Below, in pieces: positions 1-40,461 of a stretch of 40,461 nucleotides of DNA; position 1 is the first letter of the stretch, and each line of letters starts with the position of its first letter. The notes beneath the pieces were generated by a model. The model saw only the letters and a program-made list of their open reading frames with translations, ran no database searches and was not told the DNA's origin. The position numbers and the translations under genes are program-made. Source of the DNA: a virus; the IMG/VR virus record IMGVR_UViG_3300037493_004666, positions 1 through 40,461 of that record. One strand, given 5' to 3'.

Positions 1-127
1 ATTGAAATGGTGCTAAATGTGGTTGTCCCGCCTGCCGAACCTGCTGAAGTGCCTCCTGCTCCGACAGCGTAAGTGTATGTGGCTGCAGGGGAAACGATAT
101 ATTTTTCAGACCAGCCTGCACCGCCGC
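1..127. repeat. Terminal direct repeat, left copy (contig circularisation overlap)
   Basis: Bases 1-127 are identical to 40335-40461. A tail-fibre reading frame continues without break from position 1 into 40334, so the repeat lies inside a gene. This fits a circular or circularly permuted genome of 40,334 bp. A length of exactly 127 matches a common maximum assembly k-mer, so I infer an assembly overlap rather than a biological terminal repeat. Confidence 0.93.
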
Positions 128-686
128 AACCGCCAGTCGCGGTTGCGGTAGAACTCTTGCCTCCCGTGGCGCCAGAAACAAACACCCGAATTGCTTTGAC
201 TCCTGCAGGGCTTGTGTATGTGGTGCCAGACACCAAAACGCGTGTTTGAACCACTTGACTTGCAGAGCCACTGACCCAAGTGGTTCCGTTGGAAACTAAC
301 ACATTCCCGCTGGTGGAAGGGGCGACTGCTTGCAAAACTCCGGTGCCGTTCCCAAGCAGCACATTATTTGCTGTCAAAGTTGCCGCACCCGTGCCGCCAT
401 TGGCCACCCCAAGCGTGCCGTTGACATGGGTGGCGAGACCAATTTTGCCATAAGTAGGCGCAACCCCAACGCCTCCTGTGATCAATGCGCTGCCAGTTGC
501 GACATCCGCCAGCCGCGCAAGGGCAGTGGCTCCGCTGGCATACAGCAGATCGCCAACAGCGTACGCCGCCAACCCTGTGCCGCCGTTGGCAGGAGGGACT
601 GCCCCGACCAAGCCATCAGTCGCATCAAGTTGCCCCGCTGTATTTAAGTTGTTCGCAAGTTGCGATAAATTGTAAGATTGTGTCAT
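1..686 (-). CDS. Tail fibre / receptor-binding protein, N-terminal part (gene wraps round the contig ends)
   Basis: The gene starts with ATG at 686, next to the stop of the J-like gene (687-689), and is open down to base 1. It continues at 40334 and stops at 39815, giving 402 codons including the stop (401 residues). The N-terminal half has phage-fibre repeats of the type VANGGTG, VLLGNGTGVLQ and GNVLVSNGTTW, known from trimeric tail fibres of environmental phages. A beta-rich region with TYTSPAGVKAIRVFVSGATGG leads into the glycine-rich end. Its position directly after the tip protein fits host recognition at the tail tip. The fibre call is secure; receptor specificity cannot be read from sequence. 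Confidence 0.85.
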   Translation of the reverse strand, partial: MTQSYNLSQLANNLNTAGQLDATDGLVGAVPPANGGTGLAAYAVGDLLYASGATALARLADVATGSALITGGVGVAPTYGKIGLATHVNGTLGVANGGTGAATLTANNVLLGNGTGVLQAVAPSTSGNVLVSNGTTWVSGSASQVVQTRVLVSGTTYTSPAGVKAIRVFVSGATGGKSSTATATGGCGGAGWSEKYIVSPAATYTYAVGAGGTSAGSAGGTTTFSTIS

Positions 687-3600
687 TTAGGCTGCTCCAT
701 CACGGGCAAAAGTTTGTTGGTTGAGAAGGGTGGTGCTATCGGGGAAAGCTGTTGAAAGGATCCAGTTGGTCGAGGTTGCGGTGTAATCATATCCGGAGCC
801 TTTGGCAAGCAATGCGCCATTTGCATAAATTTCCATGGCCAACGGGTTGCTTGAATAAGTGTAGGCCAATGCGCCCGACACAGAATATGTGACTGTGTTT
901 ATGATGTTGGAACAAGGCACGCCAAGGTTGTTTTGGTTCCATTGGACAAGGGTAAAGTTGCCAGTCACCGCCGCAGGAAATCCAGTCAACGTTCCGGTCA
1001 CGATGTCATAATCAATTTCGTTGAGCGCAGATCCGTTTACGAAAATCTGTTCATGCCCGCTGTTCACAGCCCAAGTTGTTGGCGTCAAACTAGACACAGC
1101 AGACACAGCCTGCGTGTAGCGGCTCCAAGGGCGATACGTTGCCCCAGCCGCCCGATAACGATAAATGGTCAGCCCTGCAGTTGCCCCTGCAATTGTGGTG
1201 GTGAAGGTGATGACTTTGGTGGCTGTATTTATTGTCTGGACCGTGTAGGTTGTCGGTGTGCCCGTGTCGGTAAAGCAAAGCAGATCGCCAACGTTGATTA
1301 TCTGGAATGGAGCGTTGTTGTAGGTGACGGAGTTGGTCGTGCTGGAGGCAATTGTGATGTTGTTCGTCTCATAATAAATCGAAGTGCTCACAGCGCGTGC
1401 GGCGATAGCGATAACGACCTGCCCTGCCGCGCATGCAATGGCCAGCACGATGGTGGTTGCAGTTTCGCTGTACTCCGTCAGATCCAAAAGCACCCCATTT
1501 TTAAACACAAGCACATCCCCAACAATGTGCGTAAAGCTGAATGTTGTTTGCGCGGCTGTTGCGGTAAAAACTGTCTCTGTGTAATAAAAGGCGTCTGGCG
1601 AGGTGAATCCCACCACGCGCCCATAAATGTCAATTGTCAAGTTGGAGACAGCGGCAGTTTTGGAGTAAACCCCTGCGCCAAAATTCAAGAACTGAGCGAG
1701 CGAAACCACCATGTTGCCGTTGGTGTTGTTGGTGACGTTCAACAGCCCATCCGCGCTGCTCACAGAAGTCGTTCCCACGGCAATCAGCTGCCCGGTGCGT
1801 GCATCTAGATCGATCGAATTGATGCCATCGGGCAAACCAGACCACGTGGTTGGGTCATACACCGATGTGAGCGTGGGCACAAAAGCTGCAGTCGCATTTG
1901 ATTGCGCGGCTGTGCCCACGTCGAAACTAAATTTGCGATTGCTGCGATTGGAGAACAGCAAATAATTTAGCGGCGCAACAGACCCAAACGCCGTGGATGC
2001 CAAATACCAAGTGTAGTCTGAAGGGTTGGTGCTGCCCGTGGTGGTCGTTGTGGCTTGCAGCCCATAGTAAGTAAGGCCGCGAGGACTGCTGCTGAAGCCT
2101 GTGCCCGTGATGCTGCTAGCGTATCGCACGTTGATGTACCGTTCGACATATTGAAAGGTTGTCGGACGCCATTGGAAAACAGCAGATGCCGCTGAGAAGT
2201 TGCTTGTGCCAATGCCATTGACCATCCGGACAAAGAAATACCAGTTGCCCTGAGCGATATTCGTCAGCGTTACCAGCCCCATGGTTGCGCTTGGAGCGTA
2301 GGGGTTGCCATCCGAGTTGACAGCTGTCGTTCCTGCAAAAATTCTCTGCGTGGCGCTTGGGTTGGAATATGCGCTGTACCAAGCTTCTGCATATTGAACG
2401 ATGCCGGAGCTAGACGATGTGACCGAGATGCTGAAAGATGGCGTTGCGGCTGTTGGCGAGGAACTAGAGACAGTGGGCGCTGTGAGCGTTCCAAAGTTGA
2501 TAGGGTTGCCGATGCCTGTGTTTGGCGCTGGGGTAAATTGAGTGACGTTCACATCATCATAAATTGCAGGATTAAATTCCATTAGCGACAACGCTGTGGA
2601 AATGGATCCGTCATCAGTGAACTCTTCAATCACCTGCCCAATGCGGAAGAGCTTTGCCGTCCAGCCGTAATTTGCATTTGTCAGCGTGATAATGTCGCCA
2701 GCTTCCAACTGCAACCCGACATAATTGACTTTGCACTTTACTTGCAGATCTTCGCGTGCACTTTCCAAAAATCGATTGGCCAAGTATTGAGCCCGCACCG
2801 AGCTGTTGACCAGCGGCAACACAACTGACTGTTTGTTTGTTGGCTCATTGGAATACATCAGCGAGGGATTCAGCACCGCCAGATTGTAAGTGGCCGTGAT
2901 GAATGAATCTTGCATCGTTCCGTCAACAAATTTAACTTCTGCGATGTTATAGGTGCTGGCAATATCGATGGGCGTGACTTGGATTGCAGAAATCAAATTA
3001 GAGTCGTTCAGCGCCATTGCCACTGTGTAGGTTGGCTGTTGAACGATAACGCCCCACAGTCCGGTGATTTCGTTGTACCGAAGCAAGCAGTCGCAGCAGG
3101 AAGCCATAATCTGCAGATTGTTCATTATCGATTGCTCAGGATTCAACGTGCCATCGAAACGAAATCTTGCTTGCGTGGAAGAGCCGCCGCTGTATGGCGT
3201 GTAGACCAGAAGCTGGCTGCAATAAACATTCAGCGCCGTGAGCGAGTCTGTATCAATTGAAGCCAATGGCATTGCCGCCCCATATGTGGTGGACGTCAAA
3301 TAATCAAGGAAGCAATCCCCCGGAACTGTGCGGCTGTTGGTGAGCTGAAATTTTGTTGGTTGCAAGCCAGTCAGGTTTGCATTTTGGTTGTAGGTGATCT
3401 TGATGATTGCGAAAGCGCAATTGGTCATCAGCTTGGTCGCATCCCATTGGTAAACCAGCGCAGAATCTTGCAAAATCGAGATGGCGCTAGAGGATGAGTT
3501 GGTTGGCGTGGCAGAACCCCTGCGGTACAAATAGACGCTCAAATATCCGTCCACCACCGTATCGTTAATGCCTGTGGAGGTGTCCATCAACCCTGTGACT

Positions 3601-3995
3601 TTGTATTGATCTGTCGGATCAAATATGCACTTTTTGCCGCCAAAATAAATATCGCCAAAAGTGATGGTGTCGGTTGTGCCTGTACATTCAGAAAGCGCCA
3701 ACACATAATACATCACCTGATTGTCAGAGGTGATGGTCAAGTCCGTCACCACTCCGCCAACCCATCCCGTTCCATAAACGATCGGCAATTTGTTGTCCGA
3801 TGCAGGCGGCTGCTGCTGCGGATTGCCAGGATTTGCCGTGCTTGCGTTGAGGGCTGGGTTGTCGACTGATGGCGCAAACGCTTTGCTGATGATCGAAGAT
3901 GCGACCATGTTGATGGCAAACGCCATTGCAAAATACGTGGCCGTGCCAACGGCAGCAGCGCCAAGAACATAAGCAGCGATAATTGAGCCGACCAT
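687..3995 (-). CDS. J-like tail tip / central hub protein, 1102 aa
   Basis: This is the second-largest structural gene after transcription of the baseplate genes. Residues 1-40 form a hydrophobic, alanine-rich segment as in many gpJ-like tip proteins. Residues about 60-480 carry the hub region typical of phage tail proteins that contact the tape measure and host (ends with GDIITLTNANYGW and FRIGQVIEEF). The rest is Ser/Thr-rich beta structure, probably fibronectin-like and carbohydrate-binding-like modules, consistent with a host-specificity tip. ATG at 3995 overlaps the stop of the acetyltransferase gene (TAATG). The fibre gene follows immediately. The length is close to lambda gpJ. The assignment rests on size, order and the N-terminal half; the receptor-binding part is not assignable to a known fold. 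Confidence 0.8.
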   Translation of the reverse strand: MVGSIIAAYVLGAAAVGTATYFAMAFAINMVASSIISKAFAPSVDNPALNASTANPGNPQQQPPASDNKLPIVYGTGWVGGVVTDLTITSDNQVMYYVLALSECTGTTDTITFGDIYFGGKKCIFDPTDQYKVTGLMDTSTGINDTVVDGYLSVYLYRRGSATPTNSSSSAISILQDSALVYQWDATKLMTNCAFAIIKITYNQNANLTGLQPTKFQLTNSRTVPGDCFLDYLTSTTYGAAMPLASIDTDSLTALNVYCSQLLVYTPYSGGSSTQARFRFDGTLNPEQSIMNNLQIMASCCDCLLRYNEITGLWGVIVQQPTYTVAMALNDSNLISAIQVTPIDIASTYNIAEVKFVDGTMQDSFITATYNLAVLNPSLMYSNEPTNKQSVVLPLVNSSVRAQYLANRFLESAREDLQVKCKVNYVGLQLEAGDIITLTNANYGWTAKLFRIGQVIEEFTDDGSISTALSLMEFNPAIYDDVNVTQFTPAPNTGIGNPINFGTLTAPTVSSSSPTAATPSFSISVTSSSSGIVQYAEAWYSAYSNPSATQRIFAGTTAVNSDGNPYAPSATMGLVTLTNIAQGNWYFFVRMVNGIGTSNFSAASAVFQWRPTTFQYVERYINVRYASSITGTGFSSSPRGLTYYGLQATTTTTGSTNPSDYTWYLASTAFGSVAPLNYLLFSNRSNRKFSFDVGTAAQSNATAAFVPTLTSVYDPTTWSGLPDGINSIDLDARTGQLIAVGTTSVSSADGLLNVTNNTNGNMVVSLAQFLNFGAGVYSKTAAVSNLTIDIYGRVVGFTSPDAFYYTETVFTATAAQTTFSFTHIVGDVLVFKNGVLLDLTEYSETATTIVLAIACAAGQVVIAIAARAVSTSIYYETNNITIASSTTNSVTYNNAPFQIINVGDLLCFTDTGTPTTYTVQTINTATKVITFTTTIAGATAGLTIYRYRAAGATYRPWSRYTQAVSAVSSLTPTTWAVNSGHEQIFVNGSALNEIDYDIVTGTLTGFPAAVTGNFTLVQWNQNNLGVPCSNIINTVTYSVSGALAYTYSSNPLAMEIYANGALLAKGSGYDYTATSTNWILSTAFPDSTTLLNQQTFARDGAA

Positions 3996-4444
3996 TACAG
4001 CTCCCTTGAATATGTTGTTTGCATTAGCCTGTACCCACGTTTCATATAATTGATTTTAGGTGAATTGGAGATGGTTGAGGAACAGACAACTTGCGCACGA
4101 CCGCAAGCAAGATAGTCTTGGGCAAGCAGATCAAATTCTTTCCACAGCCGCCCCCCAAGCGTGCCGCCACGATGCTCAGGCTGAACCCACCAAGCCAGCT
4201 CATGAAGCTCCATCAAGGACGGGCACCAGACGTTGCTGTTGATCACGGCAGCAATAAAGCCTCGCCCTGCATCATCGATCAAAATAAATCCTCGCCCCGC
4301 CATCAAGCTTGCCAGCAGCGCTTGCACGTGCGGCTGATCGTGAAATTCGTCCTCCTTGAGCACGTCCAGAGGTGCTTCTGAAACATAGCCTCGCATCAGC
4401 GCAATCAAAGCTGGCATGTCGAAGGGCGTGGCCTTTCGGATCAT
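3995..4444 (-). CDS. GNAT-family N-acetyltransferase in the tail module
   Basis: The 149-residue protein begins MIRKATPFDMPALIALMRGY and has the GNAT order: an N-terminal strand-helix, a central LHELAWWVQPEHRGGTLGGRLW (motif A, the R/Q-x-x-G-x-G/A acetyl-CoA pyrophosphate loop appears as the RGGTLGG stretch), and a C-terminal NYMKRGYRLMQTTY strand. A longer in-frame start exists, but ATG at 4444 overlaps the upstream stop by ATGA and is preferred. It sits between two tail genes. Similar acetyltransferases occur in tail clusters of some lambdoid-like phages. Its substrate is unknown; acetylation of a tail protein or of a host factor are both possible. Confidence 0.8.
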   Translation of the reverse strand: MIRKATPFDMPALIALMRGYVSEAPLDVLKEDEFHDQPHVQALLASLMAGRGFILIDDAGRGFIAAVINSNVWCPSLMELHELAWWVQPEHRGGTLGGRLWKEFDLLAQDYLACGRAQVVCSSTISNSPKINYMKRGYRLMQTTYSREL

Positions 4445-5115
4445 GCTTTTTTCCCGAAGGCGTAATTGATCGTTGAAACAAAGTTGACCCGATTCATCGA
4501 TGTGTCGCCGGGCGTGATTGCTTGCCACGCATTGTCATTGGTGTAGCGTCCTGCGGTGCGATTCTGCAGAACCAACTGAAAGCTGGACGCGCTGATGGTG
4601 ACCACGCCCACGTATGCACGCACATCTTCCATCCATTCTTCCGAGATGGAGAATGAATTGACGTAGCCGCTGAAATATTTATATACCCCTGTGCCGCTGT
4701 TGGCTGTCCAACCAACAGTTGCAAATTCAGAATTTGTCCAGCCGATTTGATTGCTGACGTTGTTTGTCCACGCAACAGGCACCGCTGTGATCAGCTGATT
4801 ATTGCTGTCAAAAAATGCATGCCAAAGATCGATTTCAGAGCCTTTGATTTTTGAGTTGAGCACCAACCCAAGCATTGTCGTGTCCACGCCAACAAGCGTG
4901 ACTGTGGTTTCGTTTGCTGTGCTTTTTATGTCCCGCTGAACGCTGTTCACTTTTACCAACTGACCCAGCGCGGTGAATGGCGTCGCAGAGATGGCTGGCA
5001 CGGTGATTGGTGTCGGAGTGGTCGCAAAATAATATGTGCCGTCTGGCATGATGAGCCGGAACAGATCTGCATATCGAATGACATTTACATCCCGAACTGG
5101 ACCGATGACATTCAC
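4441..5115 (-). CDS. Tail/baseplate hub-associated protein, 224 aa
   Basis: A beta-rich protein with a C-terminal segment (QNRTAGRYTNDNAWQAI ... DTSMNRVNF) of the kind found in minor tail proteins upstream of J-like tips. The start is GTG at 5115, not the upstream TTG at 5151: a perfect GGAGGTGA lies seven bases or fewer before GTG, and GTG then overlaps the upstream stop as GTGA. It probably forms part of the baseplate or tail-tip ring below the tape measure. The family is not named with confidence. Confidence 0.7.
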   Translation of the reverse strand: MNVIGPVRDVNVIRYADLFRLIMPDGTYYFATTPTPITVPAISATPFTALGQLVKVNSVQRDIKSTANETTVTLVGVDTTMLGLVLNSKIKGSEIDLWHAFFDSNNQLITAVPVAWTNNVSNQIGWTNSEFATVGWTANSGTGVYKYFSGYVNSFSISEEWMEDVRAYVGVVTISASSFQLVLQNRTAGRYTNDNAWQAITPGDTSMNRVNFVSTINYAFGKKA

Positions 5116-5792
5116 AGAATCACCTCCGTAGCGGAGAATGCGCCTGACCAAGAAATGAAACTGTCATTGGTCATGGGCACAAGGGTGTAGGTGGGATACT
5201 CACGCACAACAACGCAGAAAGTCACGCCTGTGTAGGTGGAGCCGCCCAACGCAGTTGTTGTTCCGTATTGGCCAATGACCGCGCCAACAGGCGAGTTGAC
5301 GGTGGTAAGCACAGAGCGGTGAACGGGAATGCTGACTGTGCCTGCCACGCCACGCGGTACATCCGCTGTTGCGATGTATGCATATCGATCAATCTGAATA
5401 AAGTCGCCTGCGTCCACAATATTCAGCGTGGAAGAAATTGCCGGAAGATTGCCCAGCACGATCGTTTTGCCAGAGGTGCTTGTTTGGACTTGACAGGCGG
5501 CTGCTTGCACGCCAGTCATGTCGCCGCCATAGGCAATGTAATTCAACCATCCTGTAGAGCCAAAATTTAAATATTGCTCTGTGATCCTATCTGCAACACG
5601 CAGCGACGACAACACAGATTTGTTTTGCGAATAAAGCAAAAAATTCATCGGCTTCAGCGCAAACTGAAATGGTTGGGCAGTCAAGATTTCCGAGGTGCTG
5701 ATGCGCATGTTGCGCGACATCATCTGCCCAGCAAATTTATGATCGTTGATGTTGACGGTCTCCGCAACCGACAGGATGGTTTGAAGGCTCAT
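5112..5792 (-). CDS. Minor tail / tail-tip protein, 226 aa
   Basis: The protein begins MSLQTILSVAETVNIND and is beta-rich throughout, with no enzymatic motifs. It lies between the fibre-like 260-residue protein and the 224-residue hub-associated protein, where siphophages encode distal tail and tail-tip components. ATG at 5792 follows the upstream gene by about ten bases, and its stop overlaps the next start (GTGA). I do not recognise the family; tail-tip function is inferred from position. Confidence 0.65.
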   Translation of the reverse strand: MSLQTILSVAETVNINDHKFAGQMMSRNMRISTSEILTAQPFQFALKPMNFLLYSQNKSVLSSLRVADRITEQYLNFGSTGWLNYIAYGGDMTGVQAAACQVQTSTSGKTIVLGNLPAISSTLNIVDAGDFIQIDRYAYIATADVPRGVAGTVSIPVHRSVLTTVNSPVGAVIGQYGTTTALGGSTYTGVTFCVVVREYPTYTLVPMTNDSFISWSGAFSATEVIL

Positions 5793-5801
5793 GGGATGCC
5801 C

Positions 5802-6584
5802 TTAGTAGCTTGGATACCACTTGGTAGTGGTAACGTCATAAGTCATTGTTAAAGCACGTCCAACAATTGCTGTTGATGCCAAAGCAATGTTTCCTGCCGT
5901 TGTTGTTGTAAATATTCCAGTTGGAATCAATGTAATTGTTCCACCGCCAAGAGAGATTGGTGATGGGGCAGTAATTGTGGCAACTGGAGTAATGCCAGAA
6001 ACAAAAGCAATTTGCGTTGTCGGTGCAATAGTCGTTGCACTTGCTATTGTTGGAGCCGCTGCACTGGTTGCGACCAACTTGGCTTGCACAATGTTGCTAT
6101 TCATTGTGGTGGTTCCCAAAGCGCCAGAAACTGCCGAGCCAATGTTGGTGTTTGTGGTTGATCCTGATATGCCTGCCGTGCCAATGTTGACTGTTTTGGT
6201 ACTTATGGCGGTAGTGGCGCCAGAGCCAATGCCATAAGTAGATGTTGCAGTAGATGATCCTAAAGTAGCTGTTGCGCCAGAAGCCGTAAACGTGCCACTA
6301 AATGTTGTTGTTCCCGCAAATGTCTGGGCCAAGTTTGCAATGGTCGCCAAAGTCCCGGTCACGTTGGGCATCGTATATTGCCGGGTCGTTCCAGTGGTTA
6401 TGCCGCTCATCACGAATTCGGCCTTCTTGGTGTTGTCAACCGGGTCTTCTAATCGGAAGGTGTAATTGACTTCCATTACGCCGCCAGCAATTTGAAACGC
6501 TGCATCGTAATATGCAAAATCAGCGTCCAGATTGGCAAGAGGAATTGCGCTGGTGGCGCTGGTGAATGTATTTGGAACTGACAT
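5802..6584 (-). CDS. Low-complexity Thr/Ala/Ser-rich tail-associated protein, 260 aa
   Basis: The N-terminal 80 residues look ordered (DADFAYYDAAFQIAGG, then a KKAEFVMSGITTGTTRQYTMP motif common at the start of phage fibre-like proteins). Residues about 85-200 are repetitive Thr/Ser/Ala/Gly with ATLGSS, YGIGSG and VNIGTAG steps resembling structured-repeat fibre shafts. The C-terminus (GRALTMTYDVTTTKWYPSY) resembles a beta-strand cap seen in fibre-type proteins. It follows the tape measure directly. The most likely role is a small fibre or decoration of the tail tip. Confidence 0.65.
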   Translation of the reverse strand: MSVPNTFTSATSAIPLANLDADFAYYDAAFQIAGGVMEVNYTFRLEDPVDNTKKAEFVMSGITTGTTRQYTMPNVTGTLATIANLAQTFAGTTTFSGTFTASGATATLGSSTATSTYGIGSGATTAISTKTVNIGTAGISGSTTNTNIGSAVSGALGTTTMNSNIVQAKLVATSAAAPTIASATTIAPTTQIAFVSGITPVATITAPSPISLGGGTITLIPTGIFTTTTAGNIALASTAIVGRALTMTYDVTTTKWYPSY

Positions 6585-6590
6585 ATTTTA

Positions 6591-9065
6591 TTACCTCGAC
6601 ATGGGGATGCTGCGATTGGCAGACTGGTAAGTGGCCCAGACTGCCTGTTTGTTTTTGGCCAAGAACTGAATGCTGCTTTGGGTGTCGATTGCGCTCAGGC
6701 TTGCAATGTATGGGCCATTGTAATTAATGGTGCTGCCGCCGCCATTATCGCCAATGGTAATTTGATTGCTAGGGACGATTGTGCCAGCTGATTTAGGAAC
6801 AAATAATTCTGGGCCACGCTCACCAACCATTGAGGGAACATTCGCCGGAGGATCGCCACCAGCGGCAAACCCCAATAACTCTTTTTTCAGATCAGGTTTG
6901 TCGAATGACTTGGGCAGGAGGTCATTTGGAATTATTGTGCCCAGCGTTTTTGGCACAAACATTTCTGGGCCATCTTCCCCGACTAAGGAAATTTTGTTGA
7001 CCGGAGGATCGCCGCCATCAGCAAACGCAGCGCCAAAGCCTTGGATGCCCATTGCTTTAAATGCCATCCCAAGCAACCTTAGCGCTTGGGATTTCAATTG
7101 AATTGCGATCATGTCCTGAATAACGCTTTGCGCAAAGCTCTTAAAATTCAGCTTGCCAGTCTTAACGAATTCATCAATCGCAGAATTCATGTTCTGAAAA
7201 ACAGACTCAAATGCCTGCTGTCCTTTTTGCATTTCTGTGGGCAGATCCCGGAACGCTTTGCCCATCGACTCATCAAAGCCTTTGGCAAACGATCCAGCTT
7301 TGCTGTCCACAGAAATGTCGCGGCGCTGCTGGGCCAAGGTCAACGCCTGCTGCTGAAGTTGCAGCTGATCCTGCAAGCCTTTTGTTTGCGCGTCCAGCGT
7401 TAATGACTGATTGTCGCGAATGGCTTTTACAGCGTCATCATATTGGTTTGTAATCTGTAACTTGTCTCGGGCAAGTTGCAGGTCATCTTCGCTTAAATGG
7501 TTGATGTTTTGGTTGAGCACAAACAGATCGTGCGCCCTAGTCAGCAGCTGGCTGTCCACCAATTGCTTGTCTTGCAGCACCTTGCTGCTTAACACAGATC
7601 GTTCCGCTTTGCTTATTTCGTAACGCTTGTCTGCCAGCGCCAGCGACCGTGTTTGGATGTCCACTTGCGTGGCCAACGCTTTGGTCTGTGCGTCCAGCGT
7701 TAAGGCATCGTTGCCCCTAATCGCTTTTACAGCATCCTCATATTGATTTGCAATTTGCAACTTGTCGCGCTGCAGCTGCAGATCGTCTTCAGTAAGGTGA
7801 AGGACGTTTTGATTTACCACAAACAGATCTTGCGACCGGGTAAGGCTCTGATCTTCCAGCGTCTGCTTTTCAACAAGCATTCTGTTGCCGTTGTCAAAAT
7901 GCTCATTCAGCTTAATGTAGTCATCACGTTCCTGCTCCCGCACCGAAAAGCCTTTTTGCTCCAAAGCCAATTTCTTTTTTAAGGCTGTCGCTTCATCTAA
8001 TGCGGCTTGTTTTGCCCGTGCTATTTTGCGCTTGTCTCCTGCCGGAGCAGGGCCATCATCAAATGTCTTCAACTCATCAGATTTAACCCCACCAACAAAT
8101 GGGTCCAAAATCTGTTTGCGAAATGCCGCCCGAGCCGCCAAGGATCTGCTCTGCGCATCCTCGTTGTCTTCCAAAATCTTTTTTCCAACTGCGCGTTCTT
8201 CTTCTGTGGAATAAATGTTGATTTTAGAAAACGCAATCGCTGCGTTGTAGTACGCAGTAAGGTTGCGCGCCAACCCTGCCAACTCAGACGCAAATTCTCC
8301 AACCATTATTGCTGAGTTAACAAACAGGGTGTGAAATATATCTTTTAGTGCGGTGCTTTTTTCAGCAAGCGTTGCCAAATAATCGGTGGTGGTTTTTAAA
8401 ACAGGGCCAAGCTCAGACGCCAAAATCAGCATGAAGTCGCGGCTGCTTTGCGCCAACAAGTCATACATGTCGGCAGCATCTTGCAGCCCTTTGGCTTGCT
8501 CTGCTGTTGCGCCTGTGTTCGTCTTCATCCCATCGGCAAGCGCTACAAAATCAACGCCCTTAGCAGCTTTGCCAAACATGTCCATGGCTTTGGCATTTCG
8601 GGTCAGCGGATCTTCAATGGCTGCAATGCTTTGGATTGCTTTGCCAAACAAGTCTTCCGTAGATAACTTGCCAAGATCTTTTAAGGAAATGCCAATTTTG
8701 ATGAATGCTTTCTGCGCATCATCTGATCCCATTGCCGCGCTGTCAACAAAATTTGTAAAGCTGGAAAGCAGCTTTCCGGCATCCTCCGCGTTGCCGCCTG
8801 ATTGGGCAAGTGCGTTGTTTAACTTAATGACGGAATCAATGGTTACATCGTTGGCTTTGGCTACGTCTGAAATCCCATCGGCATAGGCCAAGGCTTGCTG
8901 CGCAGCCACGGCAAAGGCGGTGCTTGCTACCGTGGCAACTAAAGCTGCGTTGGCAGTTATTTGTTTCCCAAACGCAGCCAGCTTGTTGTTGGCTTGATCA
9001 ATGCCTTTGGAAAATTCTGCGCTGTCCAACCCGAGCAGCACCCCAAGCCTTGCAATGTTAGCCAT
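6591..9065 (-). CDS. Tail tape measure protein, 824 aa
   Basis: The protein sets tail length and guides DNA exit. The N-terminal third holds the usual tape-measure region (ANKLAAFGKQI, a hydrophobic Ala-rich stretch near residues 35-65). Residues about 350-600 are coiled coil, containing a tandem duplication of almost exactly 100 residues: the segment around LFVVNQNVLHLTEDDLQL recurs as LFVLNQNINHLSEDDLQL, and the nucleotide offset is 300 bases. The C-terminal part has two copies of the motif GGDPP...SLVGEDGPEMFVPK...GTIIP, diagnostic of siphophage tape measures. ATG at 9065 overlaps the end of the chaperone extension by 8 bases. The length suggests a tail of roughly average siphophage size. 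Confidence 0.95.
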   Translation of the reverse strand: MANIARLGVLLGLDSAEFSKGIDQANNKLAAFGKQITANAALVATVASTAFAVAAQQALAYADGISDVAKANDVTIDSVIKLNNALAQSGGNAEDAGKLLSSFTNFVDSAAMGSDDAQKAFIKIGISLKDLGKLSTEDLFGKAIQSIAAIEDPLTRNAKAMDMFGKAAKGVDFVALADGMKTNTGATAEQAKGLQDAADMYDLLAQSSRDFMLILASELGPVLKTTTDYLATLAEKSTALKDIFHTLFVNSAIMVGEFASELAGLARNLTAYYNAAIAFSKINIYSTEEERAVGKKILEDNEDAQSRSLAARAAFRKQILDPFVGGVKSDELKTFDDGPAPAGDKRKIARAKQAALDEATALKKKLALEQKGFSVREQERDDYIKLNEHFDNGNRMLVEKQTLEDQSLTRSQDLFVVNQNVLHLTEDDLQLQRDKLQIANQYEDAVKAIRGNDALTLDAQTKALATQVDIQTRSLALADKRYEISKAERSVLSSKVLQDKQLVDSQLLTRAHDLFVLNQNINHLSEDDLQLARDKLQITNQYDDAVKAIRDNQSLTLDAQTKGLQDQLQLQQQALTLAQQRRDISVDSKAGSFAKGFDESMGKAFRDLPTEMQKGQQAFESVFQNMNSAIDEFVKTGKLNFKSFAQSVIQDMIAIQLKSQALRLLGMAFKAMGIQGFGAAFADGGDPPVNKISLVGEDGPEMFVPKTLGTIIPNDLLPKSFDKPDLKKELLGFAAGGDPPANVPSMVGERGPELFVPKSAGTIVPSNQITIGDNGGGSTINYNGPYIASLSAIDTQSSIQFLAKNKQAVWATYQSANRSIPMSR

Positions 9066-9411
9066 TAGTCACCTCAAATTTATTTACATTAAAACCGGGC
9101 ACTTGACTTAGGAAAAGCAGCAAACTGTTGTTTGCTTTTTCTTTTTTGTCTTCCTCAGGCGCAGGCGGATAAATGTAATCATAAGCCTGACCAATTATAT
9201 CTTTTAACGCATACGGAGGTGCGCCAGTTTGCCGTATGTAATTGAAAACGCCGTTGGTCAGATTTCCCAAGGCGGTGATGATGCCTTGGTTGCCAAGCAA
9301 CCCGTCAGCATACATGGTTTGAATCTGCAGCATGGTGACCACATCAATTTCATCTATTTGGCTTTGGGTGTGCCCATTGAAGATCAAGTTGCATTCAACT
9401 TGCGACCTCAA
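9058..9411 (-). CDS. Tail assembly chaperone, frameshift-expressed C-terminal part (T-like)
   Basis: This reading frame has no ATG, GTG or Shine-Dalgarno at its 5' end; only a TTG at 9411 is available. It is in the -1 frame relative to the chaperone gene just upstream and is open from 9423. It should therefore be made as a fusion: 160 residues of the upstream frame plus 121 residues from here, 281 in all. The order chaperone - frameshifted extension - tape measure is the classic lambda gpG/gpGT arrangement. The extension contains an acidic-basic patch (PPAPEEDKKEKAN) near its end. Its stop overlaps the tape measure start by 8 bases. Confidence 0.85.
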   Translation of the reverse strand: MRSQVECNLIFNGHTQSQIDEIDVVTMLQIQTMYADGLLGNQGIITALGNLTNGVFNYIRQTGAPPYALKDIIGQAYDYIYPPAPEEDKKEKANNSLLLFLSQVPGFNVNKFEVTNG

Positions 9412-9419
9412 TGAGCTGA

Positions 9420-9902
9420 TTAGTTTTTTCTTGATTCTTTGTAGCTGGGGGAAATCACTTCACCAATTTTATCGACTAACTGAATTTGCACAGACGTTGG
9501 CCATTCAGCTTCGATGTCTTCATAAGTGATGTCAGCCAGACTGTTTTCTGGATTCTCCGGCACCAATAATTTGATGTATTCCAGAATGCGCGTTTCAGTC
9601 ATGACTTTTGTTTTTGCAGCGTTCCGCATGGAACGACCGTTGATCAAAATGTCATCCTCCTTGAATTCAAATTCTTCTGTCGCTTGATCTTTTAACTCAA
9701 CCAGCGTTGCGGTAATCTCTTTGTACACAGCGTCAATTCTGGATTCTTCTGGCGTTGTGATGCGCACATAAAGCGCATCCGACTCCGCCACCAGCGGCAA
9801 CCGAACCGTGAATGTGTGGCCGCCAAGCTCAAATGTTTTTTGTGCTAAATGCTTGCGCTTTTCAGCGTATGAAGGGCCAAAGGCAGAGGATAGTTTTGTC
9901 AT
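9420..9902 (-). CDS. Tail assembly chaperone (G-like), 160 aa
   Basis: An acidic 160-residue protein (GGHTFTVRLPLVAESDALYV; EEFEFKEDDILINGRSM) just upstream of the tape measure gene, the position of the lambda gpG-type chaperone that coats the tape measure during tail assembly. It ends YKESRKN at the slippery heptamer, so most ribosomes should stop here and a minority shift into the 281-residue fusion. ATG at 9902 overlaps the preceding gene as ATGA. Confidence 0.85.
   Translation of the reverse strand: MTKLSSAFGPSYAEKRKHLAQKTFELGGHTFTVRLPLVAESDALYVRITTPEESRIDAVYKEITATLVELKDQATEEFEFKEDDILINGRSMRNAAKTKVMTETRILEYIKLLVPENPENSLADITYEDIEAEWPTSVQIQLVDKIGEVISPSYKESRKN
9423..9429 (-). promoter_or_regulatory. 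Programmed -1 ribosomal frameshift site, A AAA AAC
   Basis: Read on the minus strand the zero frame is AGA AAA AAC TAA. The last A of AGA plus AAA AAC forms the heptamer A AAA AAC (X XXY YYZ), one of the most efficient bacterial -1 slippery sequences. The zero-frame stop is the very next codon. After a -1 slip translation resumes at CTA (9423) and reads on through the downstream frame. Confidence 0.9.
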
Positions 9903-10375
9903 GTCATTTTCTTTCGGAAGGTATCAATTCTGCGAATCAGAATGGTTTTTAAATTCTCCACAACCGAGGCTGATTGGGATTCTAAAGCCATGCGCAAGTA
10001 AGGGTGCGCTGGCGTGTTGGCTGTGCCAAATTCTTGCGCTATGGCACGCGCATCACTTTTGATGCCCATCTTTGTTAATTTTTTCCCAGGCGCAGTCGTG
10101 ACCAGCGCAATCACGGTGTCGGTAGAGGAAACATATTTGGAATTTTTATCTTTGCGGGATGGGCGGCGAGCTTCCACTTGCAAAGATCGTTTCAACCCTC
10201 CGGTGTCCTCCGGAGCATTTACCCGTGCGCTGGCCAACACAGGCTTCATGGCTTCGCGCACCGCCGGAACCAGCACCTTGCCGCGAGCAATCTTGTTGCC
10301 AAAATCATCCTCAAGCCGCCGCAAAGCATCCTCCACATTAGTCATGCCAGTCAGCTTTATGGTGGTGGTGGCCAC
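9899..10375 (-). CDS. HK97 gp10-like neck/tail completion protein, 158 aa
   Basis: The protein shows the hallmark of the HK97-gp10 family: an N-terminal helix region with VLVPAVREAMKPVLASARVNAP, PEDTGGLKRSL, and the C-terminal signature AQEFGTANTPAHPYLRMAL. Members act at the head-tail interface or in tail completion. In most HK97-like phages the gene precedes the tail tube gene; here it follows both tail tube paralogues and three small genes, an unusual order. The stop overlaps the chaperone start by ATGA. Confidence 0.85.
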   Translation of the reverse strand: MATTTIKLTGMTNVEDALRRLEDDFGNKIARGKVLVPAVREAMKPVLASARVNAPEDTGGLKRSLQVEARRPSRKDKNSKYVSSTDTVIALVTTAPGKKLTKMGIKSDARAIAQEFGTANTPAHPYLRMALESQSASVVENLKTILIRRIDTFRKKMT

Positions 10376-10377
10376 AA

Positions 10378-10605
10378 TTACCCCTTGATAATTTTGCTGT
10401 AAATTTCGCTGTTCAACGCCAACGCATAAGCCACCACTTCAACTGGTGTCATGTGGTGCGCGTGGTTCGCAGCAATCTCATGAGCAAGCGTCACCGCTGT
10501 CATGCGTTGCTGAGTAAAGCCAAACCAGTCCTTGCGGACTTCGGACTGGTTGACCAAGAAGCCAAGCAAGTCGCCTGTGTTTTGTATTGTCGTATTGGTT
10601 GTCAT
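10378..10605 (-). CDS. Small protein of unknown function, 75 aa
   Basis: A 75-residue, His- and Ala-containing protein (KDWFGFTQQRMTAVTLAHEI; HHMTPVEVVAYALALNSEIY) with likely helical content and no recognisable motif. ATG at 10605 overlaps the upstream stop as ATGA, and the HK97 gp10-like gene follows within three bases, so expression as part of the late operon is clear. Function unknown. Confidence 0.7.
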   Translation of the reverse strand: MTTNTTIQNTGDLLGFLVNQSEVRKDWFGFTQQRMTAVTLAHEIAANHAHHMTPVEVVAYALALNSEIYSKIIKG

Positions 10606-10988
10606 TTTAAAGTCAATTTGTATAGCGTTCCATCAATCAAGGATGCGATTTCATCAACAATATTTTGCAACTCGGAGTCTTGAGGAAAGCCAGATGCTGA
10701 CTTCAGCGCCGCGACTTCATCCTTCAAATAAGTGAAATAATCTGTTGCTGGGGCTGGCAGATTAAATTGCGGCAGGTAAGTCACTCGGGTTGCATATTTG
10801 CCTTGGTACGCTTCGACAAATACGTCCACCAGATCCCCAATTGCGTTGTAAAATTCTGCCAGCGCTTTGTGTTCCGCAAAACTGCGCGTGGCCAAGTGCA
10901 ACATGTGGGCGCCAGTTACGCTATGAAGCAGGCAAGTGACAAACTGGCCCACGGCATTTTCATCTACCTGTTCAACGCTAAATTTCAT
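10602..10988 (-). CDS. Helical protein resembling DUF5856 / ferritin-like phage proteins, 128 aa
   Basis: The pattern FVTCLLHSVTGAHMLHLATRSF, AEHKALAEFYNAIGDLVDVFVEAYQGKY matches, from memory, the DUF5856-type phage family, predicted to be a four-helix, Dps-like fold: a His-containing helix, then a helix with AEHKAL...LVD..VE.YQGKY. Whether it binds metal cannot be said. ATGA overlaps join it to both neighbours. It lies in the tail part of the operon, so a virion or assembly role is possible. The family call is moderate; function unknown. Confidence 0.6.
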   Translation of the reverse strand: MKFSVEQVDENAVGQFVTCLLHSVTGAHMLHLATRSFAEHKALAEFYNAIGDLVDVFVEAYQGKYATRVTYLPQFNLPAPATDYFTYLKDEVAALKSASGFPQDSELQNIVDEIASLIDGTLYKLTLK

Positions 10989-11194
10989 AACGACTTTTTG
11001 CTGGCCTTTGCAGGCGACACCAGAGGGTTGTATTTGGCCAAGAGCCGCAGCGCAACTCCAGCGGCTGAGTCTGGCTCCGCTGCCTCAAGCGCTGCCGCGA
11101 CTTCTGCCGCATCCACCTGCAGCGACCGGGCAATTAAATCCAAGTCGCCATAGGTGGTGGTCAGCTCTTCAATAGCCAACTCAAGCGCAGTCAT
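10985..11194 (-). CDS. Small protein of unknown function, 69 aa
   Basis: A longer open frame starts at 11293, but ATG at 11194 (MTALELAIEELTTTYGDLD) shares one base with the upstream stop (TAATG) and is the credible start. The protein is acidic and helical in its first 45 residues, with a lysine-rich tail (AKASKKSL). Its place after the tail tube genes suggests a small tail assembly factor; no family recognised. Confidence 0.7.
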   Translation of the reverse strand: MTALELAIEELTTTYGDLDLIARSLQVDAAEVAAALEAAEPDSAAGVALRLLAKYNPLVSPAKASKKSL

Positions 11195-11712
11195 TATGTG
11201 TTGCTCCAACCGTACTGGTTGCCGCGAGGATGGATGGTGAAGGTGCACTTGGATTCTGCACCGGGCTGAGCGTCGATCTGGAACTGGCTGCACCGAGCGT
11301 TAAACGCATATGCAATTGTGCTTGCTCCGTCCACCGCTGTGATTACAAAAGTGCGATCAATCAACCCGCTGTAAGCGTCACCGCGAATTAGCAGCAGCCC
11401 CGCATCAGAAGGATTCCAAGCAGAGGTAATGGTCAGGCTTGTAGGTGCGGACTGCACAGGGATTTTATCAGACTGACGCGAGCCAGCAACCCCGAAGGAG
11501 GCCACCGCATCGTCTTGCCCAAAGACAGGTACAGCTTCAACGGTAAGGGGCACGCCTGCTGCGCCTGTGCCGTTGGCTGCCGTACCGACGATGGTGGCGA
11601 CCTGCAGCGCCCAGACCGCCAAGTTGGCGGTGGTGAAGGCTGTCGGAGTTGCGCCTGATTGCATCCACATGGATGCGCTGAAGCCGGGTAATACTTTTGC
11701 TGGTGCTGCCAT
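11194..11712 (-). CDS. Major tail (tube) protein paralogue B, 172 aa
   Basis: The protein shares long identical blocks with the gene just upstream in transcription: QDDAVASF, AGSRQSDKIP, SAPTSLTIT, RGDAYSG, DRTFVI and QFQIDAQPGAE. It is the size and position of a siphophage tail tube protein. Paralogue B has a longer, Gly/Ala-rich N-terminal insertion (TIVGTAANGTGAAGVP) and ends RGNQYGWSNT. It has a good ribosome site (AGGAGA) before ATG 11712. One copy may build the tube and the other a specialised ring or decorated position, or both may be mixed; sequence cannot decide. Confidence 0.8.
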   Translation of the reverse strand: MAAPAKVLPGFSASMWMQSGATPTAFTTANLAVWALQVATIVGTAANGTGAAGVPLTVEAVPVFGQDDAVASFGVAGSRQSDKIPVQSAPTSLTITSAWNPSDAGLLLIRGDAYSGLIDRTFVITAVDGASTIAYAFNARCSQFQIDAQPGAESKCTFTIHPRGNQYGWSNT

Positions 11713-11727
11713 TTTTGATTCTCCTAA

Positions 11728-12222
11728 TTAAACGTTGTTGCACCAGCCGTACAGGTTGCCGCGAGGCTGAACGCTGTAGGTGCATTTTGCTTCAGCCCCG
11801 GGCTGAGCGTCGATCTGGAACTGGGACACGCGCCCAATAAACGAATAATAAACAATGTTGGTGCCGTCTGTGGCAGCAATCACAAAGGTACGATCCACCA
11901 CCCCGCTGTAGGCGTCACCGCGCAGCAGCTGCGTGACGGTGTCCGATGGATCCCAAGCCGCCGTGATGGTCAGCGAAGTTGGAGCTGACTGAGCCGGGAT
12001 CTTGTCACTTTGACGCGAGCCTGCCACCGAAAACGATGCGACAGCATCATCTTGTCCAAACGCAGGCACAGCCTCAATGTCCATTAAGTTGCCTGCGACA
12101 GCAATTGCAGCTACGCTTGCGACCAGCGACAGCTGCGCCAGCGTTAGCACCACAGGCGAGGCCAAAGGCTGAGCGTACATCGTAGCGGCAAAGCCGGGCA
12201 AAATTCTATTTGGGAGAGCCAT
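11728..12222 (-). CDS. Major tail (tube) protein paralogue A, 164 aa
   Basis: The first of two tandem tail tube genes, sharing the blocks listed for paralogue B and ending RGNLYGWCNNV. It starts MALPNRILPGFAATMYAQ after AAGGAAATTAAATT. The pair must come from a tandem duplication, with divergence mainly in the N-terminal third and in surface loops. It follows the head-tail connector genes, as tail tube genes do. Confidence 0.8.
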   Translation of the reverse strand: MALPNRILPGFAATMYAQPLASPVVLTLAQLSLVASVAAIAVAGNLMDIEAVPAFGQDDAVASFSVAGSRQSDKIPAQSAPTSLTITAAWDPSDTVTQLLRGDAYSGVVDRTFVIAATDGTNIVYYSFIGRVSQFQIDAQPGAEAKCTYSVQPRGNLYGWCNNV

Positions 12223-12256
12223 AATTTAATTTCCTTCAGAAAAATTTAAAGATGTT

Positions 12257-12676
12257 TTATGTTGGAATGTCTAGGGTGCAATCTAAAAATACTTGCCCCA
12301 ACTTCTGCTCATTGTCATAGGAATTATACAACCAATGAACGTCTGCCTTTGCCACCCAGAATCCATTTGTCACGCCACCAAACAATCCGCTGAACCCGTG
12401 CAAGGACTGAAGGATTTGGTTGGAAATGGTGAACCCGTCCTCAATGACTTGGGTGAAAATGGAAATCTGAAATGTGGGCCTGTCGATGCCTTTGTTGGCT
12501 TGGTTTTGTCCGGTGTACACTGGCTGATGAACATCCCGAAGCATCCACGTAAGGAATTTTGGTTCAGTCGCAAAGTTGCGGTTGAATGTTGCGTACACAG
12601 GCACAGGCGTCACAATGCTAGCCAGTTGGTACTGAATGGCCTTGGAATATTGGACAGGGTTTTGTTGGGTTGCCAT
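12257..12676 (-). CDS. Tail terminator / completion protein, 139 aa
   Basis: The protein (MATQQNPVQYSKAIQYQLASI; RPTFQISIFTQVIEDGFTIS) has the size, position and alpha-beta pattern of tail-terminator proteins that cap the tube and join it to the head. It lies between the head closure gene and the tail tube genes, as in HK97-type clusters. Its ATG shares one base with the upstream stop (TGATG). Confidence 0.6.
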   Translation of the reverse strand: MATQQNPVQYSKAIQYQLASIVTPVPVYATFNRNFATEPKFLTWMLRDVHQPVYTGQNQANKGIDRPTFQISIFTQVIEDGFTISNQILQSLHGFSGLFGGVTNGFWVAKADVHWLYNSYDNEQKLGQVFLDCTLDIPT

Positions 12677-13020
12677 CAGACTGCCGCCACCGGATCATTT
12701 CGCACGCACATCAGCAACGCATTCATTCGATCGTCAGACTCCCGCACGCTGTCGATTCGCCAGTCAAACCCGCGCCACGTGATGGAGTAGGATGGCTGGT
12801 TGTCGATGATGGTTTTAATGTTTGGGGTGTAATTTAAAGTCATCTCAACGATGTCAGAATAAACACGATATTTTTCTGTAATTTTGACGTGGTTTGCAAC
12901 AGAACGAATTTTGGCTCTGGTGTTAAACCAAAGCGCTTGTACTGTGCTTTGTTCACCAAACGTGGACTTGGTAAATGTCAGGGTGTTGACCGCTATATTT
13001 TCAAAGCGTGCGATGCCCAT
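12676..13020 (-). CDS. Head closure / head-tail joining protein, 114 aa
   Basis: The protein begins MGIARFENIAVNTLTFTKS and continues with VRESDDRMNALLMCV; small, beta-rich, in the place of the head-tail adaptor (SPP1 gp16 / HK97 gp9-type) that closes the connector below the gp6-like ring. The segment WRGFDWRIDSVRE resembles the G-x-x-Y/W-x-I-x-S-V-R-E/D end of that family. It is one of a tightly packed run of connector genes. Confidence 0.7.
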   Translation of the reverse strand: MGIARFENIAVNTLTFTKSTFGEQSTVQALWFNTRAKIRSVANHVKITEKYRVYSDIVEMTLNYTPNIKTIIDNQPSYSITWRGFDWRIDSVRESDDRMNALLMCVRNDPVAAV

Positions 13021-13022
13021 GA

Positions 13023-13694
13023 TTACATCACCAACGGCTTGTATGGCCGCAACAGCGTAGACACCCCAAAGGGGATTTCCCTTAGGTTGGTATCGGTTGT
13101 GTTGCTGCGGTTGTTGTACAGGTGCGTAAACAGCAGCAAACCTGCTTGCTTGATGACCGGGTAAGCTGCCAAAGGGCTGGCTGCTGTGATGTAGTCAATA
13201 AAGATTGGAGCTGTCATGCCGCTGTTGATGCTGGTGGGCAAAGTTTGCACAACCACCTTGTTGCCGGAAACATCATAATAATATTGGTCTACAGCCACCG
13301 TGACTATGGTGGATGGGCTGCTGTCATTCCAATATTTTAGGGAACTAATGGTTACTCCGCCCACCGCCGGGTCAGCGCTCTGGCTTACCTCCGGAAGATC
13401 GAAACAGATGGGGGATGCGACAATGCTGTCCATTCCATACCACACCCGATAGGAGGTGGCAAAAATCGACATGCCAAGATAATCTTCAATCGCTTGCCGG
13501 ATAGCCAATTCCAAGCTCACCAAATAAGTGTCTTGACTAGCATCATCAAAAAGATTCAACTGCTGCCGAATGACCGCTGGCGTCAACCACGCCGTGGTGT
13601 TGTCGCGCAACGTCTGCTCAACTTTGGAATAGTTGAATGGGTTGCGCGTTGCCCCTGAAAAGGGCAATCCATACTGATTGGTGTCAGCAGCCAT
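13023..13694 (-). CDS. Head-tail connector protein (HK97 gp6-like), 223 aa
   Basis: The segment TYLVSLELAIRQAIEDYLGMSIF matches the helical signature of gp6-like adaptor proteins (E..l..A...ie.ylg..l), followed by a beta-rich domain (SLKYWNDSSPSTIVTVAVDQYYYD) and a C-terminal helix (LLLFTHLYNNRSNTTD) also seen in that family. It forms the ring directly below the portal. The gene follows the second capsid gene by a few bases. Confidence 0.8.
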   Translation of the reverse strand: MAADTNQYGLPFSGATRNPFNYSKVEQTLRDNTTAWLTPAVIRQQLNLFDDASQDTYLVSLELAIRQAIEDYLGMSIFATSYRVWYGMDSIVASPICFDLPEVSQSADPAVGGVTISSLKYWNDSSPSTIVTVAVDQYYYDVSGNKVVVQTLPTSINSGMTAPIFIDYITAASPLAAYPVIKQAGLLLFTHLYNNRSNTTDTNLREIPFGVSTLLRPYKPLVM

Positions 13695-13697
13695 CGG

Positions 13698-14744
13698 TTA
13701 TGTCTCGATCAACCGAACCCCAGCAAAGGGATTGCGCACCGTGCTGACCATGCGCTTTTCGGCATACAGGGTAATAAAGCCGGGTGTGGTTTCCTCCATG
13801 GCTTGGATGGTCATTTCCTCCACGTCAGCAATGGTCATAAACTGAGGCCAGTTTGCCAAGTACACAGGGATGGCTCCAACTGTGCCGTGCGGGTCAAGGT
13901 AAGGGTTGGGAATGACCGGAAAGCCAAGAATGTTGACTGCTGGGCCTTCACCAAGTTCACCAGTTTCCACCAACGAATACGGGCCAGTGCCGCCGTTGTG
14001 AGCATAGGCTCGGATTGCGGTGATGTAGGTCGGGTGCATGTGCCAAGCAGTACCGGGCAAAGACCAGTATTGAGGAGGCAAAGCGCCAGCCATGTCTTGC
14101 AGGCTTTCCAAGTCAGCAGCAGTTGCGGCGTGACCAATGGTGGTCAACGTGTGCAGACCATTGGTGATTGCCGTTCCAGATGTGCCATAGGCAGCTGTGG
14201 CGCCAGCTGCGCCGGGATAGTAGTTCAGGCCGCGCAAGCCGTTGCTGTTGCCTGTGGCGGTGGTGGTGCTTCCAGCTTGGTCATTGTTGTCTGCCATTGA
14301 GGCAGCTTCGATGGTCGAAAATTCCAACATCAGATCTTCAACCAGCGTTTCGTTTAGGTAGTTGATATCTGACATTGCAGCGGTGCGGATCGGCAATTGA
14401 GCCGTGATCACGCGAGTCGGAATTTGCCAAATTGTGGTGGTCGTGCCGGGCGTGCCTGTGTTGGGGGTGAATGTGTAGCCCCAAGGGTTTGTTTGGTTTG
14501 CTGCATTGCCAGTTTTGGCTACAAATTGCGCGCTGGATCCAGCCACTTTTATTTGTCGTGCGCCCAGACGGAATGGGTTTGCATATCGCAACGCCGCGAA
14601 TGCGTCATCAAAATATGTCTTACCGCCCTGACCATCCCCGCTTCCTGTCAACAACGCGGCTTCGCGCAGATCAATCGTGATTCGCTCACCAGTCGTCAGC
14701 GTTTGTTTAATGCCAGCCAGAATGTTTTCGGTGATGGTCTTCAT
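13698..14744 (-). CDS. Major capsid protein paralogue 2 (HK97 fold, no delta domain), 348 aa
   Basis: The protein is clearly homologous to the capsid gene just upstream: GDGQGGKTYFDDAFAALRYAN, FPIRTAA-like LPIRTAAMSD, NNDQAGS, GLRGLNYYPGA, LPPQYWSLPGTAW and the C-terminal PGFITLYAEKRMVSTVRNP all have counterparts in paralogue 1. The shared region begins at residue 36 here but at residue 113 in paralogue 1, so this copy lacks the N-terminal scaffolding (delta) segment. It has its own ribosome site (TTGGAAAAATAA before ATG). It is probably a second capsid component, for example a vertex or minor subunit, but an equal partner is also possible. Confidence 0.88.
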   Translation of the reverse strand: MKTITENILAGIKQTLTTGERITIDLREAALLTGSGDGQGGKTYFDDAFAALRYANPFRLGARQIKVAGSSAQFVAKTGNAANQTNPWGYTFTPNTGTPGTTTTIWQIPTRVITAQLPIRTAAMSDINYLNETLVEDLMLEFSTIEAASMADNNDQAGSTTTATGNSNGLRGLNYYPGAAGATAAYGTSGTAITNGLHTLTTIGHAATAADLESLQDMAGALPPQYWSLPGTAWHMHPTYITAIRAYAHNGGTGPYSLVETGELGEGPAVNILGFPVIPNPYLDPHGTVGAIPVYLANWPQFMTIADVEEMTIQAMEETTPGFITLYAEKRMVSTVRNPFAGVRLIET

Positions 14745-14769
14745 TTATTTTTCCAAGTAAGTTTGCAAC

Positions 14770-14799
14770 AATGAGGGATGGAGTAACCCACCCCTCATT
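14770..14799 (-). promoter_or_regulatory. 12-bp mRNA hairpin between the two capsid genes
   Basis: In the 63-base gap between the two capsid genes two 12-base arms pair fully (one G-U pair) around a 6-base loop. Arms on the plus strand are AATGAGGGATGG (14770-14781) and CCACCCCTCATT (14788-14799). No uridine run follows, so it is a poor terminator; it more likely protects or processes the mRNA or tunes expression of the second gene. Confidence 0.75.
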
Positions 14800-14807
14800 C
14801 AAGCTGC

Positions 14808-16157
14808 TTAGTTTGCAGCAGTAGCAGTGGAGCGATAACGGATCACCGCATTAGGATCACGAATGCTGGTGGCCAAACGCTTTTCTCCGTAGAAAGTTAT
14901 GAATCCTGGGAGTGTCTGGTCGTAGCGGCGCATAACCATGTTCAAACGATCAATGATGGTGTGGCCACGCGTCCAGTCAGCAAAGTACATCGGATATTTG
15001 CTCACGGTGCCTGCAGCGGCTGTAGTCAACTGGCTTGGGCTGTCCAAGTATTTATTGACCACAACGTCGAAGCCAAGCAGCTGGCCAACAATACCATCAA
15101 CCGACAGAGAATCAACAGAGTTGAAAATCGGGCGACCGTTGGTGTCTTGCAGGCCGCGAATTGCTTGCAGCAAGATTGGGCTGACCATGAACTTTGTGGC
15201 AGGCGTCCAGTATTGTTGCGGCAACGCGTAGATGGTGTTGATGACGTCCTTGTATGTGACGTTATTCAGCCCAACCGTGTTGACGTTGGAAGTCAACTGG
15301 TCATAGGTTGCTACGCTGTGCAATCCAGTAGCAGATCCAGTGCCTGAGGAACCAAACGCTGCAACCGAAGTGGTGCCGCCAGCATAAACTGTATTTGCGC
15401 CGGGATACTGATTCAAGCCGCGCAGACCGTCAGCGCCGCCAGTCGCCACTGAAGTGCCTGTGCCAGTTTGATCGTTGTTGCTGATCATTGATTGGGCTTC
15501 GCTTTGGGCAAACTCAGCCAGCATATCGTCAACCACGTTGGCTTCCAAACCGTCGATGTCGTCCAGCGCTGCCGTGCGGATTGGGAACTGAACGTTGATG
15601 TCTTTCAGAACCAATTGCCAGATGCTGGTGTTCTCAGTCGTGGGTGATCCGTTGTTCTGGATTGCGTAACCCCACTGTGCACCAGCGTTGCCTGTCTTGA
15701 CACGGAATTGATAGCTGGATCCATCAGTCGCCACGGTGCGCGAGAGGCCGCGCATTTGGTTAGCCAAACGCAGAGCAGCAAACACAGGATCGTAAGCAGT
15801 ACGGCCACCCTGACCGTCACCGCCAGCAGCAAGGCCAGCCGCCTCCTTCAAATACGCTGCATATTGGCTTTCATCTGCAAACATCTTCAGCTCTTTTTCG
15901 CCTTGACGTCCACCGTTGTAATACGCGGCCAATTGCTCTTTGACAGCACGGTTTACATCACCGCGAACGGTCTTGGCAATCTTGATAATAGCGGGGGCTT
16001 GAACGGAAGCAATTTTGGCTTCCAGAGCTGCTATTTTGCTTTCAATTTCAGCACGTGCTGCGTCGATGGCAGCTGGGATTTTGGCTTCAACGGCCAGCAC
16101 GCTTTCGGCTTGTTTGGCTTCGATAGCGTCGAGTTTGTCGATAATTTCTTTGGACAT
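14808..16157 (-). CDS. Major capsid protein paralogue 1 (HK97 fold with N-terminal delta domain), 449 aa
   Basis: Residues 1-60 are a helical, Glu/Lys/Ala-rich segment (IDKLDAIEAKQAESVLAVEA ... IESKIAALEAKIASV), the covalently attached scaffold (delta domain) of HK97-type capsids, removed by the prohead protease encoded upstream. Residues about 113-449 are the capsid fold, ending PGFITFYGEKRLATSIRDPN. It follows the prohead protease by three bases, the canonical order. The ribosome site is AAAGG before ATG 16157. This copy is presumably the bulk shell protein, as it alone keeps the scaffold. Confidence 0.92.
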   Translation of the reverse strand: MSKEIIDKLDAIEAKQAESVLAVEAKIPAAIDAARAEIESKIAALEAKIASVQAPAIIKIAKTVRGDVNRAVKEQLAAYYNGGRQGEKELKMFADESQYAAYLKEAAGLAAGGDGQGGRTAYDPVFAALRLANQMRGLSRTVATDGSSYQFRVKTGNAGAQWGYAIQNNGSPTTENTSIWQLVLKDINVQFPIRTAALDDIDGLEANVVDDMLAEFAQSEAQSMISNNDQTGTGTSVATGGADGLRGLNQYPGANTVYAGGTTSVAAFGSSGTGSATGLHSVATYDQLTSNVNTVGLNNVTYKDVINTIYALPQQYWTPATKFMVSPILLQAIRGLQDTNGRPIFNSVDSLSVDGIVGQLLGFDVVVNKYLDSPSQLTTAAAGTVSKYPMYFADWTRGHTIIDRLNMVMRRYDQTLPGFITFYGEKRLATSIRDPNAVIRYRSTATAAN

Positions 16158-16160
16158 GAT

Positions 16161-16940
16161 TTAACCTTTGAGTCTGTGAGTGAGAATTTGCAATAATTCG
16201 CGTTGCTCAAGAGCCGCGAGAATTTCTGCGTTCGTGGTCGCTTCCGCATCAGCATCACGCTGCGGCGTCGCAGTTTCATTGGGCACCCGTACAGCATCAC
16301 GCTGCTCAAGCACTTTCTTGAAAGTTGATGCGGCAGCGACCGCATCACTCTTGGAAAGACCAGCATCACGCAGGGCTTGTTCCATGATTTTTAAATCTGC
16401 CGTTCCATCAGGCCGGAAATATTCTAAGCGGCTGACGTTGGCTTCGGGATTGTTTGGGTACATGACCACAGAGACCTCGCGCAAGCCGCCTTTGGTGATC
16501 TGGAAGTACGCTTCCTCAGACTGGTCAGGCTCCCCAGCTGCATTGACCATTTGATAGGTCTCTGCGTATGCGCCAACAGACACCCCGCCAAACAGCGTGG
16601 GCGATTCTGTCATGATTGTGTGCATGTCACGGCCAGCTGCCGTGTTCATGAAGATGCGCCCTTCAGCCGTCATTCCCGAGGTAGAAAAGTCAAATGAACT
16701 CCACTCGCCAATTGGCATGCCATCACTGTTATGGTTGAGGAACATAGGCAAGGGCTTGCCCGATTCTACAAACGCCTGTGCCCAGTCCATGAACCCTTCA
16801 GGCTGATAATTGAACCGCCTCCCGTCAGCACCCTCACGAGCGCCCCACGTGGTGACTGTGGCTTCAATTTGGCCGGGATTTCCTTGCTGTCCTGCGGCGA
16901 GTTTTGCCTCGCAAATTAACGTCAACTGTTTGGGTGTCAT
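16161..16940 (-). CDS. Prohead protease (HK97 family, peptidase S78), 259 aa
   Basis: The serine protease matures the capsid by removing the delta domain. The His lies at residue 70 in MFLNHNSDGMPIGEW, Ser at 121 in LFGGVSVGAYAE, and the following LREVSVVMYPNNPEA is the family's third signature. The C-terminal about 80 residues are charged and likely self-cleaved. GAGGTAATCA precedes ATG 16940. Order portal - protease - capsid is canonical. Confidence 0.92.
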   Translation of the reverse strand: MTPKQLTLICEAKLAAGQQGNPGQIEATVTTWGAREGADGRRFNYQPEGFMDWAQAFVESGKPLPMFLNHNSDGMPIGEWSSFDFSTSGMTAEGRIFMNTAAGRDMHTIMTESPTLFGGVSVGAYAETYQMVNAAGEPDQSEEAYFQITKGGLREVSVVMYPNNPEANVSRLEYFRPDGTADLKIMEQALRDAGLSKSDAVAAASTFKKVLEQRDAVRVPNETATPQRDADAEATTNAEILAALEQRELLQILTHRLKG

Positions 16941-17061
16941 TGATTACCTCATCAACTTTGGTTTGGTCAATGTCATATATTGTTTTTAATTTTACGCTGT
17001 TTGTACTATGCTTTTTAATGTACAGTGCCTTAATTTTATCTTGAAGCAGTTTGTTCATCAT
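16864..17061 (-). CDS. Possible small basic protein between portal and protease, 65 aa
   Basis: The frame starts at an ATGATG just after the portal stop and overlaps the first 77 bases of the protease gene in another frame. The product is lysine/arginine-rich (MMNKLLQDKIKALYIKKHST; GKTRRRTARKSRPN). No clear ribosome site precedes it. The non-overlapping part is AT-rich. It may be a real small gene or a chance frame filling a 124-base gap; I cannot decide from sequence. Confidence 0.35.
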   Translation of the reverse strand: MMNKLLQDKIKALYIKKHSTNSVKLKTIYDIDQTKVDEVINDTQTVDVNLRGKTRRRTARKSRPN

Positions 17062-17064
17062 AAA

Positions 17065-18459
17065 TCATTTGCCGATGTTCATTTTCTTGGTCTGGTTGCC
17101 ACCTCCGCCGCCTGTGTCTTGGGGACTTGCGCCTGTCGGATCTGGGGCCGGAGCTGCTGTGGATTTTAATTCGTCGCCGCCTTCCATTGCCGCCATCCCC
17201 ATGTAGCTGCGCGCTTCGTTCTGCGTGAGGATGCCAGCGCCAACCCCAGCCACGGCAAAATTCATCTGATCCAGCGGTGCGCCTTTCAGAAAATTGCGGG
17301 TGTCGAACTCGATGCAAAGATTGGGATATCCCGGGAACAAATGCACCTTCAACTTCTGCTGGATGTTGACTGCAGTTGGGTAGATGGTGGACTTGTAGAA
17401 TTCGTCCAGCATGGTTTGGGTGTTGTTGTATTTTTGATCCGCAATTCCTATCATTGCCGGAGGAACGCCAAACAAGCCACAGATGCGTTTCATGGTTTGC
17501 GTTTTCAATTTCTCTGCGTCTGCGTCTTGCAGCGTGAGCATGTTTAAGGGCGTGTATTTCATGCCCTGATCCAGCAACATGCCTTGCCCGGGCTTCGACG
17601 GATCGCTCTGTCTGCTTCCGGTCATGCTTGACCATGCTTCTTTCAATCGCGCTGAGATTTCTTTGAACTTGCCGTCAGGAATCACTTGCTCTGTGGTGAA
17701 CATGCCTGATGGTTTGGCGCCATTTTGCATGACGTAGTTGGCGTACAAGTCGATGTCCTGATCTAAGCTGACCAGCTCCGCCGCCAAAATGCCTTTGTTA
17801 AAGCCTGCTGACCCTTGCCACGCCATGTCCTTGGTGTGCATGACTTGGTGCGCAAGCAACGGTTCGTCGCGGCTGAACCCATAGGATGGCGTGCTTAGTC
17901 GATAACTTGGGTAACGTGTAGGGGTGATCGTCACGGCAATTAGCGTGCTGTCCAGCAGATACATTTCCAGCGGAGTTTCCAGCGAATCAAGCTGGTTTTT
18001 TCTCCACCACAACGTGAACGCTTCGCCAGATAACTCATACCACATGATCCACTGATACCAGAACTCATATGCGCTTTGGAACTTGTTTGGCTCTGCCAAA
18101 AGCGCAGCCACTTGTTTGGCTTTGGCTTTGTCGCGTTTGCCCACTTTTTCGGACAGGCAGGCATCGACCGTAGAGCCATCTTCCAGCGTGCACATGACGT
18201 TGACGGGCAATTGTGAAATAGCACGCGCTTTGGCCGCTATACAGGCCAGCACGGTGCTGTTGCGCGTGAGCAACGACATATCTACGCCACGTCCCGCGCT
18301 GTTGGTGGCTGCGGTGGTGACGTAGAGGATCTGCGTGTTTACCGTTTGGCTTTTACCGCCTTGGTAAACAATATTATTTCCCAGCGCAGTTTGTCCGAAA
18401 AGGCTGTTTGATTCCTTGGAATCAGGTTGTTTTCGCTTGAAAATGTCTAGGATTGCCAT
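17065..18459 (-). CDS. Portal protein (HK97 family), 464 aa
   Basis: The dodecameric DNA gate of the head. Family segments visible are NSTVLACIAAKARAISQLPV near the start, then the ANYVMQNGAKPSGMFTTEQ and FGVPPAMIGIADQKYNNTQ motifs of HK97 portals, and ILTQNEARSYMGMAAMEGGDEL near the end. The C-terminus is Gly/Pro/Thr-rich and probably disordered. It follows terL by nine bases. Confidence 0.95.
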   Translation of the reverse strand: MAILDIFKRKQPDSKESNSLFGQTALGNNIVYQGGKSQTVNTQILYVTTAATNSAGRGVDMSLLTRNSTVLACIAAKARAISQLPVNVMCTLEDGSTVDACLSEKVGKRDKAKAKQVAALLAEPNKFQSAYEFWYQWIMWYELSGEAFTLWWRKNQLDSLETPLEMYLLDSTLIAVTITPTRYPSYRLSTPSYGFSRDEPLLAHQVMHTKDMAWQGSAGFNKGILAAELVSLDQDIDLYANYVMQNGAKPSGMFTTEQVIPDGKFKEISARLKEAWSSMTGSRQSDPSKPGQGMLLDQGMKYTPLNMLTLQDADAEKLKTQTMKRICGLFGVPPAMIGIADQKYNNTQTMLDEFYKSTIYPTAVNIQQKLKVHLFPGYPNLCIEFDTRNFLKGAPLDQMNFAVAGVGAGILTQNEARSYMGMAAMEGGDELKSTAAPAPDPTGASPQDTGGGGGNQTKKMNIGK

Positions 18460-18468
18460 GTTTTTACC

Positions 18469-20130
18469 TTAAAATGCCCTAAATCCGAAGCCAGACACCG
18501 CTGCGTTATCAAGCGAACAGTGCATAGCAATAATGAGGCTGATTATGCCGTCAACTTTGGCGTTCTGATCTGCGCCATTCTTCCTAATTTTAACGTTGCC
18601 ATTCACATCTTCATAAACTTCGCAATTTCCAAGCTGCCACCCGAGGAATGGATTGCCATCATGCTTGATGTTGTAGTTCAGAATTAATTTCTCCACGTGC
18701 TTGCTGGGGTTACTGAGTACTGCCATGCCTTGACCAACCTTTTTGACGGGCAACGCTGCATCGTTCAACCGTGCCACCAAACTTGCCGCGTTGTACGCGT
18801 CAAAGCCAATTTCTTTTGCGTCATATTTTGCGCATTCAGATTGGATGTAGTCGCTGATTTCCCTGTCGTCCATGACGTTGCCTTGCGTAATGTGCAAGAT
18901 GCCGGACTGTTTGGCCATGCGGAAAATGTCGCCATAATGCTTGGGGATTAGATCAAACCCAACCTCAGGCAAAAAGAATTTGAACTCTGCTTCATAGTCA
19001 GAATCTGAAAATCGCTTCAGCGTGCAAACAGCGTTCAAGTCTCGCGTAGCCGCGAGGTCGAAGCCGATGAACACCGCTTCTGGCTCCCGTTCCCCCACGA
19101 TGGCGCAACGCTTGTCGTCCCAATATTCTCGGTCCACCCACGCGCTGTTGGCGCTGACATACAGGTTAAGCGTCTTGCACAAAAATTCATTTAACGCGGC
19201 AGGCTTGTGTTTCGCTTCCTCAGCACGCTGCGCAATCGCATCCTCAAAAACCGAAATGCCGTGCATGGGGTTGACCTTTGCCCATGTGGCAGGATCGCGC
19301 CAGTCATCCCCAACATCCAAGCTGTACAACAGCCCAAACCAACAGGGGTTGTCTTCTGCTTCGCCATTCAGCATGGTCTGAAGCATGGTCATGTCTTCAT
19401 AGAATTTGGTTTCCTTAGTAAAGCTGGCGGTGGTAATGTAGATGCGCAAAGGGTTGCGCCGCGCAACCATCCCGGAGTGAAGCACCTCAATCGAGTTGCG
19501 ATCAACGATCTGTGCAGCTTCATCAATAATTGCGCAGGAAGGATTTTTGCCGTCACCAGTCTTTTTGTTGTCTCGGGACAGCGCTTTAAACATGCTTTGC
19601 GCGTCACCTGATTTCATAATTGTGTGGCGACCTGCGTTGTAGATCGCAGCAATGTCGGGTGGCATGGCTTCAATAAAACCAACCGCTGCCGAGAACACGA
19701 TGGTGGCTTGGTCACGTGTGGTGGCCAGAGAATAGACCTCAGCGCCAGCTTCGCCAAACGCCAGCTCATACAGAGCAAACCCTGCCGTCAGGGTGGACTT
19801 GCCAGCCTTGCGAGGAATAAAAATAATGACATCTGTCACCATTCGCCGCTGAATGTCTTTTTTGCTTCGGAAGCCATAAATGGCGCAAACCGCGAAAATT
19901 TGAAATGGCTCAAGCACCAGCGGCTGACCTGCCATTGGCCCTTTGGTGTGCTTCAAAGTGGCAAAGAAATTTAGGACGTGCTGCGCATACTTAGCATGGA
20001 ATTCCCACGCCCACTTTTTGTCCTCCAGCTGGTCAAGAAATCTTTGCGCAGCAAGCCGCACATTTTTGCAGACCAACACGTTGCCAGCGGCAACATTCAC
20101 CGCATACAGAATTCCAGTTTCATAATTCAT
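18469..20130 (-). CDS. terL: Terminase large subunit, 553 aa
   Basis: The packaging ATPase and nuclease. Walker A is PRKAGKST (residues 106-113), Walker B with catalytic Glu is CAIIDEA (near 199-205), and the nuclease domain starts with VFIGFDLAATRDLNAV and continues with a conserved VDGIISLIIAM at the end, the third acidic site. The overall pattern matches the P27/HK97-like terminase class. The start overlaps the small subunit stop by ATGA. Confidence 0.96.
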   Translation of the reverse strand: MNYETGILYAVNVAAGNVLVCKNVRLAAQRFLDQLEDKKWAWEFHAKYAQHVLNFFATLKHTKGPMAGQPLVLEPFQIFAVCAIYGFRSKKDIQRRMVTDVIIFIPRKAGKSTLTAGFALYELAFGEAGAEVYSLATTRDQATIVFSAAVGFIEAMPPDIAAIYNAGRHTIMKSGDAQSMFKALSRDNKKTGDGKNPSCAIIDEAAQIVDRNSIEVLHSGMVARRNPLRIYITTASFTKETKFYEDMTMLQTMLNGEAEDNPCWFGLLYSLDVGDDWRDPATWAKVNPMHGISVFEDAIAQRAEEAKHKPAALNEFLCKTLNLYVSANSAWVDREYWDDKRCAIVGEREPEAVFIGFDLAATRDLNAVCTLKRFSDSDYEAEFKFFLPEVGFDLIPKHYGDIFRMAKQSGILHITQGNVMDDREISDYIQSECAKYDAKEIGFDAYNAASLVARLNDAALPVKKVGQGMAVLSNPSKHVEKLILNYNIKHDGNPFLGWQLGNCEVYEDVNGNVKIRKNGADQNAKVDGIISLIIAMHCSLDNAAVSGFGFRAF

Positions 20131-20585
20131 GGGCCACTCAGCAGATCAGCATACTTGCCGCCTTCCTTGGATTTGCTGGCCAACCTGCCTTTGGGCGTCA
20201 ACCCCAGCTCATTCATCAACACCACCGCCCGACTTAATGCCCGGTCACTAGCCATGAAATAAGGGTTGGGGCCAGAGGTTGCGCCGTGGTTATGTTCAAC
20301 CACGATGTCTGCCGTCTGCAATTCTTTCCAGCAACGAACATAGATGTCCATCTGCACCGCCAACGCCGCGAGTAAATGCTTGTCTTGGTTGCTGCCGATG
20401 CCGTACACCTCCCACAAAAATTCTGCTGTCTCCTTGATGAATTTTGCTTTGTTCCATTTGTCGGGATCGTCCAACCAATCAGCTTGGGGCACCCGAGCGC
20501 GCACGTCCTTGGGAAGCGCCTGTGATTTTCGCGCACCTAGAGTGCCTTTTATGATGTGTAGTTCTGGAGGAAGTCGATTGCTCAT
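20127..20585 (-). CDS. terS: Terminase small subunit (P27 family), 152 aa
   Basis: The protein begins MSNRLPPELHIIKGTLGARK, the RxP...L...GT pattern of P27-type small terminases, and continues with LAALAVQMDIYVRCWKEL and a C-terminal SDRALSRAVVLMNELGLTP, the helical signature of the family. It recognises the packaging site. No strong ribosome site precedes ATG 20585. The HNH nuclease gene upstream and terL downstream give the usual packaging block. Confidence 0.9.
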   Translation of the reverse strand: MSNRLPPELHIIKGTLGARKSQALPKDVRARVPQADWLDDPDKWNKAKFIKETAEFLWEVYGIGSNQDKHLLAALAVQMDIYVRCWKELQTADIVVEHNHGATSGPNPYFMASDRALSRAVVLMNELGLTPKGRLASKSKEGGKYADLLSGP

Positions 20586-20710
20586 GACGATATTTTACGT
20601 GGCAAGGGTTGATCCCCCTAATCCAACTCAAAACCTGGAAATTTGTGCCCGCGTCTGCTTTGTAGTTGAGCAAATTATTTTAAGTTTCTGGCCGTGCTTT
20701 TCTAAAAAAG
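20586..20710. other. Intergenic gap before terS; possible packaging site or late promoter
   Basis: There are 125 bases without a credible gene between HNH stop and terS start. In HK97-like phages cos often lies in this place. I see an AT-rich stretch on the HNH side and a TAAAAT box 10-20 bases before the terS start, but no convincing -35 partner and no clear symmetric cos motif. Confidence 0.3.
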
Positions 20711-21145
20711 TCAACAAATTTCCACGCCATTCGCAAGGACAAACGAATAATCCTCAACAGCATACACAACCACCTTGTCAGCCACATAATGTTCAATGAT
20801 GCCCTTGTGCTCTTGTCCTGTCTTATGGCTATGACAGGGCTGACATAGGCTCTGAAAAATATTTCTGAGGAAAGATTCGCCGCCTACTGTGTTCCACGGG
20901 AACAGATGATCAACGTGAGCCGCCGCGCATATGTGTCCTCGCGTAAGGCAGGCTTGACACAAAGGCTGGGTGCTGAGCTGTCGCCTCCTAATGCTTCGCC
21001 ATGCAGGGGATTGATAATGCTTGTCAGTAAGTCTTGGGGCTTTTGTTTGTTTGCCGCCGTGTGCTTGACAAAGGCTGCTTGCTCCATTGCGCAGCTCTTT
21101 GCAATTGAGTTCAGCGCAAAGGCTGTTGGTGGGTAATGTGGGCAT
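20711..21145 (-). CDS. HNH endonuclease next to terminase, 144 aa
   Basis: The HNH core is AAHVDHLFPW ... FLRNIFQSLCQPCHSHKTGQE, with the paired Cys of the zinc-supported HNH fold (CQAC, LCQPCH). N-terminal CAELNCKEL...CQAHGG adds a second possible zinc site. HNH proteins beside terminase genes are known to assist cos cleavage in HK97-like phages, which is the likely role here. AAGGA lies about ten bases before ATG 21145. Confidence 0.88.
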   Translation of the reverse strand: MPTLPTNSLCAELNCKELRNGASSLCQAHGGKQTKAPRLTDKHYQSPAWRSIRRRQLSTQPLCQACLTRGHICAAAHVDHLFPWNTVGGESFLRNIFQSLCQPCHSHKTGQEHKGIIEHYVADKVVVYAVEDYSFVLANGVEIC

Positions 21146-21171
21146 GAGCCGCTGTCCTTTTTCTTTATAAA

Positions 21172-21294
21172 ACCGAGATTACCAAGATTGCTGAGTTCAC
21201 CAAGATTTCTTTTTGTTACCTTATACCTAATTAAATTAATTTATTTTGTGAAAAGTCCATCAATTAGTAACTTGGTTTTTTTGGTAATCTTGGT
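21172..21294. repeat. Cluster of ACC(A/G)AGATT nonamers with an AT-rich core (possible origin or operator)
   Basis: Between the helicase and HNH genes are three plus-strand copies (ACCGAGATT 21172, ACCAAGATT 21181, ACCAAGATT 21199) and, on the other strand, one exact copy (plus AATCTTGGT at 21286) and a shorter one (AACTTGGT at 21269). They flank a very AT-rich stretch around 21215-21255. CCGAGATTACC (21173) and GGTAATCTTGG (21283) form an imperfect inverted pair about 100 bases apart. Iteron-like origin or multi-site operator are both possible. Confidence 0.55.
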
Positions 21295-21308
21295 TGCATT
21301 TGCGTCCG

Positions 21309-22802
21309 CTACATGGCTTTATTAGAAGAAATCAAAGTTGGGCGAGCCAGTAACGCGGCGACCTTCTTGCCGTGAGCGCGCACCGAGTCCAACGCGGCGA
21401 CCGCATCCCGCAATATTTCCTGCTTGACAAAGGCCATGCGCGAGGTGAACGACACACCCTCATGACGGAACACCCAGCGTGTGTCGCCGTTGGGAGGCTT
21501 CATGGCCAAGTACCCTGACCGTTGCATCCGGTGCCCAATTTTGCGCGGCGACTTGAGCAATCCCTCCAGTTCCTCCTTGCCGTCAAATTGGACTCGGAGC
21601 AGTTCTGCCGTGAACAACACATCAGGCGACCCCAGCTGCTCCAGCGCCAGCGTGACCGCGTCCTCGGGTTCACCCCACGTATTTGCAACAGCTTCCCAGC
21701 CCATCGTCTTCTCAACCTGGGCCTTGGGGTTAAACCGCGATAAATCACGCCCCTGAAGCCATGCAGACACGTTGGCACATCCTCCTGCGTTGAGCCAAGC
21801 AAACAGCCGCACGAAATAATCGGGCTTGCCCTCCAGCTCATGCCATTTTTGAGCCACGGTGCTGTGCATGATAAACATCCTTCGATCCTCCGCCGGGATG
21901 TACATGGCCATCCAGTCGTTGGTTGTAATAAAAACTCGCAGGACGTTGATCACGTACCGGAGCTTTTGATATTTGTCGTTCAGCGGTAACGTATCGGGCG
22001 GCGCCACGATCATGGGCTTCAAAATGTTGTACATGCTGGAGGCGTGAAATTCGTCCTTTGTTGGTCTCACCTCATCAATTGTCAGCATGAGCGTTTGAAG
22101 CCAAGGTCGATATGGCGAAAACAGCTCATCCGGGTCAATCCCCTTAACATTCCACGCGCCCACCGCCGCCTTGACGGGCATGAGGGCTGCGTCCTTGCCG
22201 ATGCCTTGGGTGCCGCTAAGCACAATCGCGGCGTTGCACTTTTCCTCGGGCTGTTGGATCATCTGCGCGCAGTAATCAAAAAAGAAATTGTGCTCTTTCG
22301 GGTCAGGCCATAACTTCTTCACGTGCTCAACCCAAGGGCCAGCTGCCTCGGGATCGCCGCCCATCTGGGGTGGGGCTTTGTACTGGTTGTACACGCGCCG
22401 CCCTGCTGCCGGGTAAAAACCGTCCTTGTCGATGAACCAGTCCTTGATGTTCTGGGGTTTGCCGGGCCACCACGTGCTGCCCTCCACAAATTGGTCATTC
22501 TCCACGCGCATGATGTCGCGGCTGGGCGGGATCAAACGCTCACGCCTTTGTCTCGGGCGACCGCGACCGCGTGGGGCATCGGTCTCTGCTGGGGCTTCCT
22601 CCACCTCCACGCGCCAAAGCTCAATCGGGATGCTGGCGTCCACCGCTTTTTCGGTGTGAAGGGTGCCGTCCTGTAAATCCCAAAATGCTTCCTGCGCTTT
22701 GTCGTACACATAATCCTCGGGACGCGCAAGTCGCCGTTGCCCAGCGCTCATGGCCCTCAGCGCAGCTTCGCGTATGGCGGTGCGTTCTTCGATTGTTGAC
22801 AT
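21309..22802 (-). CDS. SF3-like replicative helicase (DUF5906-type), with AT-hook-like segment, 497 aa
   Basis: The ATPase core has Walker A SGTQGIGKD (196-204) and Walker B LMLTIDE (near 238-244), followed by the VLRVFITTND and PAEDRRMFIM segments characteristic of DUF5906/VirE-type phage helicases. The C-terminal 120 residues contain a winged-helix-like part (HRMQRSGYLAM, RWVFRHEGVS). Residues 78-89 (RGRGRPRQRRER) resemble an AT-hook. A longer in-frame start at 23027 would overlap the zinc-ribbon gene; ATG 22802 with AAAGGA upstream is preferred. With the primase gene it forms the replication initiation pair. Confidence 0.85.
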   Translation of the reverse strand: MSTIEERTAIREAALRAMSAGQRRLARPEDYVYDKAQEAFWDLQDGTLHTEKAVDASIPIELWRVEVEEAPAETDAPRGRGRPRQRRERLIPPSRDIMRVENDQFVEGSTWWPGKPQNIKDWFIDKDGFYPAAGRRVYNQYKAPPQMGGDPEAAGPWVEHVKKLWPDPKEHNFFFDYCAQMIQQPEEKCNAAIVLSGTQGIGKDAALMPVKAAVGAWNVKGIDPDELFSPYRPWLQTLMLTIDEVRPTKDEFHASSMYNILKPMIVAPPDTLPLNDKYQKLRYVINVLRVFITTNDWMAMYIPAEDRRMFIMHSTVAQKWHELEGKPDYFVRLFAWLNAGGCANVSAWLQGRDLSRFNPKAQVEKTMGWEAVANTWGEPEDAVTLALEQLGSPDVLFTAELLRVQFDGKEELEGLLKSPRKIGHRMQRSGYLAMKPPNGDTRWVFRHEGVSFTSRMAFVKQEILRDAVAALDSVRAHGKKVAALLARPTLISSNKAM

Positions 22803-22804
22803 GT

Positions 22805-23107
22805 TCAGAGTCCTTTGCTTTTGATTTTTAGGTTGTCGTCTGCCCCAGCGCGACTGCTTCCAATTTGCACGGGCACCAACATCGGTCGATCCCAGATGCT
22901 CATGCTGGGTGGGCCAGCGGTGCGCATCTGCGCTGGCAAATATGGGGTGCGCATCTGCGCTGGTGGTTGGGGTGCTGATGGGTTGATTGGCACTTCTTGG
23001 GTGCTGAATCGGTGCCCATTCATGCACACATATCGACGGCGCATCCCGGAGCTGTTGCTGCGGGTTTCCAGCACCTCAGATTTTATTTCACACTCTGGAC
23101 ACCTCAT
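22805..23107 (-). CDS. Small zinc-ribbon protein (NrdR N-terminus-like), 100 aa
   Basis: Residues 1-40 have MRCPEC ... RRRYVCMNGHRFSTQE, strongly resembling the N-terminal zinc ribbon of NrdR, though the last ligand pair reads C-x3-H. The remainder is Pro-rich with a direct repeat (PAQMRT twice) and no ATP-cone, so it is not a full NrdR. GGAGG lies eight bases before ATG 23107, where it overlaps the previous stop (ATGA). It may bind DNA in replication control; ATG 23107 is chosen over the longer frame from 23146. Confidence 0.65.
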   Translation of the reverse strand: MRCPECEIKSEVLETRSNSSGMRRRYVCMNGHRFSTQEVPINPSAPQPPAQMRTPYLPAQMRTAGPPSMSIWDRPMLVPVQIGSSRAGADDNLKIKSKGL

Positions 23108-23301
23108 GCTGTAGCCCTCCGAGGAAGTGGCGCCCAATGGGTCCAAAATTTATCATTATGTTGGTATTCGCTGTACACCGCCACGCCGCCCTTGCCGAGC
23201 AGTTGGAGCTTCACGCCGCGAGGTGTTTCAGCGTCGATAAGTTGCCAGTAAACGTATTTGGCCACGGCCACCGTTTGGGCGCTGTTTAGGGTGTGATTCA
23301 T
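23104..23301 (-). CDS. Small protein of unknown function, 65 aa
   Basis: The protein reads MNHTLNSAQTVAVAKYVYWQ, then GVKLQLLGKGGVAVYSEYQH, with a compact beta-like pattern and Trp-rich end (KFWTHWAPLP). ATG 23301 overlaps the upstream stop as ATGA and is chosen over the start at 23328. No family recognised. It lies in the string of small early genes between primase and helicase. Confidence 0.65.
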   Translation of the reverse strand: MNHTLNSAQTVAVAKYVYWQLIDAETPRGVKLQLLGKGGVAVYSEYQHNDKFWTHWAPLPRRATA

Positions 23302-23540
23302 GAGTAATAGCCCCACAAAAAGCAGCAAGCGACCACAAAGGACGTTGCGCCCAAGATGGTCACCATCCAGTCAGCCCATACCAAAAATTCATCCCACAAA
23401 GGCCATTCCTCATCCAGCTCTGGATCCAGCTCAATCGCCGCCGGATAGGGGAACGCCTCCCGCATGGTGCGTGGGTATTTGTAGGTCAAAGGGCAAGTGC
23501 GTCCTTGGTAACAATTGTTGTTACAGCAATGGTTGTTCAT
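23298..23540 (-). CDS. Small Cys-rich protein with C-terminal membrane segment, 80 aa
   Basis: The N-terminus is unusual (MNNHCCNNNCYQGRTCPLTY, four cysteines in 16 residues). An acidic middle (ELDPELDEEWPLWDEF) leads into one C-terminal hydrophobic helix (MVTILGATSFVVACCFLWGYY). Likely a tail-anchored inner-membrane protein. CGGAG precedes ATG 23540. It overlaps the upstream gene by 20 bases. Function unknown. Confidence 0.6.
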   Translation of the reverse strand: MNNHCCNNNCYQGRTCPLTYKYPRTMREAFPYPAAIELDPELDEEWPLWDEFLVWADWMVTILGATSFVVACCFLWGYYS

Positions 23541-23751
23541 GATTCTTTACTCCGAAATGTTTAAACATCGCCATTACCCCTTCATGATCGTGCCCGCAAA
23601 ACTCACTACATTCCCGAACAATCAACTCAGCAAACCGCTGGTATTCGGGTAAGAGGTCTTTCATAAGCAATTCCCGTGCTACAGGGTCATTATTTGGCGC
23701 ATTCATTTCATCATAGGATTGTTTGATTAGTTCTTTAATTCGGTTGTTCAT
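23521..23751 (-). CDS. Small helical protein of unknown function, 76 aa
   Basis: The protein has an N-terminal amphipathic helix (MNNRIKELIKQSYDEMN) and a C-terminal part with Cys/His (ECSEFCGHDHEGVMAMFKHFG). Such short proteins are common in early regions of phages of this type. ATG 23751 overlaps the upstream stop (ATGA). No functional assignment. Confidence 0.6.
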   Translation of the reverse strand: MNNRIKELIKQSYDEMNAPNNDPVARELLMKDLLPEYQRFAELIVRECSEFCGHDHEGVMAMFKHFGVKNHEQPLL

Positions 23752-24062
23752 GTGTTCTTCTCCTTTAGTTTGGCTTCAATAGCTCTTTCATAATCCATCC
23801 CATCGGGACTTCCCTGTTTCGGTAAGTTGTACTTATCGTGGTGGGCTTCATATAAGTCAGACCATTCCTCATCCGTCAGCCCAACCCACGGGCGTTTTTG
23901 TGGGGTGTCGTAGAGAGGGCTACTCTTTTTCCAACGTGAGTTTGCTTTTTCAAAACCCCATTTGATTTGCCGTTCATCTACACACATAGTGTGTCCGGTT
24001 TCATCATGCTGGAAAATCCACGCCACAGGCTCCAGCAACTGCTTGTCTGTGATTGCTTTCAT
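23748..24062 (-). CDS. Protein of unknown function with W-rich C-terminal domain, 104 aa
   Basis: The N-terminal half (EPVAWIFQHDETGHTMCVDE ... SPLYDTPQKRPWVGLTDEEW) resembles the short phage proteins with the pattern EPVAW....G...... PLYT.P followed by LTDEE, here fused into one 104-residue protein. It is widespread in phages of proteobacteria and uncharacterised. ATGA overlaps connect it to the primase gene upstream and the 76-residue gene downstream. Confidence 0.7.
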   Translation of the reverse strand: MKAITDKQLLEPVAWIFQHDETGHTMCVDERQIKWGFEKANSRWKKSSPLYDTPQKRPWVGLTDEEWSDLYEAHHDKYNLPKQGSPDGMDYERAIEAKLKEKNT

Positions 24063-24994
24063 GATGCGTTCCTTGCGGCGTGGTCCAACTCTTCCAACGC
24101 TTCATCATTAATCCAGTCCGTCATTTCAGCCCACCCCTTGTCGATGCAATGGCCGTGATGGCAGCGGAATGCCCCATAATGTTCATTCTCGGGTGCTGGC
24201 TCACGCAGCGCCGCCCCGTTGTCGGCACGCCCCGTGTGATCGTCAATCCATGGGCAATGCATTTCTGTCCATCCACTTCGATCCGGTTCATGACGTTTCA
24301 GCATTCCCCGGTCATCCAAAAATTTGTACGCACTCAGGAATGCCCGGTTGCGTTCCACTGCATCATCAGTCAACAACTTTTCCCGGTTCATGCGGCGACC
24401 ATTAATTTGTAAGCTGAAAGCGCCCAATAAATCATCGAGCGAAAAGCGCCGCGCACTCAGCTCACGCATTTCCACGCGCCACCCGCCATAGGCAGGCTTG
24501 CAGTTGTAATAATTGGGCAGTCGCCCAACTCGCGTCACCCCGCTCATCCCCGGATCAGCGCCCAGCAGCTTGCTGCTAATAAACGCACGAATCACCCCAT
24601 CAAACCGCGAGGCATCCCGTTCCGGCTGATCCAATATGTACCACCATTGCTCATTGCCGGGCGAAGTCTCGATGCGCACGCTGGGCGGCACCCCACGCAC
24701 AAGGGCCGGGTCAACCTTCGTGCCCACATCGTCCACCATCAGCGCCCTTCCAGATCCAAAAGTCTCGGTGCGCCGCCGGAACGAACCATCACCAGCACGC
24801 CCAAACGCAGCCACCGTAACATACGCGTTCCACGCCTTGACCAGATTTAACTCAGCACCGGAACGCCAAGGGCGAGGTTTCCACGCGGCAGGGCCAGCCG
24901 CCGCCGGGTCACCCCCAAACCCGCACACAATCAGCCGTTCCTCAGACGGAACGCCTTGCGCAAGGGCATCTAAAAATTCGTATTCAGCACTCAT
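24059..24994 (-). CDS. Archaeo-eukaryotic-type primase (RepB/AEP-like), 311 aa
   Basis: The first gene of the leftward arm. The acidic metal site is probably ALMVDDVGTKV (residues 84-94), followed by RIETSPGNEQWWYIL, the strand-turn of AEP primases of mobile elements, and GVTRVGRLPNYYNCKP. A C-terminal zinc-like region has HCPWIDDHTG and FRCHHGHC. It pairs with the SF3-like helicase encoded downstream. AAGGAT precedes ATG 24994. The assignment to the AEP class is good; polymerase activity beyond priming is unknown. Confidence 0.82.
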   Translation of the reverse strand: MSAEYEFLDALAQGVPSEERLIVCGFGGDPAAAGPAAWKPRPWRSGAELNLVKAWNAYVTVAAFGRAGDGSFRRRTETFGSGRALMVDDVGTKVDPALVRGVPPSVRIETSPGNEQWWYILDQPERDASRFDGVIRAFISSKLLGADPGMSGVTRVGRLPNYYNCKPAYGGWRVEMRELSARRFSLDDLLGAFSLQINGRRMNREKLLTDDAVERNRAFLSAYKFLDDRGMLKRHEPDRSGWTEMHCPWIDDHTGRADNGAALREPAPENEHYGAFRCHHGHCIDKGWAEMTDWINDEALEELDHAARNAS

Positions 24995-25026
24995 GGTAAT
25001 TATCCTTTCTGGGTTGAGAAGTCGGT

Positions 25027-25045
25027 AATTCTCGGTGATCTCGGT
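25027..25045 (-). repeat. Two tandem copies of the ACC(A/G)AGATT-type nonamer
   Basis: On the minus strand the sequence reads ACCGAGATC followed directly by ACCGAGAATT, and a third degenerate ACCGAC follows. The same nonamer occurs five times at 21172-21294 and I noticed it nowhere else. It lies between the presumed primase promoter and the primase start, a position suited to a repressor or initiator. Confidence 0.55.
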
Positions 25046-25133
25046 GCGCGCAGAAAAATTTATTTTCAGTTAATGTCCCTGCAAAGTTGAAGGGCAAAAA
25101 AGAAATTGCTTTACGAGGTTTGACTTTATGGTT

Positions 25134-25177
25134 CATAATTCGCTCAGGCAACGAAATTCTCGAAGCCACTCAGAAAG
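25134..25177 (+). promoter_or_regulatory. Leader cassette copy 1: CATAAT box, hairpin, ribosome site
   Basis: CATAATTCGCTCAG (25134-25147) is followed at the G of CAG by an imperfect stem-loop (25147-25167; GGC/GCC and CGA/TCG arms), then AGAAAG nine bases before ATG 25187. The CATAAT box sits about seven bases before the hairpin, where transcription would begin. A TTTACG about 18 bases upstream is a weak -35 candidate. Confidence 0.55.
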
Positions 25178-25186
25178 TAACTTACC

Positions 25187-25912
25187 ATGAACACTATCAC
25201 TTTTGCCGACATGACTTCTGCTGAACTGGCCTTCTTTTTCAATGAGAATTGCGGTGATCAGAAACAAGTAAAGCGCTTTGCGGATCGTGCCACCGCCATC
25301 AAGCGCTGCGAGGCTCTTGTTGCTCCAGTGTGGGGAAAAGGCGAGCAAGAGTTTGCTGCTGAGTTGGCCACCAAGCAAGCTGAATTTGAAATCATGCGCG
25401 CAAAAGAAGAAGTTGCCGACGACCGCGAAATTGCTGAGTGGAACGCTGGCGCCGCCACCCCAGAAGCTCCCGAGTGGGACATGGTTTGGGGTTCAGAAGT
25501 TCACGGCCATCAAAATTGCCCCTCCTGCGGCATCCACCTCAGCAACGGCGTCAGCGTCCACGGCGACGATGTCAACGGTAAACCCCTGCGCCACGACACT
25601 CACGAATTTGAGTGCCTTGGTTGCGGCGCTGGCTTCGGTAAAGAGTTGCGCAAAGTCGCCAACAGCACCACCCGCAGCGCCGCCATCGCAAAGAGCTGGC
25701 TCAACGTCAGCGTGGCCGCCGCCCGTGCCCAACGCACCCAAGTGCGAGTGGTGGATGAGGCGGCTGGCGAAATTGGCTACTACAAAAGCCTTGCCAAAGC
25801 GTGGTACGCTTATGGTCTGCCCATGAGCAAGCACATTGCCTTCCGCATGGCCCTCAAAGCTGCTGGCGCAAAAGATTTTGGTCCATATAAATTCTCGGTG
25901 GTCGCAGCGTAA
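25187..25912 (+). CDS. Zinc-finger protein of unknown function, first gene of the rightward arm, 241 aa
   Basis: A four-cysteine zinc site is visible (NCPSCG ... ECLGCG) near residues 105-148. The N-terminus has a module also seen in the 207-residue protein at 26915: ELAFFFNENCG...VKRFADRATAIKRCEAL. The middle is helical and charged. The C-terminus contains an FRMALKAAGAKDFGPYKFSV segment, an uncharacterised phage motif. Being first behind the main control region, it may be a regulator or take-over protein. A hairpin with a U-rich tail follows its stop. Confidence 0.75.
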   Translation: MNTITFADMTSAELAFFFNENCGDQKQVKRFADRATAIKRCEALVAPVWGKGEQEFAAELATKQAEFEIMRAKEEVADDREIAEWNAGAATPEAPEWDMVWGSEVHGHQNCPSCGIHLSNGVSVHGDDVNGKPLRHDTHEFECLGCGAGFGKELRKVANSTTRSAAIAKSWLNVSVAAARAQRTQVRVVDEAAGEIGYYKSLAKAWYAYGLPMSKHIAFRMALKAAGAKDFGPYKFSVVAA

Positions 25913-25923
25913 AATCAACCCTT

Positions 25924-25952
25924 GCGAAGTCTTCGGGCTTCGCTTCCTTTTA
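25924..25952 (+). terminator. Intrinsic terminator or attenuator after the zinc-finger gene
   Basis: GCGAAG (25924-25929), an 8-base loop and CTTCGC (25938-25943) are followed by TTCCTTTTA. The stem is short but GC-rich and the tail T-rich. It probably reduces read-through into the DUF932 gene. Confidence 0.6.
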
Positions 25953-25971
25953 ACATACTTCAGGACACATT

Positions 25972-26721
25972 ATGACAATCGCTCTGCCTGCTTCCGTTTT
26001 CACCAAAGTCGCCGCCCCTCACCTGTCGCCCCGTTATGTCCATGTGGACAGCGAACAAGTCGTGAACGCCATGGTTGCCGAAGGCTTCCAAGTCGCCAGC
26101 GTACAGACCGCAACAAGCCGCAGCGCCAGCGAAGCCTTCGGGCGCCACATGATCGACTTCCGGCACCCCGACATGCCCAGCATTGGGGATGCGGTTCCCC
26201 GCATCGTGTTCGTCAACAGCCACGATGGATCCACCCGTGCGTCTGCGCTGGCTGGGGTGTTCCGGTTCGTTTGTAGCAACGGCATGGTCGTGGGCAACAC
26301 CATGTACCAAGAAAAGCTCCGGCATTGCGGCGCTGCAGCGACCACGCTGGTGGAGCGCATGCAGGCGCTGGCCAAGAACACCGCCCCGCTGTTCACGCAG
26401 ATTGACCGCTGGTCGAAATTGGACATGAGCGCTGAGCGCCGCCGGGATTTTGCGCGCATGGCGGCGCAGTTGCGCTGGGCTGATGCGGATCGTTTCACCG
26501 TGGAAGACTTGTTGCAGGTGCGCCGCCCCGAAGACGACAAAGGCGACCTGTGGACGGTGTTCAACCGCCTGCAGGAAACCACCACCCAAGGCCACGGGAT
26601 GGAAGGGCTCACCCGCGCAGGACGCGTCACCACCGCCCGTCCCCTTAAAGAAATCCAGTCCAACCTCACCTACAACGCGCAGCTGTGGGAACTGGCTGAA
26701 GAATTTTCGACAATCACCTAA
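25972..26721 (+). CDS. DUF932-family phage/plasmid protein, 249 aa
   Basis: The DUF932 signature is clear: PRIVFVNSHDGSTRASALAG followed by VFRFVCSNGMVVG, and the helical C-terminal part (LVERMQALAKNTAPLFTQ). DUF932 proteins are common in plasmids and phages; the biochemical role is not established. Shine-Dalgarno AGGA precedes ATG 25972. The nearby membrane peptide and a 207-residue protein follow. Confidence 0.9.
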   Translation: MTIALPASVFTKVAAPHLSPRYVHVDSEQVVNAMVAEGFQVASVQTATSRSASEAFGRHMIDFRHPDMPSIGDAVPRIVFVNSHDGSTRASALAGVFRFVCSNGMVVGNTMYQEKLRHCGAAATTLVERMQALAKNTAPLFTQIDRWSKLDMSAERRRDFARMAAQLRWADADRFTVEDLLQVRRPEDDKGDLWTVFNRLQETTTQGHGMEGLTRAGRVTTARPLKEIQSNLTYNAQLWELAEEFSTIT

Positions 26722-26731
26722 AAATAAATTT

Positions 26732-26762
26732 CGAATTATGCGTTTTCGTGGCGCATAATTCG
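26732..26762. promoter_or_regulatory. Perfect 11-bp inverted repeat, overlapping a CATAAT box
   Basis: CGAATTATGCG (26732-26742) and CGCATAATTCG (26752-26762) are perfect inverted arms around nine bases. The right arm contains the CATAAT box of leader copy 2. No uridine run follows, so I favour an operator over a terminator, although it lies just behind the DUF932 stop. Confidence 0.6.
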
Positions 26763-26800
26763 TTCAGACCAAGAATTTTTTGGTCATTAGAAAGTAAATT
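26754..26800 (+). promoter_or_regulatory. Leader cassette copy 2: CATAAT box, hairpin, ribosome site
   Basis: CATAATTCGTTCAG (26754-26767) differs from copy 1 at one of 14 bases. The stem-loop GACCAA...TTGGTC (26767-26785) starts at the G of CAG, exactly as in copy 1, and AGAAAG (26789-26794) lies six bases before ATG 26801. Hairpin arms differ in sequence from copy 1, so the structure is conserved rather than the bases. Confidence 0.6.
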
Positions 26801-26893
26801 ATGAAACCCTCCCGCTTAGAAATCTTCCTTGACTATGTGTTGGCCATAGCCATTGGAATTGCCCTTGCTTGCGCCATCTTCCTCAACATTTGA
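26801..26893 (+). CDS. 30-residue membrane peptide
   Basis: ATG 26801 follows leader cassette copy 2 and the frame runs to TGA at 26891-26893. The product begins MKPSRLEIFLDY and continues as one hydrophobic helix (VLAIAIGIALACAIFLNI). Its ribosome site AGAAAG matches those of its neighbours. A one-pass membrane microprotein is likely; function unknown. It could instead be a leader peptide. Confidence 0.6.
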   Translation: MKPSRLEIFLDYVLAIAIGIALACAIFLNI

Positions 26894-26914
26894 ACTTCAG
26901 AAAGAAAATTTATC

Positions 26915-27538
26915 ATGACAACCATTCTCCGCAATCGCTCCGAACTCGCCAACGCCAGCACCGCCGACTTGATCACCACGTACAACGCGCTGACGGGCAA
27001 CTCCGTGGAACGCTTCAGCACCCGTGACGTAGCCATTCGCCGGGTTGACATGGCCCTCATGGCCGCTGAGGACGCAGCCGCCCATCGCGGCATCCCCCAA
27101 GGCAGCACGCCTGTGGCCATGACGTTTGCCGAAATTCAGACCAAGGACGCGCAGGATGGGGTGCAGGAACCCATCAAACTCCAGCAGGATGGAGTTGCCC
27201 CAGATAACAGCGTCAACCCGTTTAAACCGGGCACCATGGCCCATGGTCTTTGGGTCGCCACCAAGAGCGCAGAAGCCAACGATCCTGCCCGAGTCAAGAA
27301 AGCGCCAAAGGCCAAAACCGAGCCAAGCAAGCCGCGCCGCACGGAGTTGGTGGTCAAGGCGACTTTTGCCGGAGTAAGTAAAGTTCAAGCTGCGAGCACA
27401 CGCGCCAAGGTGCTGGCCTACATCCAACATTCCCCAGATGCCACCGCCAACTTGGTGGTGATTGATGCCGCCATCGGTGAGCCCACACGCGGCTACATTC
27501 AAAAGCTCATCGAAATGAAACATTTGGAGGTGGTTTAA
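26915..27538 (+). CDS. Protein with N-terminal phage module and C-terminal winged-helix-like part, 207 aa
   Basis: The N-terminal module (ADLITTYNALTGNSVERFST, then AIRRVDMALMAAEDAAAHRG) is a frequent phage domain of unknown function and resembles the N-terminus of the protein at 25187. A Lys/Pro-rich linker (KKAPKAKTEPSKPRR) leads to a C-terminal region with TRAKVLAYIQHSPDATANL and EPTRGYIQKLIEMKHLEVV, a helix-turn-helix/winged-helix pattern. It may bind DNA. CAGAAAG precedes ATG 26915. Confidence 0.75.
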   Translation: MTTILRNRSELANASTADLITTYNALTGNSVERFSTRDVAIRRVDMALMAAEDAAAHRGIPQGSTPVAMTFAEIQTKDAQDGVQEPIKLQQDGVAPDNSVNPFKPGTMAHGLWVATKSAEANDPARVKKAPKAKTEPSKPRRTELVVKATFAGVSKVQAASTRAKVLAYIQHSPDATANLVVIDAAIGEPTRGYIQKLIEMKHLEVV

Positions 27539-27539
27539 A

Positions 27540-28454
27540 ATGAGTCAGCCCATTATCGTGGGCGCTGGTCTGGCTGGGCTCATTGCAGCCCACGCATGGC
27601 CCAGCGCAAGCATCCTAGAAGCCACTCCAGCGCCACGCGCCATGCACCGGGCGCTGCTCCGGTTCCGAAGTGACGCTGTGGCCAACCTTACAGGCATTCA
27701 ATTTCGGAAGGTGCGCGTGTTCAAGGGCATTTGGAGCGAAAACCGTTTTGCTCCGCCCAGCATTCGCGTGGCCAACCAATATACCAAAAAAGTCGTTGGG
27801 CGGCTTGCTGGGGATCGAAGCATTTGGAGTCTGGATCCAGTAGACAGGTTTGTTGCCCCGGACACCTTTTATGAACAGCTGGTGGAGGCGGCGAGTCAAC
27901 GCACCTTTTGGGACACCAGCGCGGATCTGGCCACGATGCGCCCCGGCATCATTAGCACCGCCCCGCTGCCCGTTGTGCTCCAAGCGTTGGGCATCGAGCC
28001 GGAGCTGAATTTTGAGCGTGCCGGGATCATGGTTGTGCGGTGCCGGGTGAAGGGCGCAGATGTTTTCCAGACGGTGTATTTTCCTGATGAGGAAACCCCT
28101 ATGTATCGCGCCAGCATTACAGGCGACACCCTCATCATCGAGGCCATGATTAATGATGTCGCCGCCAAGGACTGGTTGCCCCGTGCGCTGGTGCTGGTTG
28201 CGCGTGCTTTTGCGGCTGAGGTGACGCAGGTGATTGACGTGGTGGAGCAAAAGTACGGCAAGATTGTGCCCATCGCAGATACAGATCGCAAGCGCTTGTT
28301 GTTTTCTCTTACCCATCAGCGTGGCATCTATTCACTAGGTCGATTCGCAACCTGGCGCAACATCCTTCTGGATGATGTGGTGCAGGATATTCACGTGATC
28401 AAAAGACTTATGACTTCGCACCTATATGACGTGAAACGCCGCACAGGAAATTAG
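27540..28454 (+). CDS. FAD-dependent oxidoreductase-like protein, 304 aa
   Basis: The N-terminus is a Rossmann dinucleotide-binding site, IIVGAGLAGLIAAHAW followed by the acidic ILEATPAP end of beta-2. The C-terminus LGRFATWRNILLDDVVQDIH resembles the second FAD-binding (GD/GR-like) region of flavoprotein monooxygenase/UGM-like proteins. The middle has no recognised substrate domain. GGAGGT lies before ATG 27540. The gene stands directly before flavin-dependent thymidylate synthase; a role in reducing or supplying flavin to ThyX, or an unrelated oxidation, are both speculative. Confidence 0.78.
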   Translation: MSQPIIVGAGLAGLIAAHAWPSASILEATPAPRAMHRALLRFRSDAVANLTGIQFRKVRVFKGIWSENRFAPPSIRVANQYTKKVVGRLAGDRSIWSLDPVDRFVAPDTFYEQLVEAASQRTFWDTSADLATMRPGIISTAPLPVVLQALGIEPELNFERAGIMVVRCRVKGADVFQTVYFPDEETPMYRASITGDTLIIEAMINDVAAKDWLPRALVLVARAFAAEVTQVIDVVEQKYGKIVPIADTDRKRLLFSLTHQRGIYSLGRFATWRNILLDDVVQDIHVIKRLMTSHLYDVKRRTGN

Positions 28455-28456
28455 TC

Positions 28457-28523
28457 GATAATTTCCTCAGCTCCAACTTCGGTTGGGGCTCAATTTAACT
28501 TTAGAACGAAAGAAGGAATTAAT
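28457..28523 (+). promoter_or_regulatory. Leader cassette copy 3: GATAAT box, UUCG hairpin, ribosome site
   Basis: GATAATTTCCTCAG (28457-28470) matches copy 1 at 11 of 14 bases. A strong hairpin follows: AGCTCCAAC (28469-28477), the tetraloop TTCG (28478-28481) and GTTGGGGCT (28482-28490), nine pairs with one G-T. Then GAAAGAAGGAATTAAT before ATG 28524. The stem again starts inside CAG. It could also work as a terminator of the flavoprotein gene, as CAATTTAACTTT follows. Confidence 0.55.
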
Positions 28524-29243
28524 ATGAAAGTCTCCCTCATCAGCTACACGCCCAACGCGGCGCAATTGTTGGTGTTCACTAAATCCACCCGACTCACGAT
28601 GTCGCCGGGATTGATGGACGAAATTATGAGCTGGCCGCAAAGCCGCATCGAACTGGAATTGGCGTACATGGCCGCAACGATCCCGAGCAGTTGGGAGTTT
28701 GTGGATTATGTGTTCTTGGTGGAAGGGGTGAGCCGTGCCTACACCCACCAGCAGGTACGCACGCGCAACGCCAGCTTTGCACAGCAGACTATGCGCGTGC
28801 TGGATATGGGCGAGTATGACTATGTGCTCACCGAGCGAAACAAAGACGACAAAATTTCACAGAGCATTATCGCCAACACAAACCGCTACATCCGCAACAG
28901 TTATGCGACGATGATTAAGTCTGGGGTTGCTCCCGAGGATGCACGCGGCATTCTGCCCACCAACATCGCAACCAACATCGTTTGCAAATTTAATTTGCGT
29001 ACCTTCAGCGACCTTTGCAAGAGCCGCAGCGGAGGACGCACCCAGAACGAATACCAGCAGGTGGTCAACGCTATGGCCGATGCGGTGCTGGCGGTTCACC
29101 CGTGGGCGGAACGCTTTTTGTTTCCTGCGCGGCGTAATGCGTTTGACGAAATCGAAGCATTTGCCAAAGAGGAATTTGGAGGCGACTTGCTCAAGAAGGG
29201 CAAGCTGTTAAAAATTGTAGACCAAATGAGAAAGGCATCATAA
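28524..29243 (+). CDS. thyX: Flavin-dependent thymidylate synthase (ThyX), 239 aa
   Basis: Converts dUMP to dTMP using methylene-tetrahydrofolate, FAD and NADPH. The ThyX motif region is QQVRTRNASFAQQTMR (residues 77-92), where the classical RHR reads R79-T80-R81 and the conserved Ser is S84. ILPTNIATNIVCKFNLRTFS and the C-terminal LFPARRNAF support the fold. Length fits. It ends TAATG with the HAD gene. Substitution of His80 is worth noting but occurs in other phage ThyX proteins from memory. Confidence 0.9.
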   Translation: MKVSLISYTPNAAQLLVFTKSTRLTMSPGLMDEIMSWPQSRIELELAYMAATIPSSWEFVDYVFLVEGVSRAYTHQQVRTRNASFAQQTMRVLDMGEYDYVLTERNKDDKISQSIIANTNRYIRNSYATMIKSGVAPEDARGILPTNIATNIVCKFNLRTFSDLCKSRSGGRTQNEYQQVVNAMADAVLAVHPWAERFLFPARRNAFDEIEAFAKEEFGGDLLKKGKLLKIVDQMRKAS

Positions 29244-30025
29244 TGAAATACGTAATTTTCGATCTTGACAATTGTTTGGCTGATGACCGCGAGCGCATCA
29301 AATTGATCAATTGGCAGGAACAGCACCCTGACCAGCGGTACGCAGATTATCACCGTGACATAAGCAACGACTTGGTGGGCAATTATGACAAATTTATTTC
29401 TGCAACGCTGAACGCAACACCTGTGTTCCTTACTGCGCGACCTCACACCGTTGGCCGCAGCAACATTCGGCTGCAAACGATGTATTGGCTCAAAGAGCAT
29501 TTGGGCGTTGAAGATCCCATCCTGCTCATGCGCAACGTGGGCGACCACCGCCCATCGGTCGAGTTGAAGCGCATGCAGCTCAGTCACCTTTCGGAGTGGG
29601 ATGTGCGTTATGAGGACATCGTGTGCGCGTATGATGACCGCGAGGATGTGGTGGCCATGTACAAGAGCTTTGGCATCCGTGCCGAGGTGCTGGCCATTCA
29701 TTTGGTGGACGCAATGGCGGCGCCAATGATTAGCCAGACCAATGCAGGTGACGTGTTGGGCGCAATGGCGGCGACATTCCGAGAGCGTTCAGGCGCCTAC
29801 AAAGACAACTACAAGATGGTTCCTAAGTTGTGTGAAGTTTTGTTCCCTAATGGCGTGCCGCCAGAGGTCTTGTTCACGCCGCAATGGCATCTGTTTGAAT
29901 TGAAATTAGTGAAGCTCAGTCGATTCGCAATCAGCAATTTGCAGCACCTTGATTCCATACACGATGATGCAGTTTATTCTGCAATGATTGAAGCCTGTTT
30001 AATTAACTCGGAGAAGCTGAAATGA
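29243..30025 (+). CDS. HAD-family phosphatase fused to a MazG/DUF6378-like domain, 260 aa
   Basis: Residues 1-160 are a HAD fold: motif I VIFDLDNCLADD (nucleophile D7, acid D9), motif II VFLTARPHT, and motif IV AYDDREDVV. Phage proteins of this type resemble polynucleotide kinase 3'-phosphatase domains and nucleotidases. The C-terminal about 85 residues (FRERSGAYKDNYKMVPKLCE and FELKLVKLSRF) look like DUF6378, a MazG-like helical domain. The fusion suggests nucleotide housekeeping in the thymidylate operon. TAATG joins it to thyX and ATGA to the SDR gene. Confidence 0.8.
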   Translation: MKYVIFDLDNCLADDRERIKLINWQEQHPDQRYADYHRDISNDLVGNYDKFISATLNATPVFLTARPHTVGRSNIRLQTMYWLKEHLGVEDPILLMRNVGDHRPSVELKRMQLSHLSEWDVRYEDIVCAYDDREDVVAMYKSFGIRAEVLAIHLVDAMAAPMISQTNAGDVLGAMAATFRERSGAYKDNYKMVPKLCEVLFPNGVPPEVLFTPQWHLFELKLVKLSRFAISNLQHLDSIHDDAVYSAMIEACLINSEKLK

Positions 30026-30699
30026 GCAAAATATTAGTGACTGGCGGCGCTGCTGGCTTGGGCAAAGCTATTGTCGAAAACTTAATGGCGTGGGATCATG
30101 ATGTAATTTCATTCGACACTAAATTTGGACATGACGTGCGTGATCCGCAAGGGACATATGGCAATTGTCCTGATCTGGACGTGGTAATTAATTGCGCTGG
30201 AATAAACATTACAGGCTGGTTGCAGGACGTTTCCGACAAGGATTGGGACGACACCATGGACATTAACGCCAAGGGCATTTTTAAGCTGAGTAAGTGGGCG
30301 TTGCCGAGCCTTATTAAATCAAAAGGCACTATCATCAACATAGTGTCTAACGCATCCCACATGCCCATGACAACTTCGTTGGCTTACAACGCTTCCAAGG
30401 GCGCAGCCCACATCATGACGCTGCAGCTGGCGCGTGAATTAACCAAGGCACACGGCATCACAGTCTTTGGGATCAGCCCCAACAAGTTGCGCGGCACGAA
30501 CATGAGCAAGGACATTGAAACCCAAGTGATGAGGCACAGAGGGTGGACGCGAGAATTCGCCGCGCAATACCAAATGAATTCGCTGCTTGCTGGCGTTGAA
30601 ACTGAACCAAGCGTGTTGGCGGAATTTATTGGATTTTTGCTGAGCAACAAACAGCGTCACATTTTTCTTTCTGGTTGCATCATTCCTTACGGAGCTTAA
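30022..30699 (+). CDS. Short-chain dehydrogenase/reductase (SDR), 225 aa
   Basis: The NAD(P) loop TGGAAGLG (7-14), NCAG (57-60), Asn82, Ser109, Tyr122 and Lys126 (YNASK) form a complete classical SDR catalytic set; the Ser-Tyr spacing of 13 is canonical. Length is slightly short for classical SDRs because the C-terminal substrate loop is reduced. In a phage operon of nucleotide genes it might act on a nucleotide sugar, or on a small metabolite; the substrate is unknown. Confidence 0.87.
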   Translation: MSKILVTGGAAGLGKAIVENLMAWDHDVISFDTKFGHDVRDPQGTYGNCPDLDVVINCAGINITGWLQDVSDKDWDDTMDINAKGIFKLSKWALPSLIKSKGTIINIVSNASHMPMTTSLAYNASKGAAHIMTLQLARELTKAHGITVFGISPNKLRGTNMSKDIETQVMRHRGWTREFAAQYQMNSLLAGVETEPSVLAEFIGFLLSNKQRHIFLSGCIIPYGA

Positions 30700-30700
30700 T

Positions 30701-31168
30701 ATGAATTTTAAAATTGAACAAATTGCCATTGTCCCAAATGACCCCGAGCGTGCCATGCGGCTGTTTGCAAAAATTGGGTTGACTGACTGGGCAAAAGATC
30801 ACGTGGTTGCCGGAGGTCGTGTGTGGGGCCAAATGGGCAACAACGCCGCTGATTTGGCTTTCAACTATCAAGCCACAGGCGACAAGAATTTGGAGTTGGA
30901 GGTGTTGCATTACACGGAGTCTCCAAACTGGATGGAACGCTATGGAACCAGCGCATCGCATTTGGGCATGCACGTAACGGCAGAAGAGCTGGTGAAATGG
31001 CGCAGCCTGTTTGCTTCGGAAGGAATTGCCGTTGCGCAAGAAGTGGAAACCATTTCGCACACCAACCCAGTCATCGACGGCAAACGCTGGTACACCTATG
31101 TGATCTTTGATACTCGCGCAATTCTCGGAATTGATTTGAAATTTATTGTCCGCCGCGAGGCCATATGA
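30701..31168 (+). CDS. VOC (glyoxalase/bleomycin-resistance-fold) family protein, 155 aa
   Basis: The fold is suggested by KIEQIAIVPNDPERAMRLFA at the start, LELEVLHYTESPNWM in the middle and SHLGMHVTAEELVKWRSLFA in the second half, with candidate metal ligands Glu and His (ELEVLHY, HLGMH). It resembles uncharacterised phage VOC proteins. It is translated next to the SDR and before the proofreading exonuclease (ATGA). Substrate unknown. Confidence 0.75.
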   Translation: MNFKIEQIAIVPNDPERAMRLFAKIGLTDWAKDHVVAGGRVWGQMGNNAADLAFNYQATGDKNLELEVLHYTESPNWMERYGTSASHLGMHVTAEELVKWRSLFASEGIAVAQEVETISHTNPVIDGKRWYTYVIFDTRAILGIDLKFIVRREAI

Positions 31169-31701
31169 TCATCGTCTTTGACACCGAGACTACAGGGCTG
31201 ACGCTGCACCCGAATGCCGAGGTGCGCAAGCAGCCGCGCATGATCGAGTTTGGCGCGGCACTGCTGAGCCCAACCACTGGCGAGGTGGTGGACACGTGGA
31301 ATGTGCTAATTAATCCGGGTGAGCCGTTGCCTGCTGTGATCACTAAAATTACCGGGATCACCGATGAGGAATTGAAGGATGCCGCCCCGTTTGTGTCTTC
31401 GCTTCCGGCAATGCGAATGATGTTTGCTCAGGCCACTTGCGTGATGGCGCACAACTTACCCTTCGACCGGGCAATCTTGCGTGGAGAGCTGGCGCGTCTG
31501 GATGTGTTCGACTTCCCGTGGCCAACAACCGAAGTCTGCACCGTGGGACTGTACAAGGATGATTGGGGCCGCAACCCCAAGATGACGGAGCTGTATGAAT
31601 CGGTGATGGGCAAGCCGCTGGCGCAAACACACCGGGCGCTGGACGATGTGATGGCGTTGGTTGAAATAATTCAGAAAGAAAAATTATGGAATCTAAAATA
31701 A
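31165..31701 (+). CDS. DnaQ-like 3'-5' exonuclease (DEDDh), 178 aa
   Basis: ExoI is FDTETTGL (D6, E8), ExoII MAHNLPFDRAIL, and ExoIII THRALDDVMAL with the His of the DEDDh class, so the catalytic set is complete. It likely proofreads for the phage polymerase encoded next (16-base overlap), as epsilon does for alpha in bacteria. ATGA joins it to the VOC gene. Confidence 0.92.
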   Translation: MIIVFDTETTGLTLHPNAEVRKQPRMIEFGAALLSPTTGEVVDTWNVLINPGEPLPAVITKITGITDEELKDAAPFVSSLPAMRMMFAQATCVMAHNLPFDRAILRGELARLDVFDFPWPTTEVCTVGLYKDDWGRNPKMTELYESVMGKPLAQTHRALDDVMALVEIIQKEKLWNLK

Positions 31702-34508
31702 ATTCGTTTCCTCAGCTGCGCGTACGCACCGAATTTTCTTTCAGGCAGGGCTTTGGCCCAGTCCCTGCTGTTGCGGCTGCGCTGCAGGGCTTAGGGTGTG
31801 GCGCGGCGGCAATGGTGGACGGTGGGACTTGGGGCCACGCGACTTGGTTCAAGCAATTAAACAAAGTAGGCATCAAACCGATGTTTGGCACGGAGTTGGT
31901 TTTGCCAAAAGACGATGGGCGCAAGCCTGTGGCGTGGGCACTAGCGGAGGACACCCGAAAATTCTACAACTTCAGTACCGCCGCCCGACAACCCGAGGCG
32001 GATCTGCACGCGTTGTTCCGAGAGGCCAAAGGCGTCATCCGGTTTGCTGGCGCAGCGCTGACGGATCCAGACTGCTTCGACTTCATCGACCTGAACCCTG
32101 CCAGCCCACTCCAACAACGCGCTGCGCTGGAGTTGCACAAACGCACCAAGAAGCCCTTGGTCATTACCAGCGACAACGCCTATCCAACCCGAGAGGATTA
32201 TTCTGCCTTCATGGCCATCTCAGGCAAAGAGAGAGTAACGCCGCAACATCTGTTGACGGTTCAAGAGCTGCGCGCATGGTTGCCGATGCTGACTGCTTCC
32301 CAGTTTAAGCGTGCGGTGAACAACGTGCACGAAATTGCCGAGCGTTGCGCCAGCACCCTTCAGCAAGCGCCGTTGATTAATTTCCCCGGCAATTTGCGCC
32401 AGTTAGTTTTGGACGGAAAAGTGGCACGAGTTGCCCTTGGTCACATTAATGTGTGGGATGCGGAGTATGAGGCCCGAATGGAGCGCGAGCTGGCAATGAT
32501 TGCCAAAAAAGAGTTTGAAAGCTATTTTTTAGTTGTGGCTGATTTAATTGCTTGGGCAAAGAAGTGCATGCTGGTTGGCCCCGGTCGTGGATCGTCCGCA
32601 GGATCATTAGTTTGTTATTTGCTCCGCATTACTGAGGTGGACCCGCTTGTGCACGAATTGCTTTTTGAGCGTTTCATCGACCTGACGCGTGACGATTTAC
32701 CTGACATTGACATTGACTTCAGCGACTCCAAGCGTGAGCAATGTTTCGTTTATCTGTCTGAGAAATATGGACCAGACAAGGTTGCGCGAATCGGCAGCAT
32801 TAACAACTTGCGTGCCAAAAGCGTTATTGCGCGTGTTGCTGAAAAGCTGGGCATTCCTGACCGGGAAAAATTCGATGTGCTCAATGTGCTTGTTGAATAT
32901 TCGTCTGGGGATGCAAGGTATGGCCACTCATTGGAGGACACCATACACCAGACAGATCCGGGCCGCAAATTTATTGCCGCCCACCCAGAGGCTGAGGTCA
33001 TGTTTCGGTTGGAGAATCACGCATCCCACACAGGCGTGCACGCGGCAGGGGTGATCGTTTGCAACGAATCCATCAGCGACTTTTGCACCGTGGGCGCAGA
33101 AGGCGTGGCGCAGATTGACAAGCCATATGCTGAAGCAATTGGGTTGCTAAAAATTGATGCGCTGGGGCTTCGCACGCTGGGCGTAATTGAGGATGCTGGG
33201 GTGGTGACTGGCGAGGAATTGTATGGATTAAAACTGGATGATCCAAATGTTTTTGCGCTGCTCAACGCTGGCCGTTATACCGGGATTTTTCAATTTGAAG
33301 GACGCGCCCAGCGGCTTGTGGCTGCAAAAATACATATTGATTCATTCCGAAGGATTGACCACATCACTGCGCTGGCACGACCAGGCCCATTAGGTGGTGG
33401 TGCGTCGCAAAAATATATTGCCCGAGCCGCTGGCCGCGAGGCTGTAAGTTATCGACACCCATCAATGGAGACTTACCTTGGCCCCACGATGGGGGTTGTG
33501 TTGTACCAAGAGCAGGTGATGCGCATCTGTTTTGAGATTGGACAATTTAGTTGGGAGCTGGTTTCAGAGGTGCGCAAGGCAATGAGTGGGCGCAAGGGCA
33601 AAGAATATTTTGATCGACGCGGCGAGCAGTTTGTTGAAGGCGCAAAACAACGAGGCTTGTCGGAGGAAAGCGCACGCGAAATCTGGGCTGAAATATGCAC
33701 CTTTGGAGCGTGGGGCATGAACGCAAGTCACACCACAAGCTATGGAATCATTAGCTACTGGTGCGCTTGGATGAAAACCTATCACGGGCTGGCTTACGCG
33801 GCAGCATCTTTGCGCAATGCCATGAGTGAGCTGCACGCATATGAAATGTTGCGTGATATGCGCTCTGAAGGTATTGAGTACACTGCGTTTGATGTTGAAA
33901 TTAGTGGCTTGGATTGGACTGTTGTGGATGGGAGGTTGGTGGGTGGATTTATGAATCTGGAAGGGTATGGACCAGCCAAAGCAGCGGCTGCAGTTATTGC
34001 GCGAAAAGCAGGCAAATTGGACAGAGAAAAAGTTGCCAAAGCAACCGTCAGATTTCAAGAATTGTATCCACTCACCGTTGCATATAAAGACATTTATTTG
34101 AACCCAGAACAACATGGTTGCCGCGCTGGCAGCACGATCACTCGATTAGACAATTTGCCAGACAGGGGTGATGTTCTGACCATCGTTAGAATGGTGCGTA
34201 AATCCTCCACCATTGCATCCCCAAAAGAATTGCGGGATGAAAACGAAACCAGGCGAGTCGCCGCCCGTGATGGCAAAATAATTGCTGGGCCATCCTTGTT
34301 TGTGGATCTGTTTGTGGCTGATGATGCTGGCGTGCCAATTACTTTGCGCTTTGATAGGTTTTCGTTTGAACCTGCTGGGCGGCTTGCTTACGAAAGATTG
34401 CTGCTTGGGGATGACTTGCTAATCCGTGGCAAGCGCATTCCTGACTTTGCCATGATCAAAGTGCAGCGAATTAAATGTTTAAACCGAGAGGTAAATTTTG
34501 ATGCGTAA
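31686..34508 (+). CDS. dnaE: DNA polymerase III alpha subunit (C-family, DnaE-like), 940 aa
   Basis: C-family polymerase core with VGPGRGSSAGSLV, PDIDIDFSDSKRE (Asp340, Asp342 and Asp344, the site of the first two catalytic aspartates) and LLKIDALGLRTLG with Asp491 as third. ARPGPLGGG and YQEQVMRICFEIGQFSW are typical too. A helix-hairpin-helix region and an OB fold (TIVRMVRKSSTI...LRFDRFSFEP) end the protein. The N-terminal PHP domain is present, but its HxH metal motif (HLRVHSDYS in E. coli) reads QLRVRTEFS, so PHP activity is probably lost. At 940 residues it is shorter than E. coli alpha (1160). Confidence 0.95.
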   Translation: MESKINSFPQLRVRTEFSFRQGFGPVPAVAAALQGLGCGAAAMVDGGTWGHATWFKQLNKVGIKPMFGTELVLPKDDGRKPVAWALAEDTRKFYNFSTAARQPEADLHALFREAKGVIRFAGAALTDPDCFDFIDLNPASPLQQRAALELHKRTKKPLVITSDNAYPTREDYSAFMAISGKERVTPQHLLTVQELRAWLPMLTASQFKRAVNNVHEIAERCASTLQQAPLINFPGNLRQLVLDGKVARVALGHINVWDAEYEARMERELAMIAKKEFESYFLVVADLIAWAKKCMLVGPGRGSSAGSLVCYLLRITEVDPLVHELLFERFIDLTRDDLPDIDIDFSDSKREQCFVYLSEKYGPDKVARIGSINNLRAKSVIARVAEKLGIPDREKFDVLNVLVEYSSGDARYGHSLEDTIHQTDPGRKFIAAHPEAEVMFRLENHASHTGVHAAGVIVCNESISDFCTVGAEGVAQIDKPYAEAIGLLKIDALGLRTLGVIEDAGVVTGEELYGLKLDDPNVFALLNAGRYTGIFQFEGRAQRLVAAKIHIDSFRRIDHITALARPGPLGGGASQKYIARAAGREAVSYRHPSMETYLGPTMGVVLYQEQVMRICFEIGQFSWELVSEVRKAMSGRKGKEYFDRRGEQFVEGAKQRGLSEESAREIWAEICTFGAWGMNASHTTSYGIISYWCAWMKTYHGLAYAAASLRNAMSELHAYEMLRDMRSEGIEYTAFDVEISGLDWTVVDGRLVGGFMNLEGYGPAKAAAAVIARKAGKLDREKVAKATVRFQELYPLTVAYKDIYLNPEQHGCRAGSTITRLDNLPDRGDVLTIVRMVRKSSTIASPKELRDENETRRVAARDGKIIAGPSLFVDLFVADDAGVPITLRFDRFSFEPAGRLAYERLLLGDDLLIRGKRIPDFAMIKVQRIKCLNREVNFDA

Positions 34509-34920
34509 AACCGAACAGCGACTGTGGGATCGAATGCGCAAGCACGCCCAAGCTCATCCAAAGGTGCGGCTTGAACGAGTGGAGAATTTGGTGGGGGTGG
34601 GCATCCCCGATGTGCTGCTAATTTCCCGAGGACAAGTGGCTTGGTGCGAGCTCAAAGCTGTGCCCTTGCTGCCAGCCCGCAAGGGCACTCGGGTGCTTGG
34701 GGCCAAGGGCTTGAGCGTTGCCCAGCGCAATTGGCATTATGACTGGTATGCGCACGGAGGCATGAGCATTATCCTGATTGGGATTGGCGCAGAGCAGCTG
34801 TTTGCCATTCCGGGATTTTTGGCTGATGCGGTGAATGAAATGTCGATGGCGGAGCTTCAAAAAAATTCCATCACATCGACGTGGGACGATTTCTTTTTTC
34901 AATGGACAGAAGCAGCATGA
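34501..34920 (+). CDS. VRR-NUC-like nuclease, 139 aa
   Basis: The PD-(D/E)xK pattern of VRR-NUC proteins is seen: GIPDVLLISRG then AWCELKAV (catalytic Asp, Glu, Lys), followed by LSVAQRNWHYDWYAHGG with the Q-x-x-W helix. Such proteins beside phage SNF2-type helicases are common and thought to resolve branched DNA. ATG 34501 after AGAGG is favoured over TTG 34498; it overlaps the polymerase end by 8 bases. Confidence 0.85.
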   Translation: MRKTEQRLWDRMRKHAQAHPKVRLERVENLVGVGIPDVLLISRGQVAWCELKAVPLLPARKGTRVLGAKGLSVAQRNWHYDWYAHGGMSIILIGIGAEQLFAIPGFLADAVNEMSMAELQKNSITSTWDDFFFQWTEAA

Positions 34921-36419
34921 AAACAACCGGGATGAAACACCAGCTCAAAGCGCTGCGGCTAATGAATGGGCGAGCCGCCTATGCGCTGTTTATGGAAATG
35001 GGGACAGGCAAAACATGGACGCTGCTTGCTGATGCCGAGCGACTGTTTGCGTCAGGAAAGATTGACGCCATGCTGGTCATTGCGCCCAAAGGCGTGCACA
35101 CCAACTGGGTGCGGCGAGAAATCCCTGCGCACATGGATGCGCCGCTGATTGCGCGAGCGTGGAAGTCTGGGGCAGGCAAGCGCCAGATGGAGCACATTGA
35201 TGAGGTAATGGCGGTGCGGCAATTTGGAGCGCCGCTGCAGCTGCGCATCCTGACGATGAACATTGATGCGCTGAACACCGATGCGGGTTTTGTGTACGCC
35301 AAACGCTTCCTCAGCTGCACTCGCGCCATGATGGCAATTGACGAATCCAGCCGCATCAAAAATCCAGACTCCGGCAGAACAAAATCCATCATGCGCCTCA
35401 GCCACCTTGCCGAGATTCGACGCATCGCAACGGGCACCCCCATCACCAAGGCTCCCATGGATGTGTTTGCGCAGATGGAATTCCTTGAGTCTGGGCTGCT
35501 GGGCACCACCAGTTATCGTTCTTTCGTTTCGGAGTATGCGGACTTGGTCAGCGCCAGCAGCCCAATGATGATGAACATGGCACGCCGCAACCCTCGCGCT
35601 GCTCACGCACAGATTGTTGCGCGCAATGAGGACGGCACCCCACGGTGGAGGAATTTAGAAAAGTTGCAGGCTCTGCTTGCGCCCCATTCCTTCCGTGTGC
35701 TAAAAACAGATTGTTTGGATCTTCCAGAGAAAATTTATCAACAAATTTATTTCGATCTGGCCCCAGCGCAGCAACGAGCTTATGAGCTGTTACGCAGTGA
35801 GTTGCGAATCGAAAATTTAACCCTCGCAGCGCCTGAAGTTATGACAGTTTCTGCACTCGCAGCATTGGTTAAGCTCCAACAAATTACCAGCGGTTTTGTC
35901 ATCACGCCGCAACGCGACATCATGTATGTTGGCGAGGACAACCCAAGGCTGGCAGCGTTGCTGGATCTAGTGGAGGACGCGCAAGGGAAAATCATCGTGT
36001 GGGCAAGGTTCAAGGAAGAGCTGCGTGCGATTGCTGCCGCGTTGACCAAGGCAGGCCGGGTGGTGGTGGAATACCATGGGGGCGTTAAGGACGCTGACCG
36101 GGATCGCGCTGTGGATGAATTCCAGTCTGGATCGGCAGACGCATTTGTTGGCCAACCCCAGTCAGGCGGCATCGGGTTGACGCTGACCGCTGCGCAAACT
36201 GTTGTGTATTATTCCAACGACTACAACTCTGAAACCCGCAAGCAATCGGAGGATCGCGCCCACCGCATTGGCACCAAAACAAACGTGGTGTACATCGACT
36301 TGGTGGCCACAGGAACAGTAGACGAATCCATTGCCAGATCGCTGCAAAGAAAATCTGAATTGGCCGCTAAAATCCTTGGGGATGCGCGTCCAATATCCCC
36401 GATAATCAACGAATCTTAG
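34917..36419 (+). CDS. SNF2-type superfamily 2 helicase, 500 aa
   Basis: Motif I is FMEMGTGKTW, Ia VIAPKGVHTNW, II DESSRIKNP (DEAx variant), III TGTPITK, V SGGIGLTLTAA and VI QSEDRAHRIG, the set of SNF2-like helicases. A two-domain ATPase with no extra domains. The start ATG 34917 overlaps the nuclease stop (ATGA); the longer frame from 34881 is disregarded. With the VRR-NUC gene it forms a usual phage recombination/replication pair. Confidence 0.92.
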   Translation: MKTTGMKHQLKALRLMNGRAAYALFMEMGTGKTWTLLADAERLFASGKIDAMLVIAPKGVHTNWVRREIPAHMDAPLIARAWKSGAGKRQMEHIDEVMAVRQFGAPLQLRILTMNIDALNTDAGFVYAKRFLSCTRAMMAIDESSRIKNPDSGRTKSIMRLSHLAEIRRIATGTPITKAPMDVFAQMEFLESGLLGTTSYRSFVSEYADLVSASSPMMMNMARRNPRAAHAQIVARNEDGTPRWRNLEKLQALLAPHSFRVLKTDCLDLPEKIYQQIYFDLAPAQQRAYELLRSELRIENLTLAAPEVMTVSALAALVKLQQITSGFVITPQRDIMYVGEDNPRLAALLDLVEDAQGKIIVWARFKEELRAIAAALTKAGRVVVEYHGGVKDADRDRAVDEFQSGSADAFVGQPQSGGIGLTLTAAQTVVYYSNDYNSETRKQSEDRAHRIGTKTNVVYIDLVATGTVDESIARSLQRKSELAAKILGDARPISPIINES

Positions 36420-36431
36420 AAAGGATTAATT

Positions 36432-36767
36432 ATGGTACGCGTATTTGCTCCCCAACAACCAAGTCGCTTCGATGTCGCCACGCGGCTTTGGATCCCAACC
36501 ATGAACATGCAGCCTGCTGAAAAATTTGGCGAGCTTGTGGTTCTTTTGCCGCCCAACGCTAATCGGCTGCACACCGTGCCGTTGCTGGAAGCGTTGAAGG
36601 CTGGCATGGCCAACTTTACCAAAGATGATTGGCTGGTGGCTGTGGGTGACCCATCCCTTATCGCGGCTGCCGCGTGCATAGCTACCCGGAAAACAGGCGG
36701 CATCCTGCGGCTGTTGAAGTGGGATCGTTTGACATCAGATTATCTCGCTGCGGAAATGACAATATGA
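36432..36767 (+). CDS. Phage protein of unknown function, 111 aa
   Basis: The protein reads MVRVFAPQQPSRFDVATRLW, EKFGELVVLLPPNANRLHTV and NFTKDDWLVAVGDPSLIAAA, a pattern I know from uncharacterised phage early proteins next to helicases. No catalytic motif. AGAAAGGATTAATT gives a strong ribosome site before ATG 36432. The next gene overlaps by ATGA. It may cooperate with the replication proteins around it. Confidence 0.75.
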   Translation: MVRVFAPQQPSRFDVATRLWIPTMNMQPAEKFGELVVLLPPNANRLHTVPLLEALKAGMANFTKDDWLVAVGDPSLIAAAACIATRKTGGILRLLKWDRLTSDYLAAEMTI

Positions 36768-37282
36768 GCGACATCCTTACCCAAATTGCCGAGCTGTCCA
36801 AGTTGCTTCGTGCTGCAGATGCAAATGCCGCTGCGTTGACGCTTGAGTTGCAAGAAGCCAAGGAGGAAGTGCGCCGCATTCAGGAGGATGATCTGCCGGA
36901 GCTGATGCGCGAAGTGGGGCTGTCAGAAATTAAATTGGCTGATGGATCTTCAATCAAGGTAGTCGATGAAGTGGACTGCAACATCAGCGAGGAACGCCGC
37001 TACAGGGCGCATGAATGGCTTGTGGCGAATGGCTTTGGAGGCATTATTAAGTCTGCCATTACGGTGGAGTTTGGCCGTGACGAACACGAACAGGCGCTGG
37101 CTGCTGCTGAGCAGATCCACAGCGTCACCGGACGCGATGCGCTGCTGAAGGAAGGGGTACACCCGCAAACGCTGAAGGCATTTGTCAAAGAGCAAATGGC
37201 ATCTGGGCATAGCGTTCCGCAAGAGTTGTTTGGCATCCGCCCATACAGCAAAGCCAAACTCACCAAAGCCAAAGCAAGATAA
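36764..37282 (+). CDS. Coiled-coil phage protein of unknown function, 172 aa
   Basis: The N-terminal 45 residues form a coiled coil (LLRAADANAAALTLELQEAK, EEVRRIQEDDLPELMREVGL), followed by a domain with GSSIKVVDEVDCNI...RRYRAHEWL and a C-terminal HPQTLKAFVKEQMASG. The start ATG 36764 is chosen by ATGA overlap over the longer frame at 36674. Such proteins occur immediately before the 280-residue protein family in other phages; function unknown. Confidence 0.72.
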   Translation: MSDILTQIAELSKLLRAADANAAALTLELQEAKEEVRRIQEDDLPELMREVGLSEIKLADGSSIKVVDEVDCNISEERRYRAHEWLVANGFGGIIKSAITVEFGRDEHEQALAAAEQIHSVTGRDALLKEGVHPQTLKAFVKEQMASGHSVPQELFGIRPYSKAKLTKAKAR

Positions 37283-37296
37283 AAAATTGGGGTTAT

Positions 37297-37322
37297 GCTT
37301 GCCGCCCTTTTTAAGTGCAAGC
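37297..37322 (+). promoter_or_regulatory. Hairpin just before the ribosome site of the last rightward gene
   Basis: GCTTGC (37297-37302) pairs with GCAAGC (37317-37322) around a 14-base loop. It ends directly before the ACTGGAG ribosome site of the gene at 37338, so it may shield the mRNA 5' side or control initiation. Confidence 0.45.
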
Positions 37323-37337
37323 AACTGGAGAATTATT

Positions 37338-38180
37338 ATGGCAAAAGCCAACAACAAAACTGAGAATGAAGTGGCAATTTTAGGCAACAATCCCGTTGCG
37401 CTGTCGGATGACATGTTTGCTGCCGATGCAGGCTCAGGAATGGAGGGTGCGACCAGCGAGTCATTTGCCATCCCATTCCTATCGGTGTTGCAAAAGGGCT
37501 CACCCCAAGTCGATGAAGCGTCTGGCGTAGCAATCGAAGGCGCCAAAGCTGGAATGCTTTGGGACAACGTTGCTGGCCGCATGTTTGATGGCAAGGCTGG
37601 CGTGATCATTATCCCTTGCGCCTATCGTCGCGTGTTCCTCCGCTGGGCGCCAAAAGGCTCCCAAGGGTCAGGATTTAAAGGCGAGTTGTCAGCAGATCAA
37701 GTTGCCGGAATGCGCGCAGCAGGACAGATTGTTGACTTGGATGGCCGTTTGTACATCCCGCTGCCAGACGGCACCGTCAACGAGAACAAATGCGACCGCA
37801 TCAGCGATACCCGAAACCATTATGTTTTGCTAACAGACGCGGCAACTGGCGCATGGACTCAAGCGTTGTTGTCGTTGACCAGCACCCAGATCAAGAAATC
37901 CAAGATGTTGATGAGTGCGTTGGCATCCGTCAAACTAAATGGGGCTGCTGGCATGTACACGCCGCCAACCTTTGCGAATCAGGTGCGGCTGTCCACCATT
38001 CCGGAGAGTAACGACAAGGGCACGTGGTTTGGGACAAAATTTGAGCTGTCGGGACGCGTACAACGAGCAGAGCTGTATGCTGCGGCCAAAGCATTCCACG
38101 CCTCCGTTTCAGCTGGATCAGTTGAGGTCAAGTATGAAGCGCAAGCTGAAACCTCGGAAAGTGCACCCCGAGGCTTTTAA
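37338..38180 (+). CDS. Putative ssDNA-binding or recombination-linked phage protein, 280 aa
   Basis: The visible segments are SFAIPFLSVLQKGSPQVDEA, GMLWDNVAGRMFDGKAGVII, VFLRWAPKGSQGSGF and a C-terminal Ala/Glu-rich tail. These belong to a common phage family, sometimes suggested to bind ssDNA, whose function I cannot verify. The tail (EAQAETSESAPRGF) is acidic, as in SSB-type C-termini, but lacks a DDIPF-like end. ATG 37338 after GGAGAATTATT is chosen over a longer frame at 37182. It is the last rightward gene. Confidence 0.65.
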   Translation: MAKANNKTENEVAILGNNPVALSDDMFAADAGSGMEGATSESFAIPFLSVLQKGSPQVDEASGVAIEGAKAGMLWDNVAGRMFDGKAGVIIIPCAYRRVFLRWAPKGSQGSGFKGELSADQVAGMRAAGQIVDLDGRLYIPLPDGTVNENKCDRISDTRNHYVLLTDAATGAWTQALLSLTSTQIKKSKMLMSALASVKLNGAAGMYTPPTFANQVRLSTIPESNDKGTWFGTKFELSGRVQRAELYAAAKAFHASVSAGSVEVKYEAQAETSESAPRGF

Positions 38181-38182
38181 AC

Positions 38183-38243
38183 CACGTTAAACCGTCGATC
38201 CCAGTTGCAGGCGCCAACCGCCTGGGCTGGGATTTTTAACGTG
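38183..38243. terminator. Bidirectional terminator where the two arms converge
   Basis: Three nested stems are formed: CACGTTAAA/TTTAACGTG outside (38183-38191, 38235-38243), ATCCCAG/CTGGGAT, and CAGGCG/CGCCTG inside. The inner stems are followed by TTTTT on the plus strand and the outer pair gives an A/T run on each side. It lies between the stop of the rightward gene (38180) and the stop of the leftward endolysin (38236), as expected of a shared terminator. Confidence 0.88.
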
Positions 38244-38667
38244 CGTAAGGCCTGATTCCGGCACGATCAATCACCAACGCTTGCCGCCTTGGAGCGTTGG
38301 CCGCTGAATTTGGCACGCTGATGTGCACCCAGCTGTCAAATTCTCGGATCGCCTGATCAAAAGGCAGATTGGCGGCGAGGATGGCGAGGATGATTTCGTT
38401 GGTGGTCATGCCGGGCACCCGAAAATCAGCAGCGCAGCCAGACAGATGTTGGCTGGTGGGCTTAGATCCTACAGCTGCGTTGACTTGCGGCGAGCGATAC
38501 CCCGAATTGATCATCACCGCTTTGTTGCCGACAGCAAGCTTGACCTGCTCCAACAACAGCGCCAGTCGGGTCAGGTTGACGATTGCAGCCTCAGTCGGAG
38601 TGTTGTCCAGCTCACGATGATCGGTGCGGGTCAATTCGGCAAGGGTGAAGTGGGGGCTGAGCATCAT
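38236..38667 (-). CDS. Peptidase M15 endolysin, 143 aa
   Basis: An L,D- or D-Ala-type peptidoglycan peptidase of the M15 fold. Zinc ligands His74 and Asp81 lie in SQHLSGCAADFRV (the SxHxxGxAxD motif) and His115 in SWVHISV. Length is normal for a one-domain phage M15 endolysin. No signal peptide is seen, so release needs the holin upstream. The start overlaps the holin stop (ATGA). Confidence 0.93.
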   Translation of the reverse strand: MMLSPHFTLAELTRTDHRELDNTPTEAAIVNLTRLALLLEQVKLAVGNKAVMINSGYRSPQVNAAVGSKPTSQHLSGCAADFRVPGMTTNEIILAILAANLPFDQAIREFDSWVHISVPNSAANAPRRQALVIDRAGIRPYAR

Positions 38668-39056
38668 TTTGCGGCCACGCCATTTATTTTCTCCAGCGTC
38701 CTCAAGCTGCCTAAACCAAGCAACCCCAGCAACACAGGCATCATCTCAGTGAGGTTGGCAGGGGCCAGATCAATCGGATGGCCCCAGATCAACAGCGCCA
38801 GCTTCACCATCGGCAACCCCATCCAGTTCCACGCGCAAGCCGCCCCGCACACCCACCCGATAAATGGGCGCCAGCCGGACACGAACACGCTGGGGTGGGC
38901 AGCTTCGACTTTGTTGATGTCGAGCTGCCCCTGAACCACCATGACCGCTGCGGCCAACTGTTGCTTGTCGGCTTCGGATCTGTCTGGCCAGATTTTATTG
39001 ATTGCCGTGTTGATCAGCTCCGCCACGCCGCCAACGCCAAGCAGATCGGAGCTCAT
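38664..39056 (-). CDS. 3TM-type holin, 130 aa
   Basis: The protein has an N-terminal helix (VAELINTAINKIWPDRSEAD), then a predicted cytoplasmic part and hydrophobic stretches near 62-95 (FIGWVCGAACAWNWMGL, VKLALLIW) and 105-120 (MMPVLLGLLGLGSL). This matches the three-transmembrane holin family (PF11351). It is followed by the endolysin and preceded by a one-TM protein. ATGA overlaps on both sides. Confidence 0.85.
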   Translation of the reverse strand: MSSDLLGVGGVAELINTAINKIWPDRSEADKQQLAAAVMVVQGQLDINKVEAAHPSVFVSGWRPFIGWVCGAACAWNWMGLPMVKLALLIWGHPIDLAPANLTEMMPVLLGLLGLGSLRTLEKINGVAAK

Positions 39057-39298
39057 TTAAACCCGTGGGCTTTTGCATAATCAACAATTATGGCGCCAAT
39101 TCCCAGCACCACCAACCACACCAACCCAGTCAGGGTTTTTTCAATGACGGCTTTGCGCAGTTCGATTGACTGGGCTTCTTTCTGGATGGCCATTTTGACC
39201 CACCGCTGCTCTTCATCCGACAACCCTGCATCGGTGTTGCGGATTCGGATTGCGGCTGCAATCTCAGCAACTAATGTTATGCGTTCTTCAGGCGTCAT
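39053..39298 (-). CDS. One-TM protein of the lysis cassette, 81 aa
   Basis: A long amphipathic, charged N-terminal part (MTPEERITLVAEIAAAIRIR ... EEQRWVKMAIQKEAQS) ends in a single C-terminal TM helix (TGLVWLVVLGIGAIIVDYA). It lies first in the lysis cassette. It may be an antiholin, a second holin or a spanin-like component; no lipobox is visible. CTTTTTGGA precedes ATG 39298. Confidence 0.65.
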   Translation of the reverse strand: MTPEERITLVAEIAAAIRIRNTDAGLSDEEQRWVKMAIQKEAQSIELRKAVIEKTLTGLVWLVVLGIGAIIVDYAKAHGFK

Positions 39299-39345
39299 GA
39301 CTTGTGTCCAAAAAGTGAATAAAATGCTTGAGCAATTTTACCGCA

Positions 39346-39624
39346 TCAGTTTTTGCCTTCGGAGAAAATGTTCACGAACACGGTGTCATTTTCCATGGCT
39401 TCAATTTCATGCCACTCATCACCAACCAGATTGACGGGCTGAGAGTCTTTGGTGATCGTGAGCTCACGCCCCTCCTTGCGCAAGAGCACGCTGCCTGCGT
39501 GACACATAGTCAGGTGGGAGTGAGCGTGCTGGTGCCGCGAAATGCCTTGCCCCTTTGCGGCATGATAAATGTTGATGACTGCCGCATCATATTCCACACG
39601 GTGGACAGGCTCAATATTTTTCAT
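39346..39624 (-). CDS. Cupin-fold protein beside the tail fibre gene, 92 aa
   Basis: A single cupin barrel is indicated by SRHQHAHSHLTMCHAGSV (metal His pattern H-x-H-x-H plus a later Glu/His) and by LVGDEWHEIEAM. Small cupins of this type occur in phage tail regions next to fibre genes; function unknown, perhaps sugar modification or a structural lectin-like part. ATGA overlap with the previous gene. Confidence 0.8.
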   Translation of the reverse strand: MKNIEPVHRVEYDAAVINIYHAAKGQGISRHQHAHSHLTMCHAGSVLLRKEGRELTITKDSQPVNLVGDEWHEIEAMENDTVFVNIFSEGKN

Positions 39625-39815
39625 AAAGTTTGCGCACCTTTGGAGATGGGCTGCACCGTTGGCGCGGCGACAAGATGCGCTGGCTCAGGCGTGGTGATGT
39701 CGTCGCCCGTGCCCAACCATTCAGGACAAATTACAGCTCCCGGATATTCAGCTAAATCATTCAACACAATTACATTTGTGATCTGATTTCCAGCGAGGAT
39801 TGCGGCATTAAACAT
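39621..39815 (-). CDS. Small fibre-associated protein, 64 aa
   Basis: The protein starts MFNAAILAGNQITNVIVLND, resembling the short accessory proteins (MMYNAxIxxNxVxNVIV) that follow tail fibre genes in many phages, with a Pro-rich C-terminus. ATG 39815 shares one base with the fibre stop (TAATG), so I prefer it over 39830. A possible fibre chaperone or chaperone-like accessory. Confidence 0.65.
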   Translation of the reverse strand: MFNAAILAGNQITNVIVLNDLAEYPGAVICPEWLGTGDDITTPEPAHLVAAPTVQPISKGAQTL

Positions 39816-40461
39816 TACATGTACTCCCAAACAACAATTTGACCAGAAGTGCCTGCGGCTTGGATAGAATAATTAACCCCATTGCCTCCAATGGAAGCTG
39901 CGCCTGTGGGTCTCTGCGCAACATATCCAGTAGTTTCGGTGTTGCCTGCGCCTGCCCCACCTATCCCGCCATAAACTGTAGCGCAACATGATACAGTGGT
40001 GGCGCCATTATTTCCAGCAGAAAAAGAGATTGGCGCAGACGTGTCCCAGTTTGGAATTCCCCCAGCGCCTGCGGCGACAGTTGTTGCGGCAATACCGCCT
40101 GTTTGGCCTGTCGCAGAATTGCCTCCAGTGCCGCCGCCGCCGCCGCCATAAGCATAAACTGCAGTAGCACCATTTCCTCCTGCGCCTGCTCTGGATGCAG
40201 CACCACCGCCACCGCCACCGCCACCGCCCGGAGAACCATTGCCGCCGGAGCCGCCATTTGCATTAAAGTCGCCGCCAGTTGCAACACCACCAGCAGCGCC
40301 TGTGGTAGTGCTGGCAATGCCGCTGCCGCTTGTAATTGAAATGGTGCTAAATGTGGTTGTCCCGCCTGCCGAACCTGCTGAAGTGCCTCCTGCTCCGACA
40401 GCGTAAGTGTATGTGGCTGCAGGGGAAACGATATATTTTTCAGACCAGCCTGCACCGCCGC
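39815..40461 (-). CDS. Tail fibre, C-terminal glycine-rich part (continuation of the gene starting at 686)
   Basis: This is the 3' part of the wrap-around fibre gene; 40335-40461 duplicates 1-127. The encoded segment is extremely glycine-rich, with a run of nine glycines, a second run of six, and many GG/GNG/GAG steps. It ends in SGQIVVWEYM before TAA at 39815-39817. Short glycine-rich stretches between variable loops recall the polyglycine-II sandwich of gp38-type tail-tip adhesins (established for T-even-like phage S16); similarity here is by composition only. The stop overlaps the next ATG (TAATG), so translation of the following small gene is probably coupled. A 164-residue open frame across 39961-40455 is a shadow. 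Confidence 0.85.
   Translation of the reverse strand, partial: GGAGWSEKYIVSPAATYTYAVGAGGTSAGSAGGTTTFSTISITSGSGIASTTTGAAGGVATGGDFNANGGSGGNGSPGGGGGGGGGAASRAGAGGNGATAVYAYGGGGGGTGGNSATGQTGGIAATTVAAGAGGIPNWDTSAPISFSAGNNGATTVSCCATVYGGIGGAGAGNTETTGYVAQRPTGAASIGGNGVNYSIQAAGTSGQIVVWEYM
40335..40461. repeat. Terminal direct repeat, right copy
   Basis: This is an exact copy of bases 1-127 and should be counted once in the circular genome. It encodes the middle of the glycine-rich tail fibre on the minus strand. Confidence 0.93.

Follow-up and report, generated by a model that had tools for sequence, protein, structure and literature searches.

In most tailed phages a single capsid protein makes up the entire shell, T4 being the textbook exception (PMC3185693). 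The locus described here raises the question why a phage of about 40 kb keeps two HK97-type capsid genes side by side, only one of them with a scaffold-like domain, and what the second protein does. The window, i.e., the whole stretch of DNA that was analyzed, is a virus record of 40,461 bases with a 127-base repeat at both ends and is therefore probably complete. We favor a two-subunit HK97-type shell, in which the first protein (MCP1) would be the bulk subunit and the second (MCP2) a minority subunit, most likely forming the vertex pentamers. This reading may be right and is put forward tentatively.

Two Paralogous Capsid Genes in the Head Module

The minus strand of the window carries a head module of the standard type, with genes for the terminase large subunit, the portal, an S78 prohead protease, MCP1, MCP2 and a head-tail adaptor. 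The gene of the protease, a candidate maturation protease (16161..16940; peptidase S78, Pfam PF04586, 1.3e-6), is followed by the MCP1 gene (14808..16157; 449 amino acids), whose product matched PF05065 (1e-29), phrog_10 (1.9e-29) and the capsid of the Rhodobacter capsulatus gene transfer agent, RcGTA (1.1e-9). MCP2 (13698..14744; 348 amino acids) matched PF05065 as well (5.6e-14), and the Ad1-like head-tail adaptor (13023..13694; phrog_40, 6.5e-13) starts 3 nt behind it. The original prediction had placed tandem HK97-type capsid genes at this position. Both open reading frames were found at these coordinates on the minus strand, with PF05065 (Phage_capsid) scores of 104.2 bits for MCP1 and 52.6 bits for MCP2 at a curated cut-off of 24.2. 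The proposed paralogy was borne out by an alignment over 347 residues with 40% identity (E=5e-71), by a profile-profile comparison (probability 100%, E=8e-87) and by the C-terminal PGFITxYxEKR block common to both proteins. Elsewhere on the plus strand, the window encodes a DNA polymerase III alpha-type polymerase (31686-34508; PF07733, PF17657) and, at 29243-31168, a cluster of metabolic-looking genes inside the phage genome, comprising a PNKP-type HAD phosphatase, a short-chain dehydrogenase and a weak glyoxalase-like protein under the Pfam cut-off.

The model obtained for MCP2 reached a pLDDT of 66.6 and a pTM of 0.68. Its best Foldseek match was the RcGTA capsid 6tb9 (E=1.2e-13, TM-score 0.69 by target length), closely followed by HK97. 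The modeled protein retains the complete mature fold, E-loop and C-terminal P-domain included. An HK97 fold of MCP2 is thus supported at the level of prediction. The alternative that MCP2 is a decoration protein of a different fold is contradicted by its PF05065 match, by the match of its model and by the profile comparison with MCP1. The MCP1 model was poor (pLDDT 47.8, pTM 0.38), probably because the alignment holds little diversity, and for this reason the two folds were not superposable; its best Foldseek match was still the RcGTA capsid (E=2.8e-6). The HK97 fold predicted for MCP1 rests on the Pfam and RcGTA sequence matches given above together with this match of the weak model.

The two proteins differ at their N-termini. 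MCP1 carries an extension of about 100 residues, predicted to be helical, ahead of the mature fold. MCP2 lacks it, and the asymmetry that had been foreseen was supported in this respect. The extension, a scaffold-like domain of the delta type, covers the N-terminal approximately 105 residues (15843..16157, minus strand; boundary approximate, since the alignment with MCP2 begins near residue 103). Helices were predicted at residues 2-50, 66-81 and 96-108, in a model that is poor overall. An in-frame TAA stands directly before the MCP2 start codon (TAAATG), so no hidden upstream extension of MCP2 exists. Addition of the scaffold to MCP2 by readthrough from MCP1 was considered, as both genes share the same frame in the window, and was rejected on account of this stop codon. 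MCP2 had further been expected to start at the mature fold. The absence of the N-terminal domain agrees with this, but the exact start does not, as approximately 26 conserved residues (consensus ITEKILxGIKQTLxTG...) are kept ahead of the region common with MCP1. Possibly they are what is left of the helix that closes the N-terminal domain in MCP1.

Distribution and Selection of the Capsid Pair

Two paralogous HK97-fold genes, as in shells of the T4 gp23/gp24 type, are retained together: of 302 fetched loci, 275 have them next to each other and in unchanged order, the cultured Methylophilaceae phage P19250A among them. These 275 comprise 272 forward loci, two cut from the window itself and one with a frameshifted MCP2, and they do not equal the number of independent genomes because many loci overlap or repeat one contig. 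Extraction yielded 234 pairs, in which the same contig sometimes recurs, and thinning reduced these to 56. Five of the 302 loci were controls, namely Venkman and four outgroup capsids. Retention in the family is universal: the remaining family loci end within or beside the pair at a contig edge, with contig L239 as the one exception. As the searches targeted relatives of MCP1 and MCP2, the frequency of such pairs in other phages cannot be read from these counts. Besides P19250A, the relatives are many viral contigs from aquatic sources (lake, coastal), and the family is one of viruses of bacteria from lakes and coasts. A siphophage-type tail is inferred for it from gene content and from P19250A, which has been called a siphovirus (PMC8163748). 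Methylophilales phage Venkman and P19250A are reported to share a genus-level cluster (PMC8163748); no homologue of MCP1 or MCP2 was detectable in Venkman.

L239, a contig in a bacterial metagenome-assembled genome, was considered as a relative with a single capsid gene and rejected. There (L239:1-860) MCP1 and the hairpin described below are joined to genes of an unrelated phage, which in L303-L305 follow an unrelated capsid-like gene, and further on a cellular-looking open frame lies on the opposite strand; the contig was therefore read as chimeric. In the unrelated phage (L305) a closely similar hairpin occupies the equivalent position, and L239 was probably joined at this common sequence. 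The sole broken MCP2 copy is the frameshifted one, split into two overlapping frames on a single contig (L123:5800-6752) by a frameshift or an assembly error. The window also has tandem paralogues of the major tail protein (11728-12222 and 11194-11712, minus strand; 60% identical). Two copies of this gene were found in 133 of the 198 loci with enough downstream sequence and one copy in 65, so that this duplication, unlike the capsid pair, is variable across loci.

In a maximum-likelihood tree of the 56 pairs and four outgroup capsids, MCP1 formed one clade and MCP2 another (SH-aLRT 99), which shows a single duplication that predates all sampled members of the family. Owing to long outgroup branches and a quick tree search, the position of the root is less sure than the split between MCP1 and MCP2. 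Within a genome MCP1 and MCP2 are 40-50% identical, while between genomes identities are at least 59% for MCP1 and at least 49% for MCP2. Both paralogues are under equal purifying selection, with median dN/dS values among close pairs of 0.084 (MCP1) and 0.087 (MCP2). Universal retention combined with purifying selection indicates that MCP2 matters.

Differences between the paralogues were located by segment, with borders set by eye on the MCP2 model. The A-domain of HK97 lines the capsomer axis. The corresponding region showed the lowest consensus identity between MCP1 and MCP2 (40% versus 42-67% in the other segments). Within MCP2 no other segment is less conserved, and most of the deletions fall into it. 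This divergence fits a different capsomer geometry without proving it; it only slightly exceeds that of the remaining segments and does not tell a pentamer role from others.

A Conserved Terminator-Like Hairpin Between MCP1 and MCP2

The gap between the two genes measures 49-77 nt in nearly all loci and almost always contains a GC-rich hairpin, usually with a U-tract. With the cutoff set at 6 or more pairs, 5 or more of them G-C, a stem was found in 98% of 161 distinct gaps, compared to 5.5% of control windows taken from the same strand of the same loci and 5.0% of shuffled gaps. When a U-rich stretch (4 or more T among the 9 bases following the stem) was required in addition, the values were 94% of the 161 gaps, 1.0% of the controls and 1.4% of the shuffles. 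In a slightly earlier set of 124 gaps the folding energies lay on average 2.7 SD below those of shuffled sequences. The consensus fold of 42 diverse gaps had five pairs, four of them with pair-keeping changes on both sides; the MAFFT alignment of the gaps is rough, and the covariation is to be taken as support, not as proof. At the family level, the gap shows the pattern of an intrinsic terminator, a GC-rich stem-loop followed by a U-tract. No other strong terminator-like site in the operon comes near it in frequency: across 60 long loci (612 kb of sense strand), 56 of 65 such sites fell between MCP1 and MCP2, and 13 sites were found on the antisense strand.

In the window, the hairpin comprises 13 bp (14770..14799, minus strand) in a gap with a minimum free energy of -26.3 kcal/mol (z -5.15). 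The stem is strong and has no strong U-tract behind it, for which reason this copy may be a processing or stability hairpin. An outer 5-bp stem (GCAGC...GTTGC) extends the structure to 14765-14807. Outer stems of 5 bp around hairpin and U-tract (GTTGC...GCAAC) were seen in approximately 29 distinct gap sequences, e.g., in L132 and L154, and outer helices of at least 5 bp occurred in 27% of the gaps versus 7% of shuffled flanks. In one locus (L169:3390-3989) an extra open reading frame of approximately 199 amino acids lies between hairpin and MCP2, with a gap of 642 nt. On visual inspection it looks like a GIY-YIG/NUMOD homing endonuclease; Pfam gave no match for it.

If, by analogy with T7, the hairpin acts as a terminator, the arrangement predicts that synthesis of MCP2 and of everything behind it would be reduced relative to MCP1. 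Downstream of the hairpin there are also genes for tail and connector proteins, some of which are required in high copy number, so the hairpin is not a control on MCP2 alone.

Possible Roles of MCP2

In the shell we propose, MCP1 would be the bulk subunit with its N-terminal approximately 100 residues as a built-in scaffold, which the S78 protease encoded upstream would remove at maturation. MCP2 would be an old duplicate that lost its scaffold. The hairpin after MCP1 would end most transcripts, or separate them off, leaving less MCP2, which would co-assemble as a minority subunit on a prohead templated by MCP1, most likely as pentamers at the eleven non-portal vertices. Assuming T=7, a head with twelve vertices, one of them occupied by the portal, would have 55 vertex subunits and 360 others, which would fit a reduced dose. 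The presence of MCP2 in the virion and at the vertices is plausible, with indirect support from the terminator-like hairpin and from the A-domain region, which has diverged strongly and contains deletions.

The dose argument depends on how the hairpin is read. It could be a stabilizer of mRNA 3'-ends or a processing site, setting no ratio, with MCP1 and MCP2 made in similar amounts. The weak U-tract in the window, the many-copy tail genes behind the hairpin and the lack of a second terminator-like peak of comparable frequency in the operon all speak for this; however, a U-tract behind the stem in 94% of the relatives is the signature of an intrinsic terminator, and we regard equal amounts as somewhat doubtful. 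MCP2 could also sit away from the vertices, in hexamers at random or fixed positions, tuning head size, stability or maturation. Its complete mature fold with E-loop and P-domain could fit any capsomer, and retention and selection are silent on its position. This hexamer role would give no special reason for the A-domain deletions, though, and the reduced dose predicted from the hairpin better suits a minority site, so that we consider it unlikely.

A place outside the finished head is more improbable still. As a protein without a scaffold of its own, MCP2 might act in assembly or elsewhere in infection, as a chaperone, a size regulator or the subunit of a separate small particle, and be absent from the finished head or present in traces; yet the strong conservation of both the complete capsid fold and the place in the head operon points to the shell. 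That the pair is merely a chance or decaying duplication without function is hardly conceivable. Duplicates do arise in this genome, as the tandem duplication of the tail-tube gene demonstrates, but a single old duplication event, hundreds of loci without a verified loss and a dN/dS of 0.087 contradict decay of MCP2.

Comparison With Known Capsid Systems

The closest solved relative of the pair by sequence profile and predicted fold is the RcGTA capsid (6tb9/6tsu). The RcGTA entries name one major capsid protein (Rcc01687), and no paralogue pair was seen there. In HK97 gp5 and the T5 capsid the scaffold domain is the N-terminal part of the capsid protein (PMC3185693). MCP1 resembles them in this, with a prohead protease gene adjoining it, whereas HK97 and T5 have a single capsid protein and here a second paralogue without the domain is present. 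P19250A has both genes (0005 and 0006) and the hairpin, with 61% (MCP1) and 59% (MCP2) identity to the proteins of the window. Gene 0005 is annotated as 'gene transfer agent capsid protein' and 0006, which is MCP2, as 'hypothetical protein', leaving the pair unmarked in the record.

Our search of the open-access literature turned up neither tandem HK97 paralogues in a small siphophage nor a description of a scaffold-like domain on one of two close tandem paralogues in a siphophage-type genome of about 40 kb. Duplication of a siphophage capsid gene is not without example, as Colossus has a second, distant copy. What is new is the conserved terminator-like hairpin between tandem capsid paralogues. 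Its nearest counterpart is found in T7. This phage has a single terminator for its own RNA polymerase, Tphi, which immediately follows capsid gene 10; expression of the genes after it depends on readthrough (PMC5592923). Both elements directly follow the major capsid gene; in T7, however, the next gene is gene 11 and not a capsid paralogue, and Tphi acts on the phage RNA polymerase.

Two HK97-fold paralogues in one phage are known already from T4, which the original prediction had cited as precedent for a two-subunit shell: gp24 forms the pentamers and gp23 the hexamers, the pair probably stemming from a gene duplication (PMC3185693). T4 is a large myophage whose gp23 and gp24 share approximately 21% similarity, while MCP1 and MCP2 are 40% identical in a phage of about 40 kb and, unlike gp23 and gp24, have a scaffold-like domain fused to one paralogue only. 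It is possible, and we say so with reserve, that a widespread family of small aquatic siphophages arrived independently at a T4-like shell by tandem duplication, with a self-scaffolding hexamer protein, a scaffold-free vertex protein and a ratio set by a conserved terminator between their genes. If true, they would offer a small, simple model for the way in which one capsid protein gives rise to separate hexamer and vertex proteins, and for the share of a shell that must carry scaffold. With P19250A in culture, a two-subunit shell comparable to that of T4 is directly testable.
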